A program made the position numbers and the translations under genes. DNA of 27,674 bases. Source: a virus. The stretch lies in IMG/VR virus record IMGVR_UViG_3300030116_000677, positions 1-27,674 of that record; one strand, written 5' to 3'. The notes beneath the pieces were generated by a model that was not told the origin of the DNA, did not search any database, and saw only the letters and a list, made by a program, of their open reading frames with translations. Shown here in pieces: positions 1 through 27,674 of the stretch (its first letter is position 1; each line of letters begins with the position of its first letter).

Positions 1-90
1 AAGCACAATCATAGTTTGTAAACGCTGTGCAGGTGGCAAGGCTCGTAATGGATTAATCTTTGAGTCCATTAATTGTTCATACATATTCAT
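1..90 (-). CDS. Partial hypothetical protein, N-terminal 30 residues
   Basis: The gene begins at an ATG at 88-90 and runs off the left edge of the window. The visible N-terminus reads MNMYEQLMDSKINPLRALPP and continues in frame. An AGGATAA stretch lies just upstream as a plausible ribosome binding site. It follows Hsp20 on the same strand, but a terminator-like hairpin lies between them, so it may be only partly co-transcribed. I do not recognise the family, and too little is visible to assign a function. Confidence 0.55.
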   Translation of the reverse strand, partial: MNMYEQLMDSKINPLRALPPAQRLQTMIVL

Positions 91-100
91 GTGTTATCCT

Positions 101-138
101 CATGTAAAATGGGGGAGCAAACACTACTCACTCCCCCA
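101..138 (-). terminator. Intrinsic terminator after hsp20
   Basis: On the minus strand an 8-bp stem, TGGGGGAG paired with CTCCCCCA (131-138 and 110-117), closes a 13-nt loop and is followed by a TTTT run (106-109). It lies just downstream of the Hsp20 stop codon. The GC-rich stem and short U-run fit a Rho-independent terminator. The U-run is short, so some read-through into the next gene is likely. Confidence 0.7.
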
Positions 139-145
139 AGTTTAG

Positions 146-592
146 TTACAGGCTGTAAACTTTTTCTTTTTTCTCTTCAGGTATTACCTTTTGAAGATTG
201 ATGGTAAGCATCCCATCACTGAAAGAAGCATCATTTACAACCACGTCTTCGGCAAGAATGAAAGATTTTGAGAAGGGTCGTCTCGCTATGCCTTTATGTA
301 CGATCTTCTTATCGTCTTCCTCTTTAAGTTTCTTGCCGCTAATGGTTAGCTTGTCGGACTCTGTTTTAACTTCCAACTCTTCTTTGTTGAATCCAGCAGT
401 GGCTAACTCAATAGTGTACTTCCCATCTCCATCTTTGATTAAGTTGTGCGGCGGATAAGAACCTGCACTTGGGTATGGAACATTGTCAACTATGCGAACC
501 ATTTCATTAAATAGTTTATCATGACCAATCGCCCAGTTAGAAAAATTAGAAAAGAACGGATGGTTACTGTTTAGACTTGCATGTACACTCAT
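146..592 (-). CDS. hsp20: Small heat shock protein, Hsp20/IbpA family
   Basis: This 148-residue protein is the length of IbpA-type small heat shock proteins. A short N-terminal arm (HPFFSNFSNWAIGHDKLFNE) is followed by an alpha-crystallin domain from about residue 50. The domain holds GIARRPFSKSF, then LAEDVVVNDASFSDGMLTINL, and the protein ends with the IPE motif and a charged tail. Such proteins are ATP-independent holdases that keep unfolding proteins soluble. Small heat shock proteins occur in many marine phages, where they are thought to protect virion or host proteins during infection. The ATG at 590-592 follows AAGGAG by seven bases. It is expressed from its own consensus promoter (651-679) and ends at a terminator, so it looks like a separate transcription unit. 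Confidence 0.95.
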   Translation of the reverse strand: MSVHASLNSNHPFFSNFSNWAIGHDKLFNEMVRIVDNVPYPSAGSYPPHNLIKDGDGKYTIELATAGFNKEELEVKTESDKLTISGKKLKEEDDKKIVHKGIARRPFSKSFILAEDVVVNDASFSDGMLTINLQKVIPEEKKEKVYSL

Positions 593-650
593 ATCATTTC
601 TCCTTATAGCAAGTTGATATTACGTGACCCATTATTGGCATCACACATAT

Positions 651-679
651 ATTATACTATGTATTAGTCATTTTGTCAA
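651..679 (-). promoter_or_regulatory. Consensus sigma70-type promoter for hsp20
   Basis: The minus strand reads TTGACA (679-674), a 17-base spacer, then TATAAT (656-651). Both hexamers match the bacterial housekeeping consensus exactly at the optimal spacing. The predicted start lies near 644, leaving a leader of about 50 bases before hsp20. The promoter overlaps the end of the upstream DUF1289 gene. Confidence 0.9.
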
Positions 680-877
680 GGACTTTTTTTCTTTCTCTAG
701 TTTTTCTAGATTTTTTTGTCTAGTTTTTCTACCCCTCTCTGAAATTTCTTCTATAGTTCTTTTACAACATTCGCAAAATGAACTGGTAGGATCAAGCCTA
801 CATTCTTTTTGACACTCCATACTCATTTTCTTTGACTCTTCAGTAGGCCACCAATCACACACCACATGAACCACCAT
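668..877 (-). CDS. DUF1289-like small cysteine-rich protein
   Basis: The protein is 69 residues from the ATG at 875-877. A 52-residue form could start at the ATG at 824-826, and a longer form at 934 is also open. The core reads MECQKECRLDPTSSFCECC followed by KRTIEEISERG. This is the DUF1289 pattern: two Cys, an RLDP turn, C-x-x-C, then RT-x-EI and a basic helix. The four cysteines suggest a zinc or Fe-S site. The biochemical role of the family is not established. The start overlaps the 3' end of the ribonucleotide reductase gene by 23 bases, so the two are probably translationally coupled. Start choice is the weak point; the family call is fairly firm. Confidence 0.75.
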   Translation of the reverse strand: MVVHVVCDWWPTEESKKMSMECQKECRLDPTSSFCECCKRTIEEISERGRKTRQKNLEKLEKEKKSLTK

Positions 878-2540
878 GTCCGGTGATGTCACAGATGTCA
901 TGTGTCTCCAGCCCCTCTTCAAACTCTTCACCAAGCTTCTCTACAGCCTCAGAATATGGCACCGAAGATAGAGGTTGTCCTCCCCTACATCCGTCAGGGT
1001 ACACGGTGAAGCCACGCAACCTGTGAGCATAAGAGGCAAGAGTATTAGTAAACTCATCAACCGTATCTTCATTGTTAAGCTTGCTCCCCCACTTGGGTAG
1101 GTTAATCGTGCTGCTGATAGACATGTCAACATAGTCTTGAACATCTGCTTGGAACTTCATGCGCCTCTTGTAGTCTTCTGCAAGATCAAGAGCAGACTCA
1201 ATCTTGTTAGGATCAATACCATACAGGTCAATGATCTCTTGTGCTGCACTATCCACCACGTACTGATAATGCCAGCGATTACCACCTTTAAGATACCTGC
1301 GCTTGTAGGCGACTGCAAAGATAGGTTCAACACCTGTGGAGGTGCCAGCTAGAATCCCAATAGAACCTGTCGGAGCAATGGCTCTATTAGCGACAGGAGT
1401 ACTACAGTTAAGGGTATCAGCAAAGGTAGTGCTAACGTGGTCACTAACTCCTTTATATACTGACAACCATTTGTGAAGTCCTTCAGTAACTTCATACTTT
1501 TGTCCTCCCTTGATAAGCCATTCATGCATACCCATCAGGCCAAGTCCCAGCCTACGGTTCTTCTCTCTGGTTTGATAAACCTTTTCATATGGCAGCTTGG
1601 CCCTGAGTGTGCCGCATAGCAGAAACTTGGTAGCAAGCTCCACCACATCTGCAAACTCTTTTAGATCGTCAATGCGCCCCATATTAATAGAACCAAGATT
1701 GCACACGTCGCTATCATCTTCAGATGTAACCTCCGTGCAAGCATTACGCAACGTCTCCTTTTCCTTCTCAAAGAAATTGAACGAGAACCCCGGTTCGGCG
1801 GTTGATAAGGCTTGTCTAACATTCTGCTTAAAAGTACTCCCAACATCTCCTGTCTTCCAGTAGTTAAGTAACCATTCAGTATCATAGTTCACGCTGATAT
1901 TTGTCATATCAAGCGGAGCATTAAAATTAAAGTCTTGTTCTTTAACCTGACCAATGGTGAAACCTGTCTCACCTACGGGCATGTCATACCAGTTCTTGCT
2001 AACAAGAAACTTCTCTATGTCAGCATGTTTCCAGTTGAGGCTGGCATAGATGGCAGACCTACGGCTACCACCCTGCATAACACGCCTACCAATCTCATTG
2101 ATCATCTGCATCTTTGGTATAGGGCCAGAGGCAAGACCGCCAGTGCCTTGCAGTATCCTGCCTTCTTCACGATACACAGAGTAGTCAATACCAATACCAC
2201 CACCTGTCATGAGACAGGACTCAGACTTCCAAGAGATGTTAGCCCAATCTTCTCTGGTATCTTCTTCTGCACGTAGCAGGTAACAGTTATTAAAGAACTT
2301 GTTATCACGTCCAGCGTAATAAAGATAACGACCACCGGGAATAAACTTTAGGTCGGTGATCATACGTTTCAGTTCGTCTTTGTCATCTTTCGGTAGGTAG
2401 TCCTGACACACATCGTCTACCAATGTAGAGGCTAGTGCATCCCATGTCTCACACCCATGATGGGCGTACTTGTGTTTAAATATGTCTTCGCTAAACTTGG
2501 AGCGAAACATAGGGTTTTCGTTAGAACGAAATTGTGGCAT
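855..2540 (-). CDS. nrdJ: Class II (adenosylcobalamin-dependent) ribonucleotide reductase
   Basis: This 561-residue enzyme converts ribonucleotides to deoxyribonucleotides for phage DNA synthesis, using a B12-derived radical. Visible signatures include NNCYLL (C86, probable redox cysteine), CLMTGGGIGID near 109-119, and NACTEV at 266-271. The last gives the catalytic N266, C268 (thiyl radical) and E270. C280 in VCNLGS is the probable redox partner, and APTGSIG occurs near 389-395. The tail carries C550 and C559, the pair expected to shuttle electrons to the active site. There is no NrdB-like partner nearby. The compact length fits the monomeric class II type (RTPR-like) rather than class I. 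AAGGGA precedes the start. It sits in a nucleotide-metabolism operon after a DUF3310 gene. Confidence 0.95.
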   Translation of the reverse strand: MPQFRSNENPMFRSKFSEDIFKHKYAHHGCETWDALASTLVDDVCQDYLPKDDKDELKRMITDLKFIPGGRYLYYAGRDNKFFNNCYLLRAEEDTREDWANISWKSESCLMTGGGIGIDYSVYREEGRILQGTGGLASGPIPKMQMINEIGRRVMQGGSRRSAIYASLNWKHADIEKFLVSKNWYDMPVGETGFTIGQVKEQDFNFNAPLDMTNISVNYDTEWLLNYWKTGDVGSTFKQNVRQALSTAEPGFSFNFFEKEKETLRNACTEVTSEDDSDVCNLGSINMGRIDDLKEFADVVELATKFLLCGTLRAKLPYEKVYQTREKNRRLGLGLMGMHEWLIKGGQKYEVTEGLHKWLSVYKGVSDHVSTTFADTLNCSTPVANRAIAPTGSIGILAGTSTGVEPIFAVAYKRRYLKGGNRWHYQYVVDSAAQEIIDLYGIDPNKIESALDLAEDYKRRMKFQADVQDYVDMSISSTINLPKWGSKLNNEDTVDEFTNTLASYAHRLRGFTVYPDGCRGGQPLSSVPYSEAVEKLGEEFEEGLETHDICDITGHGGSCGV

Positions 2541-2555
2541 AGCTTTGTTCCCTTT

Positions 2556-2864
2556 CTAATTGTCGTATTCCATTTCCAATATGAGTTGGGCATAGTGGAT
2601 TGCTTTCTCTATATCCTTTCTCCCCTCTCCCTTAGTACGGTGGCGAGTGATGTATTTTATCACATTACCCTCCAGATAGTCAAGCCCATTGGCGTGAATA
2701 TATTCAACTGGTTGTATTTTACATCCCTTGTAGTGTTCCCCTCCTACTTGTTGTTTTAATGCTCTGTCTTCTTTCATGCGTCTAAGATAGTAATCATAGC
2801 TGCGTTCTCCTTTTGGATAGTTAGCTTCGTCATAGGAAAGAGTTAAGCTTTCTTCTGATTTCAT
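2556..2864 (-). CDS. DUF3310 protein (SaV-like, putative nucleotide metabolism)
   Basis: The protein has 102 residues. From about residue 39 it shows the DUF3310 pattern: QVGGEHYKGCKIQPVEYI, then a GLDYLEGNVIKYITRH stretch, then a helix KDIEKAIHYAQLILE. This family is common in phages, and its members have been annotated as nucleotide-kinase-like, but I cannot confirm an activity. The ATG at 2862-2864 is supported by GGAG about eight bases upstream, although it overlaps the preceding gene by 35 bases. The N-terminal 38 residues are charged and not conserved in the family pattern I know. It lies directly upstream of the ribonucleotide reductase gene, which fits a nucleotide-supply role. Confidence 0.85.
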   Translation of the reverse strand: MKSEESLTLSYDEANYPKGERSYDYYLRRMKEDRALKQQVGGEHYKGCKIQPVEYIHANGLDYLEGNVIKYITRHRTKGEGRKDIEKAIHYAQLILEMEYDN

Positions 2865-3150
2865 TTACGTTCTCCGATGTTACAGCTTTAATTGCAAAGT
2901 TTCTAACTGTATCTGGTTCTAGTCCAGCCAGATGACAGGTGCTTTCAAAGTTCTCACACGTTACACCAACAGAGGCAAACACCCATGCTGATGCCTGATC
3001 TCTTTGAAGAGCAGTCTCATTAGTTTCATTATCCTCTTTTGGTTTGCTCATGTCTAATAGAGCTTGAAGTATAATAGCTAGATTAAGAGTTCTGTCTGGG
3101 TCTTTTTGAGTTAGATCATACAGACTATCAAAGTCAAGTATATCACTCAT
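2830..3150 (-). CDS. Conserved phage protein of unknown function
   Basis: This 106-residue protein starts at the ATG at 3148-3150, with AGGAG eight bases upstream; a start further upstream would extend deep into the previous gene. It is acidic at the N-terminus (SDILDFDSLYDL). A helical middle is followed by a well-structured C-terminal half containing RDQASAWVFASVGVTCENFE and HLAGLEPDTVRNFA. That C-terminal pattern looks like a small helical DNA- or protein-binding fold, but I do not recognise a named family. It overlaps the GIY-YIG gene by eight bases at its start and DUF3310 at its end, so it belongs to the same operon. Confidence 0.75.
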   Translation of the reverse strand: MSDILDFDSLYDLTQKDPDRTLNLAIILQALLDMSKPKEDNETNETALQRDQASAWVFASVGVTCENFESTCHLAGLEPDTVRNFAIKAVTSENVNEIRRKLNSFL

Positions 3151-3538
3151 CTTCAAACTCCTGAACAGGACGATAAAATTTCCCGCCCACATAGTTATTG
3201 TAGTAGGCGGGTTCATCCGTTCCTTCTAGCTTTGATGTAAGAACTTTATATATCATTTGAAAATAACATTCATAGTAACGAAGGCTCCTCTTATTTTTGT
3301 ACTCACCCATAACCTGAAACCTGAAATGTTTCTTACCAAGTTTCTTAATATCTTCATTAAGATATTTACTAGAGCCTGTATATGTACGCCAGTTAGATTC
3401 TACCTTCTTACCTTTGCGTGTTATATAATATTGTTTACAACCAATATAGGCTTTCTTAGTTTTTTTGTTGGTTATCCTATAAACAAATCCAAAGTTATTC
3501 TTTTTGTCAAACTCTTTATGATACTCCCAATGCGTCAC
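3143..3538 (-). CDS. GIY-YIG family endonuclease
   Basis: The protein has 131 residues. The N-terminal motif GFVYRITNKKTKKAYIG (about residues 17-33) is the GIY...YIG pair. It is followed by WRTYTGSSKYL, a region ending FRFQVMGEY, and YYECYFQ, whose Glu is the likely metal ligand. The domain fills most of the protein, and no separate DNA-binding domain is visible. It resembles T4 Seg-type free-standing homing enzymes or a phage repair/recombination nuclease. The start is GTG (536-538 of kilobase 3), giving a GTGA overlap with the exonuclease stop codon. Tight overlap on both sides argues that it is a resident operon gene rather than a recent homing insertion. Confidence 0.8.
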   Translation of the reverse strand: MTHWEYHKEFDKKNNFGFVYRITNKKTKKAYIGCKQYYITRKGKKVESNWRTYTGSSKYLNEDIKKLGKKHFRFQVMGEYKNKRSLRYYECYFQMIYKVLTSKLEGTDEPAYYNNYVGGKFYRPVQEFEDE

Positions 3539-4395
3539 CAGTTAGTCACTTCTCCTACTTCAGGTTCTTTAGCCACGTTGGTAAGATACCTACGACCATG
3601 TGCGTACTTGAACACACGAATACCTTTACCTTGATTAGCATCCGACCAACAGTCTCTCTTGTAGCCACAATAAACACAACTAACAGGAAGCTTACGGTTG
3701 CCAGACCTACCATCAGGTATATCGGAGTAGCACCTATCAGGCACAGTGTCCTGTGAAACCAATCCTTTAAGGTGAGAGATTCGCTGCTTCGCATTTATCA
3801 TATCCATCTGATGTAATTTGGTAAGGCATATCTCTCCTGTTGATTTATTAATAGCAAGAAACGCTGCTTGGTCTATACCATTAGCTTCAGCATAGGCAGA
3901 TATCTGTGCAACATAACCAAAAGGATCATCCTCTGCTAACTTATTATGTTTGAATTTGTCGAAGCCAACACCACTAGCAGACTTACAATCCACAACGACG
4001 CCATCAATAATACAATCCTGATGTCCGGTAACACCTTCTACCTCCACTTCTTTCTGTTGGTCTTTTACTTCATGTCCTGAGATGGTGGAACACAGGAGCA
4101 AAAGCTCTTCAAGAATATAACCATATAAAAACTTGATACGTGTGGCTGGCGTTAAGTCAGCCTGATCAAGCGGCTTGTTGACATCATACCAGATGCGACG
4201 GTCTGGCTTGCCAATGGCAGAGAGCCTGAGATTACCACGATCTTTGGGTGTGTCATATAAGAAATCTTTTATGTGAACCTTCAGCATTTCACCAAAGGTA
4301 TCTATGTGTTTGTCTACCTCACTCTCGTCCATGTCTATAGGATCAAGTGTAAATAAACTATATATATCTTCAACGAGAGTGTCTATTGTTTTCAT
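3535..4395 (-). CDS. PD-(D/E)XK exonuclease, Cas4/RecB-like with probable Fe-S cluster
   Basis: This 286-residue protein has the RecB/Cas4-type nuclease core. E97 lies in ILEELLLLC. GHQDCIIDG (about 124-132) supplies the first acidic residue, VDCKSAS (D136, K138) the D-x-K element, and YVAQISAYAEA the conserved Gln helix. The C-terminus has C-x2-C-x5-C (SCVYCGYKRDC). Together with C102 before the core this matches the four-cysteine 4Fe-4S arrangement of Cas4 and AddB. The likely role is 5'-3' end resection for recombination, or host DNA breakdown, like T7 gp6 in function but not in family. No CRISPR genes are present. No ribosome binding site is visible because the gene starts right after the U-run of a terminator. 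Confidence 0.85.
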   Translation of the reverse strand: MKTIDTLVEDIYSLFTLDPIDMDESEVDKHIDTFGEMLKVHIKDFLYDTPKDRGNLRLSAIGKPDRRIWYDVNKPLDQADLTPATRIKFLYGYILEELLLLCSTISGHEVKDQQKEVEVEGVTGHQDCIIDGVVVDCKSASGVGFDKFKHNKLAEDDPFGYVAQISAYAEANGIDQAAFLAINKSTGEICLTKLHQMDMINAKQRISHLKGLVSQDTVPDRCYSDIPDGRSGNRKLPVSCVYCGYKRDCWSDANQGKGIRVFKYAHGRRYLTNVAKEPEVGEVTNW

Positions 4396-4396
4396 A

Positions 4397-4442
4397 ATAA
4401 AAAGAGGAGGAGAGCAAGGACCAAAACTCTCCCCCTCCTCCT
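4397..4442 (-). terminator. Terminator between ssb and exonuclease
   Basis: On the minus strand a purine-rich arm (GAGGAGGGGGAGAG) pairs, with a small bulge, with CTCTCCTCCTC and is followed by TTTTTATT (4404-4397). This lies between the SSB stop codon and the exonuclease start. Partial read-through would set the ratio of abundant SSB to scarce nuclease. Confidence 0.7.
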
Positions 4443-4453
4443 TTCTATGCTAG

Positions 4454-4912
4454 TTAAAAGGGAACTGCTTCAGAGTTCTGGACATATCCACCATCAACGG
4501 GTGCAAAGTCCTCCCTGCTGTCACTGTACTCAATAAAGTCTACGATCTGAACTGCTGCAAGGTCAGCAGAGATGCCAGACTTACCAGCATAATTCCATTC
4601 GTAAGGAATAGCCTTTACATTTACTTTACTACCGTTGGCTACCAGCTTACCACTCCACAGATTATTCTGTGAATCTTTTACAATAGGTGCTGCACGTTGC
4701 GTACCATCCTTACGCATAACCTTGCGCTTGATAGTTACAAAGTCTCCACGATCATCACCCTTGTTGGCGATGGGCAGACCAGAGCTTTCAATGACTGAGC
4801 GATTGTCATCGTCCACTTCTACCTGAATGCTCCACACCGGATCAAACTTAGTATTAGGCTCCGTAATGGAAGCATAGTGGCACTTACCAGTAATGTAAAT
4901 AGGATCGTTCAT
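4454..4912 (-). CDS. ssb: Single-stranded DNA-binding protein (DUF2815/Enc34-like)
   Basis: The protein has 152 residues from the ATG at 4910-4912, which has AAAGGAG upstream; a longer open frame extends into the promoter and is not used. It begins IYITGKCHYASITEPNTKFD, has a basic stretch KRKVMRKDGT, then LWSGKLVANGSKVNVKAI and an AAVQIVDFIEY strand, consistent with an OB fold. The C-terminus is acidic and ends EAVPF. This is the kind of aromatic-tipped acidic tail that in T7 gp2.5 contacts the polymerase and helicase. It should coat single-stranded DNA at the fork. It has its own promoter, a folded leader and a downstream terminator, as expected for a highly expressed and possibly self-regulated gene. 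The exact family name is less sure than the function. Confidence 0.85.
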   Translation of the reverse strand: MNDPIYITGKCHYASITEPNTKFDPVWSIQVEVDDDNRSVIESSGLPIANKGDDRGDFVTIKRKVMRKDGTQRAAPIVKDSQNNLWSGKLVANGSKVNVKAIPYEWNYAGKSGISADLAAVQIVDFIEYSDSREDFAPVDGGYVQNSEAVPF

Positions 4913-4934
4913 TTCTTTCTCCTTTAAAAATACC

Positions 4935-4973
4935 GCACCATTGCGGCCATGAATGGGGATCATTCCCCGGTGC
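4935..4973 (-). promoter_or_regulatory. Structured leader of the ssb mRNA
   Basis: Within the roughly 80-base ssb leader, an outer stem GCACC/GGTGC (4969-4973 with 4935-4939) sits directly against an inner hairpin GGGGA-ATGA-TCCCC (minus strand; 4964-4968 with 4955-4959). A 15-base single strand completes the fold. The two stems could stack coaxially. This is a candidate site for translational self-control, as known for T4 gp32. Confidence 0.5.
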
Positions 4974-4998
4974 TGTCTACTACAAAACAACAGCATAT

Positions 4999-5027
4999 AT
5001 TATACCACATGAATCTGCGGAAGTCAA
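4999..5027 (-). promoter_or_regulatory. Sigma70-type promoter for ssb
   Basis: The minus strand reads TTGACT (5027-5022), a 17-base spacer and TATAAT (5004-4999). This is an 11-of-12 match to consensus at the optimal spacing. It lies immediately after the DNA polymerase stop codon and drives the ssb gene. Confidence 0.88.
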
Positions 5028-5032
5028 CTACT

Positions 5033-6664
5033 TTAGTGTGTTTCTGCCCAATTATTTCCAACTTTATGATCAGAATCTAAATCACATCTAAAACTAAACT
5101 CTCTTTGTGTCTGGTACATAGCCTCTTTTGTTATCTTAGTGAACCTATTTATGTCTGGTTTTGCTACTTCAAACTGATATTCATCGTGTACAGACGCCAC
5201 TAGTTTTGCATCTAGGCCAGACTTCCTTACTCGTTTATCTATCTCTACAAGCCACTGTTTACAGACAATAGCACCAGCACCTTGAAGTAAAGTATTTAAG
5301 GCTGCATGTTCTGACCTAATCATAAGACGCCTACCATCAAGACCTTTAATACTACCATTCTGTGCTGCTTCTTGCACATTAGATCGTAGTGTGCGTAGTG
5401 CTGGCATGTTAGAAAGAAACTTGGATATTAGCTTCTGTCCCTTGCCGGGACCGCCGCCCACTATTTTACCAATCTTTGCTGGACCTGCACCATAGAGAAA
5501 AGCATAGATAAAAGTCTTTGCCTGATCTCTGTTAGAAAGACCCGCAGCATGTTGATTGGCCGTGTGAACGTCACCTGTGAGAACCTCGTTAGTAAAGTCT
5601 GCATCCTTCATATAATGTGCAAGACATCTAAGTTCAAGTCCACTGGCATCTGTACCAACAAGCTGGTGTGTTTGAGCGTTAGAGACAGTCCATAGTTCTC
5701 TACACTCTTTACCATATGGACTATATACAGCGGGAACCTGTGCCATATTGGGGCTGTGGTGTGCCATGCGTCCTGTGATAGTCTTGAGCGTTAACACTCT
5801 GCCACGAACACGCATGTCCTCTCCGCACTCTTTGATCCATGCCTTGAGAAGTCCTGTTCTTTTCTGTAGAAGAAAATACCTGCTAAACATCTGTGCCTCT
5901 GGCATTTTAATCTTGGATAGGACATCTTCGTTAACAATGACATTGCCTTTATCTGTTAGTTTAGTTGGCTCCCAACCACGCTCCATCAAACGATCAGCTA
6001 TCTGTTTACGACTAGCAATATTAAAAGGTATCTTCTTAGTCTTTGTTTTTAGCTCTACAATCGTAGGCTCAAACTCCTCCTCCGCATGTCGCTCAAGTTC
6101 ATGTTGTTCATCTTCAAGTTTAGCAAGTAATAACTGTGCTTTCATTAGGTCAAAAGCAAAACCATTCTTCTGTTGCTTATCAAGTATGATACGAATATCA
6201 CGCTCAAGATCGTAACACTGATTAGAAAACTTTTTCTTTTCTAGTTCTAAGTTTTGTGCAAGCTTACGTGTTAACTCTACATCACGCTGACAGTACTCCA
6301 GCATAAGAGGAGAGAACTCACTGAAGTCGTGGAAGTCAAGCTTCGCAAAGCCAAGCCTTTCGCCCCATGACTCCAGTGAGTGACCACCCTCCCGCACCGG
6401 ATTAAATAACTGCGACTCAAGCAGTGTGTCTCTCACTTGTATTGGTGAGATAGACGAGCCAGTGAATTTGTTTAGCAGGGGTGCATCAAAGCTAATACCA
6501 TTGTGCATAATAAACTGGTCAATCTTTTTAGACCATTCGCCAAACTCTTTACACTCATCACCTACCCATTTACGTATCTCACCTGTCTCGTAATGTTGTG
6601 CTACTATACAGTATATTCTCTTTGCATTAATAGCATCAGTCTCTATGTCCACTACTGCTTTCAT
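5033..6664 (-). CDS. Family A DNA polymerase with 3'-5' exonuclease domain
   Basis: This 543-residue replicative polymerase has a proofreading domain with Exo I (D6, E8 in DIETD), Exo II (N55, D60 in HNGISFD) and Exo III (Y124, D128 in YCQRD). The polymerase domain has motif A (D339 in GTDASGLELR), motif B/O-helix (R379, K383, Y387, Y391 in RDQAKTFIYAFLYG) and motif C (H493, D494 in VHDEY). Tyr387 aligns with E. coli Pol I Phe762, as in T7. It is about 160 residues shorter than T7 gp5, leaving little room for a thioredoxin-binding loop. There is no 5'-3' exonuclease domain. The start overlaps the upstream nuclease gene by 29 bases and lacks a strong ribosome binding site, suggesting coupling. 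Confidence 0.97.
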   Translation of the reverse strand: MKAVVDIETDAINAKRIYCIVAQHYETGEIRKWVGDECKEFGEWSKKIDQFIMHNGISFDAPLLNKFTGSSISPIQVRDTLLESQLFNPVREGGHSLESWGERLGFAKLDFHDFSEFSPLMLEYCQRDVELTRKLAQNLELEKKKFSNQCYDLERDIRIILDKQQKNGFAFDLMKAQLLLAKLEDEQHELERHAEEEFEPTIVELKTKTKKIPFNIASRKQIADRLMERGWEPTKLTDKGNVIVNEDVLSKIKMPEAQMFSRYFLLQKRTGLLKAWIKECGEDMRVRGRVLTLKTITGRMAHHSPNMAQVPAVYSPYGKECRELWTVSNAQTHQLVGTDASGLELRCLAHYMKDADFTNEVLTGDVHTANQHAAGLSNRDQAKTFIYAFLYGAGPAKIGKIVGGGPGKGQKLISKFLSNMPALRTLRSNVQEAAQNGSIKGLDGRRLMIRSEHAALNTLLQGAGAIVCKQWLVEIDKRVRKSGLDAKLVASVHDEYQFEVAKPDINRFTKITKEAMYQTQREFSFRCDLDSDHKVGNNWAETH

Positions 6665-7124
6665 TTTTCATATCCACTAGGTATGCGTCTGCGATTGGTA
6701 TGTGAAAGAATTTTTCACCCTTTCTGATATTACGATTAGAAACTTCTTTAACCTCGCAGTCTAGAAGTGTATGACCGTCAACATGCCAAGCCTTTGTGCA
6801 GTCATGATTGAAGACCACGAAAGTAAGTATGTCATTATAACACTCACTCTTCCACTTGTCAAGAAGTCTTTGCTTACGATATGGAATACGTAGTTCTTTC
6901 CAACTGTCGGGCCACTCGTCAGTTTTCCAAGAGTACTTTACCTCTACCTCCCATAAAAGTCTGGGGTGACCCTCCGGCCCTCCTGTGCAAACAATGTCGA
7001 AGTAAGTGGTTTCGTTTGTATCAATATTGCTGTGATCATTCTTCAACCATGTAACCATAGCATCTTTAGCAGCTTTGTCAGCCATATCATACAATGCTTT
7101 ATCAAAGCTTTTCTTAACTGTCAT
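6636..7124 (-). CDS. Probable PD-(D/E)XK-type nuclease
   Basis: This 162-residue protein lies between primase-helicase and polymerase. FDIVCTGG (about residues 42-49) followed by LLWEVEVKYSW (about 57-67) gives a D...E-x-K arrangement typical of small PD-(D/E)XK nucleases. Later strands read LTFVVFNHD and AWHVDGHTLL. The position, next to the polymerase, is where T7-like phages often carry an endonuclease or Holliday junction enzyme. The nuclease call rests on the spacing of three residues, so it is moderate. Genes on both sides overlap it (29 bases downstream, 11 upstream). Confidence 0.65.
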   Translation of the reverse strand: MTVKKSFDKALYDMADKAAKDAMVTWLKNDHSNIDTNETTYFDIVCTGGPEGHPRLLWEVEVKYSWKTDEWPDSWKELRIPYRKQRLLDKWKSECYNDILTFVVFNHDCTKAWHVDGHTLLDCEVKEVSNRNIRKGEKFFHIPIADAYLVDMKNESSSGHRD

Positions 7125-7269
7125 TTTTTTCTTCCCACTCTTTGTAACCGTCTACGTATGCCTGATAGTGTGCATCACGTTTGTTGCGATCCCACCACCA
7201 CTCAGGCATAACATTATATCTTAATTGTTGTAAATTATTCCACTCTTGTTTGTTAAGCATTTCACTCAT
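7114..7269 (-). CDS. Small hypothetical protein, 51 residues
   Basis: This short frame runs from the ATG at 7267-7269 to a TAA at 7114-7116. It bridges the primase-helicase and nuclease genes, overlapping the former by eight bases and the latter by eleven. The protein is rich in aromatic and charged residues (MPEWWWDRNKRDAHYQAYVD, then YKEWEEKN) and has no membrane segment. Overlap on both sides is the same pattern as in neighbouring real genes. I do not recognise a family. Confidence 0.65.
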   Translation of the reverse strand: MSEMLNKQEWNNLQQLRYNVMPEWWWDRNKRDAHYQAYVDGYKEWEEKNDS

Positions 7270-8887
7270 CGTCGTCCTCCATGAATGGGTTAGCCACCTG
7301 AGTCATTCTACCAGTGTTAGAATCATAATGCAAGTAGCAAGCAATACCTGTCTCACCAGTGTACCTGTTCTTCAGGATACGGACGGTGGTGGTGTTAGCC
7401 TCTACCTCATCCTCTGCCTGTTGGTTGCGCTCAAGAGCAAGCACGGCATCAGACAGGTGTGCAATAGATGCAGACCCACGCAAGTGTGACAGAGTAATCT
7501 CACGGCCATCCTCATGCCCACGATCACCAGCGGGGCGGCGAAGATGTGATACAAGAAGCAAACCAATCTGTGTCTCCTCAACTAGAGAGCGTAGCTTGGT
7601 CATGAGGATGTCAATAGACTTACGCTCGTCACCATTGTCTTCTTGACCAGATACAAGAATAGAAAGGTGATCAAGAATAATCCACTTGGTGTTGAGAGCC
7701 TTTGCCATGTACCGCACACGGTTCAGAATCTCATCGTTGTCTATACTACCAAAGTGATCAAACACATAGAACCTGCCACTGCCAAGGGTCTTCTCTTGCC
7801 AATCGTCAAGCTGCTCTTGCGTGTACTGGTCACGAATCTCCTTAATGTATAGCCGTGCATTAGCTTCCACACTCATGAGATTGAACGCAGTCTGCTTGGT
7901 GTTCTCCTCCATTGCAAGGACGCCAATGTTCTCCTCAGTATTGTGCATCAGGTGGTACATTAGCTCACGCATGATACTGGACTTGCCCATGCCAGCGCCA
8001 GAGGTGAACGTAAGAAGTTCTCCGGTACGCATACCATAGGTCTTCTCGTTCAGCTTGGGCCAAGGATAAGGACAGGTCTGATTGTGCGTCTCTTCGTACA
8101 AGCTACGTCCAAGGTCAGCAAGGTTGATAATACCTGCCGGAGTGTAGGTCTGTGCGTTCCACCATGTCTGAACGAACTTCTCACGCTGACCAATCTTTAG
8201 ATACTCATTGGCATCCTTGAACTCAAGGTTCATGATCTTACACTTGTTAGGCTCAAACAGCTTTGCTACTGCCTGTTGTGCATCCCTACCTTGTTGATCA
8301 TTATCAAAGCATAGCACTACAGTATCAAACTTATTGAGATAATCTAATGCCTGACGGCAGTTCTTGAGTGCAGATTGTGCGCCATTCTTAATAGAAACCA
8401 CAGGCCACTTGGAACCAAGAAGCTGATAAGCACTCATGGCGTCAAGCTCACCCTCACATATGGTAATAAACTTACCAGCCTGACCAAAAATGTTCTGACC
8501 AAACAGCCCTGCCTCTGACAGATTACCCTCTGACCAGAACTGCTTGTCGCTGGTGCGGCGAAACTTCGTGCCAATATGATTGCTGTCTTTATCATAATAC
8601 TTATACATATGATCAGTAATCATATTACCTTCTTTGACAACTGATACACCATAACGCTTACAAGTTTCTGCGCTAATCTTACGATCAGGTATATCAGAAG
8701 TAATAAAGTTCTTAGGTTGCTTATTCATATTAACGATCTTCTTTGGTGCTTGTATATTTTGCATTTGATTTCCATTCTTGTATGGTCTGGCTTCGTCGCA
8801 ACTAAAACATTTAGTACCCCACTCGTAGTATGCCAGTGCATCAGATGATCCACAGTCAGGGCAGGGTTGGTGAGTTTTGTATTCCAT
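7262..8887 (-). CDS. T7 gp4-like primase-helicase
   Basis: This 541-residue bifunctional replication protein starts with a zinc ribbon (C9, C12, C27, C30). It continues with a TOPRIM primase core (ICEGELDAMSAY near 143-154, then LCFDNDQQGRD) and ends with a DnaB/RecA-type helicase. The helicase has Walker A SGAGMGKSS (near 295-303), Walker B WIILDHLSIL, and the SHLRRP and LRGSASI elements typical of hexameric helicases. The acidic end EDDDE resembles the T7 gp4 tail that binds the polymerase. It is close in size to T7 gp4 (566). The protein unwinds DNA and lays down primers at the fork. TCC-rich sequence on the plus strand gives a GGAGGA site upstream of the ATG, just beyond a large hairpin. 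Confidence 0.96.
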   Translation of the reverse strand: MEYKTHQPCPDCGSSDALAYYEWGTKCFSCDEARPYKNGNQMQNIQAPKKIVNMNKQPKNFITSDIPDRKISAETCKRYGVSVVKEGNMITDHMYKYYDKDSNHIGTKFRRTSDKQFWSEGNLSEAGLFGQNIFGQAGKFITICEGELDAMSAYQLLGSKWPVVSIKNGAQSALKNCRQALDYLNKFDTVVLCFDNDQQGRDAQQAVAKLFEPNKCKIMNLEFKDANEYLKIGQREKFVQTWWNAQTYTPAGIINLADLGRSLYEETHNQTCPYPWPKLNEKTYGMRTGELLTFTSGAGMGKSSIMRELMYHLMHNTEENIGVLAMEENTKQTAFNLMSVEANARLYIKEIRDQYTQEQLDDWQEKTLGSGRFYVFDHFGSIDNDEILNRVRYMAKALNTKWIILDHLSILVSGQEDNGDERKSIDILMTKLRSLVEETQIGLLLVSHLRRPAGDRGHEDGREITLSHLRGSASIAHLSDAVLALERNQQAEDEVEANTTTVRILKNRYTGETGIACYLHYDSNTGRMTQVANPFMEDDDE

Positions 8888-8899
8888 AAGTCCTCCATA

Positions 8900-8951
8900 T
8901 TAATTGAGCCTTAGTAGTTTCGTAGAAACTTCACTACTAAGACTCAATTAA
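8900..8951 (-). promoter_or_regulatory. Long stem-loop in front of primase-helicase
   Basis: The minus strand forms a 19-bp stem, TTAATTGAG-T-CTTAGTAGT against ACTACTAAG-G-CTCAATTAA, with one G-U pair. A short TTTC/GAAA stem sits inside. The hairpin starts two bases after the stop codon at 8953 and ends just before the ribosome binding site. It lacks a U-run, so it is more likely an RNA processing, stability or translational site than a terminator. Confidence 0.65.
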
Positions 8952-8952
8952 G

Positions 8953-9228
8953 TTACCACTTTCCTTCACTATACTTATGCAGATCGTCAGCTATCTCCTT
9001 TCGTTGCGCTATTAATTCTTTCTCTAATGATATAAGTGTTTCAATCTGATCCACTCTCTCTAGACTTCGCCATGCAGCTTTGAATGATGTTTCAATACGG
9101 CCACGATTTTTTGGCTTGTATACCTCAATAAGAATATCCATTTCTCTATCCTTTTTGGATTCTATAAACTCCTCTTGCATTTTTTTTGGTAAGATGCTGT
9201 ACGAGCCTTTCTCTGTTTCGTATTTCAT
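8953..9228 (-). CDS. Small hypothetical protein
   Basis: The protein has 91 residues from the ATG at 9226-9228, in a highly charged sequence. It begins MKYETEKGSYSILPKKMQEE, passes through MDILIEVYKPKNRGRIETSF, and ends in a helix (LISLEKELIAQRKEIADDL) that could form a coiled coil. The start is uncertain because the region overlaps the next gene upstream. An ATG at 9178-9180 would shorten the protein to 75 residues and reduce the overlap to 35 bases. The sequence holds no recognisable domain. It ends at the large hairpin before the primase-helicase. Confidence 0.6.
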   Translation of the reverse strand: MKYETEKGSYSILPKKMQEEFIESKKDREMDILIEVYKPKNRGRIETSFKAAWRSLERVDQIETLISLEKELIAQRKEIADDLHKYSEGKW

Positions 9229-9316
9229 CTTCGGCTTCTCTCTTCGTGCGAAAGCTTTGAACAACCACATCATCAAACTCTTTTTTTAGAAGTAATTTCC
9301 ACATAGTGTAACTCAT
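9146..9316 (-). CDS. Small hypothetical protein, 56 residues
   Basis: The ATG at 9314-9316 follows AGGTG by about nine bases and lies just past the upstream stop codon. A start at 9334 is also open. The sequence MSYTMWKLLLKKEFDDVVVQ, followed by SFRTKREAEDEI, resembles the common small phage fold with a beta hairpin and one helix, where TKREAEDEI forms the helix. No function can be given. The 3' half overlaps the next gene. Confidence 0.55.
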   Translation of the reverse strand: MSYTMWKLLLKKEFDDVVVQSFRTKREAEDEIRNRERLVQHLTKKNARGVYRIQKG

Positions 9317-9320
9317 AAAG

Positions 9321-9509
9321 TCAACACCTGTCATCGTAACATTTTTTCCAGATATCTTCCACGAAGGTTTCTTTGTCCTCCATTATCTCATCAGCCTCTA
9401 GTTTAGCCAATCGTCTGGACTCTTTGTTATCGTATCCTTCAGACCTATACTGTCCCACCAGTGAACGGAAGAGTTCTTTCCGCTCTTTCTGCCAAAGGTT
9501 CTTACTCAT
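9321..9509 (-). CDS. Small hypothetical protein, 62 residues
   Basis: The gene starts in a TAATG overlap with the preceding short gene, with AGAGG a little upstream. The protein is entirely helical in character and charged (KERKELFRSLVGQYRSEGY, then SRRLAKLEADEIMED). It ends with two cysteines in KKCYDDRC. I recognise no family. Confidence 0.6.
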   Translation of the reverse strand: MSKNLWQKERKELFRSLVGQYRSEGYDNKESRRLAKLEADEIMEDKETFVEDIWKKCYDDRC

Positions 9510-9679
9510 TAGTCTAAATCCTCTAAGTCTTTAAAAAATTGATCTCTATCTGAAACACTATTAACATTATATCCTGAATCTTTCATTAGCTGCCAGACTT
9601 CTTCAGAATAACCAAGACTTTTTCTTAACACATCTTCTTTCTGTAGACGGTGCCAATCAAAGTCGTAAACTTTTGTCAT
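9509..9679 (-). CDS. Small hypothetical protein, 56 residues
   Basis: The frame runs from the ATG at 9677-9679 to a TAA that shares one base with the next start (TAATG). The sequence begins MTKVYDFDWHRLQKEDVLRK, contains GYSEEVWQLMKDSGY, and ends in an acidic DLEDLD. The one-base coupling downstream and the 23-base overlap upstream match the packing of this cluster. The function is unknown. Confidence 0.6.
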   Translation of the reverse strand: MTKVYDFDWHRLQKEDVLRKSLGYSEEVWQLMKDSGYNVNSVSDRDQFFKDLEDLD

Positions 9680-9839
9680 CGTGTTCCACCCATTTATTAT
9701 TTGCTTCTGTTTGTTTTGCCTTTGCTAACTCTTGTCTTAGCTGTTTAATAGTATTTTCTTGCTCTTTTACTATTGATTTCAGTTGTTTGACGTGAGTGTT
9801 CAAGGTTTCCCAAGCTGATTGTAATTGTTTATCAGGCAC
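9657..9839 (-). CDS. Small coiled-coil protein
   Basis: This protein has about 60 residues if translation starts at the GTG at 9837-9839, which has GGAG six bases upstream. A TTG at 9851 directly after the lysin stop codon is also open but has no binding site. The middle, VKQLKSIVKEQENTIKQLRQ, has a clear heptad pattern, so a parallel coiled coil is likely. The C-terminus is polar. It could be an Rz-like or adaptor coiled coil, but no signal peptide or membrane segment is visible, so I assign no role. A consensus promoter overlaps its start. Confidence 0.5.
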   Translation of the reverse strand: MPDKQLQSAWETLNTHVKQLKSIVKEQENTIKQLRQELAKAKQTEANNKWVEHDDKSLRL

Positions 9840-9868
9840 ATTATACTCCAACTAATTGCGAATGTCAA
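9840..9868 (-). promoter_or_regulatory. Perfect consensus promoter inside the lysin 3' end
   Basis: The minus strand reads TTGACA (9868-9863), 17 bases, then TATAAT (9845-9840), a 12-of-12 match at the optimal spacing. It straddles the lysin stop codon. Transcription would start near 9832, downstream of the GTG proposed for the coiled-coil gene. It may therefore mainly serve the genes further on, including primase-helicase. Confidence 0.75.
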
Positions 9869-10322
9869 TATAAAAGATGTGATTACCTACCTGTCCAAGA
9901 GAAATAAAGTCCTCGTCTGATGCCCAGTATGGATGGACATAGGCAGCATGGTAGTGGGTAGCGCCTCCTGTTGTGCCAAGAAGAACACCCTGTAAGGCAA
10001 GCTCTGATGCACTGACAGCTTCTTGATAGGCTAGAACATTAGCTATATTTTCAGGCTTACCATCACACCAATATGAAAACTGACACTTGTTTCGTATTGG
10101 ATTACCCTTCCACTCCTTTGCCTGATGGACAACATCACACACATTGTTGGGATAACGCTCAGAGTCCACCCGTGCAAGAACAACATTAGCTACAGCAAGC
10201 TGTGCTATGAATGGTTCAGACCGTGCTTCAAAGTATACTGCTTCAGCTAAACAAGATAACTCATCAGCTTTTGCAGGTGTTATATATAATATACTTATTA
10301 GTAATATATATAATAGTTTCAT
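9852..10322 (-). CDS. SleB/CwlJ-type cell wall hydrolase with signal peptide
   Basis: This 156-residue protein begins with MKLLYILLISILYITPAKA, a typical cleavable signal peptide ending A-K-A, then DELSCLAEAVYFEARSEP. The mature domain is Hydrolase_2 (SleB-like). LAEAVYFEARSE holds the catalytic Glu, followed by LAVANVVLARVDSERYP, NVCDVV, KCQFSYWCDG and GGATHYHAAYVHPYWA. Such enzymes cut the glycan backbone of peptidoglycan. It is the most likely endolysin, exported by the host Sec system and so possibly not dependent on a holin. It is in the early-arm cluster, not with the head genes. An ATGA overlap links it to the upstream gene. Confidence 0.9.
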   Translation of the reverse strand: MKLLYILLISILYITPAKADELSCLAEAVYFEARSEPFIAQLAVANVVLARVDSERYPNNVCDVVHQAKEWKGNPIRNKCQFSYWCDGKPENIANVLAYQEAVSASELALQGVLLGTTGGATHYHAAYVHPYWASDEDFISLGQVGNHIFYIDIRN

Positions 10323-10516
10323 TGTAGCTTCTCTATTTTTATATTAAAGGGAAAACCTGTGGATAGTTCTCGTATGCCATGACACATTAGAAAAGCCACG
10401 GCATCTTCGTAGTGTTCAAATACATGTAGCTTTTCTTTTTCTTCGTCTATCATAGCATCAAAAGTATTTATATCTAATACAACATCATCTTCAGATTGAG
10501 TTATAATATAAGCCAT
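10319..10516 (-). CDS. Small hypothetical protein, 65 residues
   Basis: The start codon has AGGAG eight bases upstream, and the stop overlaps the lysin start (ATGA). The sequence MAYIITQSEDDVVLDINTFD, then VFEHYEDAVAFLMCHG, suggests a small alpha/beta fold with an acidic surface. It has no membrane segment, so it is unlikely to be the holin despite its position. I recognise no named family. Confidence 0.75.
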   Translation of the reverse strand: MAYIITQSEDDVVLDINTFDAMIDEEKEKLHVFEHYEDAVAFLMCHGIRELSTGFPFNIKIEKLQ

Positions 10517-10572
10517 TATGTTACTCCTGCAAATAATATATCAATAAGTATTCTAATAAAATCTAAATTCAT
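10516..10572 (-). CDS. Possible 18-residue leader-like peptide
   Basis: A tiny frame, MNLDFIRILIDILFAGVT, links two real genes by an ATGA overlap upstream (10569-10572) and a TAATG overlap downstream (10516-10518). It is hydrophobic. Its main role may simply be translational coupling, or it may be fortuitous; only the two exact overlaps support it. Confidence 0.3.
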   Translation of the reverse strand: MNLDFIRILIDILFAGVT

Positions 10573-10712
10573 CGTCCTTGTCCTCTATATCTTTTCCAAC
10601 TGCGGCGTTTGTGTTTGTTCTTGGGACGGGAAAGAGTTCCCGCCCCTATTGATGTACGCTTCTTGATCCGATGTAGTGTCGGGTCGTACTTGTTGTCTGT
10701 CTTCTTAGACAT
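10569..10712 (-). CDS. Small basic protein, 47 residues
   Basis: The ATG at 10710-10712 starts a very basic protein, MSKKTDNKYDPTLHRIKKRT, ending KNKHKRRSWKRYRGQGR. Its Lys/Arg-rich tail would bind nucleic acid well. Short proteins with this kind of RSWKRYRGQGR ending seem familiar from marine phages, but I cannot name a family from memory with certainty. It overlaps its upstream neighbour by eight bases. Confidence 0.7.
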   Translation of the reverse strand: MSKKTDNKYDPTLHRIKKRTSIGAGTLSRPKNKHKRRSWKRYRGQGR

Positions 10713-10866
10713 TTTGATTCTCTTTCATTTTAAGATTGAAACGTAGTTGATGTAGTTGTTGGATACACTCTGACAATCTGTCGCCGTTCTCTGTTTTTAC
10801 TGTACCATTTAATTGTAGCTGGCTCAGTATCTCTAGTGTTTCTTCTATTGCCTCAAGAGTTTTCAT
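10705..10866 (-). CDS. Small helical hypothetical protein, 53 residues
   Basis: The start is taken at the ATG at 10864-10866, which overlaps the preceding gene's end by 14 bases; a longer frame would cover most of that gene. The protein is helix-rich (KTLEAIEETLEILSQLQLNG, then RLSECIQQLHQLRFNLKMKE) with possible heptads. No function is recognised. Confidence 0.6.
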   Translation of the reverse strand: MKTLEAIEETLEILSQLQLNGTVKTENGDRLSECIQQLHQLRFNLKMKENQNV

Positions 10867-11071
10867 CGCCCCAATCCCTATAGCCTTGTTCAAATGTGGA
10901 CATCTCATGTTCAATCCATCCATTGAGTTCCTCAATATCAATGTCTTCAACATCAGTATCAAGAGCTATTAGCTCCATGTATTCCTCAACCATTGGGCGA
11001 CACCATGCGTCCCCTCCATAACGAAGAAACCTTTGAACATCCTCTATAGAATTAAACTCAGGTACATACAT
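10853..11071 (-). CDS. Small acidic hypothetical protein, 72 residues
   Basis: A strong ribosome binding site (AAAGGAGAG) lies five bases before the ATG. The protein is strongly acidic: MYVPEFNSIEDVQRFLRYGG, then MVEEYMELIALDTDVEDIDI, then EELNGWIEHEM. Strong negative charge in such early phage proteins can reflect DNA mimicry or inhibitor roles, but nothing here proves it. Confidence 0.7.
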   Translation of the reverse strand: MYVPEFNSIEDVQRFLRYGGDAWCRPMVEEYMELIALDTDVEDIDIEELNGWIEHEMSTFEQGYRDWGDENS

Positions 11072-11072
11072 G

Positions 11073-11300
11073 TTACTCTCCTTTAAGTTGTATATCTTTT
11101 AATGTGTACTCAGATAGTATACCATTAAACGTATTAGAAATCAAGCACAATCCGTTCATCACAGATGGTGCATTAGTCATAGTAAAAACCATAGCCGCCA
11201 TCAACGATTCCTCTGCTATATTCAAATCGTCTACGTCCTCCTGTTGTAGCAGTGTTAGCTCGTTGTAAACTTGGTCGAACACTTTCATTTCCATATTCAT
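11073..11300 (-). CDS. Small hypothetical protein, 75 residues
   Basis: The start MNMEMKVFDQVYNELTLLQQ has GAGGAAC directly upstream. The middle, SLMAAMVFTMTNAPSVMNGL, is moderately hydrophobic but not a clear membrane helix. The gene follows the SET-domain gene with a weak promoter-like sequence overlapping that gene's end. The function is unknown. Confidence 0.7.
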   Translation of the reverse strand: MNMEMKVFDQVYNELTLLQQEDVDDLNIAEESLMAAMVFTMTNAPSVMNGLCLISNTFNGILSEYTLKDIQLKGE

Positions 11301-11308
11301 GTTCCTCT

Positions 11309-11337
11309 ATTATATCATATAGTGCGTTCATTTGTAA
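11309..11337 (-). promoter_or_regulatory. Weak promoter candidate before the 11073-11300 gene
   Basis: TATAAT (11314-11309) is preceded 17 bases upstream by TTACAA. The -10 is perfect, but the -35 matches only half of the consensus, so activity is uncertain. It overlaps the end of the SET-domain gene. Confidence 0.4.
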
Positions 11338-11648
11338 TAATCCAATGTTAGTTCTTCACCTTCTTCAATATTTTGAAGAGTGAACAGGTTATAAATCTGG
11401 CAGTCGTCCCAATCATGAACTTGACGTAGCTCACAGTTAGGCTCCTCTGTATGGTTTAAATATCCACCAATGGGAGTTCTGATTAGGCCATAGAACATGG
11501 GTACGTTAATATGTGTTGCGCCTAAGTCTGTCTCTGCTGGAATGTCCATCGTGGCGAACACACCTAGCCCCTCTATATCACTTTCTCGTATTGTTATCTC
11601 CTCCGGTAAGGGCTTGTAATAAAAAGGATTGTAATCAGGTAGCATCAT
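11328..11648 (-). CDS. SET-domain protein (putative lysine methyltransferase)
   Basis: The protein has 106 residues from the ATG at 11646-11648, with GAGGA upstream; a start 27 bases further up is less likely. It shows the SET core: EGLGVFATMDIPAETDLG (cofactor-binding GxG and first strand), GGYLNHTEEPNCELRQ (equivalent to the NHSxxPNC pseudoknot motif), FTLQNIEEGEELTLDYYK (ending in the GEELTxDY motif with the catalytic Tyr). SET enzymes move a methyl group from S-adenosylmethionine to a protein lysine. At this size it is a bare domain, with no post-SET zinc site visible. The target in a bacterium or phage is unknown; ribosomal, DNA-binding or virion proteins are possible. Confidence 0.85.
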   Translation of the reverse strand: MMLPDYNPFYYKPLPEEITIRESDIEGLGVFATMDIPAETDLGATHINVPMFYGLIRTPIGGYLNHTEEPNCELRQVHDWDDCQIYNLFTLQNIEEGEELTLDYYK

Positions 11649-11802
11649 TTTCAATGTCCTCAAAGAATGGATCAAATACTAGTAAAGTATGCTCATATTC
11701 TTTAGCAGCCTTCTTAGTTTTGTGGTAGGTGGTTTGCCCATCAGAGTGTTGAGCCTTCCACTTTCTACCTTCTTTAGAAATAATTCTAAAACCTTCAGTC
11801 AT
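11635..11802 (-). CDS. Small hypothetical protein, 55 residues
   Basis: The frame from the ATG at 11800-11802, with AAAGGAA upstream, encodes MTEGFRIISKEGRKWKAQHS followed by DGQTTYHKTKKAAKEYE. A strand-strand-helix pattern with a basic N-terminal half suggests a small nucleic-acid-binding fold. It overlaps the SET gene start by 14 bases and its upstream neighbour by eight. The function is unknown. Confidence 0.65.
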   Translation of the reverse strand: MTEGFRIISKEGRKWKAQHSDGQTTYHKTKKAAKEYEHTLLVFDPFFEDIENDAT

Positions 11803-12013
11803 TTTTATATTCCTTTAATAACATATCTAATTGATCCATAGCTATATCATATGCTTCGCTTGGCGTCAACTGTTTTGTACCGGGGCGCACTGATCTTTTC
11901 ATTTTGTACTTCTCACCTACCGTGCGTACTTCTTGAAAGGTCCAGCTAGTATCCCAAGTTATCTTCCACTTGTCTCCACCAATTTCTATTTCTACGAAAT
12001 CAACTGTACTCAT
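11795..12013 (-). CDS. Small hypothetical protein, 72 residues
   Basis: The sequence begins MSTVDFVEIEIGGDKWKITW, a beta-rich start, and ends with a helix (SEAYDIAMDQLDMLLKEY). The start overlaps the upstream gene by 14 bases, and GGAG lies about 12 bases before it. I recognise no family. Confidence 0.7.
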   Translation of the reverse strand: MSTVDFVEIEIGGDKWKITWDTSWTFQEVRTVGEKYKMKRSVRPGTKQLTPSEAYDIAMDQLDMLLKEYKND

Positions 12014-12176
12014 CTACGATCTCCATGTTAGGTACGAACTTTACATCTGTAAACAACTGTAATTGAAAGTCTTTGTTATGCTCATCCGTAACAGTTACAG
12101 TCACAGTTTTGAAGGTTTGAAAGTCCTCTGTAGTTACTTTGATATTTTCTACGTTGTGTATTGAAAGTCTATTCAT
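12000..12176 (-). CDS. Small hypothetical protein, 58 residues
   Basis: The start ATG (12174-12176) is in a TAATG overlap with the previous gene. The protein is beta-rich: MNRLSIHNVENIKVTTEDFQ, TFKTVTVTVTDEHNKDFQLQ and LFTDVKFVPNMEI alternate like strands of a small barrel. No function can be assigned. Confidence 0.6.
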   Translation of the reverse strand: MNRLSIHNVENIKVTTEDFQTFKTVTVTVTDEHNKDFQLQLFTDVKFVPNMEIVDEYS

Positions 12177-12325
12177 TAGTCTATCTCCAACAGTTTTGAT
12201 TCGGTTCTACGTGCGGCCTCCGCATAAGTTTTAGGATCACCCTTCGGCCATCCACCTAACTCTAAATACTCTACATACATATCAAAGATATTTTCCTTTC
12301 GTATTTCGTTTTCATGATTACTCAT
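12176..12325 (-). CDS. Small hypothetical protein, 49 residues
   Basis: The ATG at 12323-12325 has GGAGAG upstream. The sequence MSNHENEIRKENIFDMYVEY, then LELGGWPKGDPKTYAEAARR, looks like a short helical protein with a W-P turn. It is coupled to the next gene by TAATG and follows the nuclease gene by three bases. I recognise no family. Confidence 0.6.
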   Translation of the reverse strand: MSNHENEIRKENIFDMYVEYLELGGWPKGDPKTYAEAARRTESKLLEID

Positions 12326-12328
12326 TGT

Positions 12329-12643
12329 TCACTCTCCATCTCTGGTGGTATTGAATTTTAGTTCGCCCGTATCCATATCAATATATACTATATCAATGTT
12401 TATACCTGTTTTAACAAGCCTTTTCTGCTTATCTGTCAAGCATCTATAGATTTTTGATCCGTCTTCCCTACGTGCCAGCTTCTTGCACTCAATATATTTT
12501 ATATCACCGTCCATGTTTATTGCTACGAAATCAATCGGACCCTGATTTGTTTCGTCAAATACATAGTATTCACGATCAACAAACCATTTCATAGCTGCTA
12601 GTTTACAGGATAAACCTTCTCTATGTTTTTGTAATTCACTCAT
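12329..12643 (-). CDS. Small PD-(D/E)XK nuclease, resolvase-like
   Basis: The protein has 104 residues from the ATG at 12641-12643, with GGAG six bases upstream. A helix (SELQKHREGLSCKLAAMKWF) precedes the core: NQGPIDFVAINMDGDIKYIE then CKK. This gives the D-(strand)-E-x-K triad of archaeal Hjc- and VRR-like nucleases, and a later IDIVYIDMD strand follows. Plausible roles are Holliday junction resolution or DNA repair during replication, like T7 gp3 in function. It has its own promoter. Confidence 0.7.
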   Translation of the reverse strand: MSELQKHREGLSCKLAAMKWFVDREYYVFDETNQGPIDFVAINMDGDIKYIECKKLARREDGSKIYRCLTDKQKRLVKTGINIDIVYIDMDTGELKFNTTRDGE

Positions 12644-12678
12644 ATCAATCTCCAAAAAACAGTCCTATAATGTAATAC

Positions 12679-12707
12679 ACTATAGCATATAGCTATATTT
12701 AAGTCAA
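12679..12707 (-). promoter_or_regulatory. Sigma70-type promoter for the small nuclease operon
   Basis: The minus strand reads TTGACT (12707-12702), a 17-base spacer, then TATAGT (12684-12679), a 10-of-12 match. It overlaps the last codons of the Gp88-like gene and leads into the nuclease gene. Confidence 0.8.
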
Positions 12708-13372
12708 CCTGCTATTGCTGACGCTTTCTTTTTACCTGTACCATGAGCAGGGAAGCCTACGATTACTTTACGGTCACGCTTCTCGCACAACATGCAATCC
12801 GAACATGATACATTATCTTTGTAGGTAGCAGGACATACCACAACCTTCCTGCCCTTTGGCGTCACTGTATTGGTTGTCTGTTCAATAGGTAACACAGTTG
12901 CCACAGGAGCTATGTCTAAATCGCATAGCTCGTCAGCATGATCTAAATTGTTGGCAGATACATTAACAGTGAAGCCTAAGTTATTCATACTATTGACTAT
13001 TATGGCATTCTGGAAGTTGTCCAATACGTCATAATGTGTGTATGTAAACCCACGTTTGCCTTCGTTAGCACGAGCAAGCTCCACACACTTGGTGCTGTCA
13101 AGGTCTTGTGTGTCACCCGGCAAGTCACCAGCTTGATTGTGTCGCCACTTGCTACCAGCAGGTAGGTCTCTGATCTTGCCAAGAAATGTAGGCCAATCGT
13201 CGCCACGCTCACCTTTGGTGACCTTGAGCCAGTGTAGTTTCAACGGCCCACTCTCCGCATAGCATCCATTATCTCTGAATGGACATGCGCTAGGACATGT
13301 TGTCGCAGTACTGGTAGTAACTGCCATTGGTCCTACCTTGCTGTTCTTTGATTTAGGTGTAATGTGATACAT
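12704..13372 (-). CDS. Gp88-like cysteine-rich phage protein
   Basis: The protein has 222 residues from the ATG at 13370-13372, with GGAGAG five bases upstream. It matches the mycobacteriophage Gp88-type family as I know it. Its motifs are NSKVGPMAVTTSTATTCPSA, CPFRDNGCYAESGPLKLHW, GERGDDWPTF, SKWRHNQAGDLPGD, RGFTYTHYD and NVSANNLDHAD, then VCPATYKDNVSCSDCMLCEK and VGFPAHGTGKK. Two clusters of cysteines (three near 27-38, four or more near 190-205) suggest a bound Fe-S cluster or zinc. The family is spread through phages and plasmids, and I know of no established function. A UACG-capped hairpin lies just upstream. Confidence 0.85.
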   Translation of the reverse strand: MYHITPKSKNSKVGPMAVTTSTATTCPSACPFRDNGCYAESGPLKLHWLKVTKGERGDDWPTFLGKIRDLPAGSKWRHNQAGDLPGDTQDLDSTKCVELARANEGKRGFTYTHYDVLDNFQNAIIVNSMNNLGFTVNVSANNLDHADELCDLDIAPVATVLPIEQTTNTVTPKGRKVVVCPATYKDNVSCSDCMLCEKRDRKVIVGFPAHGTGKKKASAIAG

Positions 13373-13397
13373 GGTTTCTCTCCATAGTTTGCACATA

Positions 13398-13423
13398 AGA
13401 TAGGACGCCGTAGCATCCTATCT
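13398..13423 (-). promoter_or_regulatory. UNCG-capped hairpin before the Gp88-like gene
   Basis: The minus strand forms an 11-bp stem, AGATAGGATGC with GCGTCCTATCT (one G-U pair), closed by a UACG tetraloop on a C-G pair. This is one of the most stable RNA loops known. No U-run follows, so it is probably a stability, processing or weak termination signal between two genes. Confidence 0.65.
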
Positions 13424-13432
13424 CTGTATAAA

Positions 13433-13708
13433 CTACGCAGCCAACGCTACAAGTTGTGCCACAGCCCTAGCAGTGCGCTCCTTAGACTTCAGAACCTTGA
13501 GCAACTGCCTAGCAATAACCCGCTGATGGTCCCGCATACGTCCACCTTCGACGGACTTACGGTGCCGTGCCAGCTTCGCTACAGCCTTGTCAAACTTGCC
13601 CCATGAACCAATAGGGACAATTTCTTCAATCAGCTTTTCCAGCTTGGGATCAGCATAGAGGTTGTACTTGCCACGGCGCTCTACGTACTGGATGGTTGGT
13701 GTGGTCAT
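13433..13708 (-). CDS. Basic hypothetical protein, 91 residues
   Basis: An N-terminal beta-like part (TTPTIQYVERRGKYNLYADP) leads into a strongly basic helical half (FDKAVAKLARHRKSVEGGRM, RVIARQLLKVLKSKERTARA) and a hydrophobic end, VAQLVALAA. The positive charge suggests nucleic acid binding. GGAG precedes the ATG. I do not recognise the family. Confidence 0.75.
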   Translation of the reverse strand: MTTPTIQYVERRGKYNLYADPKLEKLIEEIVPIGSWGKFDKAVAKLARHRKSVEGGRMRDHQRVIARQLLKVLKSKERTARAVAQLVALAA

Positions 13709-13723
13709 GATAGTTCTCCTTTG

Positions 13724-13888
13724 TTAAACAGTTTCAGGTAGTTTGTCAGCGTTGCGAATGATCTTGAAGTTCCCGTTAGGATGCAATACCCTAATTGGCA
13801 CACCAGAATCAGATGCTTTCTGGAATAGTTCCTTGCCCTTGGCAAGTTCTACCCACTCGTTTGCTACGAAAGTTTGCATTGTCGCCAT
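13724..13888 (-). CDS. Small hypothetical protein, 54 residues
   Basis: The ATG at 13886-13888 has AGGAG seven bases upstream, so the longer open frame is not used. MATMQTFVANEWVELAKGKE is followed by a short VPIRVLHPNGNFKIIRNADK strand pair. It is compact and soluble, with no recognised family. Confidence 0.7.
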   Translation of the reverse strand: MATMQTFVANEWVELAKGKELFQKASDSGVPIRVLHPNGNFKIIRNADKLPETV

Positions 13889-13939
13889 GTAAATCTCCTT
13901 TGGTTGGCGGTTGGTGAAGGTTATTTTAGTTACCGCTGG

Positions 13940-13961
13940 ACCCTTCATAAATATTCAGGGT
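13940..13961. repeat. Palindrome, member 1 of an ACCCT...AGGGT family
   Basis: ACCCT (13940-13944) and AGGGT (13957-13961) flank a 12-base centre beginning TCATAAA. It lies in the 91-base gap upstream of the 13724-13888 gene. The arms and first centre bases resemble the palindromes at 14890-14923 and 15139-15188. Confidence 0.5.
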
Positions 13962-13979
13962 ACAGCTCAGAGTAACTAA

Positions 13980-14144
13980 TTAGTCGCACCCCTCTGTAAT
14001 CCACGCACATAATGCAATGAATACGAAGGGCAATGCCCAAAGCATTGGGAATGTATCCCAACCCTTGAACATGAAACCATACATCCCGACTAACACTGCC
14101 GGAAACGTCAATAATAAAGATACGTTTCTAATTTTCTCAAACAT
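13980..14144 (-). CDS. Small two-helix membrane protein, 54 residues
   Basis: The start MFEKIRNV at the ATG at 14142-14144 has AGGAGG upstream and a TAATG overlap with the previous gene. Two hydrophobic segments follow: VSLLLTFPAVLVGMYGFMF and FPMLWALPFVFIALCAWIT, separated by KGWDT. Size and topology are compatible with a small holin or another inner-membrane phage protein. The lysin lies about 4 kb downstream on the same strand, so a lysis role is only a guess. Confidence 0.75.
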   Translation of the reverse strand: MFEKIRNVSLLLTFPAVLVGMYGFMFKGWDTFPMLWALPFVFIALCAWITEGCD

Positions 14145-14419
14145 TAGTCTTCCTCCTTTTTGCAAGTCCAAGCCCATTCTGGGGCTTCGCCAAAGTCTTC
14201 AACTTCTTTGCCTTCGGCAAAAGCCAGCAGATCAGCCGCTACTTGTCTGGCTTGCTCTCTAGTCAGTGAAACTGACGTAAAAAATTTGTCTGCTGTTGTC
14301 ACTGGATTTTTAACAGGGTCTCTACGCATAGAGACTTGAACGCATGTGCCTCTGAAGTCTCCGCCCCAAAAGCGGGTCATGTCAACTCCGTCTGCACGGG
14401 ATTTTATATCAGTAGCCAT
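14144..14419 (-). CDS. Hypothetical protein, 91 residues
   Basis: GGAGGAG lies just before the ATG. The sequence holds an early segment TRFWGGDFRGTCVQVSMRRD and a helix SLTREQARQVAADLLAFAEG, then an acidic, Trp-rich end. It resembles small phage proteins with a beta sheet followed by one amphipathic helix. The function is unknown. Confidence 0.75.
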   Translation of the reverse strand: MATDIKSRADGVDMTRFWGGDFRGTCVQVSMRRDPVKNPVTTADKFFTSVSLTREQARQVAADLLAFAEGKEVEDFGEAPEWAWTCKKEED

Positions 14420-14584
14420 TTACTCCTCCATTTTTTCAATCGCTGATAGTAACTTGACGGCGTGAAGTTTGAATTGTTCCTCACTTTGAAAAAAACCACA
14501 TATTGTCAGGTGATCTTGATCTTGGTTTGCTGGATGATTTTGCAAAGCAACTAAGTTGTATTTATCAAGCATTTCTCTGAGCAT
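14420..14584 (-). CDS. Small hypothetical protein, 54 residues
   Basis: The ATG at 14582-14584 is preceded by GGAGGTTATA, a strong ribosome binding site. The protein reads MLREMLDKYNLVALQNHPAN, then DHLTICGFFQSEEQFKLHAV, a strand-helix pattern. The stop codon lies just before the start codon of the next gene. No family is recognised. Confidence 0.65.
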   Translation of the reverse strand: MLREMLDKYNLVALQNHPANQDQDHLTICGFFQSEEQFKLHAVKLLSAIEKMEE

Positions 14585-14596
14585 TATAACCTCCGG

Positions 14597-14680
14597 TTAT
14601 TTGGATAAAAGATAAAACATAGCCCATACTATGACATAGCCAAAGAGACCAACCATAGCACCCGTGAGAGGCTCAAACAT
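14597..14680 (-). CDS. Membrane mini-protein, 27 residues
   Basis: A short frame with GGAG six bases before its ATG (14678-14680) encodes MFEPLTGAMVGLFGYVIVWA and ends MFYLLSK. It is almost entirely one transmembrane helix. The good ribosome binding site and fit in the operon support it, but it is too short for a firm call. It could be a holin or antiholin component. Confidence 0.5.
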   Translation of the reverse strand: MFEPLTGAMVGLFGYVIVWAMFYLLSK

Positions 14681-14692
14681 ATTAATCTCCGA

Positions 14693-14863
14693 TTAAAGGT
14701 TGCTGATAACTTCAATGGTGGCTTCGTCCTCGTCCAACGTAGCAATCCACCAGCCGTGTTGGTCATGTACGTCTACAGCCCCGCCGTTCACCGAAGTGTG
14801 AACTTGGAAGCTACCGTCAAGGAACTGGTCAATCTCTGATTGAAGGATGGTAATGTTTGTCAT
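14693..14863 (-). CDS. First leftward early gene, 56-residue hypothetical protein
   Basis: The ATG at 14861-14863 has AAGGAG seven bases upstream; the longer frame would run through the promoter and operator region and is rejected. The sequence reads MTNITILQSEIDQFLDGSFQ, then VHTSVNGGAVDVHDQHGWWI, and ends DEDEATIEVISNL. It is small, acidic and beta-rich. As the promoter-proximal early gene it is a candidate host-takeover protein, but the sequence shows no known domain. Confidence 0.7.
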   Translation of the reverse strand: MTNITILQSEIDQFLDGSFQVHTSVNGGAVDVHDQHGWWIATLDEDEATIEVISNL

Positions 14864-14889
14864 GGTCAATCTCCTTAGTTTAATTAATA

Positions 14890-14923
14890 CCCTATAGAAC
14901 TCATAAGAGTTCGTTCTATAGGG
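14890..14923. repeat. Palindrome, member 2, between early promoter and first gene
   Basis: CCCTATAGAAC (14890-14900) and GTTCTATAGGG (14913-14923) are perfect inverted 11-base arms around a 12-base centre starting TCATAAG. A second, nested hairpin GAACTC-ATAA-GAGTTC is also possible, so two folds compete. It lies directly after the leftward promoter, a position suited to an operator or attenuator. Confidence 0.7.
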
Positions 14924-14924
14924 G

Positions 14925-14954
14925 ATTATTAACCTCATCATTTGTTGTTGTCAA
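14925..14954 (-). promoter_or_regulatory. Leftward early promoter
   Basis: The minus strand reads TTGACA (14954-14949), then 17 bases to TAATAA or 18 to AATAAT. The -35 is perfect and the -10 is weaker. It faces the whole leftward arm and is followed at once by a palindrome. Confidence 0.6.
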
Positions 14955-15138
14955 GCCTCGTCAAATGCCACAGCATTTCATCGTATGCAAGTCTGCATTG
15001 CATGGTCTGCATAGCGTGGAAAAGCTCCGATTTGTCAAGGGGTTAGCTAAGTTTCTAGAACTACTACGAAGTAGTAAAAGTCCTATGAAACAACATCCAG
15101 AGGATGAATTGTCAAGGATTGGCAGCAAAATCTCTTTA

Positions 15139-15188
15139 TAACTACCGTATACCCTTCGTAAGAACTAGGGTATACTCAAGAGTAGTTA
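15139..15188. repeat. Large interrupted palindrome, member 3
   Basis: The inner arms GTATACCCT (15147-15155) and AGGGTATAC (15167-15175) are perfect 9-base inverted repeats around TCGTAAGAACT. The outer arms TAACTAC (15139-15145) and GTAGTTA (15182-15188) extend it. It shares ACCCT, a TC-R-TAA centre and AGGGT with member 1. Confidence 0.7.
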
Positions 15189-15394
15189 TGGATACCTTGG
15201 ATTTGGAGGGTCACTGGCAACGAAGTTGCTACACGGGGGTAGGCACAAATGCGTACACGCATGTATATATATAAACAACACCCCCGCATACTTAGAAAAA
15301 TCTATGGACCTCTCATCACTGTTGCATAAATACCACGAGGCGGTACTAATTAGCTACTTAATAGTATTTTTTTATTATTTTTTTAATATCTCTA

Positions 15395-15423
15395 TTGTAG
15401 AACTTTACAGTATAGTGTATAAT
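15395..15423 (+). promoter_or_regulatory. Rightward promoter for terminase, leaderless
   Basis: TATAAT (15418-15423) has TTGTAG 17 bases upstream. The -10 is perfect and the -35 matches three of six bases. Only six bases separate the -10 from the proposed terminase ATG, so transcription would begin at or next to the start codon. Confidence 0.55.
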
Positions 15424-15429
15424 ATTACT

Positions 15430-16968
15430 ATGGAGAATTTAAATAGTAACTATATAGACTCATACATCAACCTTCAAGGTTTGTTGTCTCAACAAGTAAA
15501 CAATCAATGTAATGATGACTTCTTGTCTTTCGTAAGATTAATGGCACCATCTATTGTGTCTGACTTTAGGATGGGTCGTCACATTGAAGTTATATCAGAA
15601 AAACTACAACAAGTAGAAAATGGTGAACTAAAAAGACTGATGGTCTTTCTACCACCACGATCTTCTAAGTCTGTTGTCTGTTCTAAGTTGTTCCCTGCAT
15701 GGTACATAGGTAGAAACCCTGAACATGAACTACTGACGATATCTCATAGTGATCAGCTTGCCAGTGACTTTGGTAGATCAGTAAGAGACATAGTGAACAC
15801 AGAAGAGTTCTCTAAGGTATTTCGTGGTGTGGCTTTGCGAAGCGACGTAAGAGCAGCAGGTAAGTGGAAGACAAACCAGAATGGAACCTACTATGCTGCT
15901 GGTGTCCGATCCCAGATTGCAGGTCGAGGCGCACATGTAGCAATCCTAGATGATGCAATGTCAGAGGAGGATGCAATATCCAGTGCAGGTAGGCGTTTCA
16001 TCAAAGAATGGTATCCCGCAGGTCTCAGAACACGTATCATGCCTGACGGGGCCATCGTAATAATTAACACCAGATATCACTATGACGATCTATGTGGCTG
16101 GCTTCTCAAGCAACAGGAGAACATGCCTGACTACGAAACAATACCGTGGGAGGTTGTAAAGATACCTGCATGGGTTGACGAAGATGCAGCAGAGTTATTA
16201 GACTTGCCTGTAGGTAGCAGCTACTTTCCTGAATGGAAACCAGATCATGTACTGAAGGTAGATGAGAATGAGATTAAAGCCAGTAACGGCAGCAGGTATT
16301 GGAATGCCTTGTACATGCAAGACCCCACACCAGAAGAAGGCGGTATCATAAAGAAACGCTGGATCAAAGATTGGGAGTATGGTGATCCGCCTACATGTGA
16401 TTTTATAATACAAACATTTGATACTGCTTTCTCCACAGCAAGCACTGCTGACTACAGCGTGATACAGACATGGGGCATCTTCTACATGTACAATCAGACA
16501 GATGAGGGCTACGAAGACTTTGCCCCTCACCTGATACTGCTAGGTAATATCAAAGGCCGCTTTGAATATCCAGAACTGAGGCGGCTGGCGCAGAGACTGT
16601 ATAACCAACACAGACCTGATGTCTGCATGGTGGAAAAGAAAGCATCAGGTCAATCTCTAATACAGGACATGCGTAGGGGTGGACTACCTGTGATGGAGTA
16701 TCTGCCAGACAGGGACAAAACCTCCAGAGTCTATGCAGCTACTCCCATAATGGAGGCTGGTCGTCTCTGGATACCCAAGGGTAAGAAGTGGGCAGACGAT
16801 CTAATAGAAGAACTGATACGTTTTCCCAACGCTGCACATGATGACCAAGTGGATGCCTTAACGATGGCAATCCACTATATGAAGGACTCATGGCACCTGA
16901 CCCACCCTGATGATCCAGAGTATGATGATGTCCCAAGACAGAAAGTTGCTACATACTGGGATGTATGA
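15430..16968 (+). CDS. terL: Terminase large subunit
   Basis: The protein has 512 residues from the ATG at 15430. An upstream extension of 68 hydrophobic residues is open but runs through the promoter and is unlikely. The ATPase domain shows a variant Walker A, LPPRSSKS (about 74-81), and Walker B VAILDDAMS, with the LLTISHSDQLASDFGRSVRD segment between. The nuclease domain has three acidic motifs: QTFDTAFSTASTADYSVIQT, VEKKASGQSLIQDMRR and FPNAAHDDQVDALTMAIHY. It powers DNA packaging into the prohead and cuts the concatemer. The length is typical. No small subunit is visible next to it. There is no ribosome binding site before the ATG. Confidence 0.96.
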   Translation: MENLNSNYIDSYINLQGLLSQQVNNQCNDDFLSFVRLMAPSIVSDFRMGRHIEVISEKLQQVENGELKRLMVFLPPRSSKSVVCSKLFPAWYIGRNPEHELLTISHSDQLASDFGRSVRDIVNTEEFSKVFRGVALRSDVRAAGKWKTNQNGTYYAAGVRSQIAGRGAHVAILDDAMSEEDAISSAGRRFIKEWYPAGLRTRIMPDGAIVIINTRYHYDDLCGWLLKQQENMPDYETIPWEVVKIPAWVDEDAAELLDLPVGSSYFPEWKPDHVLKVDENEIKASNGSRYWNALYMQDPTPEEGGIIKKRWIKDWEYGDPPTCDFIIQTFDTAFSTASTADYSVIQTWGIFYMYNQTDEGYEDFAPHLILLGNIKGRFEYPELRRLAQRLYNQHRPDVCMVEKKASGQSLIQDMRRGGLPVMEYLPDRDKTSRVYAATPIMEAGRLWIPKGKKWADDLIEELIRFPNAAHDDQVDALTMAIHYMKDSWHLTHPDDPEYDDVPRQKVATYWDV

Positions 16969-16969
16969 T

Positions 16970-16998
16970 TTGGGAAAACAGAAAAAGTATGCTATAAT
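16970..16998 (+). promoter_or_regulatory. Phage late-type promoter A, TTGGGA-17-TATAAT
   Basis: TTGGGA (16970-16975), 17 bases, then TATAAT (16993-16998). It begins within two bases of the terminase stop codon. The layout TGATTTGGGAAA...TATAATAATA recurs at 22683-22711. The cupin ATG lies six bases after the -10. Confidence 0.8.
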
Positions 16999-17004
16999 AA
17001 TAAC

Positions 17005-17619
17005 ATGATTGATTTAGAAAAAAAAGTAAATGAATTAGATAATAAGTTAAATGCTCTTATTTCTGTTCTTCAAAAAAATAAAAAGCCGGAAGTAAAACTT
17101 TTTCCATCAGCTTATATTAAAGATGATCTAGGTTATGAGTTTTATGATGATCTAACTGGATTTATGCGGTGGTACTTTGAAGAATGTCCAAATAAGTTTC
17201 AAGTTCCTTTTGATAATCCACTTTTATTTATTGAGGGACACACTGCCTGTACTTTATTTAGGCATGGACCGTATCAGGTAGAACTTGTTTATATGCAACC
17301 TGATACAGTAACTTATGATCATAATCATCCTGATGTAGATAGCTATGTTGTCTATCTTTATGGCACAAACTTTAGATATAAAGGAAAAGAAGTTCTTAGT
17401 AAACAAGAAGGACATTATGTAGAAAAAAATGGAAAAGCTTCTGCGTATATGAGAAAGATAAGACTGAAGCCAAATACGGTGCATGGTGCAGAGTCTGGTC
17501 CTAATGGAGCATGTTTCTTTTCTGTTCAAAAATGGCTAAGTGGTAAAGCTGGAGAGTCTATTGCTAATAGTTGGAACGGTGAAGAGTTAGGAGAAGAACA
17601 CGCAAAAGGTATTCGGTGA
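17005..17619 (+). CDS. Cupin-like protein, partner of the acyltransferase
   Basis: This 204-residue protein has an N-terminal coiled coil (IDLEKKVNELDNKLNALISV) and then a beta-rich domain with cupin features. YDHNHPDVDSYVVYLYG gives H106 and H108 plus the closing Gly of motif 1. LKPNTVHGAESGPNGACFF gives the Pro and H160 of motif 2. A metal site from these three His is likely. The C-terminal segment reads SVQKWLSGKAGESIANSW, then HAKGIR. Cupins cover enzymes and sugar or small-molecule binders, so no reaction can be named. By eye the codons are much more A/T-rich than in terminase, hinting at a separately acquired pair. It overlaps the next gene by one base (TGATG) and has a dedicated promoter with no ribosome binding site. 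Confidence 0.75.
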   Translation: MIDLEKKVNELDNKLNALISVLQKNKKPEVKLFPSAYIKDDLGYEFYDDLTGFMRWYFEECPNKFQVPFDNPLLFIEGHTACTLFRHGPYQVELVYMQPDTVTYDHNHPDVDSYVVYLYGTNFRYKGKEVLSKQEGHYVEKNGKASAYMRKIRLKPNTVHGAESGPNGACFFSVQKWLSGKAGESIANSWNGEELGEEHAKGIR

Positions 17620-18017
17620 TGACCGAACTAGAAAAAATAATATATACTTTAGGTTTATCTGAGTTACACAGAAGTTGGACGACCACAGATATTATAAATC
17701 GTGTACTACCTCCATTAAAACTTAAACAGTATATTTTTATTTCAAATGAAAAGGTTCCTTTGTTCTATGCTTCATGGGCATTTATGAATCAAGAGTCATC
17801 AGATGCTAGAGAATTTTCAAAAAGAAAAATTCAAATACAAGATTGGAATAATGGACATGTTCCGTGGATTATGGATATTGTTTGTCCTATGGGCGGAACA
17901 GCAGAGGGAATTAAAGAGCTAAAGAAAGTTCCTAGACATCTAGGTGTTAAAGGAAAAATAAAATTCTTTAGAACTAAAAAGGGGAAGAAAGAGTTACATC
18001 ATGTTACATGGCTATAA
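17619..18017 (+). CDS. HlyC-like toxin-activating lysine acyltransferase
   Basis: This 132-residue protein closely matches the HlyC/RtxC family (170 residues in E. coli HlyC). SELHRSW matches SPLHRNW of HlyC, with H17 as the catalytic His23 equivalent. INRVLPPLKLKQYIFI matches the INVLPAIRANQYALL region, and VPLFYASWAFMNQE matches YPVAYCSWANLSLE. IQDWNNGHVPWIMDIVCPMG matches the segment holding Asp92, here D86. The His-Asp spacing is 69 in both. HlyC moves a fatty acyl chain from acyl-ACP to internal lysines of pro-haemolysin. The C-terminus here is shorter. No RTX toxin is in the window, so the substrate is unknown. The gene lies between a cupin and an unknown virion-type protein in the head-gene block. 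Confidence 0.9.
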   Translation: MTELEKIIYTLGLSELHRSWTTTDIINRVLPPLKLKQYIFISNEKVPLFYASWAFMNQESSDAREFSKRKIQIQDWNNGHVPWIMDIVCPMGGTAEGIKELKKVPRHLGVKGKIKFFRTKKGKKELHHVTWL

Positions 18018-19371
18018 AAAATCCAGATACAATATTTATGATAACTTAGAGTTTCTAGGTCTGAACCCGTATGAGCTAAAACATTTTTGTTTTGGTGAGT
18101 CCGGTGACGATGGTGCTGGAGATGATGCCGCCGCCGACTACTATGAGTCTCTTACAAATCCTGAAGCTGTAGCAGCAATGGCAGCAGTAGAAGAGGCTTC
18201 AAGACAGGCAGAAGAAAAAGCATCAGGAAGACAGGCAGCAGAAGAAGCATCTAGAGCGCAAACAGCATCACTAAGTCAAGCACAGAGAGATGCAGCAAAT
18301 CAGATGAGTTTGGCTGATCCTACTCTAGATGTAGCATTTAATCTTGATCCTAGTATAGTTGATCGTGAAAGTTTAAATGAATTACAGCAAAACTATTTTA
18401 ATATGCTTGACGATGTTGCCGAAGTAGACCCCGGCCTTGCTCAAAACTTACTAGATGCAAGAAGTATAAATACTGCTAGATATGGTATTTATAATCCAGA
18501 GGCAATGAATAAACTAGAAAAGCGAGGACTTAAAACTTTTGGTCTTGGTTATAGAGGAAGATTTGAAGCACTAAGCCCCGGAGGAGGTTTATCAAGAGAG
18601 GACTATGATCCTAACTCTTTAACAGGTGCTGGCACAGATGAAGCAAGTACTAATAAAGCTTTATTTGCAGAGTTTGCTAAAGAAAATCCTAGCCTCACAA
18701 CAGTAGAAGCTTTAACTGAATATAACGCTATGACTAATCCAGATAGTCAACTTTCAATATCAGATGTGCAGTCTATGGGCTTTGACCTTAATGCTGCTGT
18801 AGGACCACAAGCAGATTTTAGAGAAGCAGCGGCACAAAAGGGATTAGCACAAGGTATTGGTTTTCTCGCTCAAACAGCAGTAACTGGAAGTCCTATTGGT
18901 GTGATAAGTGATATTGCATTGTCAGGAACTGGTAAGGGTGTTTTGGGTCATACAATAGATGCAGTTGAAAAAGCAACAGGTTTTGAACTACCAGAGTTGC
19001 CTGATATTGGTATTAGTATTCCATCTTATCAAGAAACAGCAGTTGATTTTTTTGGTCCTGCACAAGACCTAATGGACCCCTCTTCTTTTGGTATAAGTCC
19101 AAGTTCAGCAACTGGAGTGGCTGCTCCAACAGATGCAGATATAGGATTTACTGGACCCACTGATGTTTACGATTATGGATTTGATGGTCCTGAACAGATA
19201 GCACCACCGCCTGTAGAAAAACCAGTTATAAAAGAAAAAGAAGAAGTTATTGAAACACCCGCTCCGTCTTTTCCTGTTAGAGATACAACACCACCATCAA
19301 GAATAAGTCGCATAGCAAATATTTATAACATTAGCGAAGATGCCGCTAAAAGAATGTTAGGAGTTGCATGA
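18001..19371 (+). CDS. Ala-rich low-complexity protein, probable virion component
   Basis: The protein has 456 residues. The start overlaps the acyltransferase gene by 17 bases and has AAGAAAGAG upstream. After a Tyr/Asn-rich start (MLHGYKKSRYNIYDNLEFLG) come an acidic Gly/Ala patch (GDDGAGDDAAADYY), a Lys/Glu/Ala coiled-coil-like segment (about 60-95) and a long Ala/Gly/Ser region. Next is a Pro-rich linker (APPPVEKPVIKEKEEVIETP), then a short helical end. A mid-region stretch, LAQGIGFLAQTAVTGSPIGV, is moderately hydrophobic. Position between terminase and portal, and composition, suggest an internal or ejection protein. As the nearest downstream gene it is one possible substrate of the acyltransferase, but nothing proves that. 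Confidence 0.75.
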   Translation: MLHGYKKSRYNIYDNLEFLGLNPYELKHFCFGESGDDGAGDDAAADYYESLTNPEAVAAMAAVEEASRQAEEKASGRQAAEEASRAQTASLSQAQRDAANQMSLADPTLDVAFNLDPSIVDRESLNELQQNYFNMLDDVAEVDPGLAQNLLDARSINTARYGIYNPEAMNKLEKRGLKTFGLGYRGRFEALSPGGGLSREDYDPNSLTGAGTDEASTNKALFAEFAKENPSLTTVEALTEYNAMTNPDSQLSISDVQSMGFDLNAAVGPQADFREAAAQKGLAQGIGFLAQTAVTGSPIGVISDIALSGTGKGVLGHTIDAVEKATGFELPELPDIGISIPSYQETAVDFFGPAQDLMDPSSFGISPSSATGVAAPTDADIGFTGPTDVYDYGFDGPEQIAPPPVEKPVIKEKEEVIETPAPSFPVRDTTPPSRISRIANIYNISEDAAKRMLGVA

Positions 19372-21887
19372 TGGCAACAGAACGTAATCCTTTTGATCGT
19401 ATACCAGAACAAGAAACAAATGTAGTTCCTCTTGCTCCTGAAACAGAAGATATTGATGCTACTTTTGAGGTTGCAGAAGATGGTGGTGTTATTGTAGACT
19501 TCTCTGATAATATAGAGATGGAAGCCTCTGAAGATATTGCTGAATGGTATGGCAATATGATAGAGAATATGGATGAAGATGATCTAGAAGAAATAGCAGC
19601 AAACGTAATAGAAAACTTTGAGGCTGATAAAGATTCTCGTTCAGAGTGGGAGTCTATGTTTGAGCGTGGTTTTGATCTGTTAGGTCTAAAGCTAGAGCAA
19701 GGGTCTGAACCTTTTCAAGGTGCGTGTACTGCTGTGCATCCTCTGTTAATTGAATCAGCAGTTAAGTTTCAATCTAAAGCATCTGGAGAGTTGTTTCCCG
19801 CTAATGGTCCTGTTAAAGCTAGGATCATGGGTAAGTCAACCACTGAAAAAGAATTACAAGCTAACCGTGTTCAGAACTTCATGAACTATCAACTTACTGA
19901 ACAGATGCCGGAATACTTTGACGAGTTTGAAAGAATGCTGTTCCATTTACCATTGATTGGTTCTGCGTTTAAAAAGCTGTACTATGATGCCACCGTGAAG
20001 CGTCCTAAGTCAGAGTTTATTCCTATTGATCAGTTCTATGTGTCTTACTATGCAACTGACCTTTCCAATGCAGATCGTTATACGCATGTGATCTATCGCA
20101 GTCCAGTAGAATTACAAAGAGATATGAGGGCTGGTGTATATGGAGATATTGAGCTAGGCTCTCCTGCTTCCTATCCCACCACCTCCTTCAGTGAGAAGAT
20201 GGATACAATCATTGGTTTGTCTCCTATGTCAGACCATGACCCACAGTATGTTCTACTAGAGCAACACTGCTATCTTAATATTGAAGATGAAGAAGAAGCC
20301 TGTCCGTACATTGTAACTGTTGAGCAACAGTCCAGACAGGTGCTGAGTATCCGTAGAAACTACAAGCAAGATGACCCGAACAAAGAAAAAATAAATCACT
20401 TTGTACATTATAGATTTGTTCCCGGCTTTGGTTTTTATGGCCTAGGTCTTATACACTTCCTTGGTAATCTAACAATGAGTGCAACGGCAGCTATGCGTTC
20501 CCTCATAGATGCTGGACAGTTTGCCAATTTACCGGGGGGATTTAAGGCCAAGGGAGTCAGGATGGTTGGTGACAATGATCCTATAGCTCCCGGCGAGTTC
20601 AAGGAGGTTGAAGCAACTGGTGTAGATTTATCAAAGGCTATTATTCCCCTTCCCTACAAAGAGCCTTCCTCTACTCTATTCCAAATGCTGAACTTCGTAG
20701 CTACTGCTGGTCAGAAGTTTGCGGACAGCACAGAGCAAGTTATCTCTGATGCTGCCTCCTATGGACCCGTTGGCACCACTATGGCTTTGCTTGAAGCAAG
20801 CAGTAAATTCTTCACAGCAATTCATAAGCGACTGCATAAGTCTCAGAAAGATGAGTTCCGTATTCTTGCTCGTATTGACTATGACTATCTTCCTAGTGAG
20901 TATCCGTATGATGTTCCTTACGAAGATCGTAGTATCTTCAAGAATGACTTTGATGGTCGCATAGATATTATTCCTGTATCTGATCCTAATATTCCTAGTA
21001 ACGCACATCGTATGATGATGGCAAACATGGCACTACAGATGGCGCAGCAATCACCACCGGGTATGTTTAATCTGGAAGCCCTAAATAGAACTATTCTTAA
21101 TGCCTCTAACATGCCTAACGTAGATGAGATACTTCCACCAAAGATTGAGCCTCAAGCTCTTGATCCAGTATCTGATATTATGGCAGCGACGAAAGGCATA
21201 CCTATTGCAGCCTTTCCCGGTCAGAATCATGATGCACATATGCAGGTAAAGATGGCATATCTTCAAGATCCGATGAATGGTGCTAATCCAATTATGCAAC
21301 GTATTACTCCAATACTTCAAGCTAATATTCAAGAACACTCTGTGATGAAATACCAAGAACAAATGGTTGGTATTTCTGAAGAGCTTATGCAACAGGCTCC
21401 TGATCAGGCTGGTAATCCCGCTGTGATTGAGATGGCAATGGCACAAGCTGCACAGCAGGTGATGAACGCCAATCAAGCAATGGGTCAAGCACAGTCACCT
21501 GAACAACAGCTTGTTGCTCTTGAACAGGCAAAGGTTGAGCTAGAAAAGCAGAAGCTTCAGTCTGATACAGTAACAGATGCAGCAGAGCTTGAGATTAAAA
21601 ACAAAGAACTTGAGATTAAAGAGACTGCACAGATTATTGAAATGCTTAAAGCATCTGCAACAGCTAACTCAAGAGAAGCACAATCTCAACTTAATCGTGA
21701 ATCTAAAGAAGCAATGAAAGAAGCTGAACTAGCTACACGTAAAGAAATTGAAGAGGCAAAGATTGCCGCTGATATGTTAAGAAAACAAATGGACGATGAT
21801 AAAGAAATGGACATGGCTGCATTAGAAAATCTTACGCAGTTTGCTAGTGAACAAATGAAGGAGACTAACAATGATGAAGAAAGGTAA
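19371..21887 (+). CDS. Portal protein, podovirus (P22/SU10-like) type
   Basis: The protein has 838 residues from the second of two adjacent ATGs, which is better spaced from AGGAG than the one at 19368. The N-terminus is acidic. The core has EWESMFERGFDLLGLKLEQ, then FQGACTAVHPLLIESAVKFQ and SKASGELFPANGPVKARIMG. The clip and wing regions include HYRFVPGFGFYGLGLIHFLG and a stem-type SSTLFQMLNFVATAGQKFAD. The last 200 residues are Gln-, Glu- and Ala-rich helices (ELEIKNKELEIKETAQIIEM, then KEAMKEAELATRKEIEEAKI), which suit the long C-terminal barrel of P22-type portals. It forms the dodecameric DNA gate where packaging and tail assembly meet. The length is well above siphovirus portals and fits large podovirus ones. 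Confidence 0.93.
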   Translation: MATERNPFDRIPEQETNVVPLAPETEDIDATFEVAEDGGVIVDFSDNIEMEASEDIAEWYGNMIENMDEDDLEEIAANVIENFEADKDSRSEWESMFERGFDLLGLKLEQGSEPFQGACTAVHPLLIESAVKFQSKASGELFPANGPVKARIMGKSTTEKELQANRVQNFMNYQLTEQMPEYFDEFERMLFHLPLIGSAFKKLYYDATVKRPKSEFIPIDQFYVSYYATDLSNADRYTHVIYRSPVELQRDMRAGVYGDIELGSPASYPTTSFSEKMDTIIGLSPMSDHDPQYVLLEQHCYLNIEDEEEACPYIVTVEQQSRQVLSIRRNYKQDDPNKEKINHFVHYRFVPGFGFYGLGLIHFLGNLTMSATAAMRSLIDAGQFANLPGGFKAKGVRMVGDNDPIAPGEFKEVEATGVDLSKAIIPLPYKEPSSTLFQMLNFVATAGQKFADSTEQVISDAASYGPVGTTMALLEASSKFFTAIHKRLHKSQKDEFRILARIDYDYLPSEYPYDVPYEDRSIFKNDFDGRIDIIPVSDPNIPSNAHRMMMANMALQMAQQSPPGMFNLEALNRTILNASNMPNVDEILPPKIEPQALDPVSDIMAATKGIPIAAFPGQNHDAHMQVKMAYLQDPMNGANPIMQRITPILQANIQEHSVMKYQEQMVGISEELMQQAPDQAGNPAVIEMAMAQAAQQVMNANQAMGQAQSPEQQLVALEQAKVELEKQKLQSDTVTDAAELEIKNKELEIKETAQIIEMLKASATANSREAQSQLNRESKEAMKEAELATRKEIEEAKIAADMLRKQMDDDKEMDMAALENLTQFASEQMKETNNDEER

Positions 21888-22056
21888 AGGATATCCTTTT
21901 CACGTAAAGGATACTCAGAAAGGCTATGGTGATGCTTATGCTCAAGAGATTACGGGTGGTCGGGCCATTCGTAGTGAGCTAAACCAATGGGAGGATGACT
22001 CTTGGAAAACTCCAGAACCTATTAAACCTTCTCGCAAAAGTACCATCTATAACTAA
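21871..22056 (+). CDS. Small hypothetical protein, 61 residues
   Basis: AAGGAG lies seven bases before the ATG, and the gene overlaps the portal end by 17 bases. The sequence MMKKGKGYPFHVKDTQKGYG, then AYAQEITGGRAIRSELNQWE, is polar and lacks hydrophobic core segments. The end is Pro/Lys-rich. It may be a short virion or assembly factor; there is no known family. Confidence 0.7.
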   Translation: MMKKGKGYPFHVKDTQKGYGDAYAQEITGGRAIRSELNQWEDDSWKTPEPIKPSRKSTIYN

Positions 22057-22058
22057 GT

Positions 22059-22253
22059 ATGGACATTTGGGACGAAGTAATAACTGAGTTTAATAACGAG
22101 ATTAATAATCTGAGAGTAACACTAGGTAATGGGTCTGCTGAAGACTATCCACATTACCGTCAGATTGTTGGTTCTATTTCTAGCCTTGAATGGGCCAGAG
22201 ATAATTTAACACAAATAATTAAAAAACGAATATATATGGAGGACGAAGACTAA
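22059..22253 (+). CDS. Small helical hypothetical protein, 64 residues
   Basis: The gene starts two bases after the previous stop with no clear binding site, so coupling is likely. The sequence MDIWDEVITEFNNEINNLRV, then HYRQIVGSISSLEWARDNLT, is two amphipathic helices with an acidic end. Short proteins of this kind occur next to portal or scaffold genes in other phages as small structural or assembly proteins, but the role here is unknown. Confidence 0.65.
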   Translation: MDIWDEVITEFNNEINNLRVTLGNGSAEDYPHYRQIVGSISSLEWARDNLTQIIKKRIYMEDED

Positions 22254-22255
22254 CA

Positions 22256-22681
22256 ATGCAACAAGTAGGTTTAGGTGGCGCACTAAAAAATGATTTGTGG
22301 ATAACTGAGGATGACGCCCCCGATCCCAGCCCACTACCCACTCTACCGGGATTTCACGTTTTGGTGCGCCCCGTTTCAGTAAAGAGTGTAACAAAAGGCG
22401 GTATCTTTATACCGGATTCAACTAAAGATGATATGTCTTATCTCACCACTGTCGCACAGGTTCTAGCGTTAGGAGACTTGGCATACATGGATAAAGAAAA
22501 GTTCCCAGCAGGAGCATGGTGTAACATAGGTGACTATGTATGTTATGGCAAACATGCAGGAACTAAATTATTTTACAAAGGTGTACGTCTTATACTTTTA
22601 TTTGATGATCAAATTATAATGAAAGTAGAGGAGCCTAAAGACCTTGATCCAACTTTTAATTTAGGAAAAGGCTCTAGTTGA
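22256..22681 (+). CDS. groES: GroES-like co-chaperonin
   Basis: This 141-residue protein has a GroES-like beta barrel from about residue 27 on. LPGFHVLVRPVSVKSVTKGG then IFIPDS is the first strand and the entry to the mobile loop. VAQVLALGDLAY and PAGAWCNIGDYVCYGKHAGT match the GroES middle. VRLILLFDDQIIMKVEE is the final strand. The mobile loop region (about 45-60) is present. An N-terminal extension of about 26 residues, with a Pro/Asp turn, is unlike bacterial GroES. Such phage cochaperonins, like T4 gp31, replace GroES and adapt GroEL for large capsid proteins. It sits between portal and scaffold, close to the capsid gene, as expected for a capsid-folding role. Confidence 0.85.
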   Translation: MQQVGLGGALKNDLWITEDDAPDPSPLPTLPGFHVLVRPVSVKSVTKGGIFIPDSTKDDMSYLTTVAQVLALGDLAYMDKEKFPAGAWCNIGDYVCYGKHAGTKLFYKGVRLILLFDDQIIMKVEEPKDLDPTFNLGKGSS

Positions 22682-22682
22682 T

Positions 22683-22711
22683 TTGGGAAATCTGTACTTT
22701 TGTGATATAAT
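22683..22711 (+). promoter_or_regulatory. Phage late-type promoter B, TTGGGA-17-TATAAT
   Basis: TTGGGA (22683-22688), a 17-base spacer and TATAAT (22706-22711) repeat the layout of the promoter at 16970-16998, again directly after a TGA stop. Its leader contains short hairpins (AACG-TAAAT-CGTT and CGTT-AAC-AACG) before GGAGAG. It would drive scaffold and capsid genes. Confidence 0.8.
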
Positions 22712-22755
22712 AATATAAACGTAAATCGTTTGTGTCGTTAACAACGGAGAGTAAA

Positions 22756-23706
22756 ATGAGTAATGAAAATGATGGATGGGAAACCATTGAGGTTTCTGAA
22801 GATAAAAAAGAAGTTGACTTTGAAATAGAGGAAGAAGAAGAACAGCAACCAGTACAGGCAAAAGAAGAAGAACAGCCTGAACAAGAAGAAAAGCCGAAAG
22901 AACTAGAAGGTATTGAAACCAAAGGCGCTGAAAAAAGAATTAGACAACTAATCCGTCAGCGTAAAGAACGTGAAGAAAAGATTGATGAGCTTATTCGCCA
23001 AAACGAAGAGCTTAAACAAAACTTAAATAAAAAAGAAGATGAGGTAAATAATATTGCCTCTCGTAGTGTAGGTTCAAGTGAAAAGCAATTAACTCAAAAT
23101 ATTGAACTGGCACGACAAGCTTATCTTCAAGCTTTTGAAGAAGGAGATAAAGAAAAAGTTTTAGCAGCACAAGAAATTTTAAACGCTGCTCAATCTGATC
23201 TTAAAACTGTTCAAGGTTATAAAGCTAATATTGCAAAGCGAATGGAGGAAGCCTCTAAAGAGGTAGAGAAAGAGCCAGAGCTTGCACAGCAAACTCCAGC
23301 GTATGATCCAAAAGCAAATGAATGGGCGCAACGCAATGCTTGGTTTGGACAAGATACAATTAAAACCGCAGCCGCTCTTGCATTAGATGCTGAATTAAAG
23401 GGAGAAGGATATGATCCCAGTGATGACGAATTTTATGAAGAAATTGACAAACGCCTTGAAACGGCCTTTGGTCAAACTTCAAACCGTGTGCAGGAAACTG
23501 AGGGACAAAGTAACTCAGGCACGTCACAACCTGCTCAAGTGGTGTCGGGGGCTTCACGCTCGTCTCCGTCCTCAAACAAAAAAGTAAAGCTTTCCAAAGA
23601 AGACGTAAGGCTTGCTAATAAATGGGGTATCCCACTTGAACAGTATGCTGCCGAAAAGTTGAAGGTAACTTCTGCTGATGGCGAATATACTAACATAAAC
23701 ACATAA
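22756..23706 (+). CDS. Scaffold protein
   Basis: The protein has 316 residues from the ATG at 22756, with GGAGAG six bases upstream; a longer frame from 22732 lies in the leader. The N-terminal third is a long acidic tract (EIEEEEEQQPVQAKEEEQPE). The middle is coiled coil (IRQRKEREEKIDELIRQNEE, and LARQAYLQAFEEGDKEKVLA). The C-terminal part has the pattern NEWAQRNAWFGQDTIKTAAA then PSDDEFYEEIDKRLETAFG, familiar from phage scaffold proteins. The end is Ser-rich, then basic (KKVKLSKEDVRLANKWGIPL), as needed to bind the capsid shell. It shapes the prohead and then leaves. Confidence 0.88.
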   Translation: MSNENDGWETIEVSEDKKEVDFEIEEEEEQQPVQAKEEEQPEQEEKPKELEGIETKGAEKRIRQLIRQRKEREEKIDELIRQNEELKQNLNKKEDEVNNIASRSVGSSEKQLTQNIELARQAYLQAFEEGDKEKVLAAQEILNAAQSDLKTVQGYKANIAKRMEEASKEVEKEPELAQQTPAYDPKANEWAQRNAWFGQDTIKTAAALALDAELKGEGYDPSDDEFYEEIDKRLETAFGQTSNRVQETEGQSNSGTSQPAQVVSGASRSSPSSNKKVKLSKEDVRLANKWGIPLEQYAAEKLKVTSADGEYTNINT

Positions 23707-23720
23707 GCGTGGAGGAAAAA

Positions 23721-24209
23721 ATGACACGAAATGAATCACGTACTGAGAGTATGAGAGAACAGAATACTAGAGAAGAAGAATGGACCTTTGAAGAGCCAAA
23801 CGCTCTGGACATTCCAGAAACTGTGCAAGCACGTTTTGAGAATGAGGGCATGGCGCTACGTTGGATACGAGTCTCCCTTCAAGGTAAAGATGACATCACG
23901 AATGTTGGCAAGAAGATGCAATCAGGGTGGGTGTTTGTAACTCCAGATGAAGTTCCTGAAATGGCTCTCACATCCTTCGTGAGGGATGAAGGCAGGTATC
24001 AAGGCTCTGTGTGTCGAGGTGATGTAGCTTTGGTTAAAATGCCAGCCGGAAAAGTTGCGGCTCGTAGGAAATTTTATGAAGGTAAATCTAATGATCAGAT
24101 GGAAGCAGTCAACTCTCAGTTGATGAAAAACTCTGATTCACGGTTTCCTATTTCCAATACAAGTCGCTCTGTTACAACAAAGGGAAGGCAACCGTCCTTT
24201 CAGGACTAG
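23721..24209 (+). CDS. Hypothetical protein of the head module
   Basis: The protein has 162 residues from the ATG at 23721, with GGAGG seven bases before it; a GTG twelve bases earlier is less likely. The N-terminus is charged and Arg/Glu-rich, followed by MALRWIRVSLQGKDDITNVG, SGWVFVTPDEVPEM and RGDVALVKMPAGKVAARRKF. The last 40 residues are polar. Position between scaffold and capsid suggests a minor virion or assembly protein. I recognise no named domain. Confidence 0.75.
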   Translation: MTRNESRTESMREQNTREEEWTFEEPNALDIPETVQARFENEGMALRWIRVSLQGKDDITNVGKKMQSGWVFVTPDEVPEMALTSFVRDEGRYQGSVCRGDVALVKMPAGKVAARRKFYEGKSNDQMEAVNSQLMKNSDSRFPISNTSRSVTTKGRQPSFQD

Positions 24210-24234
24210 CCTCCCATAACTAAGGAGATGAAAC

Positions 24235-24849
24235 ATGTCTACTACTAAAGCATTTCGTGGTTTCATTCCTGCTCGTAAAAAAGGTGGTGGCTACAATAAC
24301 GAAGCCGTTACTGATACAATTACTCTGACCTCAACGGGTCAGGCCCAATCACCTACAAATAAGATTTTTACTGGTGATCCAGTAGTTCTTCCCGGTGCGA
24401 ACTTTGCAACGATTTCACCGTTTATCGCTGCAACGCTCAAACCATCTGGTGTGTTTATGGGTTGTCAGTATGTTGAAAATGGAGAGCAGAAGTTTTCCCG
24501 CTTTTGGCCGGGAGACATCAGTGCCACGGACATTAAATTCTTTGTAATAACTGATCCTGATCAGACCTATTACATTCAGGCTTCTCTGTCGCTTTCGGCG
24601 GCTGAGTTGGCTATTGTCAAAAACTACAACGTAACCGTTAGCTCTACTGCCTCTTCGGGCAGCACGACCACTGGTCAGTCAAGCTACTATCTAGATGGTG
24701 CATCTGGTGTAGAATCTGCGGCTGCTGTTCGTGTGATTGGTAAAGCTCAGTTTCCTGATGAAAAGGACTCTGATGCATTCCCAATCGTAGAAGTATGGTT
24801 CAACCATCACCGTGACCGTTTTGTAACGGCTACGGCGTCAACGGCTTAA
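24235..24849 (+). CDS. Probable capsid decoration or minor head protein
   Basis: The 204-residue protein has a good binding site (AAGGAG) before its ATG. It is beta-rich and Thr/Ser-rich: AFRGFIPARKKGGGYNNEAV, ITLTSTGQAQSPTNKIFTGD, and FSRFWPGDISATDIKFFVIT. A run of Ser/Thr/Gly lies near 140, and the end reads DAFPIVEVWFNHHRDRFVTA. Position immediately before the major capsid gene fits a decoration or cement protein. I cannot name the family. Confidence 0.7.
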   Translation: MSTTKAFRGFIPARKKGGGYNNEAVTDTITLTSTGQAQSPTNKIFTGDPVVLPGANFATISPFIAATLKPSGVFMGCQYVENGEQKFSRFWPGDISATDIKFFVITDPDQTYYIQASLSLSAAELAIVKNYNVTVSSTASSGSTTTGQSSYYLDGASGVESAAAVRVIGKAQFPDEKDSDAFPIVEVWFNHHRDRFVTATASTA

Positions 24850-24864
24850 TAGGGAGGATTTATT

Positions 24865-25782
24865 ATGGCTATTAATAGAGCTAGTATTGCTAAAGAACTC
24901 CTTCCCGGTCTTAACGCCGTTTTTGGGATGGAGTATGGAGAGGTTAATAATGAGCATGAGCCTCTTTATGAAATTGAAAACTCTGACCGTGCCTTTGAAG
25001 AAGAAGTTCTCTTCACAGGTTTCGGCACCGCTCCTACTAAAGGAGAGGGTGCATCAGTCTCTTATGATGACGCACAAGAAAGCTATACGGCCCGTTACAC
25101 AGCGGAAACCGTTGCGCTTGCTTTTGCCGTTACTGAAGAGGCGATGGAAGACAATCTTTATGATACGTTTGCCAAACTTCGTGCAAGGGGTCTAGCCCGT
25201 GCAATGGCAAACACGAAGCAGGTAAAGGCTGCTAACATCTACAACAATGGTTTCACTGATACCATTGGTGATGGTGCTGCGTTCTTTTCCGCTTCTCATC
25301 CAACTATTTCTGATGGTAATCAGTCTAACCTTCTGGGTGCGGCTGACCTGTCAGAAGCAACTCTTGAAACTGCGCTAACTGCTATTCAGAAGATCAAGGA
25401 TGATCGTGGTATTCTGATTGGTGCAAGTGCTGTTTCTCTACATATCCCAGTTGATTACTGGGCGGTAGCGGATCGTGTTCTTTCGTCTCCGGGTAACACT
25501 CAGACGAGTGCTGCTGATGCGAACCCGAACACGAACGCCATCAATGCAACCCGTCACATGGGGATGGTTCCTGAAGGTTACTACATTAACCGTCGCTTTA
25601 CTGACACGGATGCATGGTTTGTTAAAACGGACGTACCAAACGGCACGAAGATGTTTGTGCGGTCGCCGCTTCAGACCAAGATGGAACCGGACTTCGACAC
25701 TGGCAATCTCCGATTTAAAGCACGGGAGCGTTACAGCTTTGGTGTGTCTGATTGGCGTAGCTGGGTTGGCAGTGCTGGTTAA
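24865..25782 (+). CDS. Major capsid protein, Mu gpT-like
   Basis: The protein has 305 residues with a strong binding site (GGGAGGA). It matches the Mu gpT-like head family: ELLPGLNAVFGMEYGEVNNE, FTGFGTAPTKGEGASVSYDD, then SYTARYTAETVALAFAVTEE, ARALARAM-type helix, NIYNNGFTDT, GAAFFSASHPTISDGNQSNL and VSLHIPVDYWAVADRVLSSP. The end reads KARERYSFGVSDWRSWVGSA. This family has an HK97-type fold and assembles the icosahedral shell. It lacks a large N-terminal delta domain, matching the separate scaffold gene upstream. Codon choice is richer in C/G-ending triplets than in its A/T-rich neighbours, as expected for the most highly expressed gene. Confidence 0.93.
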   Translation: MAINRASIAKELLPGLNAVFGMEYGEVNNEHEPLYEIENSDRAFEEEVLFTGFGTAPTKGEGASVSYDDAQESYTARYTAETVALAFAVTEEAMEDNLYDTFAKLRARGLARAMANTKQVKAANIYNNGFTDTIGDGAAFFSASHPTISDGNQSNLLGAADLSEATLETALTAIQKIKDDRGILIGASAVSLHIPVDYWAVADRVLSSPGNTQTSAADANPNTNAINATRHMGMVPEGYYINRRFTDTDAWFVKTDVPNGTKMFVRSPLQTKMEPDFDTGNLRFKARERYSFGVSDWRSWVGSAG

Positions 25783-25795
25783 TCAGCAAATGAAG

Positions 25796-25828
25796 GAGGG
25801 TGGCTTCGGCCACTCTCTCTTCTTTCTC
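25796..25828 (+). terminator. UUCG-capped terminator after the capsid gene
   Basis: GAGGGTGGC (25796-25804) and GCCACTCTC (25809-25817) form a 9-bp stem with one G-U pair and a UUCG loop on a C-G pair. TCTTCTTTCTC follows. The pyrimidine tail is interrupted, so it is likely a partial terminator or a 3'-stabilising hairpin that boosts the capsid message. Confidence 0.7.
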
Positions 25829-25840
25829 AAGGAGAGATAA

Positions 25841-26182
25841 ATGGCTACAAATATTAAAGTTGCAATAGCTACTGGCGATGCTGTTCTTAAATATGTAGAA
25901 GATGATACGACTGTAGGAAGCAACGGAACTGCTGATAGCAACATTCCCAGCACTACCCGTATTATGGCTATCCATGCGGTAGCATCTGCGGCTGGTTCTT
26001 TTTCTATTAAAGGTCAACGGCAGATTACAAACAAGACAGCAGAAGGTACAGCTATTAAGTTTCAGGTAGCAGCCAACGAAGCATCTGACATTTACATTGG
26101 TGACATGGGTGTTGCCGTATTTGGTGTGGTCAGTGTTTCTGGTCCTACGGATGGTTCAGTTCTAACTGCTATGCTTGGCTAG
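25841..26182 (+). CDS. Small head-associated protein
   Basis: The 113-residue gene follows the capsid terminator and has AAGGAGAG before its ATG. Sequence segments include MATNIKVAIATGDAVLKYVE and IMAIHAVASAAGSFSIKGQR. AIKFQVAANEASDIYIGDMG follows, and the end is Val/Gly-rich. It is beta-rich with many Ala/Thr. By position and composition it may be a decoration, head-fibre or head-completion protein, but there is no direct signature. Confidence 0.7.
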   Translation: MATNIKVAIATGDAVLKYVEDDTTVGSNGTADSNIPSTTRIMAIHAVASAAGSFSIKGQRQITNKTAEGTAIKFQVAANEASDIYIGDMGVAVFGVVSVSGPTDGSVLTAMLG

Positions 26183-26184
26183 TC

Positions 26185-26865
26185 ATGCCTGACTTTGATT
26201 ATCTAAAGACAGACCTGATTAACACAACGGAGAATGACTCTACAGAGTTTTCTACGCAGGTATCTGCTTTTGTAAAGAAAACAGAGTTTAGATTAGTAAA
26301 AGACTTAGATGATATAGGTCTAAGTGAGTATACTAATATATCAGTATCAGCAGGAAATGCTGGTGCTGTTTCTTTGAATGATCGTACTCTTGTTGTGCGT
26401 AATGTTAACTTTGTAGTTAGCAGCGGTACAAGCACGACTAATCTTCTTCAAAGAACAAATGAATATATAAATGACTATTGGCCTGTTAGTGCTTCTACGG
26501 GAACACCCAGATACTATAGTCGAAGGACCAACTCTTCTATTCGTATTGTACCTACACCTGTGTCAGTAATTACAGTAGAAGTTGAATCACAGTCACAGCC
26601 GCTTGCCCTTGCTTCTGCTACGGGAACTAGTGTGACAACAACAAACTATTTCAGTGAATACTGTTATGATGCTCTCTTTGCTGGCTGCATGGTAGAAGCA
26701 ACTATATTTATGAAAGATTGGAATACTCTTCCTGTCTTTCAACAACAGTATCAGATTGCAATAGATCAACTTAGAAATCAAGCACGGCGTACCAGACAGG
26801 ATGATATGGCAGTTGCTGGCTCTCCTGCTGGCGGACCTAACCCAGTTATACAAGGAGCATCATAA
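26185..26865 (+). CDS. Head-tail adaptor, SU10/P22 gp4-like
   Basis: This 226-residue protein resembles podovirus adaptor proteins that dock under the portal. An N-terminal helix (FDYLKTDLINTTENDSTEFS, then AFVKKTEFRLVKDLD) precedes a beta-rich middle with LNDRTLVVRNVNFVV and RTNSSIRIVPTP. C-terminal helices follow (YFSEYCYDALFAGCMVEATI, then FQQQYQIAIDQLRNQARRTR). This helix-beta-helix order, with a long charged final helix and Gly/Pro-rich end, is typical of the family. It starts three bases after the previous stop. Its end overlaps the next ATG by one base (TAATG). Confidence 0.8.
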   Translation: MPDFDYLKTDLINTTENDSTEFSTQVSAFVKKTEFRLVKDLDDIGLSEYTNISVSAGNAGAVSLNDRTLVVRNVNFVVSSGTSTTNLLQRTNEYINDYWPVSASTGTPRYYSRRTNSSIRIVPTPVSVITVEVESQSQPLALASATGTSVTTTNYFSEYCYDALFAGCMVEATIFMKDWNTLPVFQQQYQIAIDQLRNQARRTRQDDMAVAGSPAGGPNPVIQGAS

Positions 26866-27605
26866 TGTCAGTAGGAAAATTAGCATCTATTGGAGCAAGA
26901 GCCATTTCTTCTTCTGCTAGAAAACAAGCTCAACGAGAAAAAGAATTTAAAAGATTAAAAAGACGACGTAGACCTAAAATTAAACCAGAAGATTCTAGAG
27001 GTTTAGAACGATCTGCTAAACGTAAAACTACTGGCTCTGAGCAAAGGTCTACTGAGGATGCACGGACAGCAACAGCAGATCGTGCAAGAAAAAGTAGAGC
27101 TAGAGAGGCCACTGATCTTGGGACACCTGCTGGTGCTGGTGAAATGAAAGCTTTGAAAGGTCAGTCTCAAGATACTGATAAAGCAAACATGGCTAGAGTT
27201 GGTAGGGCTGAAGCAGGAAAGCGAAGCAAAGGTATTAGTAAAGAATATAAAGCTACAGAAAAAAGATTAGAAAAACTCAAAACTGATTTAAAACAAGCAA
27301 AAGCTTTTCTAAAGGGTGCTGCTGATGACCAGCAAAAAAAGAAATTTTCTTCAAGAATTTCTCAACTAAATGAAAAAATTCAAATAGAAGGAAGAAAATT
27401 AAAAGAAATGGGAGAGAAAAACTTTATAAGACGTAAGGGCGGTGGCTCTCTTAAACCTGTGGATGCTGAGAAAAACCCCGGCCTTGCTAAACTTCCTACA
27501 CCTGTTCGTAACAAAATGGGTTATGCTCAAGGGGGTGGAAAAGTAGGTAAAGTTATTAAAGCTAACATGTCTGGAGATGATTTAGTACGAAGCTGCTATG
27601 ACTAA
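26865..27605 (+). CDS. Very basic hypothetical protein, 246 residues
   Basis: The gene is coupled to the adaptor by TAATG. The N-terminal 90 residues are extremely Lys/Arg/Ser/Ala-rich (KRLKRRRRPKIKPEDSRGLE, then SAKRKTTGSEQRSTEDARTA). A heptad-like coiled coil follows (KEYKATEKRLEKLKTDLKQA, and FSSRISQLNEKIQIEGRKLK). A Gly-rich end has RRKGGGSLKPVDAEK. The charge suggests DNA contact inside the head or an ejected protein. Its many lysines also make it a conceivable acyltransferase substrate, though that is only compositional. I do not recognise a family. Confidence 0.7.
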   Translation: MSVGKLASIGARAISSSARKQAQREKEFKRLKRRRRPKIKPEDSRGLERSAKRKTTGSEQRSTEDARTATADRARKSRAREATDLGTPAGAGEMKALKGQSQDTDKANMARVGRAEAGKRSKGISKEYKATEKRLEKLKTDLKQAKAFLKGAADDQQKKKFSSRISQLNEKIQIEGRKLKEMGEKNFIRRKGGGSLKPVDAEKNPGLAKLPTPVRNKMGYAQGGGKVGKVIKANMSGDDLVRSCYD

Positions 27606-27674
27606 CCGTTCTAGTATAAGAAAACAAGTTACTCGCCCCGGCAAGGTAAAAAAAGTAATGGGTGAGTATAAGAG
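27598..27674 (+). CDS. Partial hypothetical protein, N-terminus only
   Basis: An ATG at 27598 overlaps the previous gene's end by eight bases. It opens a frame to the right edge: MTNRSSIRKQVTRPGKVKKV, then MGEYK. It is basic like its neighbour. Only about 25 residues are visible, so the function is unknown. Confidence 0.5.
   Translation, partial: MTNRSSIRKQVTRPGKVKKVMGEYK

What the first reader, a model, noticed from the sequence alone, without database searches (positions are those of the whole stretch)
13940..15188. Three related palindromes around the divergent control region
Inverted repeats at 13940-13961, 14890-14923 and 15139-15188 share ACCCT arms, AGGG(T/G) partners and a centre starting TC-R-TAA, with centres of 11-12 bases. 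Member 2 lies right after the leftward promoter, and member 3 lies in the gap between the two arms. Repeats of one design at control points suggest binding sites for one regulator or a common RNA element. The regulator could be one of the tiny early proteins.
Basis: seen in the sequence. Interest (0 to 1): 0.6.

Follow-up and report, generated by a model that had tools for sequence, protein, structure and literature searches.

The report
Conserved RNA hairpin between phage genes
The three palindromes are copies of a previously uncatalogued RNA hairpin that marine phages place in front of their early genes, in the messenger RNA, so they probably mark where the message is cut or controlled; what reads them is not known.

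Summary
Anatomy: a stem of about 19 bp, usually broken once by a small mismatch or bulge, capped by GA-[RY]-N3-5-[RY]-GA (drawn as tandem G-A mismatches, two covarying pairs and a 3-5 nt loop). Stem sequences differ freely but stay paired; the cap is kept. About 90-100 distinct copies were found in over 50 uncultured phage contigs, up to 7 per contig. All 87 that could be tested lie on the strand opposite the terminase gene, usually between a stop codon and the next gene's ribosome-binding site. No Rfam family matches. Cultured roseophage CRP-345 carries a variant, and HMO-2011 a doubtful one. Most likely it is an intercistronic processing or stability signal comparable to T7's RNase III sites (0.45), read by a host nuclease, since the phages tested lack detectable RNase III, dsRBD, L7Ae and T7-type RNA polymerase. 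A binding site for an unknown regulator is the main rival.

The parts
13926..13979 (-). Member 1: hairpin, cap GAAUAUUUAUGA, upper stem CUGUACCCU/AGGGUCCAG (one mismatch), bulge UCUGAG against CG, lower stem UUAGUUAC/GUAACUAA; lies before the RBS of the 54-aa gene at 13724-13888
   Evidence: 31.2 bits, E 5e-5; orthologous hairpins before the same gene in about 13 other contigs
14882..14934 (-). Member 2: hairpin, cap GAACUCUUAUGA, upper stem CCCUAUAGAAC/GUUCUAUAGGG, lower stem GGUUAAUA/UAUUAAUU; lies before the RBS of the 56-aa gene at 14693-14863
   Evidence: 36.1 bits, E 4e-6; orthologs
15138..15189 (-). Member 3: hairpin, cap AGUUCUUACGA, upper stem GUAUACCCU/AGGGUAUAC, 5-nt bulge CUUGA, lower stem AUAACUACU/GGUAGUUAU; in the gap between the two arms, at the head of the leftward region
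   Evidence: (34.9 bits, E 7e-6)
8900..8951 (-).
   Evidence: (22.5 bits, E 0.006); same position in L127, L132, L139, L142 and others
13724..13888 (-). 54-aa gene downstream of member 1 (no Pfam or PHROG match)
14693..14863 (-). 56-aa gene downstream of member 2 (no Pfam or PHROG match)
7262..8887 (-). DNA primase/helicase gene downstream of member 4
   Evidence: phrog_239, E 2e-180

Best explanation
The element is a cis-acting RNA hairpin in the early messenger RNAs. Shown here by sequence comparison: the hairpin lies in gene sense, is confined to the early arm, sits between the stop codon of one gene and the ribosome-binding site of the next (or in an early leader), has a stem kept near 19 bp despite free sequence change, and has a conserved GA-RY-loop-RY-GA cap. 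Inferred: after a long polycistronic early transcript is made, a nuclease docks on the cap and cuts in or below the stem, often near the mid-stem mismatch or bulge. That would separate the message into shorter units with a fresh 5' end close to the next ribosome-binding site and a protective hairpin on the upstream piece. The nuclease is most likely the host's RNase III, because the phages tested encode no detectable RNase III or dsRNA-binding domain. The arrangement is like that of the T7 RNase III sites, but with a fixed cap that T7 sites lack.
For: An unbiased hairpin scan of all loci recovers the capped loops as the commonest (GAGTATCTTACGA 34, GAGTTCTTACGA 12); 114 hits against 0-4 for 14 control hexamers. 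Paired length is 17-21 bp in 73 of 93 elements against 33% in flank-swapped controls. Most lie 9-23 nt after a stop codon and about 30 nt before a start codon with a Shine-Dalgarno sequence; 82 of 102 have such a start within 100 nt in gene sense against 15 on the other strand. 87 of 87 lie opposite the terminase strand, 33 of 33 on the primase strand, 17 of 17 on the DNA polymerase strand. In loci fetched by a neighbouring gene, not by the hairpin, 14 of 14 orthologs of the member-2 gene have an upstream hairpin, 11 with the GA cap, with about eight different arm sequences. G-U 20 versus A-C 4. T7 RNase III sites in NC_001604 are likewise hairpins just before early and late genes (site positions from own knowledge).
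Against: No cleavage has been shown, and no transcript data were available. RNase III has no known need for a GA-RY...RY-GA cap, so the conservation of the cap is unexplained by ordinary RNase III action. T7 sites carry their conserved bases in the middle of the stem, not at the tip. Three of 14 member-2 orthologs keep the hairpin but have a different cap (GTAACGAAGTGT, GTACGAAGTAG). Some more distant primase orthologs lack the hairpin altogether.
Confidence: 0.45

Rival explanations
1. Binding site for a trans-acting RNA-binding protein (phage-encoded or host) that recognises the cap and controls translation or transcription elongation of all early units together, in the manner of lambda boxB/N or phage translational operators.
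For: The cap is conserved more than the stem and sits on otherwise unrelated stems in phages that share little else; placement just before ribosome-binding sites.
Against: No phage gene was found that tracks the element; L7Ae and dsRBD families are absent from 13 records tested. Up to 7 copies per contig are more than a nut-type site would need. No boxA-like sequence was seen by eye near the window copies.
Confidence: 0.33
2. A passive mRNA stabiliser or spacer: the hairpin blocks exonucleases and keeps the ribosome-binding site free of structure.
For: Intercistronic position and steady stem length.
Against: A passive barrier would not need a conserved cap with covarying pairs.
Confidence: 0.12
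3. A double-stranded DNA operator (palindromic repressor or activator site).
For: Palindromes at control points; a promoter-like TTGACA-18-AATAAT lies at member 2.
Against: Arm sequences change completely while pairing is kept; wobble pairs lean to gene sense; the cap is not palindromic; strand bias is complete.
Confidence: 0.04
4. Promoters for a phage single-subunit RNA polymerase, as duplex or as a DNA hairpin of the N4 kind.
For: A superficial likeness of TTACGATACTATAGGG to T7 promoters, seen while reading.
Against: No PF00940 polymerase in 13 records while T7 rings at 1e-109; the likeness disappears in copies with other arms.
Confidence: 0.02
5. Transcription terminators or attenuators.
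For: Strong hairpins between genes.
Against: No U-tract follows; A+T-rich arm, Shine-Dalgarno and start codon follow instead.
Confidence: 0.04

Closest known systems
RNase III processing sites of bacteriophage T7 (R0.3, R0.5, R1, R1.1, R1.3 and later ones)
   Same: Hairpins with a mid-stem interruption, several per genome, each just before a gene's ribosome-binding site; stems of similar total length.
   Different: T7 apical loops vary and the kept bases (ACUCAAGG / CCUUUAYGA) are in the mid-stem loop; here the tip is kept. The covariance model finds nothing in T7. Cleavage is unproven here.
Substrates of yeast RNase III Rnt1 (AGNN-capped hairpins)
   Same: A fixed cap on a variable stem, with cleavage about 14-16 nt from the loop (PMC13183374); here the stem break lies at a comparable distance in many copies.
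   Different: Different cap, different domain of life; an analogy only.
Lambda boxB / nut sites (from own knowledge)
   Same: Small capped hairpin in early phage RNA; the lambda loop also begins and ends with purines.
   Different: boxB has a 5-nt loop and a 5-bp stem and is paired with boxA; here the stem is about 19 bp and copies stand before many genes.
Kink-loop (L7Ae-bound GA...GA loop; from own knowledge)
   Same: stem-GA-loop-GA-stem layout.
   Different: Here two covarying pairs close the inner loop and there is no three-base bulge; L7Ae is absent from the phages tested.

Membership tests
T7-type RNase III processing site | Hairpin directly before phage genes in the transcribed strand | tested here: met
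T7-type RNase III processing site | About two turns of stem with an internal loop or bulge | tested here: met
   17-21 bp in 73 of 93; second helix after a small internal loop in most
T7-type RNase III processing site | T7 conserved internal-loop sequence (ACUCAAGG / CCUUUAYGA) | tested here: not met
   T7 sites read; in the new element UUAYGA-like letters are in the cap, not mid-stem
T7-type RNase III processing site | Cleavage by RNase III | not testable with these tools
   no biochemical or transcript data
Any Rfam family | Match to a covariance model | tested here: not met
   no match at gathering score; the relaxed search of 13900-15250 gave nothing at the hairpins
T7-like RNA polymerase promoter | Phage encodes a single-subunit RNA polymerase | tested here: not met
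   absent from 13 records, T7 positive control; most records may be incomplete
Kink-turn/kink-loop bound by L7Ae | L7Ae-family protein in the phage | tested here: not met
   (a host homologue is not excluded)
DNA operator palindrome | Conserved half-site sequence | tested here: not met
   arm pairs vary at all 11 positions in alignment A1

The most novel reading that the evidence does not exclude
An RNA-tagged early regulon: unrelated marine phage groups, perhaps infecting more than one bacterial phylum, mark many early transcription units with the same hairpin cap, which is read by one unknown factor to switch or process the whole early programme.
Probability: 0.3. Interest if true: 0.75.

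Novelty: new variant of a known kind. Interest (0 to 1): 0.6.

Why it matters
HMO-2011-type phages, to which one of the two element-bearing groups belongs, are described as dominant and broadly distributed in the sea (PMC9038755), yet little is known about how their early genes are controlled. A repeated, recognisable RNA signal gives a handle on early operon structure in uncultured phages, can be searched for with a covariance model, and can be tested in cultured roseophage CRP-345. If a loop-reading nuclease or regulator is behind it, that would be a new RNA-protein recognition in phage biology.

Tried and rejected
Short BLAST searches of the hairpin against 50,697 cultured phage records gave only chance-level hits. 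One genome scan with AGTAGAGTN{1,2}CTTACGATACT found no bacterial or archaeal contig; it tests only that exact arm form. A first orientation guess from a few G-T pairs on the + strand was reversed by context and a full count. Phage RNase III, dsRBD, L7Ae and T7-type RNA polymerase were looked for and not found. MAFFT alignment of mixed-length caps (A2) was misaligned and not used. A permissive arm-extension score did not stop at stem ends and was replaced. Many hits of the first pattern scan are an unrelated recurring sequence (ctactcaaagagACCCTTCATAAATTTAATAGGGT) and were set aside. Full cultured records searched with the model gave nothing significant, so CRP-345 and HMO-2011 rest on direct reading.

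Full report
What was checked. The window belongs to a 53,229-base uncultured phage record with leftward replication genes (primase/helicase, DNA polymerase, ribonucleotide reductase) and rightward terminase, portal and head genes. The three inverted repeats are present and exceed shuffled sequence.

The element. Read on the minus strand, the sense of the neighbouring genes, the loops are GAAUAUUUAUGA, GAACUCUUAUGA and AGUUCUUACGA. A scan of IMG/VR for one arm form, filtered by pairing, showed the same centre on different stems in other phages. Further scans returned 13 contigs, 63 stretches and 28 loci fetched by the neighbouring gene 12704-13396. A scan for hairpins ending in TTAYGA gave 114 hits against 0-4 for 14 control hexamers. 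A scan that did not specify the loop still returned these caps as the commonest.

Structure. A 64-sequence alignment (A1) has 96% of pair cells paired, with double-sided changes at all 11 arm pairs and at one of the two inner cap pairs. The arms had been selected for pairing, so that count is partly circular. Non-circular support comes from orthologs: in loci fetched through a gene, all 14 orthologs of the member-2 gene have an upstream hairpin, 11 with the GA cap, on several different arm sequences. Orthologs of the member-1 and member-2 genes across contigs show the same, although those were found through the hairpin. Cap variants give inner pairs GU/AC (96), AC/GU (8), GU/GC (8), AU/AU (2), AU/GU (1) and three copies with a mismatch there, member 2 of this window among them. 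This fits GA-RY-loop-RY-GA; the sheared geometry of the G-A pairs is inferred. In gene sense G-U outnumbers A-C 20 to 4 (related copies are not independent, and the scan gave G-T half credit). Paired length clusters at 17-21 bp (73 of 93; control 33%).

Context. Most copies follow a stop codon by 9-23 nt and precede a Shine-Dalgarno start by about 30 nt. Starts are found in gene sense for 82 of 102 and on the other strand for 15. All 87 copies on contigs with a terminase match lie on the opposite strand to it; all 33 and 17 with primase and polymerase matches lie on the same strand. In this phage the whole-record model search found matches only in the leftward arm, and a full search of the window added a fourth copy before the primase gene. 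Close primase orthologs keep it; distant ones do not. Copies per record range up to 7. L124 has six copies, four of them in front of successive small genes. Member 3 stands at the head of the leftward region; no convincing gene lies between it and member 2.

Distribution. The relatives fall into at least two phage groups, one like the window and one like CRP-345/HMO-2011, plus contigs such as L013/L018 whose primase is nearest, at 30-35% identity, to fecal, sewage and Cellulophaga phages; a Bacteroidota host for these is a guess. Among cultured phages, CRP-345 has a perfect 14-bp hairpin with loop GAATATTTGTGA between its second and third genes. HMO-2011 has a 9-bp hairpin with GATACTTTAGTGA between its first two early genes, one base off the cap rule, so it is provisional. 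The model itself scores neither as significant. CRP-1, CRP-2 and others showed none in the parts read. A single genome-collection scan with one exact arm form found no bacterial or archaeal contig.

Mechanism. The position, strand, number and stem length resemble T7's RNase III sites, whose R1.1 RNA is a standard RNase III substrate (PMC6121014). A fixed cap that guides an RNase III is known in yeast Rnt1 (PMC13183374). Neither comparison proves cleavage here. The phages lack detectable RNase III, dsRBD, L7Ae and T7-type polymerase, so a nuclease would have to come from the host, or be of an unrecognised kind. The conserved cap is the strongest argument for a specific reader, which keeps the regulator model close behind.

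Novelty. No Rfam family matches, and literature searches in the open-access library found no description; that library lacks most subscription papers. The element is best called a new variant of phage intercistronic control hairpins.

Noticed in passing
window 14925-14954 (-): A good sigma-70-like promoter (TTGACA-18-AATAAT) overlaps the outer arm of member 2; TTGACA at about this spacing is kept in L092 and L124 but the second hexamer is not.
   Followed up: partly
L130, L143, L144 upstream of the member-2 gene ortholog: Same-position hairpins with another cap (GTAACGAAGTGT, GTACGAAGTAG), suggesting that caps can be swapped.
   Followed up: partly
L209 2530-2832 (record G000 29530-29832, +): Very basic 100-aa protein (DUF6321, PF19846) shared by nine of the hairpin-bearing records compared and by HTVC115P; nucleic-acid binding is plausible, no link to the element shown.
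   Followed up: partly
window 14142-14241 (-): Sub-threshold match to the Rfam motif freshwater-2 (29.1 bits against a 49.9 cut-off).
   Followed up: no
window 11328-11675 (-): Small early protein with a SET domain match (PF00856, E 1e-10).
   Followed up: no
window 146-592 (-): Phage HSP20-type small heat-shock protein.
   Followed up: no
L116 7128-9494 and L027 1846-4109 (oriented strand): Related hairpins whose tip is UCAUUUAUGA-like, with Watson-Crick pairs in place of the G-A mismatches; resembles the T7 internal-loop letters CUCA...UUUAUGA.
   Followed up: partly

What the first reader, a model, noticed from the sequence alone, without database searches (positions are those of the whole stretch)
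17005..18017. A HlyC-like lysine acyltransferase paired with a cupin inside a phage head-gene block
The 17619-18017 gene keeps the HlyC catalytic His and Asp with identical 69-residue spacing (H17/D86 versus H23/D92), plus the LHR-W, VLP, A/CSW and DW-G motifs. HlyC enzymes are known for acylating RTX toxins in Gram-negative pathogens. Here no RTX toxin is in view. The gene is fused by a TGATG overlap to a cupin-like gene, the pair has its own promoter, and by eye its base composition is more A/T-rich than terminase. Inference: a phage-encoded protein fatty-acylation module, perhaps making an ejection, internal or tail protein membrane-active during genome entry, or modifying a host protein.
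Basis: partly seen in the sequence, partly recalled or inferred. Interest (0 to 1): 0.88.

Follow-up and report, generated by a model that had tools for sequence, protein, structure and literature searches.

The report
Phage HlyC-like acyltransferase and neighbour gene
A phage carries an enzyme related to those that attach fatty acids to bacterial toxins, usually found overlapping the start of another phage gene, which suggests that some viruses of ocean bacteria may put fatty chains on their own proteins.

Summary
The gene at 17619-18017 belongs to PF02794/HlyC (E 4.9e-20). Its model (pLDDT 86.7) matches ApxC (4WHN) best in the PDB. His17/Asp86 keep ApxC's 69-residue spacing. No RTX-type repeat was found in the 53-kb record.

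Two things change. The cupin is optional: 15 of 34 readable group-A loci have it, 19 lack it. The constant partner is downstream: HlyC overlaps the next gene in 96 of 100 readable loci. In the window's group that gene (18001-19371) has a conserved 31-residue head, a hypervariable acidic body and one invariant head lysine, K7. HlyC and head vary together (partial r 0.85, 0 of 5000 permutations); HlyC and body hardly do (0.16, 547 of 5000). HlyC also precedes tail-tip gpJ or a lysine-rich protein in isolated pelagiphages.

Best reading: a phage HlyC that fatty-acylates the next gene's product, here at K7, as CdiC does for CdiA. Activity, substrate and virion location are inferred, and linkage may explain part of the covariation. 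Phage HlyC genes are already annotated in GenBank; the partner logic is what looks new.

The parts
15226..16968 (+). terminase large subunit (ORF from TTG; true start probably further in)
   Evidence: PF17289 E 6.6e-15, phrog_38 E 1.3e-103
16970..16998 (+). promoter-like site, TTGGGA - 17 nt - TATAAT with TG before the -10
   Evidence: scan count not above chance; -10 core present in 15 of 15 loci printed, whether the first gene is the cupin or HlyC
17005..17619 (+). cupin-like protein, 204 aa; optional accessory gene
   Evidence: sub-threshold PF16867 E 0.011; present in 15, absent in 19 of 34 readable group-A loci; dN/dS 0.007-0.049 in 5 comparisons
17619..18017 (+). HlyC-like (PF02794) acyltransferase, 132 aa, His17/Asp86
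   Evidence: PF02794 E 4.9e-20; model pLDDT 86.7; Foldseek top hits 4WHN ApxC E 1.2e-8; spacing 69; dN/dS 0.10-0.22 in 7 comparisons
18001..18017 (+). 17-nt overlap of the HlyC gene end with the start of the downstream gene
   Evidence: overlap (17 or 26 nt) in 36 of 36 group-A loci
18001..19371 (+). downstream partner, 456 aa: conserved head, hypervariable acidic body (pI 4.28), C-terminal helix motif; proposed substrate
   Evidence: no significant Pfam, PHROG or NCBIfam family
18001..18093 (+). conserved N-terminal head (31 residues, MLHGYKKSRYNIYDNLEFLGLNPYELKHFCF)
   Evidence: co-varies with HlyC, partial r 0.85, residues 7-31 partial r 0.80
18019..18021 (+). codon of Lys7, the only invariant lysine of the head (aligned by eye); proposed acylation site
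   Evidence: the Lys6 position is R, N or S in L133-L140
18088..18090 (+). codon of Cys30, the only cysteine of this protein; a Cys at this place in all heads listed
19368..21887 (+). portal protein
   Evidence: phrog_1216 E 1.9e-37; 42.7% to HTVC027P gp43 over 75%

Best explanation
The gene at 17619-18017 encodes an acyl-ACP:protein lysine acyltransferase of the HlyC/TAAT fold, from a group that holds only phage copies in the tree built here. It is probably transcribed from its own promoter together with the gene it overlaps. Its most likely substrate is the product of that next gene (18001-19371), acylated in the conserved N-terminal head, probably on Lys7. The fatty chain would make this packaging-region protein membrane-active, most simply during genome entry, as an internal or ejected virion protein. 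This is the logic of hlyC-hlyA and cdiC-cdiA applied to a phage protein. In isolated pelagiphages the same kind of enzyme sits before tail-tip gpJ or a lysine-rich amphipathic protein. Shown: family, fold, dyad, overlap, purifying selection, co-inheritance of HlyC and head. Inferred: activity, acyl chain, substrate, site, virion location and role in entry.
For: PF02794 E 4.9e-20; ApxC is the top fold hit and best PDB profile hit, E 4e-21; dyad spacing identical. Purifying selection, dN/dS 0.10-0.22 in 7 comparisons. HlyC overlaps the next gene in 96 of 100 loci with a readable downstream ORF, across different downstream families (near copies counted, start codons chosen by script or by eye). 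In the head scan 33 of 33 loci with upstream DNA have HlyC directly upstream; 2 of 35 start at the head. HlyC and head distances: r 0.86, partial 0.85 given terminase and portal, 0 of 5000 permutations; body partial 0.16 (547 of 5000), C-terminus 0.17 (577 of 5000). Head residues 7-31, outside the overlap: partial 0.80, 0 of 5000; last 60 residues of terminase given portal -0.13, 3774 of 5000 (terminase is the direct neighbour in 9 of the 14 loci). L138 against window: terminase and portal 6% different, HlyC 58%, head 43%. Lys7 is the one invariant head lysine. Unlinked case: of 50,697 phage records three match the HTVC115P partner gp45 at E 1e-3 or better; all three also hold HlyC, and in HTVC103P and HTVC104P the two genes lie about 18 kb apart. 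Precedent: CdiC acylates Lys1467, in a Lys-Lys pair, of its neighbour CdiA and promotes target-cell binding (PMC8510554, passages read).
Against: No biochemical data. Linkage alone can carry the head along with an overlapping HlyC; the 30 residues after the head also correlate with HlyC (partial 0.39, 2 of 5000) and the next 30 less (0.25, 228 of 5000), a decay that fits linkage. HlyC and terminase correlate in raw distance (r 0.46). The test rests on 14 distinct loci of about six lineages. The downstream protein has no significant family match and no virion evidence. In the gpJ group the hydrophobic N-terminus does not depend on HlyC: HTVC202P has no PF02794 match yet its gpJ starts in the same way, and HTVC112P gpJ has no lysine in its first 40 residues. 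The catalytic His is Tyr in 5 of 18 readable group-A HlyCs and Tyr or Trp in all 51 of classes B-E; Asp is kept in 13 of 30 class-C and 0 of 5 class-D copies. In HTVC103P/104P HlyC lies in the early region beside a 107-aa protein.
Confidence: 0.46

Rival explanations
1. HlyC is an active lysine acyltransferase, but its target is another virion protein or a host envelope protein; the head travels with it only because the genes overlap and recombine as one block.
For: Overlap forces some co-inheritance; correlation decays with distance into the body and is still significant in the first 30 residues after the head. HTVC103P and HTVC104P keep HlyC in the early region. HTVC202P gpJ has the same N-terminal type without HlyC.
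Against: Head residues outside the overlap co-vary with HlyC (partial r 0.80) while the upstream neighbour terminase does not beyond portal (-0.13); the head stays conserved while the body is hardly alignable; gp45-type partners co-occur with HlyC unlinked in two phages.
Confidence: 0.28
2. Cupin and HlyC form one two-step tailoring module, the cupin oxidising or otherwise preparing the residue or lipid that HlyC uses.
For: The cupin is under very strong purifying selection, dN/dS 0.007-0.049.
Against: 19 of 34 readable loci have HlyC and head but no cupin at that place. Whether a cupin lies elsewhere in those genomes was not tested. The fold is unconfirmed.
Confidence: 0.1
3. The protein keeps the fold but no longer attaches fatty acids: a structural or assembly factor, or an acyltransferase with a short acyl chain.
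For: His is Tyr in sister lineages in the same gene position; a GNAT acetyltransferase (PF00583) takes the slot before gpJ in phage DSL-LC06.
Against: The window copy keeps both dyad residues; Asp is kept in 19 of 19 distinct group-A sequences. His-to-Ala variants of CdiC and ApxC keep partial activity, and in the direct-attack model His only protonates the leaving group (PMC8510554 passages), a job Tyr could do (inference).
Confidence: 0.1
4. The Cys at position 30, not Lys7, is the acylated residue, or the head is a capsid-targeting tag unrelated to acylation.
For: The head cysteine is present in all heads listed and is the only cysteine in 9 of the 12 proteins examined.
Against: The HlyC-type enzymes described in PMC8510554 modify lysine (passages); Lys7 is equally invariant.
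Confidence: 0.06

Closest known systems
ApxC / HlyC toxin-activating acyltransferases (PF02794)
   Same: Profile, fold and His-Asp dyad with identical spacing; gene directly upstream of a larger protein (the hlyC-hlyA order is recalled; 6 of 11 bacterial relatives found here have an RTX-repeat gene downstream).
   Different: No RTX-type repeat found in the phage record; 132 aa; phage classes A-E form one group without bacterial rows, 96/90 support.
CdiC of class IV CDI systems (PMC8510554)
   Same: HlyC-type enzyme acting on a non-RTX neighbour, on a lysine of a Lys-Lys pair, promoting contact with a target cell (passages).
   Different: CdiA is a large exoprotein; here the neighbour is a 456-aa acidic protein beside the portal gene.
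Annotated HlyC genes of pelagiphages HTVC026P, 103P, 104P, 111P, 112P, 115P and Roseobacter phage CRP-235
   Same: Annotated as toxin-activating lysine-acyltransferase or RTX toxin acyltransferase; five of the seven lie directly before a gpJ-like or other long gene.
   Different: The six pelagiphage copies lack the catalytic His (Tyr or Trp); the window copy keeps it, and CRP-235 keeps a His by eye. Downstream partners differ: gpJ, lysine-rich gp45, a 491-aa protein (CRP-235), or an early gene (103P, 104P).

Membership tests
HlyC / toxin-activating lysine acyltransferase (PF02794) | Profile score above the curated cut-off | tested here: met
   72.2 bits, cut-off 25
HlyC / toxin-activating lysine acyltransferase (PF02794) | GNAT-like fold as in ApxC | tested here: met
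   model pLDDT 86.7; 4WHN E 1.2e-8, prob 1.00, TMq 0.75
HlyC / toxin-activating lysine acyltransferase (PF02794) | Catalytic His-Asp dyad at conserved spacing | tested here: met
   His17/Asp86 align with the ApxC dyad, spacing 69; the distance between the residues in the model was not measured
HlyC / toxin-activating lysine acyltransferase (PF02794) | Adjacent RTX protoxin | tested here: not met
   0 RTX-like nonapeptides in six frames of the record; control locus L142 gives 31
HlyC / toxin-activating lysine acyltransferase (PF02794) | Acyl-ACP-dependent fatty acylation of a lysine | not testable with these tools
   needs biochemistry
CdiC-type acyltransferase of CDI systems | Adjacent CdiA-type exoprotein | tested here: not met
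   downstream protein is 456 aa with no significant family match
Cupin superfamily (gene 17005-17619) | Profile or fold match to a cupin | tested here: inconclusive
   PF16867 E 0.011, below cut-off; model pLDDT 40; no PDB profile hit

The most novel reading that the evidence does not exclude
Phages of several architectures, seawater pelagiphages among them, share a phage-only HlyC group whose job is to lipidate virion proteins (a packaging-region protein, a lysine-rich ejection-type protein, the gpJ tail tip), so that fatty-acylated virions are common in the sea; within the group the catalytic His was replaced by Tyr, perhaps twice, as a swap of general acid.
Probability: 0.35. Interest if true: 0.85.

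Novelty: new variant of a known kind. Interest (0 to 1): 0.64.

Why it matters
None of eight searches of the paper library (listings seen) pointed to a paper on HlyC-type acylation of a phage protein, although GenBank entries carry the annotation. If true, a tailed phage would use enzymatic lipidation to act on a membrane. That would bear on how pelagiphages, described as ubiquitous and highly abundant (PMC10504331, abstract start in the listing), deliver DNA, and would give HlyC-type enzymes a further class of substrate after RTX toxins and CdiA. It names one protein, one lysine and one mass-spectrometry experiment.

Tried and rejected
Cupin as obligate partner: rejected, absent in 19 of 34 readable loci. 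Cupin structure: model unusable, not searched further. N-terminal Met-Gly or lysine-rich hydrophobic start of gpJ as a HlyC-dependent target signal: rejected, since HTVC202P, without a PF02794 match, has the same type of start, and HTVC112P gpJ has no lysine in its first 40 residues. A second copy of the head motif in the same record: not found with three short patterns; the one other match, at 6650 on the + strand, lies outside the genes of this block. HlyC-less relatives with the head: none among the 33 head loci with upstream DNA; the 456-aa protein has no tblastn match in the phage records, which include HTVC023P and HTVC027P, two portal relatives without a PF02794 match. Literature: eight searches; CdiC was the only informative paper (passages). 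PMC7029224 matched only in its reference list. The other papers were seen as listings only.

Dropped rows: L032 (30-residue fragment); re-fetches of the same contigs under new ids; L128 and L141 (head at contig edge). In one search three loci end near the HlyC gene (L075, L084, L108) and L079 has a broken HlyC frame, so its gap of 96 is an artefact. In that script class C is the remainder class; 8 of the 43 C and D partners were checked by PHROG and all 8 match gpJ or tail-fiber families. One search used 14 distinct of 28 usable loci out of 34 listed. Near copies are included in locus counts. The habitat of the metagenome contigs was not looked up.

Full report
What is there. The window is part of a 53,229-base virus record. 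On the plus strand terminase (15226-16968) is followed by a promoter-like site, a cupin-like gene (17005-17619), the HlyC-like gene (17619-18017), a 456-aa gene (18001-19371), the portal gene (19368-21887), a GroES-like gene and the major capsid gene. The HlyC gene scores PF02794 at E 4.9e-20 and PHROG 20210, of unknown function. It is the only PF02794 match in the record.

Fold and active site. A model built from 32 phage sequences has mean pLDDT 86.7 and pTM 0.81. Foldseek against the PDB puts three chains of 4WHN, the ApxC acyltransferase, first at E 1.2e-8, 2.4e-8 and 1.4e-7; the next hit is at E 0.08. A profile of 14 relatives finds 4whn_A at E 4e-21, the next chain at 0.25. His17 and Asp86 align with the ApxC dyad at the same 69-residue spacing. 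In BFVD the best match is a phage protein already named HlyC. dN/dS is 0.10-0.22 against seven relatives, so the gene is under purifying selection.

The cupin is not the constant partner. Of 36 loci of the window's group (A), window and near copies included, 15 have the cupin directly before HlyC, 19 have terminase directly before HlyC, and 2 are cut off. The T(A/G)TG(C/T)TATAAT element sits after terminase in 15 of 15 loci printed (16 asked), whichever gene comes first. The cupin looks like an optional addition to this operon.

The downstream gene is. In 100 loci with a readable downstream ORF, HlyC overlaps the next gene in 96 and abuts it in one; gaps of 12, 60 and 96 nt make the rest, the last an artefact of a broken frame (near copies included, start codons chosen by script or by eye). 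The next gene falls into classes: the head protein (A, 36 loci); a lysine-rich amphipathic protein with a hydrophobic segment as in HTVC115P gp45 (B, 16); gpJ-like tail-tip proteins (C and D, 37 plus 6; 8 of the 43 checked by PHROG, all 8 matching); a 107-aa early protein (E, 4); a 1928-aa protein (F, 1).

The head. In the window's group the downstream protein starts with a conserved stretch, MLHGYKKSRYNIYDNLEFLGLNPYELKHFCF in the window. The rest of the protein (12 members examined: 349-790 aa in all, pI 4.05-4.36) differs strongly in sequence and length even between phages with 85-99% identical HlyC, and most members end in an IYG-type helix motif. Aligned by eye, Lys7 is the only invariant lysine of the heads; the Lys6 position is Arg, Asn or Ser in L133-L140. 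A Cys at position 30 is also constant. In the head scan 33 of 33 loci with upstream DNA have HlyC directly upstream; 2 of the 35 begin at the head.

HlyC and head move together. Over 14 distinct loci the pairwise distances of HlyC and head correlate at 0.86, and at 0.85 after terminase and portal distances are removed (0 of 5000 permutations). Body and C-terminus give partial 0.16 and 0.17 (547 and 577 of 5000). Outside the overlapping codons head residues 7-31 give 0.80 (0 of 5000); the next 30 residues 0.39 (2 of 5000), the 30 after that 0.25 (228 of 5000). The last 60 residues of terminase, the direct upstream neighbour in 9 of the 14 loci, give -0.13 given portal (3774 of 5000); the raw terminase correlation is 0.40-0.46. 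L138 differs from the window by 6% in terminase and in portal but by 58% in HlyC and 43% in head; from L137 it differs by 21% in HlyC and 13% in head but by 24% and 31% in terminase and portal. HlyC and head thus behave as a cassette exchanged between phages. Linkage by overlap can explain part of this, and the decay behind the head fits it; the asymmetry with terminase is what linkage alone does not predict, though terminase may simply be more constrained. The sample is small, about six lineages.

Other phages. The tblastn searches find seven isolated phages with HlyC: pelagiphages HTVC026P, 103P, 104P, 111P, 112P, 115P and Roseobacter phage CRP-235; CRP-235 scores PF02794 E 1.6e-15. In 026P, 111P and 112P HlyC lies directly before a gpJ-like tail gene (PHROG checked for 026P and 112P). 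Relatives have there nothing (HTVC202P), a DUF6950 protein (CRP-406, CRP-823, CRP-6) or a GNAT acetyltransferase (DSL-LC06). In HTVC115P it lies before gp45. At E 1e-3 relatives of gp45 occur in three records, all HlyC-bearing, and in HTVC103P and HTVC104P the two genes are about 18 kb apart: association without adjacency, in three related records. Against this, HTVC202P has no PF02794 match yet the same type of gpJ start.

Evolution. In a 45-row tree (rooted at the midpoint for drawing, long branches flagged) the phage classes A-E form one group of 35 rows (96/90) without bacterial rows, and class A a group within it (99/99). L051 (class F) falls outside, near bacterial rows. Of 11 bacterial relatives found, 6 have RTX-repeat proteins downstream in the stretch read. 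Among 73 distinct phage HlyCs the His position is H in 14, Y in 54, W in 4 and unreadable in 1; the Asp position is D in 49, S in 14, E in 7, A in 2, Q in 1. Read by eye on the tree, His was lost at least twice, or lost once and regained. Tyr is a plausible replacement under the direct-attack model reported in PMC8510554, where His protonates the leaving thiolate; that Tyr does this in GNAT enzymes is recalled.

Interpretation. The best-supported reading is a lysine acyltransferase acting on the product of the gene it overlaps, here most likely at Lys7, with CdiC-CdiA as closest functional precedent. Enzyme activity, acyl donor, site, virion location of the 456-aa protein and the role in entry are inferences. 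The host is unknown; the nearest named-host portal relatives infect SAR11 and roseobacters at about 40-43% identity.

Noticed in passing
window 18001-19371 and the downstream genes of L003, L010, L013, L016, L137: The partner gene keeps its 5' end and mostly its 3' end but has a hardly alignable acidic middle between close relatives: a hypervariable packaging-region protein.
   Followed up: partly
window 11328-11675 (-): Small SET-domain protein (PF00856 E 1e-10), a domain known from lysine methyltransferases (recalled).
   Followed up: no
window 146-592 (-) and 22256-22681 (+): The phage carries both an Hsp20 chaperone (PF00011 E 8.5e-18) and a GroES-like gene (PF00166 E 1.4e-8).
   Followed up: no
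L159 1887-2372 (phage DSL-LC06): A GNAT acetyltransferase (PF00583) occupies the slot directly before the gpJ-like gene that HlyC holds in HTVC026P, 111P and 112P.
   Followed up: partly
L153 2886-3167 (record 30486-30767): Short basic protein whose printed start repeats units like KSKGGTVRRMGGGKTTKY, in the late region.
   Followed up: no
L161 5398-6873 (Roseobacter phage CRP-235): HlyC is followed after 1 nt by a 491-aa protein that starts MGGGGG, a further downstream class.
   Followed up: partly
window 9852-10322 (-): Cell wall hydrolase (PF07486 E 3.8e-24) on the strand of the replication genes.
   Followed up: no
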